The translations under genes were made by a program, and so were the position numbers. 39,648 bases of DNA from a virus, in IMG/VR virus record IMGVR_UViG_3300007517_000003, positions 1-39,648 of that record. One strand, 5' to 3'. Below are positions 1 through 39,648 of the stretch, piece by piece (position 1 is the stretch's first letter; each line of letters starts with the position of its first letter). The notes below the pieces were generated by a model. The model saw nothing but the letters and a program-made list of their open reading frames with translations, was not told the DNA's origin and did not search any database.

Positions 1-123
1 AGAACCGGCTCTTTCGTTGCCGCATCCCGGAAAAGGTTTCGGTTCGCCGCAACGGTCCAATCGATCCCCGTGCCGATATGTGCCCAGATGAGGCCCGTGC
101 GCACCTTGCAGGGGCGGTGCGAT
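1..123. repeat. Circular overlap, left copy
   Basis: Bases 1-123 are identical to 39526-39648. The copy lies inside an open reading frame that continues in frame across the junction, so this is the overlap of a circular assembly, and the real genome is 39,525 bp. A genuine terminal repeat is less likely because the packaging genes are of the HNH/HK97 type, usually linked to cos ends. Confidence 0.9.
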
Positions 124-2237
124 TGGCCGTTGCTCCCGATTATCCCGCCGCTGAACAGCGTCACCGTATCGGTTGCCGCCACTAGAATATTGGCGTCGCT
201 GGCTGGAACCCCGGTTATGGCCGCCGTGTCGTCCAGCGCAATGTGCTGGAAATCCGAATCGTGGTTCAGGGAAGCGAACAGCCAGCGCCGCGTCCCGGCC
301 GTGTAAAGCTGCGTGGTCGTGATGCTCCCAAGCGTCGTCCCGGCAGTGTCCCTGATGCGCAGCTCCGCCGCGCCAGACGCAATCTTCTGCACCCGGATCG
401 TCAAGTTCGCAGCGGTCGAAGCCGTGCCGCCAACAACGAACAGCATTTGCGCCGTGCCTATTGCGGTAGCCCCAAGGAATGTCAGGTCCATCACCAAGCT
501 AAAGCCGCGGCATGCAGCCGGGATGTGGTTGCCGTTGTAGGGCCGGCGCGAAATCCATGGGCCACCACGAACGTCGGTAGTGGCAATCGCGGCGTCTGGC
601 AGGTTCGGCGAAATCTCTTTCAGTTTGGCAGTCGTGTCCGCCGCCGGGCTTTCAAGGATCACGAAGACCGGCCAGTCGCGAACGGTGAACCCGGTCTTGG
701 AAATGCGGACCCAAAGCAGCGTCTCGCCCGCCGCAATCGTCCCGTTTGACGCGCGACGAATGACAATCTCGTTCGACTCTACGGCCACACTGAAGTCGCT
801 GTTGGCATCGCCAAGCGTGACAGTGCAGTCCTGAAACTTGTTGGTTCGCGGCGTGATGCCGTCAGACCGCAGGCCGCCCACGGTCGGAAGAGTGCCAACA
901 ATTTGGCCGGAGGTCTGGTTGGTGGCCGCGCGGCTATAAAGCCGAAAGCCGAACGGCGGGCACGGAGCGCCGTTGTTCAGGGCCCGCGCCATCGGCAGGT
1001 CGATAACGTGTGCAATCATCTCCTTCCCGACTTCGTTGAAGTGGGTGTTGTCGGTCGTCAGCGCGGGGGGCGTAGTATCGGTTTCGGTAATCGTCGTCAG
1101 GTCGCCAGCGCTAACAGTGGGCAGAAGGGTGGACCAATTCGCGCGGAGCTGGGTGCGCCCTACCAGACGGAGGAAGTCGGTCCACGCGCACGCCAGCCGA
1201 CCATCGCGCTGTAGCCCTTTGGTGATGAACTCCCGGTGGAACGTGGATCCCTCGCCCCAAACTGGGCCGGGATTGATCCCCGTCGTGTGCATAAACCGGG
1301 AATTGCTACCGGGCCGCCCCACCACCACGTCCTGCATGTCGCGGAACAGGTCAAGATTGGTGGCGGCGTTGTCTTCGTGGGTTGTGAGGTTGCCCGCCGT
1401 CGCGACGATAACGCCGCCCGCTTTTTGGTCGGCTGTAGCCGCGACCACTTGGGCATGGGTGGCCGATGTATTCGCGCCCGAATTGGCCAGCTCGGTCAGA
1501 TTGGCCTGTCCGGACGTAAAGCCAGCTTTTACGAAGTCGATGATTTTGAAATTGTCCGGCGGTGCCGACCCATTGCTTTCGTAGCTCGATGAACCGAACT
1601 GCGTGAAGATTATGGTATTCGCAGGCGGAGGGCCCGCCAATAGTTCAGCCGCACCAACGCTAGTCACCACTGGCGCGACAAACGTCACAGTGCCAGTCCC
1701 AACCGCCGCACCAGAGCCAGAGCCGCTACCAGTCGCGACCAGCGTGGGCACCGCGAAGCTAATCGTTCCCGAGCCAACCGCCGCAGGCACAGAGCCGCCG
1801 CTGCCAGTCGCGACCAGTGTCGGGGCCGTGAAAGTAATCGCACCCACGCCAACCGCGTCGGCAACGCCCCCAGCGCCCAAGCCCGTCACAGTCGGGCCAG
1901 ACAGCACAATATTGGAAAAGCCAATCGAGCCACTGCCGAAGTCGGCAATCACATTGTCCGCCCGAATTAGCGCCGAAAAATTGAGCTCTTGCCCGCCGCT
2001 CGTCAGAACCCGATTCGAAACCAGATAGATGTGGCCAAAGACCCCGCCCGCAATCGAAACACGTGAGGACCGCGCCAAATGCGCCGCACCCGAAAACGTC
2101 AACCCGCCAATCTCAACCGGGTCCACAGCCCAGATGCTCGACACAATCGAAGCCGATGCAGGCAGCCCTGCGGCCGTCCAGTCAACGGCGTAATCGAGCG
2201 TCGCGCTTAGGTCTTTCAGCAAGGTAGGCTTGCCCAT
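1..2237 (-). CDS. Fiber-tail adaptor fused to SGNH esterase and lectin-like region (first 745 codons)
   Basis: The minus-strand frame opens at ATG 2237, overlapping the connector stop as TGATG, stays open to base 1 and continues at 39525-39384, giving 792 aa in all. Residues 1-95 resemble the phage fiber-tail adaptor family found just after the head-tail connector. Residues 107-186 are about 25-residue Gly/Thr/Val repeats. Residues 205-430 look like an SGNH hydrolase: Ser in FGSSSY (about 216), Gly-Asn at 282-283, and Asp396/His399 in DNTHFNEVG. The rest is beta-rich and resembles concanavalin/LamG-type folds. Expected role: virion-borne carbohydrate esterase or adhesin at the neck. Adaptors of this family are normally only about 100 residues, so the extension is remarkable. 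The exact substrate is unknown. Confidence 0.8.
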   Translation of the reverse strand, partial: MGKPTLLKDLSATLDYAVDWTAAGLPASASIVSSIWAVDPVEIGGLTFSGAAHLARSSRVSIAGGVFGHIYLVSNRVLTSGGQELNFSALIRADNVIADFGSGSIGFSNIVLSGPTVTGLGAGGVADAVGVGAITFTAPTLVATGSGGSVPAAVGSGTISFAVPTLVATGSGSGSGAAVGTGTVTFVAPVVTSVGAAELLAGPPPANTIIFTQFGSSSYESNGSAPPDNFKIIDFVKAGFTSGQANLTELANSGANTSATHAQVVAATADQKAGGVIVATAGNLTTHEDNAATNLDLFRDMQDVVVGRPGSNSRFMHTTGINPGPVWGEGSTFHREFITKGLQRDGRLACAWTDFLRLVGRTQLRANWSTLLPTVSAGDLTTITETDTTPPALTTDNTHFNEVGKEMIAHVIDLPMARALNNGAPCPPFGFRLYSRAATNQTSGQIVGTLPTVGGLRSDGITPRTNKFQDCTVTLGDANSDFSVAVESNEIVIRRASNGTIAAGETLLWVRISKTGFTVRDWPVFVILESPAADTTAKLKEISPNLPDAAIATTDVRGGPWISRRPYNGNHIPAACRGFSLVMDLTFLGATAIGTAQMLFVVGGTASTAANLTIRVQKIASGAAELRIRDTAGTTLGSITTTQLYTAGTRRWLFASLNHDSDFQHIALDDTAAITGVPASDANILVAATDTVTLFSGGIIGSNGQSHRPCKVRTGLIWAHIGTGIDWTVAANRNLFRDAATKEPV
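1680..1919 (-). repeat. In-frame ~75-bp repeats in the adaptor fusion
   Basis: Roughly three and a half imperfect copies of a 25-residue unit, with the recurrent core PTLVATGSG followed by AAVGSG. They join the adaptor domain to the esterase domain and probably form a flexible or fibrous stalk. The DNA copies are diverged but still visible, for example the repeated ccagtcgcgaccag. Confidence 0.7.
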
Positions 2238-2818
2238 CAGCCGTGCCTCCATGCGCGGTACGGGGCCAGCAGCGCCTTCACGTGGAAGGGGAGGTCCGTC
2301 ACTGTGGTGCCAATGTAAGCGGTATCGCGGTTGTCGTAGAAATGGGCGGTCAGCCGGAACAGCGCCTGTCGGATGGTCTCGGGCACGTCGTTCCAGCTCG
2401 GGCCGTAGCCGGCCTGAAAATCGATGGAGATGGCGGCCATCTGCTCGCGCGCTGCGGGCCAACTGGTGCCGGGAGCAGGTGCCAGCCGTGCCGGCGCGCC
2501 GCTGCGGTCAAGTTGCAATGCCGCCGGTGCCAGCACCTGCGCATCGCCGGCGAGGTCCACATAGCCAACGCTTGTGATCGCCAGCACCGGAGTCCGGTCG
2601 ATCCGGATGATGTCTCCCTCCGGCCAGGCATCCAGCACCAGCCGCCAGCCCTGCGAGATGAGGGCGCGCTCGGTCCACTGCTCCACCCAGCCTGTCGCGG
2701 CCGAGAGCATGCCGGCGATGACAAGCATGTCATCCGAACCGGACACGCGCAGATACTCGAGCAGCTCGGTCATGGGCACCGCCGGTCCGGCGGGATCGGC
2801 GGTGCGCACGCGTTGCAT
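2237..2818 (-). CDS. Head-tail connector (gp6/phiE125 gp8-like)
   Basis: 193 aa. The sequence has the features of the HK97 gp6/phiE125 gp8 connector group: an N-terminal helical part with LLEYLRVSGSDD, a conserved Trp-containing segment, a middle PVLAI-x-SVGYVD strand, and a C-terminal Arg-Gln-Ala-Leu-Phe-x-Leu helix followed by HFYDNR. It forms the ring below the portal that joins head and tail. It lies between the small post-capsid gene and the adaptor fusion, overlapping the latter by one base. Confidence 0.8.
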   Translation of the reverse strand: MQRVRTADPAGPAVPMTELLEYLRVSGSDDMLVIAGMLSAATGWVEQWTERALISQGWRLVLDAWPEGDIIRIDRTPVLAITSVGYVDLAGDAQVLAPAALQLDRSGAPARLAPAPGTSWPAAREQMAAISIDFQAGYGPSWNDVPETIRQALFRLTAHFYDNRDTAYIGTTVTDLPFHVKALLAPYRAWRHG

Positions 2819-2821
2819 CGA

Positions 2822-3088
2822 TTAGTCGTCGTGGCTGGCGGTAGAGGTCGCGACCGCCACATGCTTCACGGGCTTGGCCTTGTCGGCCTTCAAAGCCTGT
2901 TCCCAGGCAGCGCGGCTGTCATCGGCCCAGTTGCCGGCGACAAGGCCCGCCGCGGTGTCGGGCGTCACGTCAAGAACCGTGCGGCACTTGTAGAAAACGC
3001 CGTCGACAGCGGTGTCGCTCAGGATCAATACGCGCTTTACTTTCTCGGCCGGCGCGCTCGCAGCCGGGGTCTTGTCATCACTCATCAT
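2822..3088 (-). CDS. Small post-capsid protein, unknown
   Basis: 88 aa, starting with tandem ATGs at 3088 and 3085. The N-terminus is Ala/Pro/Lys rich; residues 18-60 form a compact predicted strand-rich segment (VKRVLILSDTAVDGVFYKCRTV), followed by a Lys-rich tail. It occupies the position, between the major capsid gene and the connector, where small accessory head proteins are often encoded. No family was recognised. It ends 4 bases before the connector start, consistent with co-translation. Confidence 0.65.
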   Translation of the reverse strand: MMSDDKTPAASAPAEKVKRVLILSDTAVDGVFYKCRTVLDVTPDTAAGLVAGNWADDSRAAWEQALKADKAKPVKHVAVATSTASHDD

Positions 3089-3153
3089 GGCATCCTCTTC
3101 GATTGGTCAACGCAGAAAGGGCGCCATGCGTCAGCACAGCGCCCCTTCTCGCG

Positions 3154-4461
3154 TCAGGCGGCCGAGTTCTGGAAGACCCGGACGGGGTTCGTGCCCGCGT
3201 CCAGCAGATTGCCGTCGCCACGCAGGAAGGCGACGAAGCCCACCTGGAGGCGATCGGCATAGCGCTCGACCAGGCGCAGCACCTGCACTTGGCGGACCAG
3301 CCGGATTTTGTACTTGTCCATCCGGCCGAAGGCGATCGAGCGGGCGTTCGCCGCCATCACCGCAACATCCTGGTTGATGACGTACGGGTAGCCCATGATC
3401 GTCGCTGGCGCACCGTCCGCGATCCCCGACATCGTCGGCAGGAACAGCGGCCGGTTCTGGGTGTCGACCAGCCCCTTGAGGATGCGCAGTGTGGTATCGT
3501 GGAACATCCACTGCGCGCCCGGGCGATAGGCCGGGTCGACCGAGTGCTCGGTGAGCAGCAGCTCGGCATGGCTGATCGAGGTCGCATTACCTGTCGCACC
3601 CGTCCGGCCGATGGTGGCCGCCGTCATGATCCCGCGTGGCTGGCCTGTGCCCGTCCCCGTGGTAAAGTGCGCATTCATCCCCCGGCCCAGCGCTTCGCCC
3701 ATCGCGTTAACGATGAAGCTCTCGTCGAAGGCCGTGTCCTGCAAGAACTGGATGGAAACGGGCAGGATTGGCGGCGCATACATGAACGCGTTGAGCGTGG
3801 TCGAACCGAACGGCGTCGACGTGTCGAGGCCGATGAGGGCGCCTTCACCAACGATTGTCGCCACCACTGCCGTGTAGTTGAAGGTCGGCATGGGCAGCGC
3901 CGCGCCGCTGTCGGTGCGGATGATCTGCGACACGCCCGGCTGCAACATCGCCCCGAAGGAGCGCATCGCGACTTCCAGACTGTTGAAGAAGTCCTGCGGC
4001 ACGGTGAAACCACCGACGTTACCGGTTCCGATGGCGAAGTCCCGCTGTTCAGCCGGCAGCGTCGCAAGTGCTTCCTCCGGCACTTCGCCCATGCGGGATT
4101 GGATCCACGCGCGGTCTTCGTCGCTCAGATTGCGCTGGAGGTGACGGGCACCTGTCAGCCACGACCGGAATGCGCGCGTCTCGTCCAGGCCCGCCCCGCC
4201 ATTGTGGCCAAGGCCGGCGCGCTCGACTTCGGTGCGGCCGCCGCCGGCCCGCACTTCGCCGGCTTGCGCAGCCGTAATCGCGCTGGCGCGATCTGCCCGA
4301 TCGATGCGCTCGTCATGGGCCGTAAGATCGGCGTCCAGCCGTTCCCACGTGCCGCGCTCCTCCGCCGAGAATCCACGGTTCTCCGTCTCGGCAGTGTTGT
4401 GCATGTCGCGCATCTGGTGGGCGATGCGATTGCGGGCATCCCGCAGTTCTTGAATCGTCAT
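3154..4461 (-). CDS. HK97-family major capsid protein
   Basis: 435 aa, the usual length for a capsid protein made with an N-terminal delta scaffolding domain. Residues 1-65 are a charged coiled coil (delta domain). A Gly-rich linker around residues 90-110 is a plausible cleavage region. The remainder has the HK97-fold signature, including TVPQDFFNSLEVAMRSFG, a P-domain helix, the AFDESF segment and a C-terminal region rich in strands (ARSIAFGRMDKYKIRL). It is cleaved by the adjacent protease and assembles the icosahedral shell. Confidence 0.93.
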   Translation of the reverse strand: MTIQELRDARNRIAHQMRDMHNTAETENRGFSAEERGTWERLDADLTAHDERIDRADRASAITAAQAGEVRAGGGRTEVERAGLGHNGGAGLDETRAFRSWLTGARHLQRNLSDEDRAWIQSRMGEVPEEALATLPAEQRDFAIGTGNVGGFTVPQDFFNSLEVAMRSFGAMLQPGVSQIIRTDSGAALPMPTFNYTAVVATIVGEGALIGLDTSTPFGSTTLNAFMYAPPILPVSIQFLQDTAFDESFIVNAMGEALGRGMNAHFTTGTGTGQPRGIMTAATIGRTGATGNATSISHAELLLTEHSVDPAYRPGAQWMFHDTTLRILKGLVDTQNRPLFLPTMSGIADGAPATIMGYPYVINQDVAVMAANARSIAFGRMDKYKIRLVRQVQVLRLVERYADRLQVGFVAFLRGDGNLLDAGTNPVRVFQNSAA

Positions 4462-4549
4462 TTTCCTGTCCTTTCCATGGGCCGGCCAGCGTGTTCCCTG
4501 CTCCGCCGGCCGGCCCGGTCGGAGGGGTGTCTCTCAATCAATTCGAACG

Positions 4550-5143
4550 TCAGGCCCGGAGCAGCCGTAGCTGGCGCCTGCGCGCCTGCGCATCGATGGC
4601 CGCCGCCGCCCGAGCCTCCTCGGCTTCCACCCGATCCAGCGATCGCATGCCGATCGTCGCCTCGGGATAGGCCGGGTAGGTCACCGGGCTCACATCGTAG
4701 AGCCGCTTCACCTTGATCAGTGTCCGGACCTTCATCCCGGTTTCACCACGGCTCCATTCTTCGCCATCCACATCGATTGAAAAGCTGAAGCTCGATTGGC
4801 TGATGTCCCCGCGCTCGATCGATGTGGCCAGATCCCGCGCATACGAAACGTCGGGCAGGTCCACCTCATAGGCGAGGCCTCGCTCATCCACCGACAGCCG
4901 CAGCGTCCCCGCCAGCGAGCGCCCCAGAATGAGACTCGGGTCGTGGTTGATCAGCGCCCGCACATCGTTTGCCAGCACCTCGTCGAAGGCGCCCGGCGCG
5001 ATGCGCTCAACGAAGCGCCCGCCAATCGGTGCCGAAGGGCTGTTGAACCGCGCCGCATACCCGCGAATCGTGGTCGTGACCGTCTCGCCCTCGGCAAACC
5101 GCACCTCGATCGGCCCCTCAAGAACTCGTCGCTCATTCTCCAT
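4550..5143 (-). CDS. HK97-family prohead protease
   Basis: 197 aa, a Herpesvirus/HK97-type serine protease (peptidase family U35/S78). The fold signature runs from TIRGYAARFNSPS at residues 25-37; His67 in INHDPS and Ser115-118 in ISQSSFSF are the likely catalytic residues, and LYDVSPVTYPAYPEA (about 148-162) is the conserved end of the domain. It removes the delta domain of the capsid protein during head maturation. It overlaps the portal gene by 11 bp. Confidence 0.93.
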   Translation of the reverse strand: MENERRVLEGPIEVRFAEGETVTTTIRGYAARFNSPSAPIGGRFVERIAPGAFDEVLANDVRALINHDPSLILGRSLAGTLRLSVDERGLAYEVDLPDVSYARDLATSIERGDISQSSFSFSIDVDGEEWSRGETGMKVRTLIKVKRLYDVSPVTYPAYPEATIGMRSLDRVEAEEARAAAAIDAQARRRQLRLLRA

Positions 5144-6446
5144 CGTGTGGCTCCTGTGTTGGCGCGTTGACCTGTCCGGCTGGCGTCATGTTCATCGGGC
5201 TCAGGTAGATGTCACCGGCCTCGCCGATACCGTTTTCGTCTTCCTCGTCGCGGATATCGTTAACGCTCATCCACCCCCACTGGCGCGCCAGCGCATAGGA
5301 CTCGAAGCGGCTCTTCAGGTCACCGCGCAACTGGCCCTTGGTGCGAAAGCGCGTGAACATCGTCCGCCGCTCCACTGCAGTCAGCAGCTTCGTGTTCGCT
5401 TCCTGCTCCCAGCGCTCGAGCCAGGGCAGCATCGTGTCCGTCTGAAACTCGATCTTGCCCTGCTCGACGTTGTTGTATTTCGCGCCATCCATCACGCCCA
5501 GCTTGTGCAGCGGAACGCCATAAATGCGCGCAGCGTCGGAAATCTGGAACGTCCGCGTCTCCACGAACTGCGCATCTTCCAGCGGCATCGTGAACGCCGA
5601 AAACTTCATGCCCTCTTCCAGGATGGCGACCTTCCCGGCGTTTGCCGCGCCTGAATAGGCATCCGCCCAACTGGTCCTAAGCCGGCCCATCGCGTCCAGG
5701 CTCAACTGCTGGGGATGCTCCAGCACGCCGGCAAGCCGCGTGCCGTTCCGGTAGAAACCCTCGCCAAACGCCTCGGCCGACAGCGACAACCCGATGGACC
5801 GCCGATGCAGTGCGATCGGGCTGATGCCCCGCACGCCATCCCAGCCCAGCGCCGGGATGTGCAGAATGTCCTCGTCGCGGAAGCGCATGCCGTTGACGTC
5901 GAAAACCTTCACGCCATTGCTCAAGCTTGGCGTCACCATCCATGCGGGAATCGGCCACAGCCCAATGCACTCACCCGTCCGCACATCGCGCTGAATTTCC
6001 GCGTAGAAATTTCCCCAAAGCAGCGCCTGCGCCTGCCCCTGCTGGCCAAAGACGAACGCCGTCTGATAGCCGTTCGGGCGGGTGCGGAGCACATCAAACA
6101 GCGGCCGTTCGGTAGCCTGACGCACCCGGCCAGTGCCCGGTTCGCGCTCCATCAGGTTCCAGGGCAGCGATGCCCGCGTGTCGGCAATCTTGGCAACGCA
6201 GGCGTAAATGGCGCTCGTGCCCATCGCCGTAATCGGCGTCACCAACTGCCCGTCGGCGTCGCTCCCGATCGCCCCCAGAATTCCGCCGCCGGTCACCGAA
6301 TAGGCCGGGTTCTCCAGCCGCGCGGCACTCCGCGATTCGCCGCTCTCCTGCGGCGCTTCCACGGCCGGCCGCTCAATCTCGGGCGTTGAAAATGGACTGG
6401 GCCCGGCACCCGCAGGCCACCAGAAGTCCCGGCTGAACAGATTCAT
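5133..6446 (-). CDS. HK97-family portal protein
   Basis: 437 aa. Conserved portal elements include AIYACVAKIADTRASLPWNL (about 80-99), LLWGNFYAEI, the GISPIALHR segment, and the C-terminal YGVPLHKLGVMDGAKYNNVEQ followed by LPWLERWEQEANTKLL. Twelve copies form the DNA channel at the capsid vertex and dock the terminase. The gene lies 22 bp after terL, in the standard order terL-portal-protease-capsid. Confidence 0.95.
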   Translation of the reverse strand: MNLFSRDFWWPAGAGPSPFSTPEIERPAVEAPQESGESRSAARLENPAYSVTGGGILGAIGSDADGQLVTPITAMGTSAIYACVAKIADTRASLPWNLMEREPGTGRVRQATERPLFDVLRTRPNGYQTAFVFGQQGQAQALLWGNFYAEIQRDVRTGECIGLWPIPAWMVTPSLSNGVKVFDVNGMRFRDEDILHIPALGWDGVRGISPIALHRRSIGLSLSAEAFGEGFYRNGTRLAGVLEHPQQLSLDAMGRLRTSWADAYSGAANAGKVAILEEGMKFSAFTMPLEDAQFVETRTFQISDAARIYGVPLHKLGVMDGAKYNNVEQGKIEFQTDTMLPWLERWEQEANTKLLTAVERRTMFTRFRTKGQLRGDLKSRFESYALARQWGWMSVNDIRDEEDENGIGEAGDIYLSPMNMTPAGQVNAPTQEPHDGE

Positions 6447-6468
6447 GCGTCCAGCCCCTTTTCCTGCG

Positions 6469-8118
6469 TCAAACCGTCATGATCCCGCGGTCCTCGTAGA
6501 CCGATTCTGCCAGCGGCTTCGCCCGTGCCGACAGCCCGATAGCCATCACCAGCGTCACGATGCCGTCGATCTTGTCATTCGACCGGCGCTTGTCCGGCTT
6601 GCGGTTCCCCGCCTCGTCCTTCTGGACAACACAGTTCGACGCCTGCCAGCGCATCACAGGGTTGCCGCCGTGCTTCAATTTGCCTTCGAGCAACTCGGTC
6701 TCGAACGCATCCCAGGCCGGCGCCATATCCTTGAAGCCCTGTCCGTGCTCGACAAGCGGGATGTCCGTCACGCCCTCGTCTTCGAGCTTCTTCTTCAGGT
6801 CCTCGATCCGCCATCGGTCATAGCCAATCTCGCGAACATCGAACCGGCCGCAGACATCGACCAGCTTGCGGATGATGGCAGTGTCGTCGCGTGCCCGGCC
6901 GGGCGTCGTGATGATGTTGCCGTCCCGCTCCCAGACATCGTACGGCACACGGTCCTTCTCGACACGCTCCCGAATCCGCGCCTTGGGCACCCACTGCCAA
7001 GTCCACGACGCGTTCACATCCGGCCAAAACAGCGTCAACGCCGTCAGATCGCTGACCGATCCGAGGTCAAGCGCGCCGTAGCAGGGCAGCCCGACCAGGT
7101 CATCGAGCTCGACAAGCCCGGCGCAGGCATCCCAATCCGCCGAATCAATCGCCCGCTCAACCGCGTCAACCCTCTGATTAAGGTAGAGGTTGCGGAAGGC
7201 GCTCTCGAAACTCGGCAGCCGGGTGGCCCTGCGCGCGAGCGTCCGCAGATCGGTCGTGTCGCGGAACGTGCCCAGCGCCGGATTCGACGCCAGCCATGCC
7301 CCTTCGTCAAGCAGGTCGCACCCTTCCGGCGAGGCATAGACCTTGCCGACAAACGTCGGGTCATCGACGATGCCGGCCGCAACCTGCTCTCCGTAATCGA
7401 CCAACTCCGACATCGGATGATTGGCCCTCGGAGATTGCGTCGAGATGACAATGCCCAGCGGCTCGGCGCGGCCCCCCTGGCTGGTCTGTAACGTGTCGAA
7501 AAGCTCGCGCTTCGCCGACTGCGCAAGCTCGTCATAAATCCACAGCGAAGGCGACATGCCGTGCTTGGTCTTGGCGTCCGAACTCAGCGCCTCGTAGGTC
7601 GAACCGCGACCCTTGCCACCCGGCGGCAAGCCGGTGACCTCGATGGTTTTTTTGAACGACTGGACGTTGATGATCGCAGCCAGCCACGGCACCGCTTCAA
7701 TGATCGCTACCATCTCGTCAAACACGAGGCCGGCTTGGTCCTTGTCGTTCGCCGCGCTGGCGATCTCGCCGCGGTCTTCCGCCTCCGGCCCCACCAGATG
7801 CGCCATGACGATGCCGACGATCAGCCCCGTCTTGCCGTTCTTTCGGGCAATCGAAAGCAGCGCCTGCCGCACCGCCCGCCTGCCATCGTCGGTAACGGGA
7901 TCGTAAATATCGCGCAGCCACTCTTTCTGAAAATCGAGCAGCCGATACTTCGTGCCCGAGAGGATGCCCTTGGTGATTGGCAGGGTCTCGATGAAGGCGA
8001 TAACCCGTCCCGATCGGGACAACGTCTGGTTGAGCCACGGCGTTTCAGGCGGGCCAGCAGCCTCCGCGTCCGCCACGATCTTCGCTTGCGGCCGGGCTCC
8101 GGGGCCTCTGCGGCCCAC
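6469..8118 (-). CDS. terL: Terminase large subunit
   Basis: 549 aa, HK97/lambda-like packaging motor. The Walker A motif is ARKNGKT at residues 91-97, Walker B is LWIYDE at about 192-197, and a coupling segment follows at ISTQSP (about 225-230). The C-terminal nuclease shows GALDLGSVSDL with Asp351 and a late Asp in NDKIDGIVTLV (about 515). It cuts and translocates DNA into proheads. The HNH gene lies 3 bp upstream; no obvious small terminase is encoded between them. Confidence 0.95.
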   Translation of the reverse strand: MGRRGPGARPQAKIVADAEAAGPPETPWLNQTLSRSGRVIAFIETLPITKGILSGTKYRLLDFQKEWLRDIYDPVTDDGRRAVRQALLSIARKNGKTGLIVGIVMAHLVGPEAEDRGEIASAANDKDQAGLVFDEMVAIIEAVPWLAAIINVQSFKKTIEVTGLPPGGKGRGSTYEALSSDAKTKHGMSPSLWIYDELAQSAKRELFDTLQTSQGGRAEPLGIVISTQSPRANHPMSELVDYGEQVAAGIVDDPTFVGKVYASPEGCDLLDEGAWLASNPALGTFRDTTDLRTLARRATRLPSFESAFRNLYLNQRVDAVERAIDSADWDACAGLVELDDLVGLPCYGALDLGSVSDLTALTLFWPDVNASWTWQWVPKARIRERVEKDRVPYDVWERDGNIITTPGRARDDTAIIRKLVDVCGRFDVREIGYDRWRIEDLKKKLEDEGVTDIPLVEHGQGFKDMAPAWDAFETELLEGKLKHGGNPVMRWQASNCVVQKDEAGNRKPDKRRSNDKIDGIVTLVMAIGLSARAKPLAESVYEDRGIMTV

Positions 8119-8121
8119 CAG

Positions 8122-8433
8122 TCAGCCCTTTGCCCAAGGGTGGGCAGGGTCCAGCGGCGAGCCATCCGGGTTGCACCCCTTGCGAGGCTTAGTCGTTTTC
8201 ACAGCGCCAGCTTCCACACCACGCGCGGTCTTCGCCGAGTGACAGGCCGTGCAGCTCGATCGCAGATTGCCCAGATCAAATGCCGCACCGCCCGCCCTGA
8301 TCGGAACCACATGGTCGACCGAAGTCGCCACCTCCCGCCGACCGGCCGGGCAGTATTCGCAAAGCGGCTGAGCCCGCAGCTTCATCAATCGAAGCCGCCT
8401 CCACCGCGCCAACGAATAGGGCCAGCCCGCCAT
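8122..8433 (-). CDS. HNH endonuclease (packaging-associated)
   Basis: 103 aa from ATG 8433, chosen over an upstream TTG at 8439 because a GGGGG stretch lies at ribosome-binding distance. It has CEYC (zinc ligands), DHVVPIRAGG (catalytic HNH region), NLRSSCTACHSAKT and a basic tail. HNH proteins encoded beside TerL are known to assist cos cleavage in HK97-like phages. It is the first gene of the late operon after the terminator at 8.55 kb. Confidence 0.9.
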   Translation of the reverse strand: MAGWPYSLARWRRLRLMKLRAQPLCEYCPAGRREVATSVDHVVPIRAGGAAFDLGNLRSSCTACHSAKTARGVEAGAVKTTKPRKGCNPDGSPLDPAHPWAKG

Positions 8434-8460
8434 CAGCAAACCCCCAGATCAAAACTAACT

Positions 8461-8476
8461 CTATCCGACGGGATAG
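8461..8476. promoter_or_regulatory. Perfect hairpin upstream of the HNH gene
   Basis: CTATCC-gacg-GGATAG, a 6-bp perfect inverted repeat 28 bp upstream of the HNH start. It may be an operator, an RNA structure in the late leader, or part of a cos region. It lacks a T-run and is not a terminator. Confidence 0.45.
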
Positions 8477-8511
8477 GGGCGGTGCCCGCGACGTTAATCG
8501 GAGAGTTTTGA

Positions 8512-8526
8512 CCCCCCCCTCCCCCC
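8512..8526. other. C8-T-C6 tract, possible part of cos
   Basis: A homopolymer-like C tract (G-rich on the coding strand) in the non-coding gap between the early terminator and the HNH gene. Cos sites of HNH-type phages often lie just upstream of the terminase cluster. No other direct evidence supports a cos assignment. Confidence 0.25.
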
Positions 8527-8538
8527 TCGCGAAGACAC

Positions 8539-8568
8539 AAAAAAAGCCCGAGAGGGTTACCTCCGGGC
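8539..8568 (-). terminator. Rho-independent terminator between early and late minus-strand operons
   Basis: Reading the minus strand, a GC-rich stem (GCCCG and GAGG pairing with CCTC and CGGGC, with one bulged T) is followed by seven T residues. It lies downstream of the 8626-9204 gene and upstream of HNH, where it would stop leftward transcription unless overridden. Confidence 0.85.
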
Positions 8569-8582
8569 GCGGTTCTAGACCA

Positions 8583-8617
8583 TGGGCTCTTTTGCCCCTT
8601 ACGAACTCCCGTGTCAA
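8583..8617 (-). promoter_or_regulatory. Candidate late promoter
   Basis: A perfect TTGACA (-35) lies on the minus strand at 8617-8612, immediately after the unidentified early gene. The expected -10 region about 17 bases downstream is poor, as in promoters needing an activator or antiterminator. The terminator at 8539-8568 follows within 50 bp, an arrangement similar to lambda pR'-tR'. Confidence 0.35.
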
Positions 8618-8625
8618 GGCCTTGT

Positions 8626-9204
8626 TCACCACGCCGCCGAGCGTACCCTCGTCCGACCGAACCGCGCATCGAGCAGCAGGTTGATGGCATCAGCAGCCGC
8701 CTTCAGGTGCCCGTTGATCTTGTGCTGCTGATTTACGACGCGCACGCCCTGGCACCGCGCAAGCTTCATCACGGTCCAGCCTTGCACCACGACCACGCGC
8801 ACGCTCAACTGGCAGTCGGAAGGCACGGCGCCCCACATCTGCCCGGCGAACAGCGCCGCATCAAGCCGGTGCTGGATCACCGCGAGGAACCCGTCGGGTC
8901 CCGCACCCGGGCTCATGTCCAACCCGCACCGTGGCGTGAGGCCGCGCTCCATCGCCTCGGTCGCCATCCTCAGCGCCAGCAGCGCGTTGACCCGATCGCC
9001 ACCCAGCGTTGCCCTCAGCCTCGTGAGGTTATCGATCCGCCGGATGACTGTCGACGGCCGTCCATCCGCGTCGAGCACATGCTCGCGCTGGTAGCCCTCG
9101 GGTGCCTCCAGCCCGATAGCCGCTGCTGAGCCGGCCCCTGTCGCCAGCCGGACTAGCCGCTGCGCCTTCAGCCGGCCCTTGGTCTTGCGCCCCCGAATGC
9201 TCAT
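8626..9204 (-). CDS. Unknown protein in the late-regulator position
   Basis: 192 aa, with a basic N-terminus (MSIRGRKTKGRLKAQR) and a C-terminal segment (SVRVVVVQGWTVMKLAR, then HLKAAADAINLLLDARFG). The tail vaguely recalls DUF6456-type C-terminal regions, but no confident family was assigned. It overlaps the upstream gene as ATGA and is the last gene before the terminator and candidate late promoter, so a late transcription activator or antiterminator is a reasonable guess. A small terminase is the main alternative because none was found elsewhere. Confidence 0.6.
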   Translation of the reverse strand: MSIRGRKTKGRLKAQRLVRLATGAGSAAAIGLEAPEGYQREHVLDADGRPSTVIRRIDNLTRLRATLGGDRVNALLALRMATEAMERGLTPRCGLDMSPGAGPDGFLAVIQHRLDAALFAGQMWGAVPSDCQLSVRVVVVQGWTVMKLARCQGVRVVNQQHKINGHLKAAADAINLLLDARFGRTRVRSAAW

Positions 9205-9597
9205 GCGGACCGCCGGTCCGAGGCAATGCGCTCGACCATCATGGCGATCATCAATGCGCGGTTCAGTTTGCTCCGCCGCTCGATCAGGTCATCCTCGATC
9301 AGCTTCCGCAGCTCCGATGGCTTGGGGAAGAATTCGCACCGCCGGATGGCGAGCCGGGCCGCCCTCAGGATCAAGTCGGAGGGCACGTCCCACAGTGCGG
9401 CGGAGTAGGCAACCACACGGGCTTTGAGCTCGGCATCGGATGCGCGATTGTTCGGAAAAACGACCGCCATTTCCATCATGGCCCGATCGAAAGCGGACGG
9501 TTCATGCGGCTCCAAACCTTCGCGAAACTGAGCAATGATCGAGGGCAGGGCCGCTGCCACTTCGGCCCGGATTGCCATGCCGGAAGCCCATGATTGG

Positions 9598-10703
<1,106 letters not shown>

Positions 10704-10707
<4 letters not shown>

Positions 10708-10958
10708 GCGCGAGCCTCCTTGATTGCTAGTTCCATTGCCATCCTCCGCTCCCGCATGGCCTCGACCGTCCGCCGCTTGCGCGTCTCCGCCCCGCGCTGA
10801 TGGGGTGTCTTCTCCGGCGGCTGTGGCCGGGAAAGCTCAAGAGCCTGCCGGTAGGACCGCATCCAGTGGAGGCCGGCAACGGTCGCACAAACCGCCCACC
10901 CGAGAAGCACAGCCGTCAGCAAGGTGCGCAGTCCGGGCCAGCTAACTGGTTGCCCCAT
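10704..10958 (-). CDS. Small single-pass membrane protein
   Basis: 84 aa from ATG 10958, overlapping the end of the MT-A70 methyltransferase gene by 43 bp. One hydrophobic helix spans residues 11-32 (LRTLLTAVLLGWAVCATVAGL), followed by a highly charged cytoplasmic-type tail (Arg/Glu/Lys-rich, residues 45-84). It overlaps the DUF1376 gene start by 4 bp. No family was recognised. An in-frame extension up to 11291 merely overprints the methyltransferase and was not used. Confidence 0.6.
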
Positions 10959-11485
10959 GCGTCCCAGCCATGCCGTCGGCGGCGGGCGAACAGCTCCACA
11001 TAGGGCCCGGCGTAAAGCGCCTCGGCCATGTCGTGCAGCTGTTCGGGCTTGCGGCTGTGCTCGCGCACCGGCGCCACAATCAGGTTGCGCACAGACCGCG
11101 ACTGCACCTTCGGCTTGCCCGTCGTCCCCAAAAGGAAATACTCGCTCGCCGACCGGAAGCAGTAGCCCGTGCCGAACGCCCATGCGGCCCCCGTTGAGGA
11201 CTGCTTGGCCCATGCGCCCATGCTCTTGTACGTAAAGCCCCAGGCCGCCATCAGCGCGATTGCCTCGCGGATCATCGGTGCCGTCGCCCACATAAGCAGC
11301 GCGCAGTCCGGGCCGGCAAGCTGGTTGACCGGCAGACCGGCCATGTCCGCCTGCGCCATGCAGTCATAGTGCGCCTGCGGGCTCTTCCGGTCCCCCTTGT
11401 CGCTGTGCAGCCGAAAGGCCCACGGCGGGTCCGCCAAGATGAGTCCGTAGCGCAAGGGCACAAGCTCGCCAAAGGGCCAGGTCAT
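10916..11485 (-). CDS. MT-A70-family adenine-N6 DNA methyltransferase
   Basis: 189 aa. ILADPPWAF at residues 16-24 contains the catalytic DPPW. A conserved middle (LLMWATAPMIREAIALMAAWGFTYK) and a C-terminal VREHSRKPEQLHDMAEAL followed by YVELFARRRRHGWDAWGN complete the family pattern. It probably methylates adenine in phage DNA for anti-restriction or regulation. No cognate restriction enzyme is encoded, so it is an orphan enzyme. It overlaps the C5 methyltransferase gene by 4 bp. Confidence 0.9.
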   Translation of the reverse strand: MTWPFGELVPLRYGLILADPPWAFRLHSDKGDRKSPQAHYDCMAQADMAGLPVNQLAGPDCALLMWATAPMIREAIALMAAWGFTYKSMGAWAKQSSTGAAWAFGTGYCFRSASEYFLLGTTGKPKVQSRSVRNLIVAPVREHSRKPEQLHDMAEALYAGPYVELFARRRRHGWDAWGNQLAGPDCAPC

Positions 11486-12549
11486 GCCCGCGCCCTCCGC
11501 GCGCCGAGAACTTCCGGCTGCGGACGTGTCCCTAGATAGGCGTCGACGAAAGCTTGCGCTTGCGGAGCGACGATGCCGTTTCCGTAGGCGCGCAGTCGTC
11601 CCACGCGGCCGGAAGCCCCATGAGCCAACGGGAATGTGCCGGGTTCAACTGGCCGCCACTTGGCATCCCGGCAGTGGAGCCAGTCTGCATCTCTCCACAG
11701 GCCGTTAACCGGGCCGGGCCGCAGATTGCTGCCATGCCGGGCAGCTTCAAGATCGGCTTGTTGTGATCGCCCCGCGAGTAAGAGTATTGACTTCCCGTCG
11801 CGTCGTTCGCCGTCACCGTCGGCCAACCGCAAAGGTTCGCCGCGCCCGCCATAAGCGGCTCCCCGATCCGGTCGCCTCCCCGCGAAGTCTGCCCGCCCGT
11901 CATCGTGTTCGGCGTCGGCCATCCCGCCAGACTGGACGCCATTCCCAGCGTCATCCCAAACCCGTTGTTGCCGTGCCGGGCTTTGCACTCCTCCCGGCGA
12001 GCCTGCCATTTCGTGTCGGTGTCGTTCTGCGGCCCCGCGTTCGGTGTCGGCCACCCAATATGATCGGTGCCGGATGTGCGGGGCGCCGTAGCCCGCAGCA
12101 GGGGAAATGACCGCCCCGAAGGCGTAGCCTGCTCTTTCCAGGTCCAGCGATACAAGGTCGAGCCAAGCCGCTCCGTCCTTGCTTGCAACCTGCTCGCCAA
12201 AGACGACTGGAGGGCGGCGCTGTTCGATGAGCCAATGGAACGCGGGCCACAGGTGCCGCTCGTCAGCAAACCCTGCTCCTTTGCCTGCCGCGCTGAAAGG
12301 CTGGCATGGGCATGAGCCGGTCCAGACCGGGCGATCGTCCGGCCATCCGGCGTTCCGAAGTGCATGGCTCCAGATGCCGATGCCGGCGAAGAAATGGCAC
12401 TGAGTATATCCGGCAAGGTCATCTGGTATAACATCTTCGATGCTCCGCTCGTCCACGTCACCCGGCGCGATATGGCCGGCCGCAATCAGGTTCCGCAGCC
12501 ATTGGGCTGCTACAGGGTCGATCTCGTTGTAATAGGCCCCTTTGCTCAC
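11482..12549 (-). CDS. C5-cytosine DNA methyltransferase
   Basis: 355 aa. Motif I is [12 protein letters not shown] (about 53-64), motif IV is [14 protein letters not shown] with catalytic Cys82, and the FGEQV segment (about 117-121) holds the motif VI glutamate. [14 protein letters not shown] is motif VIII. A low-complexity insert follows, then the late motifs [14 protein letters not shown] and [19 protein letters not shown] (IX-X). It modifies cytosine in phage DNA, probably against host restriction. It overlaps the RuvC-like gene and the MT-A70 gene by 4 bp each. Confidence 0.92.
11532..12485 (-). other. Long open +1 frame fully inside the C5 methyltransferase gene
   Basis: A 317-codon ATG-initiated frame on the same strand lies wholly within the methyltransferase gene. 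It contains three GWPTP/GWPTV motifs and a C-terminal [15 protein letters not shown], which I associate with proteins annotated in other phages. Because this part of the methyltransferase is conserved at DNA level, such conservation might be a shadow. Real dual coding is not established. Confidence 0.3.
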
Positions 12550-13202
12550 GCCCGCGCCCTCCGCACTGCACGCCGGCCAGCAGCCGTCGCGGGAATATTT
12601 CCGGGAATATTTTGCGGCAGTTTCTTGGCTACCGCCGCCCGCGCCAGCGTCAGGTCCAGGATCGCCAGCGCATCGGCCTCATGGTCGGTCGCCACGTCCC
12701 AGCCCAGCGACTTGGCGCAAGCGATCATCGGCGATTTGTCCTTGATCAGCCGCGATCCGAACCACGCCTTGGCGCTGATGATCGGCACCTCGCGAAACAG
12801 CAGGCCGTGCACATGGCAATGCGCCTGAACGACCATCCGGAGCCCGATCGCGATCTGCGTCGCCACCAGGTTGCGCGAGAATTTGGCAGGCATCGGCTGC
12901 TCGATGACAATCAGGCCCGGATCACGCGCCTCTTGGAACGTCGCCAGCCAGTCCGACAGGTTGGCCGATCGCTCACCATGCGTGGATCCCGGCTTTCCGG
13001 TGAAGATCGTGCCGAACTGGACGGGGGGGCGCGGCTCGGGTGGCACAAGCGCATTGCCCGAAAACGGCCGGGATCGCGGCCATGCCAGTGCAGCCGCCGC
13101 ATCCGCAAACGCCCATCCGCTCCGCGTCGCGATGTCAAGCGCCAGCACGCCACCCCGAAGGGCAGCGGCTGGTATTGCATCGCATGGACCCCCCGGCCGC
13201 AT
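12546..13202 (-). CDS. RuvC-like Holliday-junction nuclease
   Basis: 218 aa, an RNase H-fold nuclease. Asp in VLALDIATRSGWA (about 20-32), Glu in LIVIEQPMP, and the DHEADALAIL segment near residue 180 give the acidic site typical of RuvC-like phage resolvases. It would resolve branched replication or recombination intermediates before packaging. No good ribosome-binding site precedes ATG 13202, so it may rely on coupling to the GapR-like gene ending 5 bp upstream. The C-terminus is Arg/Ala-rich. Confidence 0.8.
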   Translation of the reverse strand: MRPGGPCDAIPAAALRGGVLALDIATRSGWAFADAAAALAWPRSRPFSGNALVPPEPRPPVQFGTIFTGKPGSTHGERSANLSDWLATFQEARDPGLIVIEQPMPAKFSRNLVATQIAIGLRMVVQAHCHVHGLLFREVPIISAKAWFGSRLIKDKSPMIACAKSLGWDVATDHEADALAILDLTLARAAVAKKLPQNIPGNIPATAAGRRAVRRARA

Positions 13203-13206
13203 GCGA

Positions 13207-13605
13207 TCAGTTCACCGTCTCGGGTGTCTTTGAGTGGAAGACGTTCGGGTGATCAGGGTCAGCTTCAAACCCAGAATTCATGATCGCATCGCGCACTTTG
13301 CCCCTAAGGCGGTCTTCGGACGTTCCCGCCCTAACCTGCTCGCGCTTCAGGGGCGCGGAACGCTCGTCGAGCGGCAGGTCCATTTGCTGGACAAGATTGG
13401 CCTCATAGGTCGCCAGCAGCTCGTCGGCCGCAAGGCGGTCCCCGTCGGACATCTTCCGCCGCTTGACGACAGCCTTCATGACGACGTTGTCATAGCCGTC
13501 GCTCTTGGCCTCTTGGTAAACCTCGGCCAAATCCTCGCCGATCGCCTTTTTATCTTCCTCAAGCGCCTCGATGCGCTCGATGTAGTTCCGCAATGCCGAC
13601 ATCAT
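13207..13605 (-). CDS. GapR/DUF2312-family nucleoid protein
   Basis: 132 aa from tandem ATGs at 13605, which are preceded by AGAGGAGA. Residues 4-75 match DUF2312/GapR: YIERIEALEEDKKAI, then DLAEVYQEAKSDGYD and a KRRK segment. GapR of Caulobacter is a small dimer/tetramer clamp that binds overtwisted DNA ahead of polymerases. The 57-residue C-terminal extension here (after about residue 75) is not part of the short bacterial proteins. Sited in the replication operon, it may help topological handling of phage DNA. Confidence 0.85.
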   Translation of the reverse strand: MMSALRNYIERIEALEEDKKAIGEDLAEVYQEAKSDGYDNVVMKAVVKRRKMSDGDRLAADELLATYEANLVQQMDLPLDERSAPLKREQVRAGTSEDRLRGKVRDAIMNSGFEADPDHPNVFHSKTPETVN

Positions 13606-14090
13606 GCTTCTCCTCTTGGGTTGAACAGTTTCTTGCGCCGCACCGCAGCGCCGATGAGGCCAAACCCGGCAATCATCGTCACCCATGTGCCCGGCTCGGG
13701 AATGGCGGGCGGCGCAACCGGCTTGCCCGGTATCGGCCTGAAAAAGGGTGCGGGCGGCACAAGGGGTGCAGTGCCGCCCGCGATCAGACCAGGGAAGGAG
13801 GTACCCGGCTGACCATTCGTCGATTGGATGTTGCCGAGCGGAACCAGCTCGACCGAAAAGGGGCTGCCCAACGTCGTCGGGCAATCGAGAATGCGGGAGT
13901 CGGATGGCTTGGAAGGCTCGATACGTTCCCGCGCCGGGCTGGGTTTGGAGGCCCGCGCCTTAGCCTTGGCGGCCTTGCGTTCCTGTGACACGCCGGACTT
14001 GACGCCGACCTGATGCACGACCGGCACCGTGCAGACGAGCCCCAAAGCAGCGGCGGCCTTGATGATCTGGGCTAATGTCAGCGCGCTCAT
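13602..14090 (-). CDS. PEP-CTERM sorting-signal protein
   Basis: 162 aa. The C-terminus has a full PEP-CTERM tripartite signal: PEP at residues 131-133, a hydrophobic helix TWVTMIAGFGLIGAAV at 135-150, then RRKK at 151-154. This is the sphingomonad-style variant with Trp after PEP. The N-terminus (residues 5-25) is mildly hydrophobic and could be a signal or anchor; the centre is basic and then Pro-rich. Host exosortase would be expected to process it at the envelope. It overlaps both neighbours by 4 bp, so it is an integral part of the early operon. Confidence 0.75.
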   Translation of the reverse strand: MSALTLAQIIKAAAALGLVCTVPVVHQVGVKSGVSQERKAAKAKARASKPSPARERIEPSKPSDSRILDCPTTLGSPFSVELVPLGNIQSTNGQPGTSFPGLIAGGTAPLVPPAPFFRPIPGKPVAPPAIPEPGTWVTMIAGFGLIGAAVRRKKLFNPRGEA

Positions 14091-14563
14091 GCCGCCATCC
14101 CCAGCGTTTCGGCGCGCGCCAGCAGCGCGTTGATGGTTCGCTGTGCCGCCTTCAGCTCGGGCAGCATGTCCGCCAGCTCGCCGTGGGAAACCGACCGGCC
14201 GGCTGCGCTGTCCTCGTCGGTGGCAATCGCCAGCTTGTGCACGGCCCCCGTCACCGATCGCAGCGTCACGCGATCATCGCACGCCTCCCGCGGCACATTC
14301 CGGCCGCCGAACTTTGCCGACCATGGGTCAAGACACTCCGGCCCGAAAACGGCTCCGATGCGCGCAATGCTCTCCTGGTTGAGGTCGGTGCGCTCGTTTC
14401 GCACATTGGCAATCGTGCCGGTGGAGACCCCGATCGCATCGGCCAGCGCCTCGTCGGTCAGGCTGTGCTGCGCCTGTACCGAGCGCACGATCTGCGCGAG
14501 CGCCGCCCGCAAGTCATTGCGCGTCGGCAGCGCCATCGGAAGCAAGACATTGCTGCGCTGCAT
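14087..14563 (-). CDS. Helix-turn-helix regulator
   Basis: 158 aa. A Cro/C1-type helix-turn-helix lies at about residues 33-80 (LTDEALADAIGVSTGTIANVRNERT, then NQESIARIGAVFG), followed by a helical C-terminal part ending in ALLARAETLGMAA. It is the third frame of the leftward early operon, so it may act like CII or as a lytic regulator. It starts with TGATG overlap from the 37-codon ORF upstream. Confidence 0.75.
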   Translation of the reverse strand: MQRSNVLLPMALPTRNDLRAALAQIVRSVQAQHSLTDEALADAIGVSTGTIANVRNERTDLNQESIARIGAVFGPECLDPWSAKFGGRNVPREACDDRVTLRSVTGAVHKLAIATDEDSAAGRSVSHGELADMLPELKAAQRTINALLARAETLGMAA

Positions 14564-14676
14564 CAGCTAATCCTTGGCGCATGATTGGGGGCAATCATCG
14601 CGACCGAAAAGGTCCGGCGGCACGGTGTTGCGCGCACCGCCGGGAGTTGGTCGCAGGCGAAGGGTTCGCCGAACAT
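14563..14676 (-). CDS. 37-aa coupled mini-ORF
   Basis: The ATG at 14676 overlaps the upstream stop as TGATG, and its own stop overlaps the next start as TGATG, so it exactly fills the gap between two regulator genes. The peptide begins MFGEPFACDQ and has two cysteines and several arginines. No homologue was recognised. It may be a real microprotein or a translational bridge. Confidence 0.45.
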   Translation of the reverse strand: MFGEPFACDQLPAVRATPCRRTFSVAMIAPNHAPRIS

Positions 14677-14936
14677 CAGGCAGCCTCGGAACGGGGCACA
14701 TCGGCCAGTGAAAGGTCAACTCCGGTGCAGACCATCCGGGCCCGTTCGACCACGGAGTTGAGCGATCCCGCATCTACCGCGCCCCCGGTCTCGCGCTCGA
14801 TTTCCAGCGCCTGTTCGGGCGTAGGGACGGCCGCACCGTTAACGATCCTGCTGAAGTTGCCCTTGTCGCAGCCAATCGCCCGAGCGACCTCTGCTTGCGT
14901 GCGGCCGGTGGCCTCGAAATATTCGGATAGGGTCAT
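14676..14936 (-). CDS. Cro-like helix-turn-helix regulator
   Basis: 86 aa from ATG 14936. A short HTH occupies residues 1-45: MTLSEYFEATGRTQAEVARA, then GCDKGNFSRIVNG. This resembles Cro/YdaS-type proteins. It is the first gene of the leftward operon and divergent from the repressor-like gene at 15030. An in-frame ATG at 14960 lies inside the operator-like 17-mer and was rejected. No Shine-Dalgarno sequence precedes 14936, so the message may be nearly leaderless. Confidence 0.75.
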   Translation of the reverse strand: MTLSEYFEATGRTQAEVARAIGCDKGNFSRIVNGAAVPTPEQALEIERETGGAVDAGSLNSVVERARMVCTGVDLSLADVPRSEAA

Positions 14937-14944
14937 GATGGGAG

Positions 14945-14961
14945 GTTGTATGACATGCAAC
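14945..14961 (-). promoter_or_regulatory. Operator-like 17-mer, copy 1
   Basis: On the minus strand GTTGCATGTCATACAAC, matching the two sites near 16.0 kb in the consensus GTTGC-N5-ATACAAC, with GTTG/CAAC dyad ends. It sits just upstream of the Cro-like gene start and in the divergent promoter region. Confidence 0.65.
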
Positions 14962-15010
14962 TAGCGCAGGTCAAGCCGAGTTGTAAGGCCAGCTATCGAA
15001 TGTTGCGCCC

Positions 15011-15029
15011 GGTGCAGCGATACTGCACC
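15011..15029 (+). promoter_or_regulatory. Perfect 19-bp palindrome abutting the repressor start
   Basis: GGTGCAG-cgata-CTGCACC has 7-bp perfect arms and ends immediately before ATG 15030. It overlaps a possible -10 element (GATACT, 15019-15024), which would place transcription start at about the ATG itself. A likely autoregulatory operator. Confidence 0.65.
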
Positions 15030-15362
15030 ATGAACAACGCAGGACCACGCAATCTAAGCCGCACGTTCATTCGTGCGTGGCGTGAGCACGCCGGCCTGTC
15101 GCTTGAGGAACTGGCCGGCGCAATCGGCATGAACAAGGGCAACCTGTCGAAGGTCGAGCGGTCTTTGCTGCCCTATCATCAAGAGATGTTGGAGAAGATT
15201 GCCGACAGGCTGGAATGCAGTGCCAGCGACCTGCTGATGAATGACCCGAACAAGCCCGGCGAATTCCTTCAAGCCTGGGACCGCGCGAACGAAGCGCAGC
15301 GCGCACAGATACGCGCCGTCGCTGAGGCGATTGTGTCTTACGATTACAAAAAAGCCGACTAA
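15030..15362 (+). CDS. CI-like XRE repressor
   Basis: 110 aa from ATG 15030; the upstream in-frame ATG at 14946 lies in the operator region. The HTH spans about residues 12-65 (AWREHAGLSLEELAGAIGMNKGNLSKVE), followed by a short helical tail. There is no LexA/CI peptidase domain, so induction cannot work through RecA-stimulated self-cleavage of this protein. It is divergent from the Cro-like gene and is the best candidate for the lysogenic repressor. No ribosome-binding site is visible, which suggests a leaderless mRNA. Confidence 0.75.
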   Translation: MNNAGPRNLSRTFIRAWREHAGLSLEELAGAIGMNKGNLSKVERSLLPYHQEMLEKIADRLECSASDLLMNDPNKPGEFLQAWDRANEAQRAQIRAVAEAIVSYDYKKAD

Positions 15363-15371
15363 GGTTCCCGC

Positions 15372-15629
15372 ATGGAGCTGATTATCATCTGCCTGCTGTT
15401 CGGCATTGCCACCAGCCTCGTCACGCAGACCAAGGGGCGAAGCGGGTGCGGCGGGTTTCTTCTGGGCTGTGTTCTCGGGCCGATCGGTCTCATCATCGCA
15501 TTGGTGATGCCGCGCGAGGCACCAGCCAAACCGACAGACGAACGACCTTGCCCCTATTGTGCCGAGATGGTGAAAAAGTCGGCGATCAAGTGCCGGCACT
15601 GCGGCTCAGAGATTAACGCCTGGGAATAG
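15372..15629 (+). CDS. Membrane protein with C-terminal zinc ribbon (moron)
   Basis: 85 aa. Two hydrophobic helices at about residues 2-17 and 27-47 are separated by a short Lys/Gly loop. A cytoplasmic zinc ribbon follows: CPYCAEMVKKSA, then KCRHCGSEI (four cysteines, residues 60-79). It lies 9 bp after the repressor gene and so is probably expressed in the prophage. Similar membrane-plus-ribbon proteins are often lysogenic-conversion or superinfection-exclusion genes, but that role here is only inferred. Confidence 0.7.
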   Translation: MELIIICLLFGIATSLVTQTKGRSGCGGFLLGCVLGPIGLIIALVMPREAPAKPTDERPCPYCAEMVKKSAIKCRHCGSEINAWE

Positions 15630-15966
15630 GCTGACAGGCCAACCCGCCGTATCGCAGAACGGCCGCGTCGATCTGCACCATCTCGCATCCTATGTTGATC
15701 TTCACGCGGCCTGCCCGCCTGATGTAGCAGTGCGCCAACGTCCGGCCGTAGCGATCAAACCCGGCGCGATGGCATCGAACGCGGCTGCTGGCCACGATCT
15801 GGCGCAAGTCGCGCCGGGAAGCCTCGCCATCGCCCGGCGTGCAAACCCGGCCCGGCCTGCAATGACCCCCCAACTCCGGCGCGTCGATGCCCATCAACCG
15901 CACCCGCTCCTGGCCGCAGCGGATCGTATCTCCATCAACAACAATGATCGGTGTGCAATCGAACAT
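15613..15966 (-). CDS. Thermonuclease-like (SNase-fold) protein
   Basis: 117 aa. The staphylococcal-nuclease signature is clear: VVDGDTIRCGQERVRLMGIDAPE at residues 9-31 with the calcium-binding Asp and catalytic Arg region, then DRYGRTLAHCY around 71-81. It lacks the usual long signal peptide. It converges with the moron gene, overlapping it by 17 bp, and its start faces the two operator-like sites, so it probably has its own regulated promoter. It may degrade nucleic acid or act in host takeover. Confidence 0.85.
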   Translation of the reverse strand: MFDCTPIIVVDGDTIRCGQERVRLMGIDAPELGGHCRPGRVCTPGDGEASRRDLRQIVASSRVRCHRAGFDRYGRTLAHCYIRRAGRVKINIGCEMVQIDAAVLRYGGLACQPIPRR

Positions 15967-16003
15967 TGGAAACCCCTACTACAAAACCCAGCATAGCAGA
16001 AAA

Positions 16004-16056
16004 GTTGCGCTTGATACAACAAGGCCCTTGACCATCGTTGTTGCGCTCCATACAAC
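16004..16056. promoter_or_regulatory. Two operator-like 17-mers in a divergent promoter region
   Basis: GTTGCGCTTGATACAAC at 16004-16020 and GTTGCGCTCCATACAAC at 16040-16056, 36 bp apart (start to start). Both share the consensus of the copy at 14945-14961. They sit between the SNase-like gene (minus, start 15966) and the first gene of the plus-strand early operon (16116), so one repressor could control both directions. Confidence 0.75.
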
Positions 16057-16115
16057 TACCCCACCAGCCCGACCAGCCACCCGGCTCGCGAGACGGCTCA
16101 GAGTGGGAGATATCC

Positions 16116-16340
16116 ATGTCAGACTCCGAACCTGTCGCCATCGGCAAGGCGCACGTTGCTGGTTGCGGCAACGTCTTTGCCAGTGCCGCCTTGAAGGTCA
16201 TCCGGTCGGCCGATGGCCGCGTCATCATCGCCGTCGATAGCGGGCTGGACGCAATTGCCATCGAGCTGTCGCCCGAAGGGGCCGATTCGCTTCGCCACCA
16301 GCTCGGCCATGGCGCCGCCGTCATCAAGCTCGCGGCATGA
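16116..16340 (+). CDS. Small early protein, unknown
   Basis: 74 aa from ATG 16116, preceded by GGGAGA; an upstream in-frame ATG at 16038 falls in the operator region and was rejected. The sequence is compact, with alternating strands and helices (ALKVIRSADGRVIIAVDSGLD). It is the first gene of the long plus-strand operon. No family was recognised. Confidence 0.7.
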   Translation: MSDSEPVAIGKAHVAGCGNVFASAALKVIRSADGRVIIAVDSGLDAIAIELSPEGADSLRHQLGHGAAVIKLAA

Positions 16341-16615
16341 GCAACATCCACATTCCGCCGCCCCGGCCCCACTGGGCTGAACAGGAAGTTCGCACGCGCC
16401 CGTCCGGCCTCGAACAGGCGATGGCTGATCATCACGTCGGCTCGCTGTCCTTCGTCCGGAACGCGCTTGGAGCACCTCCGACGCTAACCGACGCGCTCAT
16501 CGCGCTTTGCGACGCCTGGCCAGACGAAGCCGAGGCAGAGAGCCTTCGCAAGGTGATCGTGGTGCACGACTACATGACGGCCCGCGACCAGATCGCCCAG
16601 GAGATTGCGCGATGA
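16337..16615 (+). CDS. Small early protein, unknown
   Basis: 92 aa, ATGA overlap with the upstream gene. The N-terminus is Pro/His-rich (IHIPPPRPHW); the rest is helical and acidic, ending in TARDQIAQEIAR. The C-terminal EIAR is echoed at the end of the next gene. No function was recognised. Confidence 0.65.
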   Translation: MSNIHIPPPRPHWAEQEVRTRPSGLEQAMADHHVGSLSFVRNALGAPPTLTDALIALCDAWPDEAEAESLRKVIVVHDYMTARDQIAQEIAR

Positions 16616-17265
16616 TCGAGACAATCGACACTGCCGCCAACCGGGCTGCCCTGCCCGGCATCATGGCAGACCACCGCGCGGCCGACCGCATCGCGAAGGG
16701 GAATTATTGGCGCGACGGGAAAGGCTGTGCCGTTGGGTGCGCCATGCACTCGCTCGCACCAGAACAAAGCCACGCGGATCACGCGTATCTCGGTCGTCTG
16801 TTGGATGCCCCGGAGAGCCTTATGAGGCTCGTCGACTTTACATTCGAGGGCCTGCCTCACGAATTGTCTATGGATTGGCCTACTCGGTTTTCCGCCGCGT
16901 TGCTCGACAGCGGCAAGGATAGCGCGGCGCTTCAACTGGCCGCATACCGGCACACGCATAGGGTCTTAGATTGGGTCTTGGCGCAGGAATATGCGGCCCC
17001 GGTTCGGGCTGCCTGCTTGCCAGCGCTTGTCGTTGCGCTCCGCCTTGCGGATGGCGAGGCTGTATCCCGGACCGCCTCAGAGGCGGCAGCAGAGGCCGCG
17101 CGGGCCGCAGGTAATTGCGTAGGTGCCGACGCCGGGTCCGCAGCAGAGGCCGCGCGGTCCTCCGTCGGGTGCGCCGCATATGCCGCGCGGGCCGCCGGAT
17201 GGGCCGACGAGGCCGACACATGGGCCATGTTCGCCGACTGGCTCATCGAGGAAATTGCGCGATGA
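16612..17265 (+). CDS. Alanine-rich repeat-tailed phage protein
   Basis: 217 aa from ATG 16612 with ATGA overlap; the longer in-frame extension overlaps the previous gene entirely and was rejected. Residues 1-140 have a Cys-containing N-terminal segment (YWRDGKGCAVGCAMHSL). Residues 140-200 are Ala-rich with repeated EAA(R) and AAYAAR units, ending in WAMFADWLIEEIAR. Proteins of this pattern with variable Ala/Tyr/Ala tails occur in phages; the function is unknown. Confidence 0.7.
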   Translation: MIETIDTAANRAALPGIMADHRAADRIAKGNYWRDGKGCAVGCAMHSLAPEQSHADHAYLGRLLDAPESLMRLVDFTFEGLPHELSMDWPTRFSAALLDSGKDSAALQLAAYRHTHRVLDWVLAQEYAAPVRAACLPALVVALRLADGEAVSRTASEAAAEAARAAGNCVGADAGSAAEAARSSVGCAAYAARAAGWADEADTWAMFADWLIEEIAR

Positions 17266-17423
17266 TCCGCCGCACCCGCTCCGGCATTCGCCACGACGAT
17301 GGACCAATCCCCGCCGATGTAGCTGGCCAGATCGCCCGCAGTCGCAAGGACGCGCTGTCGAGCCTGATTGCAGCCGCCGCCATCATCGGCATCATCATCG
17401 CCTTCGGAAGGCACCTGCTGTGA
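17262..17423 (+). CDS. 53-aa single-pass membrane peptide
   Basis: The ATG at 17262 overlaps the previous stop as ATGA. The N-terminus is basic (MIRRTRSGIRHDDG), and one hydrophobic helix near the C-terminus (LSSLIAAAAIIGIIIAFG) is predicted to span the membrane. No homologue was recognised. Confidence 0.6.
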   Translation: MIRRTRSGIRHDDGPIPADVAGQIARSRKDALSSLIAAAAIIGIIIAFGRHLL

Positions 17424-17938
17424 CCACACCCAACGAAACCGAAATGACATTGAGCACGGTCAAACGCGGCCGGACGATTGGCCAAAGGGCTTGGGACGAT
17501 AGCGATGGCACGTTCCAGGATGCAACCGACATTGCCGAGCGGCTATTCACGGGCGATCCGGATGCCATGCGCGAATTGTTGCCCGCGATAGTGCGGGAGC
17601 ATTGTCGGGGGATGGTGGCGCAATATGTGGCCAGCATTCGCAAGGCGGCATTTTATCCGGGGATTGCGGTTGCGGCGCAGGGCGGTCGATTGCGGGCGGC
17701 GCAGGCATCGGTGGCGCTGATGGACTTTCCGCTGCCCAACACCGGCAAGCTGTTGCGTGATGCGACGGGTGACGAGTGCGCGGTGGCTGCGGCGGGTTAT
17801 CTTGTCACGGCTGCGGATGCGGGGGCTAAGGCGCGGTGGCTTGAGGCGATTGCCGAGCGCGCCGGGGAGTCTGCGGTGGGCGACGTGCTGACTGAGGCTC
17901 AGCTCCAGCAGATCAGGAAGACGATCAATGCTCAATGA
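17420..17938 (+). CDS. Early protein, unknown, GTG start
   Basis: 172 aa, assigned to GTG 17420, which overlaps the upstream stop (GTGA). It is predominantly helical, with HCRGMVAQYVASIRKAAFYPG in the middle and a terminal AQLQQIRKTINAQ. From about 17560 the DNA has a visibly different G-rich wobble use (gcggtggctgcggcggg) from its neighbours, suggesting a different recent source. No function was recognised. Confidence 0.65.
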   Translation: MTTPNETEMTLSTVKRGRTIGQRAWDDSDGTFQDATDIAERLFTGDPDAMRELLPAIVREHCRGMVAQYVASIRKAAFYPGIAVAAQGGRLRAAQASVALMDFPLPNTGKLLRDATGDECAVAAAGYLVTAADAGAKARWLEAIAERAGESAVGDVLTEAQLQQIRKTINAQ

Positions 17939-19127
17939 GAACTCATGGATTGATGGCGCTATGGACGCGCTGTCATGCGGGGCCATTTCGTCAACGCCTG
18001 AAAAGGCCAGGTCATCTGCGCCCCGCAACCCTATTTCCCGGAAGGCCAGCACCACGTCGCCTGAAAAGGCCACTGGGCGAACGCCTTCCAGGGAACCAGA
18101 TCGGAGGGCCAAAGCGGTAGCGCCTGAAAAGGCCACGTTCTCCCCGCCCTCCGAAACCCATTCGGTGCAAGCCGAAGCCGATGGCCAATTGGCTTCCGTC
18201 AGCAATGACCAGCGAGACAGCGCCATCGGCACCATCATCGAGCTGCACCGGCTGCGCTGGGACATGATCCGCGCACGCCAGCGGCTTGAACTGCAAGCAC
18301 AAGCATCGCTCCGGCGCATCAACGACGGGGACAAAGCGCTGGCCGGAAAAGCATGGGCCGCCGTGAAGAAAGCGCCGGAAAGCGCGGCACCGTGGGAGGC
18401 CGCATACGTGCAGGCCATGACCCCATTGCTCGCCGTGCAGGCCGATGCCGAACGCAAGCTTGCCAAGTTGGTCAAGGCGCTGCCTATCTACCCGTGGGCA
18501 AAGGCGGTTAGCGGGCTGGGTGACGTATCGCTGTCTGCCATCATCGGCGAGGCGGGTCTTGCGCCCGGCGATTATCGCAGCGTGGCGGGGCTGTGGAAGC
18601 GCATGGGGCTGGCTGTTATCGACGGCGGCCGACAGCGCAAGATTGCGGGCGATGCTGCCCTGTTGCACGGCTACAGTCCGGGGCGGCGCTCGGTCATGTG
18701 GAATATCGGGGCTTGTTTGATCAAGGCTCAGGTTCGCGCGGTGAAGGCTGAGGATGGCACGCGGGAGGCGTCCATTGCGATTGGCGTTTATGGCCAGCTT
18801 TACCTTGATCGAAAGGCGATTGAGAAGGAGCGCACCGCAACCGCGGCGCACGCGCACAACCGGGCGCAACGCTACATCGAAAAACGCTTGCTGAAGAATC
18901 TTTGGCGAGCGTGGAGGGCCACATCTAGCGCGCCTGAAAAGGCCATTAAATGCGCGCCCTCCGAACCTATTTCCCGGAAGGCCAGTGAGGGTCCGCCTGA
19001 AAAGGCCAACGTGGCAACGCCTTCCGGGGAACCCATTTCGCAGGCCAAGGGCGCCGCGCCTGAAAAGGCCAAATCAGCGCCGCCTGCGAAAACCGACGCA
19101 CCCTCACAATCGAAAGGCACACCATGA
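17928..19127 (+). CDS. Transposase_20 (IS110-type HhH)-like phage protein with repeat flanks
   Basis: 399 aa. The centre (about residues 170-320) resembles the C-terminal Transposase_20 domain of IS110-family enzymes: VSGLGDVSLSAIIGEAGL, then LWKRMGLAVIDGGRQRKI and HGYSPGRRSVMWNIG, with a terminal RAQRYIEKRLLKNLWRAWR helix. The N-terminal DEDD catalytic domain of IS110 is absent. Both ends are made of 21-residue repeats with an APEKA core. There are no insertion-sequence ends, so it is a domesticated, possibly DNA-binding, phage protein. Confidence 0.7.
   Translation: MLNENSWIDGAMDALSCGAISSTPEKARSSAPRNPISRKASTTSPEKATGRTPSREPDRRAKAVAPEKATFSPPSETHSVQAEADGQLASVSNDQRDSAIGTIIELHRLRWDMIRARQRLELQAQASLRRINDGDKALAGKAWAAVKKAPESAAPWEAAYVQAMTPLLAVQADAERKLAKLVKALPIYPWAKAVSGLGDVSLSAIIGEAGLAPGDYRSVAGLWKRMGLAVIDGGRQRKIAGDAALLHGYSPGRRSVMWNIGACLIKAQVRAVKAEDGTREASIAIGVYGQLYLDRKAIEKERTATAAHAHNRAQRYIEKRLLKNLWRAWRATSSAPEKAIKCAPSEPISRKASEGPPEKANVATPSGEPISQAKGAAPEKAKSAPPAKTDAPSQSKGTP
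17997..18185 (+). repeat. 63-bp repeats, left triplet
   Basis: Three units, each beginning with the invariant CCTGAAAAGGCCA, at 17997, 18060 and 18123 (spacing exactly 63 bp). A related half-unit with the core GGAAGGCCA or GGAGGGCCA occurs about 40 bp into the first two units. It encodes the N-terminal PEKA repeats. Confidence 0.85.
18933..19121 (+). repeat. 63-bp repeats, right triplet
   Basis: Three more units with CCTGAAAAGGCCA at 18933, 18996 and 19059, again 63 bp apart. The first units of the two triplets share the CTATTTCCCGGAAGGCCAG half-unit, so the triplets are homologous. They bracket the transposase_20-like core. Confidence 0.85.
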
Positions 19128-19165
19128 CAGACGGCAAGCTGACATCGGTTGAGCTCGTCGAATGA
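19124..19165 (+). CDS. 13-aa coupling ORF
   Basis: A 13-codon ORF (MTDGKLTSVELVE) whose ATG overlaps the preceding stop and whose stop overlaps the next start (ATGA both times). It probably keeps ribosomes moving between two genes rather than making a functional peptide. Confidence 0.35.
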   Translation: MTDGKLTSVELVE

Positions 19166-19401
19166 CCGAGCCTGTCACCCCAAGCCCAGGCAAGACCCCG
19201 CGCTGTTGCGTTATCGTCGTCGAGCTCGACCACGAGACCGCCGAGCCCGCGCCCCGCATCCTGTGGATGAACGGCGATGAGGGCGAGGCACGCAAGGCCG
19301 CCGACGCCTGGTGCCTGGAGCACGTCGGAGAGCCTGCTCATATCATGGTGATCGACGACACACGTCGCGCCGAAGTTGTCGTCAAAGGTAGAAAAGCATG
19401 A
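19162..19401 (+). CDS. Small early protein, unknown
   Basis: 79 aa. It has an N-terminal RCCVIVVELD strand, an acidic middle, and a KAADAWCLEHVGEPAHIMVIDD segment. It resembles small alpha/beta phage proteins but no family was assigned. It is coupled to the next gene by a 4-bp overlap. Confidence 0.65.
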   Translation: MTEPVTPSPGKTPRCCVIVVELDHETAEPAPRILWMNGDEGEARKAADAWCLEHVGEPAHIMVIDDTRRAEVVVKGRKA

Positions 19402-20513
19402 ACCAAGATACCCGCCGGGTTGTGGAGCCCGAATTCTTCACCGCCGATCAGATCCCGCAAGCTCAGGGCGAGCTGGTGCCAGCCGACCCCAAGCTGGTCC
19501 TTTTCGACCAGGAGCAGGCCGACATCTTCTACACCCGGATCAAGGCCGAGCTCGACGGCTTCGAGGGTGACACATCAAGCGACTCCGGCCGCCGCGAGAT
19601 CGCCCGCCAAGCCTTTCGCGTCACGAAGGCGAAGACCGCAATTGATGCGGCACGCAAGGGGCTGACCGAGGAATGGCGCACCAAGACGGCGCTGGTAAAC
19701 GCGGCGGGCAAAGCCATCGTCGAGCGGCTGGAAGGCCTCGCCGTAGAGGTCCGCGCGCCGCTCACCGCATGGGAGGAGGCCGAGAAGGCGCGTCAGGCGC
19801 GTGCGGATGCCCAGCTACAGCAGCTCCGCCATGCGGCCATCGTGGGCTTAGACGACACCTCGGCCGACATCGCCGAGCGCCTCGCCATGGTACACGATTG
19901 CGACATGGCACCCGATCTGTTCGCGGAGGGCCTTGCCTATGCGGTCGCCACGCGCGATCAGGCCGTCGCAGCGCTCGAGGCTGCGCATGACCGGCTGCTG
20001 AAGCAGGAGGCCGACCGCGCCGAGCTCGAGGAGATGCGCGCTGCGGCCGCCGCCCGCGAGGAAGCCCAGCGCCAGGCTGAAGAGGCCCGCCGGTCCGAGG
20101 AAGCCCGCGCGGCCACAGCTCGAGCCGAAGCCGAACGGGAACAGCGGCTGAAAGAGGAATCCGCGGCCCGCGCCCGGTCTGAAGCCGAGTCAGCCGCAAA
20201 GGCGGAGCAGGACCGCATTGCCTGTGTGCATGCCGAGCAGCTCGCAGCCGAACGCAATCGCGCCGACGAGGCCGAGCGCGCCGCACAGGCCGAGCGCGAC
20301 CGGACTGCGGCCGAGGAGGCCCGCCGCCAGCAGGAGGCGGCCAAAGCCGAAGCCGAGCGCGCCGCCCGTGAGGCCAACCAGCAGCACCGCGCCGCCGTCA
20401 TGACCAGCGCCAAGCACGCCATCATGACCTTCGAAGTCGGCGAGGACGCGGCCCGCGCCATCGTGCTTGCGATCAAGGCGGGCGAAGTCCCGCACGTCAC
20501 CATCAGCTTCTGA
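19398..20513 (+). CDS. Coiled-coil protein of the recombination operon
   Basis: 371 aa. An N-terminal globular part (about 1-130) includes FRVTKAKTAIDAARKGLTEEW, a pattern seen in phage proteins encoded beside exonucleases. Residues 185-340 form a long Ala/Glu/Arg-rich coiled coil. The compact C-terminus (AIMTFEVGEDAARAIVLAIKAGEVPHVTISF) is conserved-looking. It probably scaffolds the recombination proteins that follow. Exact function is unknown. Confidence 0.7.
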   Translation: MNQDTRRVVEPEFFTADQIPQAQGELVPADPKLVLFDQEQADIFYTRIKAELDGFEGDTSSDSGRREIARQAFRVTKAKTAIDAARKGLTEEWRTKTALVNAAGKAIVERLEGLAVEVRAPLTAWEEAEKARQARADAQLQQLRHAAIVGLDDTSADIAERLAMVHDCDMAPDLFAEGLAYAVATRDQAVAALEAAHDRLLKQEADRAELEEMRAAAAAREEAQRQAEEARRSEEARAATARAEAEREQRLKEESAARARSEAESAAKAEQDRIACVHAEQLAAERNRADEAERAAQAERDRTAAEEARRQQEAAKAEAERAAREANQQHRAAVMTSAKHAIMTFEVGEDAARAIVLAIKAGEVPHVTISF

Positions 20514-20524
20514 AAGGCCGGCCG

Positions 20525-21586
20525 ATGACCGTCATTACCCAGCCGGGAATTCCATGCGCGCCGATTGTACTTCCCGGCGTCTACGATATGCCCGAGGCCG
20601 ACTATCACGCCGATCCCTGCCCGGTCCCGTCCCTGTCAGCCTCGATCGCCAAGCTGCTGATCGATCGCAGCCCGCGCCACGCCTGGCACCGACACCCGAG
20701 GCTTAACCCCGCCCATGAGAGCGAGGACTCGACCACGTTCGACATGGGGCGGCTCGCCCACAAGCTGGTGCTCGGCGCTGGCGGTGATATCGCTGTCATC
20801 GACGCAGACGATTGGCGAACGGCGGCCGCCAAGGCGCTGCGCGATGCGGCGCGCGCGGCCGGCAAGACGCCAGTGCTCGCCCGCCAGATGGAACAGGCCC
20901 GCGTGATGGAGAAAGCCATCTTCCGCCAGCTCGCCAAGCACGAGGAGGCGCGCCTCGCCTTTACCAACGGCAAGCCGGAGCAGACCATCATCTGGCGCGA
21001 AGAGATTGACGGCGTCGAGGTCTGGTGCCGCGCCCGGCTCGACTGGCTGCCAAACCCGGGTGGAAACGTCTTTGACGACTTCAAAAGCACGGGCGTTCCC
21101 GCCTCGGCCGGCCAGTGGGGCCAGCGCACCTTCTGGGAAACCGGCTGCGATGTGCAGGCCGCATTCTATTTGCGCGGCATCAAGGCGCTGTCCCGGTTGC
21201 CCGCGAATTCCATGCGCGGCCCGCCGCTGCCCGCAGACCCGCAATTCCGGTTCGTCGTCGCTGAGAATGAGGAGCCGTTTGCGGTCGCCGTCCACACGCT
21301 TGCACCCGCCTCGCTCGCCATGGCCGACCGCAAGGTGGACTATGCCATGCGGATATGGGCGCGGTCGCTGAAGTCGGACTGGTGGCCGGGCTATCCGCCG
21401 TTCACCAGCTACCTCGACGCGCCGCCGTGGCAGGAACGCCGCTGGATCGACCGCGAGGAATCCGGCGAGACCAACCCGGAAAACTGGAAGCAATTCTACC
21501 CGATGCACGACCGCGAGCCGGGCACGGCAATCACCGAACCCGGCCAACCGTTCGATGTGGTCGATGTGGTCGAGGTGGCGACATGA
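20525..21586 (+). CDS. RecE/DUF3799-like PD-(D/E)XK exonuclease
   Basis: 353 aa. It opens with GVYDMPEADYHAD, then LSASIAKLLIDRSPRHAW, both typical of RecE-like phage nucleases. The active site is formed by RLDWL (Asp173) and VFDDFKST (Asp184/185, Lys187). A 5'-3' exonuclease of this type makes single-strand tails for annealing. It is coupled by ATGA to a Sak4-like ATPase, a common recombination pair. Confidence 0.9.
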   Translation: MTVITQPGIPCAPIVLPGVYDMPEADYHADPCPVPSLSASIAKLLIDRSPRHAWHRHPRLNPAHESEDSTTFDMGRLAHKLVLGAGGDIAVIDADDWRTAAAKALRDAARAAGKTPVLARQMEQARVMEKAIFRQLAKHEEARLAFTNGKPEQTIIWREEIDGVEVWCRARLDWLPNPGGNVFDDFKSTGVPASAGQWGQRTFWETGCDVQAAFYLRGIKALSRLPANSMRGPPLPADPQFRFVVAENEEPFAVAVHTLAPASLAMADRKVDYAMRIWARSLKSDWWPGYPPFTSYLDAPPWQERRWIDREESGETNPENWKQFYPMHDREPGTAITEPGQPFDVVDVVEVAT

Positions 21587-22605
21587 GCTACACCTTCCGC
21601 CCCGCCGTCCGCACCAAAACGAGCGTGCTGATTGCGCTCGCCGGCACGACCGGCACGGGCAAGACCTTTACCGCCCTGAAGCTGGCAACGGGCCTCGCCG
21701 GGCCGAATGGCCGTATCGCCTTCATCGACACGGAGGCCGGCCGGGCGCTGCACTATGCCGACCAGTTCCGGTTCGACCATCTGGATATCAAGCCGCCATT
21801 CCGGCCGCAGGCATACCGCGACGCCATCGTGGCAGCCGAGGAAGCGGGCTATGACGTGATCGTCATCGACTCCATGAGCCACGAATATGAGGGCGAGGGC
21901 GGCATCCTCGATTGGGCGGACGACCTGCTGGGCAAGGGCGAGAAGAGCCCCGGAAACTGGAAAGAGCCGAAGTCCGCGCACAAGCAGATGATGAACAGGC
22001 TGGTCCAGTGCCGGGCGCATCTCATCTTTTGCCTGCGGGCTGAGGAAAAGATGCTGGTCGAGCAAGTGCCGCAGACGAACAGCGACGGCAGCCCCAAGAT
22101 GTGGAACGGCAAGCCGTCGACCAAAACCGTGGTGACGGCCGCAAAGGACCGCCCGCTCGAAGAGCGCTGGCAGCCGATCTGCGAAAAGCGGTTTATGTAC
22201 GAGATGACGTCGAGCTTTCTGTTGTTGCCCGACAAGCCCGGCGTTGGCTTGGCGATAAAGCTTCAGGAGCAGCACCGTCCATTTTTTCCGGAGGGGCAGC
22301 GCATCGGCGACGCGAGTGGGCGCGGGCTGGGCGATTGGGCCAAGGGCGGCAAGGCGAGCGGCACAGCGGCCGCACCGTCGGACGATTCGGCCCAGAAGTG
22401 GCTTGACGAGTATTGCGCCAAGCTATCAGCCGCGCCCGATCGCATGGCCCTGGCAGAGGACCAGCGGCAGGCTGCAAGGGCACTGTCGAAGTTGGCAGCG
22501 ACCCGGCCCGACTTGCACGAGCAGGCGATCGCCGCAGGCACCGCCCGACTGGCCGAGCTATCCGAGCCGGATGACGACTGGCCAGACGACGGGGAGCCGG
22601 CATGA
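21583..22605 (+). CDS. Sak4-like RecA-fold ATPase
   Basis: 340 aa from ATG 21583. Walker A is GTTGTGKT at residues 21-28; FIDTEAG (47-53) and DVIVIDSMSHEYEG (91-104) supply Walker B and adjacent residues. The RecA-like core ends at about residue 230, and the C-terminus is acidic (DDDWPDDGEPA). Sak4-type ATPases support single-strand annealing in phage recombination. The adjacent exonuclease supports that role. Confidence 0.85.
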   Translation: MSYTFRPAVRTKTSVLIALAGTTGTGKTFTALKLATGLAGPNGRIAFIDTEAGRALHYADQFRFDHLDIKPPFRPQAYRDAIVAAEEAGYDVIVIDSMSHEYEGEGGILDWADDLLGKGEKSPGNWKEPKSAHKQMMNRLVQCRAHLIFCLRAEEKMLVEQVPQTNSDGSPKMWNGKPSTKTVVTAAKDRPLEERWQPICEKRFMYEMTSSFLLLPDKPGVGLAIKLQEQHRPFFPEGQRIGDASGRGLGDWAKGGKASGTAAAPSDDSAQKWLDEYCAKLSAAPDRMALAEDQRQAARALSKLAATRPDLHEQAIAAGTARLAELSEPDDDWPDDGEPA

Positions 22606-22973
22606 CTGGCATCACGCGCGAGGAGAAGCGCGCCGAGATCGGGCGTGAGATCGCTTTGCGCCAGCGCGTTTATCCGCGCTGGATCGCCGACAGGAAGATC
22701 ACCCAGCAAGACGCCGACCGACAGATGGCTATCCTCGTTGCCATCCAGGCGGACTATGGCGAGCCGCAGCGCACTGGCCACATCCTTGTCACGGATGCCA
22801 GCGCGGAGTCGCCGGCCCGGCCCTACTGCATTCAGGGCGGCAACGCCTATCACTGGCTTACCTTCGACGAGCTCGAGCTGCTGCATCGCGAGCTTGTCTC
22901 AGCGCTCAACAAACGCCGCCCACCGATCGGCCAAGAGCGCGGCGATCAGATGATGAGCGTGACGCGACCGTGA
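22602..22973 (+). CDS. Conserved-looking early protein, unknown
   Basis: 123 aa. It starts with REEKRAEIGREIALRQRVYPRWIADRKI, a helical element common in small proteins of phage recombination operons, and ends in a DELELLHRELVSALNKRR helix. ATGA overlaps join it to both neighbours. Function is unknown. Confidence 0.65.
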   Translation: MTGITREEKRAEIGREIALRQRVYPRWIADRKITQQDADRQMAILVAIQADYGEPQRTGHILVTDASAESPARPYCIQGGNAYHWLTFDELELLHRELVSALNKRRPPIGQERGDQMMSVTRP

Positions 22974-23776
22974 GCCTCACCCGCCTTCACTGCCTTGAAA
23001 ACGAGGTCTGGCTGATCCGCAATCGCGGGTTCAGCATTTTCGAGAGCCCAAGCATGAAGGGGCCTGAGGGGCATTTTTTCCTGAAGGGCAAGCACGTTAC
23101 GCCGCAGGACGTTCGCGCGTTTGCCCGCCAACTGGAAGAGCGCGCGAAGCTCAAGTTCAACAGCGTGCCACCTATCATCCCGGCAGCCGAAGCATTTCGC
23201 ACCGTGCCGATCACCATCGCACCCAAGCCCAAGGAGCAACCGATGCCCGACCTGTTAAGAGGCATGAACGAAGCCGACGTCCGTGCCGACATGAAGCTGC
23301 TGGGCCAAGAGCATGGCGGCCACCCGCGCGCAGCGATCGCGGCCGGCGTGGGGAAGAGCGGCTGGTCGAACTGCTTCTACGGCGTCAAGCGCATCAGCCA
23401 CGCCATGATGGAGGCGCTCTACGGGCCGGAGGGCACCGCCCTTCGCGCGCAAATTCGAAAGGCCGTCGAACCTGTTGTGGATACGGGTTGCGACAACGAT
23501 CAGCAGTTTGCGGGGGTCACTGTCGATCAGTTGCGCACTATTCTGTCGTCCTCTCCCATGGTGCCCGCCATGCTCGTGCAGCCTGATGTCCCAGCCCAGG
23601 GTGGCGACGCTCACGAGGTCATCGATGAGCCGGCCACCGTGCCCGACTGGATGGCGCCGGCCATCGATGCGCTGAGGCAGAAGCGTACCGACATCGGCCA
23701 GCAGGTCTGGGAGCTGGAGCAGAAGCTCGACAAGATCAATGCCGCCGAGCGCTCCCTGCTGGAGCTGGCGGCATGA
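22970..23776 (+). CDS. Early protein, unknown, GTG start
   Basis: 268 aa from GTG 22970, which overlaps the upstream stop. The N-terminal 70 residues form an alpha/beta segment (FSIFESPSMKGPEGHFFLKGK). Residues 110-160 (AAIAAGVGKSGWSNCFYGVKRIS) look like a divergent helix-turn-helix. The C-terminus is a coiled coil (DIGQQVWELEQKLDKINAAERS). No family was assigned. Confidence 0.65.
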   Translation: MSLTRLHCLENEVWLIRNRGFSIFESPSMKGPEGHFFLKGKHVTPQDVRAFARQLEERAKLKFNSVPPIIPAAEAFRTVPITIAPKPKEQPMPDLLRGMNEADVRADMKLLGQEHGGHPRAAIAAGVGKSGWSNCFYGVKRISHAMMEALYGPEGTALRAQIRKAVEPVVDTGCDNDQQFAGVTVDQLRTILSSSPMVPAMLVQPDVPAQGGDAHEVIDEPATVPDWMAPAIDALRQKRTDIGQQVWELEQKLDKINAAERSLLELAA

Positions 23777-23835
23777 CGCATAGATGCCCAGCAGGGGCTT
23801 GCTCGGCCGAGGTGCCCAAATTCGGAAAGGCCTAA
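23773..23835 (+). CDS. 20-aa truncated zinc-motif ORF
   Basis: MTHRCPAGACSAEVPKFGKA, coupled by ATGA upstream and TAATG downstream. It matches the beginning of small phage/bacterial proteins starting RCPAPGC-x-x-x-VP that normally continue with a second Cys-His pair. Only the first half of the zinc site remains, so it is probably a truncated relic retained for coupling. Confidence 0.4.
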   Translation: MTHRCPAGACSAEVPKFGKA

Positions 23836-24083
23836 TGATGACAAACAAAACCCTTGTACAAAACAACCTGATAATCGCTGGAAACGACGCCGCTTTCCTT
23901 AAGATAGCCGTCAGCGGTATCGTTGAAAATTGCACCTTTGTCCGATTTAAGTCCCTGCCTTGGTGGCTTCGGCTGGCGCTTCGCGTCGTGCGCCTAGTAG
24001 ATCGCGGCGGTGACCAGGGATGCCAGTCTGGACGTGAGAAGGCGCGTGACAGCCTGGCTCGTAAGCTTGGAAAGGCCTGCTGA
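23835..24083 (+). CDS. AT-richer small protein, unknown
   Basis: 82 aa starting at tandem ATGs at 23835. The first 100 bp are clearly richer in A and T than the surroundings (acaaacaaaacccttgtacaaaa), suggesting a foreign segment. The peptide has an IVENCTFVRFKSLPWWLRLALRVVR centre that may associate with the membrane. No homologue was recognised. Confidence 0.55.
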   Translation: MMTNKTLVQNNLIIAGNDAAFLKIAVSGIVENCTFVRFKSLPWWLRLALRVVRLVDRGGDQGCQSGREKARDSLARKLGKAC

Positions 24084-24271
24084 TGTCCAATTCTGCCCGG
24101 CCGCGCTATGCCACGAAGGCCGCGATTGCGCGCGCTGTTCAGGCGTGGCGCGCGCTCGGCAAGGAGCCTGATGCGATCGAGCTTGCGCCGGATGGCACCA
24201 TCCGGCTTACTCGCGCTCCGCAGCGGGAGACAGATGAATGGCAGAGCCTGGCAAAGTCCGCCCGCGCGTGA
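24083..24271 (+). CDS. Small protein preceding the integrase
   Basis: 62 aa. Basic helix AAIARAVQAWRALG, then an ELAPDGTIRL strand pair. Small proteins of this type just upstream of phage integrases are common in alphaproteobacterial prophages and may act in directionality, but no excisionase fold is demonstrable. TGATG overlaps the previous stop, and the integrase start lies 34 bp inside this gene. Confidence 0.65.
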   Translation: MSNSARPRYATKAAIARAVQAWRALGKEPDAIELAPDGTIRLTRAPQRETDEWQSLAKSARA

Positions 24272-25290
24272 AAGGGCTCTGCACTGTCCGCGCGAAAGGC
24301 CGGACCTACTGCTACGCTTGGCGCGGAGGGCCGCTGATATGGAAGGGCATCGGCAACCCCGTCATCGGGGCAGCCGAGATCGAGGCGATCGCCAAGGCGC
24401 TGGCGAATCGGGGAGGCGATGCCGGCACATTCGGACGCCTTAAGGCGGACTGGAGAGCTTCCCCGGAGTGGGCCAACTTCGCCAAGGCGACCCGAAACGA
24501 ATGGGGCAAGGTGATCGATACCGTGCCCGACACATGGGATCGCCTGCCGCTCCGCTTTTTCAACGACCCACGCGCCAGAGGCTTCATTGCCGACTGGCGC
24601 GCCGAGTTCGCCGGCACCCCGCGCTCGGCCGACTACCGGGTCCAGGTTCTGCGCGCCCTCTTCGCATGGGCCAGGGGCCGGGGCGAGCTGGCGGCAAACC
24701 CAGCCGACAGCGTGCCGAAGCTCTACAGCGGCGCGAATAGGGCGCACATCATCTGGGAACCGGCTGAGCGCGCCACATGGCAGCAAGCTCCGCAAGGCAT
24801 CCGCGACGCTTTCAACCTCGCCTGCCTGTCCGGCCTGCGCCGCCGGGATCTGTGCGAGGTTCCGCTATCAGCCATCGGCAGGCATGCGATCGTCTGGCAC
24901 ACCTCGAAGAGCGGGCGCCGCACGGTTGTATCGGTTCCGCTGTATCCTGCCCTCGGCACCCTGCTTGACGATCTGCGCTCGCGATACCGAAAACCGGGCG
25001 TCGAAACGATTCTGGTGAGCGCCAAAGGAGAGGCTCGCTCGCCGGCCGGGTTGACCGCGCACTTTGACCGGACCCGCGCCGACCTCAGCCTCCCGTCGAA
25101 GCATCTCCACGACTGCCGGGGCACCTTCGCCACCGAACTCATGCTCGTTGGGATGACCGACAAGGAGATCGCCGACATCATGGGATGGAGCCCGGCGAAC
25201 GTCGCAACCATCCGCCGTCTCTACGTCGATCAGGCGCGAGTCATGGTGTCCATGGGCGAGCGAATGCAAAACCGGGCGCAAAACCAATAG
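24238..25290 (+). CDS. int: Tyrosine recombinase integrase
   Basis: 350 aa. The N-terminal SAM-like core-binding domain is at about 60-165. Catalytic residues are Arg in GLRRRD (about 201), Lys in TSKSG (about 224), His291 and Arg294 in LHDCRGTFATE, Trp317 in GWSP, and Tyr329 in RRLYVDQ. It catalyses integration at a tRNA gene; the matching tRNA 3' fragment begins 20 bp after its stop. This marks the phage as temperate. Confidence 0.95.
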   Translation: MAEPGKVRPRVKGLCTVRAKGRTYCYAWRGGPLIWKGIGNPVIGAAEIEAIAKALANRGGDAGTFGRLKADWRASPEWANFAKATRNEWGKVIDTVPDTWDRLPLRFFNDPRARGFIADWRAEFAGTPRSADYRVQVLRALFAWARGRGELAANPADSVPKLYSGANRAHIIWEPAERATWQQAPQGIRDAFNLACLSGLRRRDLCEVPLSAIGRHAIVWHTSKSGRRTVVSVPLYPALGTLLDDLRSRYRKPGVETILVSAKGEARSPAGLTAHFDRTRADLSLPSKHLHDCRGTFATELMLVGMTDKEIADIMGWSPANVATIRRLYVDQARVMVSMGERMQNRAQNQ

Positions 25291-25310
25291 GCATGAAATC
25301 AGCTAAGTCA

Positions 25311-25358
25311 TGGAGCGGGTAGCGGGAATCGAACCCGCATATTCAGCTTGGAAGGCTG
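25311..25358 (-). other. attP core: 3' part of tRNA-Gly(UCC)
   Basis: Read on the minus strand, the segment contains the anticodon stem-loop CAGCCTTCCAAGCTG (anticodon TCC), variable loop, T arm (GGTTCGATTCCC region), acceptor strand and CCA end of tRNA-Gly. The 5' part of a tRNA is missing, so it is not a gene. Integration at host attB would rebuild the tRNA. It lies directly downstream of int. Confidence 0.88.
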
Positions 25359-25448
25359 TGCACGAGTTCATGATTCCAACAACTTGGCAGCACAACGCGC
25401 ACTTTTCCGCCGCTTTTGCATCAATGGGTTACGAGGCCGATGCAAAAC

Positions 25449-25480
25449 GAAAAAACGCCCCCAGCACGGAGCCGGGGGCG
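25449..25480 (-). terminator. Terminator of the late operon
   Basis: On the minus strand CGCCCCC-GGC-tccgt-GCT-GGGGGCG forms a strong stem of about 10 bp followed by TTTTTT. It lies about 40 bp beyond the last lysis gene and separates late transcription from attP and int. Confidence 0.92.
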
Positions 25481-25521
25481 CAGGTTGTCCCTGGGGAGGG
25501 AATCGGTCAGCGGGGATCATT

Positions 25522-25857
25522 TCAGAATATGCGCCGCCACCAAGGCTTGCTGTTGCGCTCGGCCTTGGCCAGCGCCTGAGCGTGCAGTTGCTCGCACCTC
25601 CCCATGATGTGCTTGATCGCCGGTGGCTTGGCGTTCGCCTCCTCCAGTTGCCCGGTCTGCGAGTTCCCGAACGCCACCCATGCCCCGGCCGAGCTGTCAG
25701 CCGGCAGGCCTGCGCCCGGTGTCTTTGTCCACAACTGGTCCGGCACGTAGCTCAGGCACTGCGGCGCATCCGGGATCATCACGATAGACCGGGTGCATGC
25801 ACAAAGCAGCGAGACCAGCCCGATGCACAGGATCAGGAATGGCAGCGCCCGCGCCAT
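25522..25857 (-). CDS. Rz1-like o-spanin lipoprotein
   Basis: 111 aa from ATG 25857. The N-terminus is a lipoprotein signal: MARALPFLILCIGLVSLLCAC with a Leu-Cys-Ala-Cys lipobox. The mature part has Pro-rich elements and a C-terminal PWWRRIF. It starts inside and runs beyond the i-spanin gene in another frame, an arrangement typical of Rz/Rz1. An upstream in-frame ATG at 25920 lacks signal-peptide form. It would link outer and inner membranes during lysis. Confidence 0.8.
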   Translation of the reverse strand: MARALPFLILCIGLVSLLCACTRSIVMIPDAPQCLSYVPDQLWTKTPGAGLPADSSAGAWVAFGNSQTGQLEEANAKPPAIKHIMGRCEQLHAQALAKAERNSKPWWRRIF

Positions 25858-26155
25858 GCGCGGATGCGATTGCCTGATTGCCCGCCACCACACGGTCGCG
25901 GATTTCGATACGTGTCTCATTGAACCGCTCCACTTCTTTCAGGGTCTCCCGCGCAATCGTCGGCGCTGCGGCCGCGATAGTCGCATTAGCCATCGTCTCG
26001 GCTGCCTGGTCGGCGATCTGTCCGGGCCGTATAAAGGCCCACCAGAGCGCGACGGCCACGCCGACGGCCGCCGCTGCCACCAGAAGCCAGAAACGCGCTG
26101 AGCGCCCGGCGAGGCGCGTGCGCCAGTCCATCATGTCACTATCCCCCGCGTGCAT
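25697..26155 (-). CDS. Rz-like i-spanin
   Basis: 152 aa from ATG 26155; tandem ATGs at 26134 preceded by GGGGGA are an equally good start. A transmembrane helix (FWLLVAAAAVGVAVALWWAFI) is near residues 22-42, followed by a periplasmic helical region (ATIAAAAPTIARETLKEVERFNE). Together with the overlapping lipoprotein gene it forms a spanin pair. Cysteines and prolines lie near the C-terminus. Confidence 0.75.
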   Translation of the reverse strand: MHAGDSDMMDWRTRLAGRSARFWLLVAAAAVGVAVALWWAFIRPGQIADQAAETMANATIAAAAPTIARETLKEVERFNETRIEIRDRVVAGNQAIASAHGAGAAIPDPVHRAGLAALCMHPVYRDDPGCAAVPELRAGPVVDKDTGRRPAG

Positions 26156-26159
26156 CGTG

Positions 26160-26462
26160 TCATCGATTTTCCTCCCCCTCCGGCCCATGGCCTTGCACTT
26201 CCAGGCTGAGCCCTGCGGCGCTGCCCTTCAGGTTGCGGATGGCATTGCGTAGCCCGAGCCCGAGCATCACCAGCAGCGGGCCGGAAAGCACCATGTAAAG
26301 CGCGATTCCCAGAATGCCCAAGCGCTGCTCTTCCGTGCCCGTCGGCCAGTCGTAGCGGACCAGCACGACCAGCCAGATCGACAGGGCGGTCAGGGCAACG
26401 CCACCACCCAGCCAGGCCATTGTGTAGAGCCACGGCCGCCAGCTCGCGGCGGGAACGCTCAT
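26160..26462 (-). CDS. Two-helix membrane protein, candidate holin
   Basis: 100 aa from ATG 26462 (ATGA overlap with the endolysin stop). Two hydrophobic helices: residues about 13-37 (MAWLGGGVALTALSIWLVVLV) and 53-76 (LGIALYMVLSGPLLVMLGLGL), with a charged Gly/Glu-rich C-terminal tail. A class II-like holin between endolysin and spanins is plausible; the 41-aa peptide upstream is a rival candidate. Confidence 0.65.
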   Translation of the reverse strand: MSVPAASWRPWLYTMAWLGGGVALTALSIWLVVLVRYDWPTGTEEQRLGILGIALYMVLSGPLLVMLGLGLRNAIRNLKGSAAGLSLEVQGHGPEGEENR

Positions 26463-26992
26463 CCCTCCCCCGTCGTGGTCACGCCGCGGGTCGTGGCCCA
26501 TGGGGCGCTGTCGGCCATGGGCGCGCCAAGGGGCCAGCGCAGCGCGATCAGCCGCAAATCAGGGCGGGTGCGGGATGGATGCCGGGCGAAACGGCGGATG
26601 TTCACCGCGTCCCCCTGATTGCCGCCGAGGATCCCCAGCGAGCCGTCGCTGTGCACTTCGGCCACAAAGCCCACATGCCCGCCGCCCTTGCGCTCGAACA
26701 CCGCAATCGCGCCCAACGGCGGGCGCGTGGCGGCAAGGCTGATCGGCCCGCCAAAGCTGGCCCATGCCTTCGCGCGGACGGCAATTCGCGGCGGATCGAA
26801 CCCGGCGTGCAGAACGCAGGCTGCGGCGAACGTCCCGCACCATGGGGTCTCGTCGTCCCGTACATCGATGCCAAGCCAACGGCCGGCGCGCTTTGCCCAT
26901 GCGATAATCTTGGGTTCGTGGCGCGGGCCCTTGATTTCGCGCACGCCAATCTGCTGGCGGGCGTAGGCCAGCCAGTCCGGGTCTTTCACCAT
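26459..26992 (-). CDS. Endolysin, TIGR02594/CHAP-like peptidase
   Basis: 177 aa. DWLAYARQQIGVREIKG opens the family pattern. ETPWCGTFAAACV (catalytic Cys about 52) and GGGHVGFVAEV (His about 106) give a Cys/His NlpC-P60/CHAP-type active site. No signal peptide is visible, so it needs a holin. The C-terminal 30 residues are low complexity. Its location among membrane and spanin genes confirms a lysis role. Confidence 0.85.
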   Translation of the reverse strand: MVKDPDWLAYARQQIGVREIKGPRHEPKIIAWAKRAGRWLGIDVRDDETPWCGTFAAACVLHAGFDPPRIAVRAKAWASFGGPISLAATRPPLGAIAVFERKGGGHVGFVAEVHSDGSLGILGGNQGDAVNIRRFARHPSRTRPDLRLIALRWPLGAPMADSAPWATTRGVTTTGEG

Positions 26993-27040
26993 GTCAGGTC
27001 CTTTCGTGGGTTATCGATCCGATGGCGCGTTCAGCGGCGG

Positions 27041-27198
27041 GCGCGCGACTTGATGCCGATCTTGGGATGCGACGCTTGGCGCAATTTCGAGAGTGCGATT
27101 GAGCGTGCGTCCGAAGCACTCACACACGCCGGGCACTTGGCTTCCGACCATATTGTCGGAACCAACAAAATGGTCTTGCTGGTAGCGGCTCACAACGT
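27041..27198 (+). pseudogene. dinD-like antirepressor/SOS gene fossil
   Basis: On the plus strand, antisense to the lysis genes, ARDLMPILGCDAWRNFESA, then SDHIVGTNKMV, corresponds to the N-terminal domain of DinD (DNA-damage-inducible protein D). After the KMV at about 27174 the family continuation GSG-x-QR is found one frame over (GSGSQR at 27181-27198), so a frameshift has occurred. No start or C-terminal half remains. It fills most of the 310-bp gap between the 41-aa peptide and the endolysin. Confidence 0.7.
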
Positions 27199-27302
27199 CA
27201 TGGTGAGGGCGGGCTGTAGCCAAGCATTATTGGTCAGTTTGACTTTTTGCGCAAGTTGCTACTGAAGGTGGCCGGGCGTCCAGCCGGGCGGAATGCGGCC
27301 TT

Positions 27303-27428
27303 TCATTTCCACACGTTTTCCAGCCACTTCGCGACCGCGCAACCAGCGGCGAGCGCCAGCGCGCCGATAAGGCCCACTGCAAAGAGAAACGACAGGCCAA
27401 CGGCCAGCGCGATGGTGGTGCTCGTCAT
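27303..27428 (-). CDS. 41-aa transmembrane peptide, possible holin
   Basis: The ATG at 27428 overlaps the upstream stop as ATGA. MTSTTIALAVGLSFLFAVGL begins a single long hydrophobic helix to about residue 32, then a short AKWLENVWK amphipathic end. Size and place upstream of the endolysin fit a pinholin or small holin accessory. There is no homologue to quote. Confidence 0.6.
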   Translation of the reverse strand: MTSTTIALAVGLSFLFAVGLIGALALAAGCAVAKWLENVWK

Positions 27429-27775
27429 TTTACCCCCTGCGTCAGTCGGGCCACTTCGGCCTTGAGCTTGGCGATTGTGCGCCCCTGCGCCTCGATCGTG
27501 CGCAGCCGTGCCGCCGATTCAAGGTCTCGCTTCCTGATCTGTTCCTCCAGAATCGACAGCCGCCTTTCGCAATCCCTCTCCCGCTGCTCGACATGCTCCC
27601 TGAGCTTGGCGATTTCCGCCCACAGGTCATCCCTGAGGCCCCTGCTGATTTGCATATCGGTCTTTTCAGCGTCGACCTTTGTGCGCTTGCGCCCGGCAAG
27701 CCACCCGATGATCGCGACAAAAGGGACGCCGAGCGCCGCCAATATCGGGGTGATATGGTCAAGCCACTCTTTCAT
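27425..27775 (-). CDS. Membrane-anchored coiled-coil protein
   Basis: 116 aa. The N-terminal helix at about residues 9-27 (ITPILAALGVPFVAIIGWLAG) is probably membrane-inserted and followed by RKRTK. Residues 45-110 are a charged coiled coil (LREHVEQRERDCERRLSILE). The topology is like that of lysis-accessory or holin-antiholin partners in many phages. It forms a coupled pair with the 41-aa peptide. Confidence 0.65.
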   Translation of the reverse strand: MKEWLDHITPILAALGVPFVAIIGWLAGRKRTKVDAEKTDMQISRGLRDDLWAEIAKLREHVEQRERDCERRLSILEEQIRKRDLESAARLRTIEAQGRTIAKLKAEVARLTQGVK

Positions 27776-27826
27776 CGCAAACCGCCTGTTCCTTGTCGTG
27801 GCCGGCGCGAACGCAGGCGGTTGAAA

Positions 27827-28279
27827 TCATGTGGTTGGCGGGATCCCGGCTGCGATACGCGCAGCTTCCGCGTCGGTTTCGATGACGCCGGTCGCGCGCA
27901 TCAGCGCAGTGCCGTTGATGTGCAGAGGATCGGTCGCGGAAATCAGGCGCGGCAGCGCCAGCGTGGCGTCAACGAGGCGCTGCACCAGGGCGTCCGGGTC
28001 CACCAGTTGCCCGGCCTGAGCATGGCCGTCGGGAAAGACCGTGTTCAGCATCCGGCGGGCGCGGGCGTGCTGGGGGGCAGTGTAAAGGCCAAGGATTTGC
28101 AGGCCGGTCAGCATGCGAGGAGCAGCGCGCCATTCGCCATCGACGAATCTGAGCCCGCCGTTGACCATCGCGCCAGATGGCTCCGGCACCGCCAGAACCT
28201 CCCATGCCTCAGGGTCGATGCCATCGGCCGATGAAACCAACTGCACTTCCGCTGTCGCAAGGTTGCGGATGGTGATCAT
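27827..28279 (-). CDS. Tail-fiber-assembly-like protein
   Basis: 150 aa, ATGA overlap with the tail-tip gene. It begins with a beta segment (ITIRNLATAEVQLVSSADG), then GGLRFVDGEWRAAPRM, and ends with a helical part (ALVQRLVDATLALPRL). Position after the large tail-tip gene suggests a tip accessory, chaperone or receptor-binding partner. The family assignment is weak. Confidence 0.5.
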   Translation of the reverse strand: MITIRNLATAEVQLVSSADGIDPEAWEVLAVPEPSGAMVNGGLRFVDGEWRAAPRMLTGLQILGLYTAPQHARARRMLNTVFPDGHAQAGQLVDPDALVQRLVDATLALPRLISATDPLHINGTALMRATGVIETDAEAARIAAGIPPTT

Positions 28280-30669
28280 GTCGCCACCGCCGTTGCCGTT
28301 CCCGTCGGGAACCGGGAGCGGGTGCCGCTTGGGGTCCGCATCAGAAGCCGGAACTCATAATTGGAGGATGGCGTCAGGCCGGTCTGCGTCTGGTTGACAG
28401 TCAGCGTGCCGAACTGGTCAACCACGAACTGGCCGGGGGTCTCCTCAACAACGAGGCAGTCTTGCGAGTGAGCGATTTCCGTCGCGACATCGGCCCAACT
28501 GCCGGCGGTTATCCGCCATTGCCACTTGCCGAACAGGCCGAGGGTGGCAGCCGGCGTGACGCTGGTACTGCCAAACGACAGCGGTGCGGTCAGCGTAACG
28601 GTTCCGGCGCTCCCCGCAGTTACCAGCAGCGGGCCCGCGTGCACCGTTCCATAGCTGGCGGCTGCCACGGTGCCAATGATGCTTGTGCTGGCCGTCGTGC
28701 TGCCAACGCCGCCGGGCAATGGCGCGGCTGCATCCTGTCTTGTGACGACGATGCGTTGAACGAGTGTTACGCCATCCCGATCTGACGTGACATCGACCCA
28801 GCCACTCGCCGTGCAGGCCGTTATCTGCACCAGCCCTGTCGTGCCGATAGTTGCCGTGCAGCCGGACGTTGCCACCGACCAGGTCGTGGTCGGCGAAACG
28901 TCTATGTCTCCGCGCTTCCGGATGGCCTTGATAGCGCGGGGAAGCTGGCCACTCACGATCACGCCCGCCGTGTCGGCAAGGATAAGGGCCGAACCCGCGA
29001 CCGTCAGCGTCGGCACCGCGTCCGCTGTCACGTCGGCCTCAGGCTCGATATTCGCCATCAGCCAGCTCGCAGCGTTTGCCGGGCTGAACTCGACAGGCGC
29101 CACCGGTGCCACGTTGCCGGTCTCACTGGTCGCCCATGCGTAGTTTGACGCATACTCAGGCCGCATCACCAGATTGACAGTCGCATCCGGGTTGAGTGTG
29201 ATGGACCGAATGCGGAACAGCTTGGCCGTCCATCCGCGTGTTGGGATGGTGAGCGCGACAACCGCATTCTGCCGCAGACCCCAGCCGCGTATGCCCACCG
29301 TGACCGTCATTGTCCCGAAGGTCGCCGACATGCGCGCGACCTGCGTTGCGATGCGTTCCGCCCGGCGAACATCCTGCACGGCGGGCAGTTCCAGGGTGAC
29401 GGGCCGAGGCGCGACACTGACCCGACCGGTCAACACTTCGGGATAATCGACGAGGCCATACAGGGCGGGCGCGTCGGGCTGGGTGTAGCGCCCTCGCACA
29501 ACGGTATATTGCTCAGACAGCGGGGGAGCGGGTTTCCACTCATACCCGCTCACAAAGTCGTCTTCGGTGATGGTCATCGTCGGCGTGAGGTCGTTGATGC
29601 CGAGCCGCAGTCCCAGAGTCGGGCCGTCGTGTGTCAGCTCCCCGTTCATGGCGGCCAGCAGCTCGTCCATCACGCCGCGCGGATCATCGGCATCGGTGTA
29701 GGACTTGCCAGCCTCATAGCGCCGATGGAAGCCGCCCGCCGCAAGCGCAATGCTTTCGTCGCAAATCGCAGCCGCCGCCGCAAAGGATGGCAGGTTGAGC
29801 AAAGTCGGGCTGATACCAAGCCCGACGCTGAACACGCCGTTTATCTTCCAGCCCAGCAGATAGGCCAGCAGTTGCAGCGCCGGGTTGTTCCCGCGCGGCA
29901 CGGCCGACACGGAATAGCGCCACGTGCTGTGATCAGTCGCGCGCTGGCTGCCCGATCCGCCCGGCACTGTGCTGTCAAGCGCCGGATCGTAGACAGGCAT
30001 TCCCCGCCCGATATGCGTCCAGCGCCCGGAGACGCCCGATGCGAACGGGCTCTGGCTTGACTTGCTGTTAGCCGACCGCTTGACCCGAACCTTCATGGTG
30101 GCGCAGCCCGTCAGAAGTTGGTTGGCCGCGCTCCACTTGGTGCCACCCTCCGCCGTGTGCGCCGAACCGGGACCGGCCTCCAGTCGGGTCTCAATGGCGA
30201 GGTAACCGGCGAACTCGCCAACCGCAGCGGTCCCGTTCCACGCCAGCTTTTCGTCGATTGAAAGGCTTTCCACCGCGTCAATCTTGTGGGCCGCCATGGC
30301 GAAAATGTATGTCACATACTCCTGCTTGCTGTCTGCCGAGGGCTCGGCATGGCGCAAGTCGAGCGGCATCGGCGTGCGGCCAAACACGATCTTGCGCGGC
30401 GTCGTCTTGTCCGGGTTGATCGCCTTGGGGTCGAACGGGACAAGCCCGCCCCCGCCGGGCGGTTTTGCGAACGATGCCAGCGTGGCACTGACTGCGAGCG
30501 CTGCACCGGCCGACACGATCAGCCCGACCGTTGCAGCCGACGCCACCCCAGCACCAAGCGAGGAAAGCAGGAACCCCGCAGCGACTGTCCCCACGCCCGG
30601 AACGAACGCCAAGACGCCCGCGCCTATGACCAGCGCCACCTTGAGAACGCCCCGGACGACCTTACCCAT
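28276..30669 (-). CDS. Tail-tip host-specificity protein (gpJ/GTA gp15-like)
   Basis: 797 aa from ATG 30669; the upstream ATG at 30708 overlaps the previous gene. It starts with a hydrophobic helical region (about 8-70) typical of these proteins, followed by RKIVFGRTPMPLDL, the phage-tail hub pattern, and a large beta-rich middle. Residues 610-680 are Ig-like, and the C-terminus (LTPSSNYEFRLLMRTPSGTRS) is fibronectin type III-like. It forms the central tip or fiber and probably determines receptor binding. Confidence 0.8.
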   Translation of the reverse strand: MGKVVRGVLKVALVIGAGVLAFVPGVGTVAAGFLLSSLGAGVASAATVGLIVSAGAALAVSATLASFAKPPGGGGLVPFDPKAINPDKTTPRKIVFGRTPMPLDLRHAEPSADSKQEYVTYIFAMAAHKIDAVESLSIDEKLAWNGTAAVGEFAGYLAIETRLEAGPGSAHTAEGGTKWSAANQLLTGCATMKVRVKRSANSKSSQSPFASGVSGRWTHIGRGMPVYDPALDSTVPGGSGSQRATDHSTWRYSVSAVPRGNNPALQLLAYLLGWKINGVFSVGLGISPTLLNLPSFAAAAAICDESIALAAGGFHRRYEAGKSYTDADDPRGVMDELLAAMNGELTHDGPTLGLRLGINDLTPTMTITEDDFVSGYEWKPAPPLSEQYTVVRGRYTQPDAPALYGLVDYPEVLTGRVSVAPRPVTLELPAVQDVRRAERIATQVARMSATFGTMTVTVGIRGWGLRQNAVVALTIPTRGWTAKLFRIRSITLNPDATVNLVMRPEYASNYAWATSETGNVAPVAPVEFSPANAASWLMANIEPEADVTADAVPTLTVAGSALILADTAGVIVSGQLPRAIKAIRKRGDIDVSPTTTWSVATSGCTATIGTTGLVQITACTASGWVDVTSDRDGVTLVQRIVVTRQDAAAPLPGGVGSTTASTSIIGTVAAASYGTVHAGPLLVTAGSAGTVTLTAPLSFGSTSVTPAATLGLFGKWQWRITAGSWADVATEIAHSQDCLVVEETPGQFVVDQFGTLTVNQTQTGLTPSSNYEFRLLMRTPSGTRSRFPTGTATAVAT

Positions 30670-31069
30670 CGGGGCGGCCAACTGCCCAGCACGACACAAG
30701 GCTGTCACGCGCGACTATGACCATACCGGCATCGCCAAACATCATCGGCCCGGCGCCTGTCATGACGCCAAGCGCGCTGCCATCGCTCACCACGTCGCCC
30801 CGGTGCGCCATCAGCGGCGGCAAGGGATCGCCAAGGCAGGCCGTCGCACCGGCATCAAGGCTATCAAGACCCGCCCTCGCCAGCGCCCGAACAAGCCCGG
30901 CCTCGGTCGAGTACTTGCCAACTTCGGGCCAGAGCTTCGCGCCTGCCACAGCTTCCACACAAGCCGCTGCGAACCGTCCGCAATCATCCGTCCCGAGGGC
31001 ATATGTCCGCCCCGTCCAGTCGGCTACCGTATCGGCCAAGCGGGTTTCCCAATCAGGATGCCGCTTCAT
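30662..31069 (-). CDS. DUF6950/NlpC-P60-like tail peptidase
   Basis: 135 aa. It opens RHPDWETRLADTVADWTGR and has TDDCGRFAAACVEAV, with Cys30 as possible nucleophile. MAHRGDVVS and a Gly-rich segment follow. The size and place between the tail hub and the large tail-tip gene correspond to the NlpC/P60-like gene in this tail module. Peptidoglycan cleavage during DNA entry is expected but the His partner is unclear. Confidence 0.75.
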   Translation of the reverse strand: MKRHPDWETRLADTVADWTGRTYALGTDDCGRFAAACVEAVAGAKLWPEVGKYSTEAGLVRALARAGLDSLDAGATACLGDPLPPLMAHRGDVVSDGSALGVMTGAGPMMFGDAGMVIVARDSLVSCWAVGRPDG

Positions 31070-31701
31070 CGGCCGCTCACATATTGCATGTAGTCCATGC
31101 CACTACCCGCCCCGCCGCCGATGCCCGAGGGGAACGCCCGACCGCCTCCAATGCTGACGTTGGCGCTCTCGTCCAATGCGTCATAAAGCTTCTGGGTCAG
31201 ATACGTCCGGGAAGGAGCGCGGCCGAGTATCGCCTGCCAGTTCTCAACCTCCATCACGACTTGCATCGTGCCAGTCGAAGGGTCGACTGTCTGCGTGGGG
31301 ACGCCCATGAAACCCTTGTAGCCCTGACTAGGGCTGATCTGGGCTACAGCGCCCGCGCCGTCGTGCACCACCATCCAGATGCGAACCATCCGCCCGACGT
31401 ACAAGGCCGGGTTTTCGATGGCCGCAAGCAACTCGACATCGTCCGGCGTGGCGCGGAGCGTGATGATGAGGGTCTGCGTGCCGCCGTCCTCATGGGCTAT
31501 CGAACTAATCGAAAGCACCTGCGAATCTATGGCGGTAAACGTAAAGCCCTCGCAGTTTACATCCGCATCAGCCAGCCCCGTTGGCACCAAAAGGCTGAAC
31601 GGCGCAAAGGCGTATCTCAGCGGCAGGTCGGCAAAGTCGGCAAAGATCAACGTCGACGGATAAACAGCGGGCGCGCTCAGGGCGGCATCAGTCAGCGCCA
31701 T
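31066..31701 (-). CDS. Distal tail hub protein
   Basis: 211 aa. Beta-rich sequence with LRYAFAPFSLLV, then CEGFTFTAIDSQVLSIS and IWMVVHDGAGAV. It resembles the DUF2163-like hub proteins found between the distal tail and peptidase genes in siphophage tails, including gene transfer agents. The C-terminus is Gly-rich and flexible. It overlaps both neighbours. Confidence 0.65.
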   Translation of the reverse strand: MALTDAALSAPAVYPSTLIFADFADLPLRYAFAPFSLLVPTGLADADVNCEGFTFTAIDSQVLSISSIAHEDGGTQTLIITLRATPDDVELLAAIENPALYVGRMVRIWMVVHDGAGAVAQISPSQGYKGFMGVPTQTVDPSTGTMQVVMEVENWQAILGRAPSRTYLTQKLYDALDESANVSIGGGRAFPSGIGGGAGSGMDYMQYVSGR

Positions 31702-32777
31702 TAGAACGCCTCCTCACAAGAGAGCGATTGTTCCACAATGCTCCCCGGGCCCAGCCTGAAACCCGGCGTATGCGTGGCCCTCATCAGCGCATAGGGGCGC
31801 TCTATCTCGACAACCGCGCTCGCAGCCGGAGTGCGGCGCAACGGGGTCGCCAAGCTTGCGGTGCCGTTGCCGCTGGCGTCTCCCATCAGGTCCGATGCCA
31901 GCCGCAAAAGCTGCTCATCATCGCCGGGCAGAACCACCGTCAGAAGCTGGCCAGCCCTCAGGTTCCGCTGGGACCGGGCAAGGTTGGAAAGCGCAAGGCT
32001 GCGTCCGGCGTTGGCAGCACCGCTCACCGTCGCCTGTTCCGGCAGGGTAGAAACCCGCAAGCTCCCGACGAAAGCAAGGCCCGCGCTCAGCACGTTGTCG
32101 AATTGCGCGCGCCACTTCACAGCACCGACCGGCGCGGCGAAGTTGGCATAACGCCTCGTGATCTGGCCCGTCGGACCAGCGCCGGGGATCAGGTCGAGCG
32201 TGTTTGCCGCAAGGAAAACGTCGCTGGCGTCATACCAAAGAATGGCAGCGTTGAGCGTCCCAGCCGCAGTCGCACCGATCCAGGCATCCGCTGAAAGGAA
32301 CAGGCGAGTGGCGCCAGAAAGGAGGGTGAGCGTCGGGTTGTTGGCGATGACCGATCCGGTGACCGAACCAGACGCCGGCCCCGTAATGAACATCCATGTG
32401 TTCGGAGCCTGGAACAGCGACGGCCCGAACGCATTGGCCGGCGTGACCAGCCACCCGGCAGACGAGCCCCCGGAAAGCGCCGCGTTTTGCACCAGGTTGC
32501 CGAGCGCGCCGTGCTGGCTGGTATACGATACCGGCAGCCGGAAGCTGTTTCCCGCAAGCTGGCACGCCGCCTCGAATGCGGCAAAGGCCCGCGCGTTCTC
32601 GCCGTTCTCGATCATCGGGATAATTGTGCAATCGGCAGACCAGCGCGGGGCAGGGCCGAAGTCGATAAGTTGCTTGACCCGCCCAGTGAATGACGACCGC
32701 TGCACCTGAGGCCGCCCGCCATCCTGTTGCCATTCGATGGTGCGCAGCACCTTTGGCGGCATTGGAATAATCGCCAT
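31701..32777 (-). CDS. Distal-tail-like protein with inserted carbohydrate-binding-like domain
   Basis: 358 aa. Residues 1-90 (TIEWQQDGGRPQVQRSSFTG, then AFAAFEAACQLAGNSF) and 255-358 (NLARSQRNLRAGQLLTVVLP, then IERPYALMRATHTPGF) look like two halves of one tail protein. Between them, about residues 95-250 form a beta-sandwich-like insert rich in Gly/Ala/Trp (NAALSGGSSAGWLV, then AILWYDASDVFLAANT), resembling a galactose-binding-fold/CBM module. Such evolved Dit proteins aid surface adhesion. Confidence 0.65.
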   Translation of the reverse strand: MAIIPMPPKVLRTIEWQQDGGRPQVQRSSFTGRVKQLIDFGPAPRWSADCTIIPMIENGENARAFAAFEAACQLAGNSFRLPVSYTSQHGALGNLVQNAALSGGSSAGWLVTPANAFGPSLFQAPNTWMFITGPASGSVTGSVIANNPTLTLLSGATRLFLSADAWIGATAAGTLNAAILWYDASDVFLAANTLDLIPGAGPTGQITRRYANFAAPVGAVKWRAQFDNVLSAGLAFVGSLRVSTLPEQATVSGAANAGRSLALSNLARSQRNLRAGQLLTVVLPGDDEQLLRLASDLMGDASGNGTASLATPLRRTPAASAVVEIERPYALMRATHTPGFRLGPGSIVEQSLSCEEAF

Positions 32778-32780
32778 CCG

Positions 32781-34463
32781 TTAAGCTCCCCGCGCCTGCA
32801 TGATGCGCCCCGATTGCGCCCGACGAACGACTTGCCCCGCAGCCGCAGCCCCGGCCTGCTGGGCCGTCACCGCAACCGTGGTGATGAATAGCGGCGAGTG
32901 GTCCACCATCACGTTGACGTTCTGAGTGACCCCGCCCCCGCCGTTGCGCTCGATCCGGCCCATGCCGGTGGGAACAAACCGCTCCGGGCCGTTCTCGCCA
33001 ACAAGATAGGGGCGCCCGGCAGAGACGAGCCCGCCGGTCGCGCGGGCGCCAGCAAAAACGCCGAACAACGCGCTCAGAAAGCCGCCGCCACCACCAGCGC
33101 CCCCGCCGCCGGTCAGCAGCTTTAGCAGTTGCGACGATATCAACTGCGCCGCAGCCGCCTTGATGCTGCTCACCAGCGCGTCGCCAAGGCTCTTGCCGTG
33201 GATAATCGCCAGCGCCAGCCCGTCCGAAAGGTTCTTGGAGAAATCATCCGCCAGTTGCACAGCCTCAAGGTTGATCGGCGTGATCGGTGGCAAGAGCGCC
33301 AGTTCCAGCGCATCGACTTTCAGCAGCGCGATATTATCCGTCAGAGCCTTCGAGCTTTCCACGCTGGTGGAAAGGGACTCGTTGAGTTTGTCGAACCCAA
33401 GCCGTAGCTCGTTCTGCGTAAGCGCAGCCTTGGCCGGCGCAGCCGATCCGCCGCGCCTGCCCCCGCCGCGTGCCCCGCCACCGCCACCACCGGACGGCAG
33501 GTCGAGCCCCACCAATCCGGCCCCACTGATCTTGCTGTTCAGCCGGGCATCTTCGAGCGCCTGGTCGAGCAGCGCGTTCACAAAAGGCTTTGCCTTGAGG
33601 TCACCCTTTCCCCGGACGACTAGCATCCCACCAAGGTAGGACTTGTCCCCACGGCCAGCCGCCAGCGCAGCCGCAATCCTGCCGGCTTGCTTGCCCTGCT
33701 CCAGTCCTTCGCGAATCCTCCCGAGGAATCGGGCGATGCTGTCGCCCAGGCTACTGATAGCGCCGGCATTCGCCGCGACGACGCCGGCCACCGAAACAGA
33801 TATCGCCTGCTGGAATGCCGCGATTGAATCGGCGGCCTTGTCCGCGTCCTGAATGGCCTTGTCGCTGAGGATCGCACCCATGCGCTCGGCCTGGTCCGCA
33901 AACTGGCTGATGCCCTCCCGCCCCTGCGAAAGGATTGGCAACAACGCCTGCCCGGTGCGGCCGAAGGCTGCCACGGCAATCGCCGCGCGCTCTGCGGGGT
34001 CCTTGGTGTTCTTGATCTTTTCGGCAAGGTCTCCCATCACGTCGCCGGTCGTGCGCAACTGGCCGCCTGCCTCGCGCGTGGCAATGCCCAGCGCCGTCAG
34101 CTTCTCACCGCCCTCTCCGATGTTGCGGGTTAGCCTCGCAATCGCGCCTTCGATCTGCTGTGTCGAAAGATTGGCCTGGGTCGCTGCGAAACGATACACT
34201 TGCAGCTCGCGCGTGTTAACGCCGATCGCTTCGGAAACCTCACCAAGGCTGCCCGCATAATCCAGAGCTCGGCGAATGGTCGCCCCGCTGATCAGCGCGC
34301 CCGCAGCGGCGGTCAATGCGGCAAGGCCAACCTTCGCCACACCCGCCGCGCGGTTGATTCCGGAAAAGGTCTTTTCGGACTCCTTCGTCGCGCGCTTTAG
34401 GCCGTCGATGAAGGCGGCGTCTTGCAGCGCAAGGTTAACGAACAGACTGCCGATACGTGCCAT
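32781..34463 (-). CDS. Tape measure protein
   Basis: 560 aa. The N-terminus is conserved (ARIGSLFVNLALQDAAFIDGLKRATKE); hydrophobic helices lie at about 45-65 and 215-245, with Gly-rich linkers at 325-345 and 450-475. The DUF3486/lambda-like helical repeat pattern (IEGAIARLTRNIGEGGEKL) is present. It is short for a siphophage, implying a tail well under 100 nm if the usual length per residue holds. It sits right after the frameshifted chaperone pair. Confidence 0.88.
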   Translation of the reverse strand: MARIGSLFVNLALQDAAFIDGLKRATKESEKTFSGINRAAGVAKVGLAALTAAAGALISGATIRRALDYAGSLGEVSEAIGVNTRELQVYRFAATQANLSTQQIEGAIARLTRNIGEGGEKLTALGIATREAGGQLRTTGDVMGDLAEKIKNTKDPAERAAIAVAAFGRTGQALLPILSQGREGISQFADQAERMGAILSDKAIQDADKAADSIAAFQQAISVSVAGVVAANAGAISSLGDSIARFLGRIREGLEQGKQAGRIAAALAAGRGDKSYLGGMLVVRGKGDLKAKPFVNALLDQALEDARLNSKISGAGLVGLDLPSGGGGGGARGGGRRGGSAAPAKAALTQNELRLGFDKLNESLSTSVESSKALTDNIALLKVDALELALLPPITPINLEAVQLADDFSKNLSDGLALAIIHGKSLGDALVSSIKAAAAQLISSQLLKLLTGGGGAGGGGGFLSALFGVFAGARATGGLVSAGRPYLVGENGPERFVPTGMGRIERNGGGGVTQNVNVMVDHSPLFITTVAVTAQQAGAAAAGQVVRRAQSGRIMQARGA

Positions 34464-34816
34464 CAGATCACCCCGCGCGCGGCATCAGCCGCGATTTTTT
34501 GCCTGAAAAAGCTGTCGAGCTGGGCCGCTGCATCTTCGGGATCAGCCTCGCGGGGTTCCGCCCAATCGGGCAGAATCGGCGCAAGGCCCTCGAACGCCTT
34601 TTCGATGGTCTCGCCAGCAAGCGCCGTTGCCGCCGCCACCCCAAGCCACGCCCGCTGATCGGCCCGGCGCTCGCCAAATGGCTCGACGCGGCTATAGGCG
34701 ATCCACCCGGCGAACTCGGCGCAGCTCATGCGCTGGGCCAGCTCGCCGACCGTCATGCCCAGCGCCAGCGCCAGCCGGTACCGAAACAGACGATCAGGCG
34801 AGCAAGCTAGTTTTTT
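34463..34816 (-). CDS. Chaperone frameshift extension (gpT-like)
   Basis: This is the -1 frame following the slippery site. It reads through LACSPDRLFRYRLALALG to TVGELAQRMSCAEFAGWIAY and VEPFGERRADQRAWLG, typical of the C-terminal part of tail assembly chaperones. An internal ATG at 34756 exists but the conserved sequence starts before it, so production by frameshift is more likely. With the upstream frame the product is 232 aa. Confidence 0.8.
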   Translation of the reverse strand, partial: KKLACSPDRLFRYRLALALGMTVGELAQRMSCAEFAGWIAYSRVEPFGERRADQRAWLGVAAATALAGETIEKAFEGLAPILPDWAEPREADPEDAAAQLDSFFRQKIAADAARGVI

Positions 34817-35160
34817 TCCGCGTCCTCGGGCGATGCGGTGAGCCCAGAGATGCGCATGACCGCCTCTGCCAACCGCCCGACCGGAACTGCGGATTTGGTC
34901 ATCAGCGTACCAATGGCCGCCTCACGCGCCGGCATTGCGAACAGCGGCTCGCCGGCCGCGTCGGTTGCCGCCGTCACCACCAGCCACGCCGCAAGATGCG
35001 CGTTGCCATCCTCGCCAACCGTCGCCATGTCGATGCGCTCGGCAAGCGTAAGCTCGCGGACCGTCACCTTGCCGCCCCATTCCGGGACGTCCACCGTCAC
35101 GCGCTTTAGCGTGCCAGCGGCAAGGATTGCGGCCGCCCCCAGGCTGGCAGCCCGGCTCAA
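34807..35160 (-). CDS. Tail assembly chaperone (gpG-like)
   Basis: 117 aa. KRVTVDVPEWGGKVTVRELT is the recognisable N-terminal beta part, followed by a helical segment and a C-terminus of ASPEDAEKN. It ends at TAG just after the slippery heptamer. It coats the tape measure during tail assembly and, with the frameshift product, sets tail morphogenesis. It overlaps the tail tube gene by 4 bp. Confidence 0.85.
   Translation of the reverse strand: MSRAASLGAAAILAAGTLKRVTVDVPEWGGKVTVRELTLAERIDMATVGEDGNAHLAAWLVVTAATDAAGEPLFAMPAREAAIGTLMTKSAVPVGRLAEAVMRISGLTASPEDAEKN
34810..34816 (-). promoter_or_regulatory. Programmed -1 frameshift slippery site
   Basis: On the minus strand A-AAA-AAC in the correct zero-frame register (GAA AAA AAC TAG). 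It fits X-XXY-YYZ exactly, with the zero-frame stop one codon later and the -1 frame open for 117 codons. Confidence 0.85.
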
Positions 35161-35591
35161 CTCCGCACCGCCGCGCCCGAGAATTTAATCGCGACCTCGG
35201 CCTTGATGCTGTCCCCAACCGGGGCCGATACCCGGAACATCTTTACAAAGCCGGACACTGTGTAAGTGACGGCCCCGAATGCGGGCGGCAACAGGAACCG
35301 GAACTGCACGACCGCGCCGGAAGTGGCCAGCGTTTCAAGCCGTTCCTGCGCGGTGGCAAAGCCCGATGGCGACCGGCGGCGAAGCTGCAACTGGAACGAC
35401 GTATCGCCGAACTCAGGCAGATCGCCGATGTATTCCTTGCCGGTCGAATCCAGCGCCGTGACGTCGATCTCACCGCGCTCGGGGCCGGGAAATGCCAGCG
35501 ACCCAACGATTCCGCCCACGGCAATGAACGTGGCCGCAACTGCGGTTTCCACCTCCATGATCGTGCCATTTGCCAGTGCTTCGCCTGCCAT
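35157..35591 (-). CDS. Major tail tube protein
   Basis: 144 aa, preceded by AAAGGAA. Beta-rich tube-protein pattern: FPGPERGEIDVTALDSTGKEYI, then FGDTSFQLQL, and C-terminal VSAPVGDSIKAEVAIKFSG, the typical tail-tube closing motif. It polymerises around the tape measure to form the tail. Position between terminator and chaperones fits. Confidence 0.88.
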   Translation of the reverse strand: MAGEALANGTIMEVETAVAATFIAVGGIVGSLAFPGPERGEIDVTALDSTGKEYIGDLPEFGDTSFQLQLRRRSPSGFATAQERLETLATSGAVVQFRFLLPPAFGAVTYTVSGFVKMFRVSAPVGDSIKAEVAIKFSGAAVRS

Positions 35592-35646
35592 CAGATATTC
35601 CTTTCGCTAGAGATGTCGGTGTTGGTTCGGGAAAAAGGTGGGCTTA

Positions 35647-38127
35647 TCAAACCACTTCCGGCGCGACGGTGCGCAGGTCGAGCGTGTAGATCGCGTTATC
35701 GGGCATCCGCATGCTGCACAGATCGGCCGTCATCGAGCCGTCTGTCGTGGCGTACGACCGGGGCACGATTTGCAGCGGGCCCAGCGTCCATGTGGCCCGA
35801 TTGTCTACCGCGGCGTTCGGGCCGCTGGTCGGGATCAGTTGCGATAGGCTGTTGACGATATTGTTGCTCAGCGTCGTGCGGAGGTTGTGCGTGTAGACCC
35901 GCGCACCGGCTTGGTGCTCACTGATCATCACGTTGCCGGTGATTTCCATGTCGTCGACCCGATTGGTGATACCGTTGTTCACCAGCGCGGCGTCATTCAC
36001 CGCGCCCAGCATCACATTGCCCGTAACGCGGTTGAACCGGCCGGCGTCCGGGAAAGCTACATCCGGCTTCATCTGGTAGGTGTAGGGGCGGCTGTGGCCC
36101 CAAAGGAAATTGCCGTCCAGCCAGCAGTTGTTCGTCTGCGAATAAAAGGCGATGCCGTTGGCGTGGATGCCAAGCACCTGCGAAATGATGTTGCGGCGAA
36201 TGAGCCCGCCCGGCGTTCCGTTCTGGTACAGGATCGCAGTGCCGCCGAGCCTGTTGATGACGTTTTCGAAAGCCTCGTAAGTGCCGCCGCGCGAGATGCT
36301 GATCTGCATCATGTCCTTGATGCGGTTCCGCCGCAGTTTCAGCGCGGTCATCCGAGCAAACATGGCGGGGATGTAGCCTCCCTGCGATTGGCGCTCACCG
36401 TAGCAGTCGTGGATGTAGTTGTTTTCGATGATGCAGCTTGCCGCCGCCGTCGTCGTGCGGCCCACCTCCGGGTGGAAATTGAACGGAGGTTGCACGGAGC
36501 CCGTCATCTCCAGGTTGCGGATGGTGACATGGCTGCGAGCGCGGAAATTGATCCATGGGCGCGGCCGCCCGATGCGAATGTCGAGCGATCCGCGCGTCCG
36601 CATGATGGCCTTGCCCGGCGCGATGACGGCAAAGCTACCGGGCAGCGTCACATGGTGGCGACTGTTCAGCAGATAGGCGCGCGTGTTGGCGTACCATGCG
36701 TTGCTACCCAGCCCGGACGTGTAGGCCCCGACCGTCACGACGTTTCCAACCACGGTCTCCACAGTCCCGCGCGCAATCAGCTCGCCATTGATCTGCATGC
36801 ACAGCCGGACATAGCCTTCCTGCCCGGCCGCGATAGCCGCGGCCTCCGCACTGGTAAACACCGGCACCTGATTGACCACGCCCGGAATGGTGAAGAACTT
36901 GCCCGCGTTAAAACTGGGGTCGGACCCGCCGATGTCATCTTCGAAGATCGGCTCCGCAAGCTCGGGATAACGCCCGATACGCATGAGCCCGAACGCATCG
37001 AACAGGCGGAGGCAGTGGGCGGCAGAGTTTGCAGGATCGAACTCGACCACATGCAACTGCGCCCAGTTTGCCGCGCCGCCCGCATCGGCCTGCGAAGTTG
37101 CAGCCCGCACCACCGTTGCCGGGTCCGCCGCGTCCAGCACCGCCCGTCGGCCGGTCGGATTGTGGCTTTCGTACACGATCGGATTGGCCAGCGTGCCAGA
37201 TGCGCTGACTTCGATTGTCTTGCGCATCATCTCGTTGCCGACGAACCGCACCACAGATCCCGGCGCAAGCGTTACCGCCGCCGCAGCACCCGTGGCACCA
37301 TTCAGCGGACCGGGCACATTCCGGAAAGCCGTGGCCGGCGTATTACCGGCCAGCGCATCCGACCCCGTTTCAGGCGCCACATACCAGATGTCGGCCGATG
37401 GCGCAGGAGGGGGTGGCGGTGGAACAGCGACGGCCTGAATGACGATATCGAACGGCCCCAGCGCGGCAGTTTCGCCATCGGAATCCGTGGCGGTTATCGT
37501 GATCCCGCCGATGGTCGCGGGTGCGCCTGTCACTGTCGACTGAAGCCGACCGGTTGCCGTCGTGAATGTCCATCCGGGCGGGAGCGGGCCGGTCGTGAAA
37601 AGTGCAAATGAATAAGGGCCGACCCCACCGTATGTCGTCGGCGTGAACGAATAAGCGTCCCCGGTGACAACCGTTAAGGCTGGTGACCCCGTGATTTCCA
37701 GCGGCTCGAAAATGGCAGGCGGATCGGGATCGAGCGGCGCAACAGCCGGGACGGCCATTTCGATGGTCAGATAGTCGGTCGCCCGGCGGAAAAACTTGGG
37801 CGTGTCCTCGTCATAAATGTCGCGCTCGGCATCAAGCTCGGCGTGCATCAGGGCATTGTTGCCGTCCTGTATCGCCGCCGCAGCGAGGCGGCTCATGTCA
37901 ACCGCCTGCGCATAGGTCGTGGCGTAGCAGTCCACCTGGATACGCCCATTGCGCTGGCCGGTTCGGCCGTCAAGCGCATGCACGTCAAAGCCGCTGATCC
38001 GCTGCCAGACGATGTATGGCGCCGGGGCGCCCTGGCTCGCCCGCCCGCCGAAAATGCGCCCGGCAACAATCGTCGCCAGCCCACCATCAGCCTCAAGCCG
38101 AGCCCTGATCTGCTCCTCGGCTCCCAT
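35647..38127 (-). CDS. DUF3168 tail terminator fused to Ig-like and beta-helix tailspike-like domains
   Basis: 826 aa without interruption. Residues 1-127 match DUF3168 tail terminators (IRARLEADGGLATIVAGRIF, then PYIVWQRISG and QVDCYATTYAQAVDMS). Residues 143-235 are a putative Ig domain (SPALTVVTGDAYSFTPTTYG). A Pro-rich hinge follows, then from about 246 to 826 a right-handed beta-helix starting WYVAPETGSDALAGNTPATA, with Asn ladders and repeated NRIxGNVM and NIV units. DUF3168 proteins are usually 120-140 aa. The extension resembles pectate-lyase-like depolymerase spikes. Confidence 0.85.
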   Translation of the reverse strand: MGAEEQIRARLEADGGLATIVAGRIFGGRASQGAPAPYIVWQRISGFDVHALDGRTGQRNGRIQVDCYATTYAQAVDMSRLAAAAIQDGNNALMHAELDAERDIYDEDTPKFFRRATDYLTIEMAVPAVAPLDPDPPAIFEPLEITGSPALTVVTGDAYSFTPTTYGGVGPYSFALFTTGPLPPGWTFTTATGRLQSTVTGAPATIGGITITATDSDGETAALGPFDIVIQAVAVPPPPPPAPSADIWYVAPETGSDALAGNTPATAFRNVPGPLNGATGAAAAVTLAPGSVVRFVGNEMMRKTIEVSASGTLANPIVYESHNPTGRRAVLDAADPATVVRAATSQADAGGAANWAQLHVVEFDPANSAAHCLRLFDAFGLMRIGRYPELAEPIFEDDIGGSDPSFNAGKFFTIPGVVNQVPVFTSAEAAAIAAGQEGYVRLCMQINGELIARGTVETVVGNVVTVGAYTSGLGSNAWYANTRAYLLNSRHHVTLPGSFAVIAPGKAIMRTRGSLDIRIGRPRPWINFRARSHVTIRNLEMTGSVQPPFNFHPEVGRTTTAAASCIIENNYIHDCYGERQSQGGYIPAMFARMTALKLRRNRIKDMMQISISRGGTYEAFENVINRLGGTAILYQNGTPGGLIRRNIISQVLGIHANGIAFYSQTNNCWLDGNFLWGHSRPYTYQMKPDVAFPDAGRFNRVTGNVMLGAVNDAALVNNGITNRVDDMEITGNVMISEHQAGARVYTHNLRTTLSNNIVNSLSQLIPTSGPNAAVDNRATWTLGPLQIVPRSYATTDGSMTADLCSMRMPDNAIYTLDLRTVAPEVV

Positions 38128-38612
38128 CAGCTATTGCGACCGTTCGGCAGTACGCCGCGCTTGGCCACCCGCTTGGCCGCCTTTTCAATCTGGCCACCAA
38201 GCTTCTGGCCAAGGCGCGCGATCAGCACATTCTGCATGCGATCCCACACCGGGCGGAACCATGGGCGCGCGCGCATCTTCACGGTTCCCCATTCCAGGAA
38301 CGAACCCCAAAAAGCGTTGCCCGTCGTCACCATCATGACGATAGTGTTGTTGACCCGGGCGCGGCTCTCCCGGACCTTGATGTTTTCGCGAAGCTGTCCA
38401 TAGCGCGCACTGCCGACGCTGCCATCCTTCCGCGTCCAGCTCTTTTTGGTCTCGCCTTTTGCGTTGCGCGGAGCGGCGGCACGGAGTGCATCGCGAAATT
38501 CGTTTGCGGTCGCGCGCAAGCTGCGGCGGCCGGCCACGGTCGCATCTTTGCCAAGCTCGGAAAGCGCGCGCGAAAGATCGGCCCCGCCTTCGAACTTCAG
38601 GTTCATCTTCAT
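38127..38612 (-). CDS. HK97 gp10-like tail completion protein
   Basis: 161 aa from ATG 38612; the longer frame from 38681 runs over the stopper gene and was rejected. MKMNLKFEGGADLSRALSEL, then RATANEFRDALRAAAP and the C-terminal SFLEWGTVKMRARPWFRP are the gp10 hallmark. It joins head and tail together with the neighbouring stopper and terminator. Confidence 0.88.
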   Translation of the reverse strand: MKMNLKFEGGADLSRALSELGKDATVAGRRSLRATANEFRDALRAAAPRNAKGETKKSWTRKDGSVGSARYGQLRENIKVRESRARVNNTIVMMVTTGNAFWGSFLEWGTVKMRARPWFRPVWDRMQNVLIARLGQKLGGQIEKAAKRVAKRGVLPNGRNS

Positions 38613-38616
38613 CGGC

Positions 38617-38949
38617 CTACTCCTGCGGCGCAGTGCCAGACAGCACGATGGAGCCATGCTCTCGGCGGCGATCCACGCCATCGACCTGCAAAGGCTGGCC
38701 CTCGAACAGCACGCGCCATTCGGTCGTGACCTCTGCGGTCTCGGAATCCAGACGCATCAGCAGGCTGATCTGTGCCACGCCCTGGCGCTGGCCTTCGCGC
38801 TCAAGGTCGGTTGGCGCAAAGCGCAGCCGCCGGGCCCATCGCTCGCCGCTTGGCGCGTAGGTCACAACCGCGCCGCCCTGCGCGTCAACGCCCTGCGTCG
38901 GCCGCAGCAGCGTCACGCGGTCTCGCAACTGGCCAGCCCGGATTTGCAC
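38617..38949 (-). CDS. Head-tail stopper (Phage_H_T_join)
   Basis: 110 aa. IRAGQLRDRVTLLRPTQGVD, then WARRLRFAPTDLEREGQRQG and a TTEWRVLFEGQPLQVDGV strand pair match the SPP1 gp16/HK97 gp7-like head-tail adaptors. It closes the connector and holds DNA in the filled head. Confidence 0.85.
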   Translation of the reverse strand: MQIRAGQLRDRVTLLRPTQGVDAQGGAVVTYAPSGERWARRLRFAPTDLEREGQRQGVAQISLLMRLDSETAEVTTEWRVLFEGQPLQVDGVDRRREHGSIVLSGTAPQE

Positions 38950-38956
38950 GGGCGCC

Positions 38957-39346
38957 CTAGATGCTCAGCGCGAAGGACGTGACATCGATCTGCTGGCTGA
39001 GCGTAAACGGCGTGTTGGAGAAACGGATTTCGCCAGATCCCGCCGTCGGGCTGGCCGTCCCGCGCATGTGCACGGTGGCACCCTGTTTGATCGCAAAGCC
39101 CACCGGGGTTCCGGCCGCATTGGCCGCGGCATCCTGCCATGTGCCAAGCAGCGCTTTGGAGCGGCCCGCCGCCGCCGCCATCCAGTCGGCAGGCAGCGCC
39201 ATGCTGGCCAGCACGACGCCAACATCTGCGCTGCTCGTGTCGGCAGGCTGCGCCGCGTCGTAAATCAGCAGCGTTGGAGATGCGCCGGTCGCCACCTCGA
39301 TTGCATCCAGCATCGCATTGGCAACGGCCGTCGAAAATACCGCCAT
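38957..39346 (-). CDS. Virion-associated protein, unknown
   Basis: 129 aa. FSTAVANAMLDAIEVATGAS opens a helical and then beta-rich protein with LALPADWM-like and GTASPTAGSGEIRFSNTPF segments. Proteins of this kind typically follow the fiber-tail adaptor gene in phages of this module and may be structural. The exact role is unknown. It lies 7 bp upstream of the stopper gene. Confidence 0.7.
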   Translation of the reverse strand: MAVFSTAVANAMLDAIEVATGASPTLLIYDAAQPADTSSADVGVVLASMALPADWMAAAAGRSKALLGTWQDAAANAAGTPVGFAIKQGATVHMRGTASPTAGSGEIRFSNTPFTLSQQIDVTSFALSI

Positions 39347-39383
39347 GGTCTGTTCCTTTCAAGTTGCTGTTTATCTAAAGATG

Positions 39384-39648
39384 TCAGGCTATCGCCCCGC
39401 GCCGGATGGTCACCATCTCGCCAAGTGAGCCACTGTTGCGCCCGGCCCAAAGGTCGCCAGACGTGAACTGCGGCGGCATCCAGACATGCGGCGTAAGGCC
39501 CGACACAATGCCAGTCACGCTGTTCAGAACCGGCTCTTTCGTTGCCGCATCCCGGAAAAGGTTTCGGTTCGCCGCAACGGTCCAATCGATCCCCGTGCCG
39601 ATATGTGCCCAGATGAGGCCCGTGCGCACCTTGCAGGGGCGGTGCGAT
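39384..39648 (-). CDS. Fiber-tail adaptor/SGNH fusion, C-terminal end across the junction
   Basis: This is the end of the 792-aa protein that starts at 2237. The frame enters from base 1 (equivalent to 39526) without interruption and stops at 39384. A GTG codon at 39629 could look like a start for an 81-aa ORF, but the frame is already open upstream, so it is internal. The C-terminus contains a Trp-rich stretch and ends in RRGAIA. The next late gene begins 37 bp downstream. Confidence 0.8.
   Translation of the reverse strand, partial: SHRPCKVRTGLIWAHIGTGIDWTVAANRNLFRDAATKEPVLNSVTGIVSGLTPHVWMPPQFTSGDLWAGRNSGSLGEMVTIRRGAIA
39526..39648. repeat. Circular overlap, right copy
   Basis: Exact duplicate of bases 1-123. 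Any gene count or read-depth estimate should use only one copy. Confidence 0.9.

Follow-up and report, generated by a model that had tools for sequence, protein, structure and literature searches.

The gene in the tail terminator position of this phage genome encodes an intact terminator that runs, within one uninterrupted reading frame, into an Ig-like module, a proline hinge, and a predicted right-handed beta-helix domain. We confirmed at the sequence level that this fusion is real, and we propose, with a probability of about two in three, that it provides terminator-anchored Ig-beta-helix arms at the neck of the virion that contact host glycan. The window, meaning the whole stretch of DNA that was analyzed, comprises 39,648 bases and is the virus record IMGVR_UViG_3300007517_000003. 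Its features around the fusion are as follows.

38617 to 38949, minus strand: head closure (stopper-type) protein (PF05521, 1.7e-9; PHROG Hc1)
38127 to 38681, minus strand: HK97-gp10-like/Neck1 protein, upstream of the terminator (PF04883, 3.6e-8; PHROG Neck1, 1.8e-22)
37738 to 38127, minus strand: tail terminator domain (PF11367/DUF3168), residues 1 to 130 of 826 (Pfam, PHROG, AlphaFold, Foldseek)
37393 to 37737, minus strand: Ig-like (He_PIG) domain and proline-rich hinge PPPPPPAP, residues 131 to 245 (He_PIG profile)
35650 to 37392, minus strand: right-handed beta-helix domain, residues 246 to 826 (PF13229 profile; 27% identical relative)
35647 to 35649, minus strand: stop codon of the fusion ORF
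35157 to 35591, minus strand: major tail protein, directly downstream of the fusion ORF (PHROG major tail protein, 2.4e-12)

The fusion ORF (35647 to 38127, minus strand) consists of 826 codons with no internal stop. The first-pass annotation had claimed that the terminator continues without interruption into an Ig-like domain, a proline hinge, and a beta-helix of about 580 residues, and both the open frame and the profile matches bear this out. He_PIG matched residues 149 to 229 with 27.0 bits (cut-off, 24) when the segment was searched in isolation and narrowly missed its cut-off on the whole 826-aa chain; the Ig segment also had low pLDDT in an AlphaFold model built without relatives. The terminator has a GC3 of 0.78 and the beta-helix one of 0.80, with the Ig segment lower at 0.64; in codon score, the terminator and beta-helix equal neighboring structural genes, and the Ig segment again falls below them. 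Between residues 124 and 301, we saw no start codon preceded by a ribosome-binding site from which the spike could be made on its own. An antisense ORF of 574 aa (35887 to 37611, plus strand) was taken as a shadow.

The terminator domain itself was identified at several levels. Residues 6 to 120 matched PF11367 (5.5e-15; 56 bits against a cut-off of 24.5), and residues 3 to 120 matched the PHROG family "tail terminator" (6.9e-11). An AlphaFold model of residues 1 to 130, built with 17 aligned relatives, had a pLDDT of mostly 77 to 97 and a predicted fold order of helix-helix-strands-helix-strands, in which the last strand, RATDYLTIEMAV, aligns where the chains of relatives end. Foldseek matched this model to terminators or neck proteins of 9lbn, lambda, T5, SPP1, DT57C, R4C, and Chi, as well as to the RcGTA virion chain 6tba_4A, with a probability of 1.00 for 9lbn, lambda gpU, T5 p142, and 6tba. 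By this model, residues 1 to 130 are an intact terminator with a complete predicted fold. Past the terminator, prediction of the full chain gave no usable fold, and a Foldseek search with the full-chain model returned noise except for the GTA chain.

The fusion ORF also occupies the normal place of a terminator, between Neck1 and the major tail protein. The TGA stop of the Neck1-like gene overlaps its ATG, and about 55 bases separate its stop from the start of the major tail protein gene. Genes are ordered as adaptor, Gp77, structural protein, stopper, Neck1, terminator, major tail protein, chaperone, and tape measure, a standard neck order broadly common to the window, a sister phage (L002), and phages Rivra and Pthi1. 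The portal of L002 is 49% identical to that of the window, and its terminator is a stand-alone protein. Between terminator and major tail protein (9039 to 9539), L002 encodes an extra 166-aa protein (phrog_22694), which sits where the terminator extension lies in the window.

Positions 1 to 123 of the window are identical to positions 39526 to 39648, and since this exact 123-nt terminal direct repeat closes the sequence to a 39,525-bp circle, the genome is complete and the contig is not a fragment. The circle encodes the gene set of a temperate siphophage, including an integrase-like protein (PF00589), large terminase, portal, and prohead protease, together with an HK97-type major head protein, the neck cassette, a tape measure, and a J-like tail protein. 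In our scan, the nearest bacterial relative of the portal belonged to a MAG of Sandarakinorhabdus, a genus of the order Sphingomonadales, and we infer an alphaproteobacterial, probably sphingomonad, host. The window further encodes a protein with a GapR-like DNA-binding domain (13207 to 13884, minus strand; PF10073, 2e-21); GapR is a chromosome-organizing family in alphaproteobacteria. Elsewhere, a 399-aa ORF (17928 to 19127, plus strand) matched a PHROG family annotated "transposase," and the repeat GCGCCTGAAAAGGCCA (17980 to 19071) occurs in three copies near each end of this ORF with a 63-nt period (6 found versus 0.08 expected).

We surveyed how other terminators end. A terminator-derived profile recovered about 70 homologues in related loci, and complete ones run 35 to 59 residues beyond the C-terminal side of the core match, compared to 740 residues in the fusion protein. 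Among the best 80 terminators from 2.9 million viral contigs, this distance was at most 53 residues; a single value of 136 came from a normal protein that the profile had matched a second time in part. PF11367 was carried by at least 250 of 399 Sphingomonadales genomes (among the matches listed, with E values down to ~3e-12) and by 100 of 398 Pseudomonadota genomes. The longest open frames around terminators elsewhere, which reached 770 codons, turned out on inspection to be lengthened upstream and not by C-terminal fusion, and direct searches of viral contigs, genome contigs, phages, and plasmids with the whole protein or its beta-helix part returned no fused relatives. The fusion is a singleton in all sets surveyed. 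The first-pass annotation named no described phage with this fusion, and it was found nowhere else among the 80 best terminators of the viral contigs, the matches listed for Sphingomonadales, the Pseudomonadota sample, and the related loci; no literature on terminator neck fusions was found among openly licensed papers. We do not claim absolute uniqueness, because a 641-residue viral protein, BFVD A0A516LX71, was matched by the terminator fold model and may be another terminator fusion.

A singleton, in a survey where all other terminators end at the end of the fold, invites the suspicion of an error in assembly or sequencing, or of a dead fusion that arose by mutation in one genome. We consider this very unlikely. 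Since codon usage stays coherent from one side of the joint to the other and the neighbors stand in standard neck order, a frameshift or junction artefact between the domains, a concern raised in the first-pass annotation, is improbable; the 826 codons contain no stop, gene spacing is correct on both sides, the genome is complete and circular, and a second neck protein is independently extended in the same genome:

1 to 2240 joined with 39384 to 39525, minus strand: extended Gp77 protein, 792 aa (PF23148, 8.6e-17)

The last 47 codons of this protein, at 39384 to 39525, are joined across the circular joint through the terminal repeat (39526 to 39648). Its adaptor domain (about residues 1 to 95) is followed by ~700 residues of repeats and unassigned domains, whereas Gp77 is a stand-alone protein of ~100 aa in L002 and in two other loci (L159 and L162). 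PF23148, a domain that takes its name from the fiber-tail adaptor in podophage GP4, was found in 64 of 199 Sphingomonadales genomes, nearly always in short frames. Long Gp77 frames elsewhere (627 codons) were upstream reading-frame extensions, and three frames with 152 to 155 extra C-side residues resembled, by eye, fusions to the downstream adaptor. Searches with the Gp77 extension yielded no recognized families in Pfam or PHROGs, no phage relatives, and no convincing PDB matches by sequence. A possible SGNH-hydrolase motif (DNTHFNEVG) read by eye in the extension was unsupported by Pfam, PHROGs, and PDB and is a lead only. Since the terminator and Gp77 are both lengthened, two proteins of one neck cassette are extended in one genome. 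We tentatively suggest, at somewhat less than even odds, that both are carriers of large C-terminal heads forming a double crown of glycan-active neck arms. If so, the phage would have no dedicated collar gene, and its assembly-ring proteins would act as modular anchors for host contact.

What the terminator carries is a predicted beta-helix domain whose best relative is cellular. In profile searches, residues 1 to 130 matched PF11367 and the PHROG terminator family, and residues 246 to 826 gave a borderline Beta_helix match and no match among PHROGs. The Beta_helix (PF13229) match, at residues 528 to 674, scored 25.3 bits on the whole chain and 26.0 bits on the isolated domain (cut-off, 25.9). 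AlphaFold gave this domain, modeled without relatives or alignment, a pLDDT below 60. A tblastn search against 50,697 phages produced no matches at E ≤ 1, a search against plasmids produced none, and nothing significant was found in PDB, where alginate lyases were the best match at E = 0.08. The best relative is a 636-aa free-standing open frame from 1 of 399 Sphingomonadales genomes (7.6e-10; 27% identity over the domain length, including a similar N-terminal cap), which itself matches PF13229 with 37 bits. This protein (locus L119/L122, 8284 to 10191, plus strand) adjoins a WsaF glycosyltransferase gene and is a candidate polysaccharide-acting protein; it stands free, whereas the beta-helix of the window is fused to a phage protein. 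By sequence, the latter appears closer to free-standing cellular beta-helix proteins than to trimeric tailspikes. Free-standing cellular beta-helix proteins are usually monomeric, and a monomeric beta-helix would fit an arrangement of six arms per hexamer in which no trimerization is needed. The "tailspike-like" label given at first pass holds by analogy for beta-helix architecture and gives way, with no phage matches, to a greater resemblance to cellular proteins. "Depolymerase-like" was a guess, as searches gave no significant match to catalytic families, to enzymes in PDB, or to depolymerases of phages.

It is possible, though we put it a little below an even chance, that the arms only adhere, as passive adhesins or as decorations that set host range, binding glycan and leaving it uncut in the manner of the carbohydrate-binding modules found on neck and tail proteins of 936 phages. 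This would be a sub-case of our main proposal. Many polysaccharide lyases and epimerases belong to the beta-helix superfamily, a point in favor of cutting. However, profile searches of the beta-helix part matched no catalytic or binding family, polysaccharide lyases and hydrolases included, the alginate lyases of PDB were matched at the E value given above, and the neck module of a 936 phage was shown to bind rather than cleave (PMC6669499). We infer a contact with glycan in either case, with binding better supported than cutting.

In the proposed neck display, the N-terminal 130 residues would, judging from family and fold, assemble into the hexamer that usually sits between the stopper and the first ring of the tail tube, and up to six Ig-beta-helix arms would project sideways from the neck, presumably outward. 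The arms would touch surface glycan or exopolysaccharide of the presumed sphingomonad host and, by binding and perhaps trimming polysaccharide, may tether or position the virion as the tail tip searches for its receptor. Because the place of the terminator in virions is known, a neck location of the beta-helix domain is likely; this much of the ring of depolymerase-like spikes envisaged at first pass is retained, without the enzymatic label. The proline-rich hinge and linker are natural protease sites, and cleavage after synthesis could part a terminator of the ordinary kind from a spike that is either soluble or attached by other means. We regard this as improbable, given that no cleavage signals were recognized in the chain and that a soluble spike would have no evident benefit from being fused to a protein present in six copies. 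Ig-like domains of tail-tube and capsid proteins are often decorations, and the arms might likewise serve mainly in assembly or stability, such as bracing the head-tail joint or capsid, and not in host contact. This fits poorly with a 580-residue beta-helix related to a protein that adjoins a glycosyltransferase gene, and we think it quite improbable.

In tailed phages, the domains that bind receptors or act on glycans are usually looked for at the tip of the tail. Terminator-anchored arms would mean that a ring protein which is essential to the head-tail joint, and which is normally present in six copies, can carry a glycan-type domain in cis, making the terminator fusion a natural neck display site with a fixed copy number. 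A label taken from the N-terminal domain ("tail terminator") would conceal such a candidate host-range protein.

Compared to known tail terminators (lambda gpU, SPP1 gp17, RcGTA Rcc01690, and T5 p142), the N-terminal domain shares profile, predicted fold, and gene position, but the surveyed DUF3168/PF11367 terminators end at ~130 to 150 residues, whereas the 826-aa protein runs ~700 residues further. With trimeric phage tailspikes and depolymerases it shares, by analogy, a beta-helix architecture on a virion anchor; those proteins sit at the tail tip, whereas the beta-helix of the window would sit at the neck and has no sequence match to them. In RcGTA, a single terminator hexamer lies between stopper and tail tube (PMC7296036). 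Added C-terminal domains also occur in the PVC16 terminator, where the extra domain is a duplicated terminator-like fold, and in larger contractile-tail terminators, where extra domains serve the sheath (PMC11784142); unlike the extension described here, these are not spikes. The nearest functional parallel of the proposed arms would be the neck passage structure (NPS) of 936-group and TP901-1 lactococcal phages, whose neck collar proteins of 500 to 900 aa bear exchangeable C-terminal glycan modules of BppA, beta-helix (groups D and E), or carbohydrate-esterase type (PMC6669499). A C-terminal beta-helix-type module may be common to both, going by the fold class assigned in that study and by the profile match of the fusion protein, which lies just at the cut-off. 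The NPS, however, is built from a collar protein of its own, whose N-terminus is BppU-like and which in modeled cases has trimeric coiled-coil fibers, whereas in the window the terminator serves as anchor and an Ig domain as spacer, and the N-terminal terminator profile and fold set the protein apart from BppU. Beta-helix domains at phage necks are already known; their attachment by fusion to the terminator was found in this genome alone among the sets surveyed.
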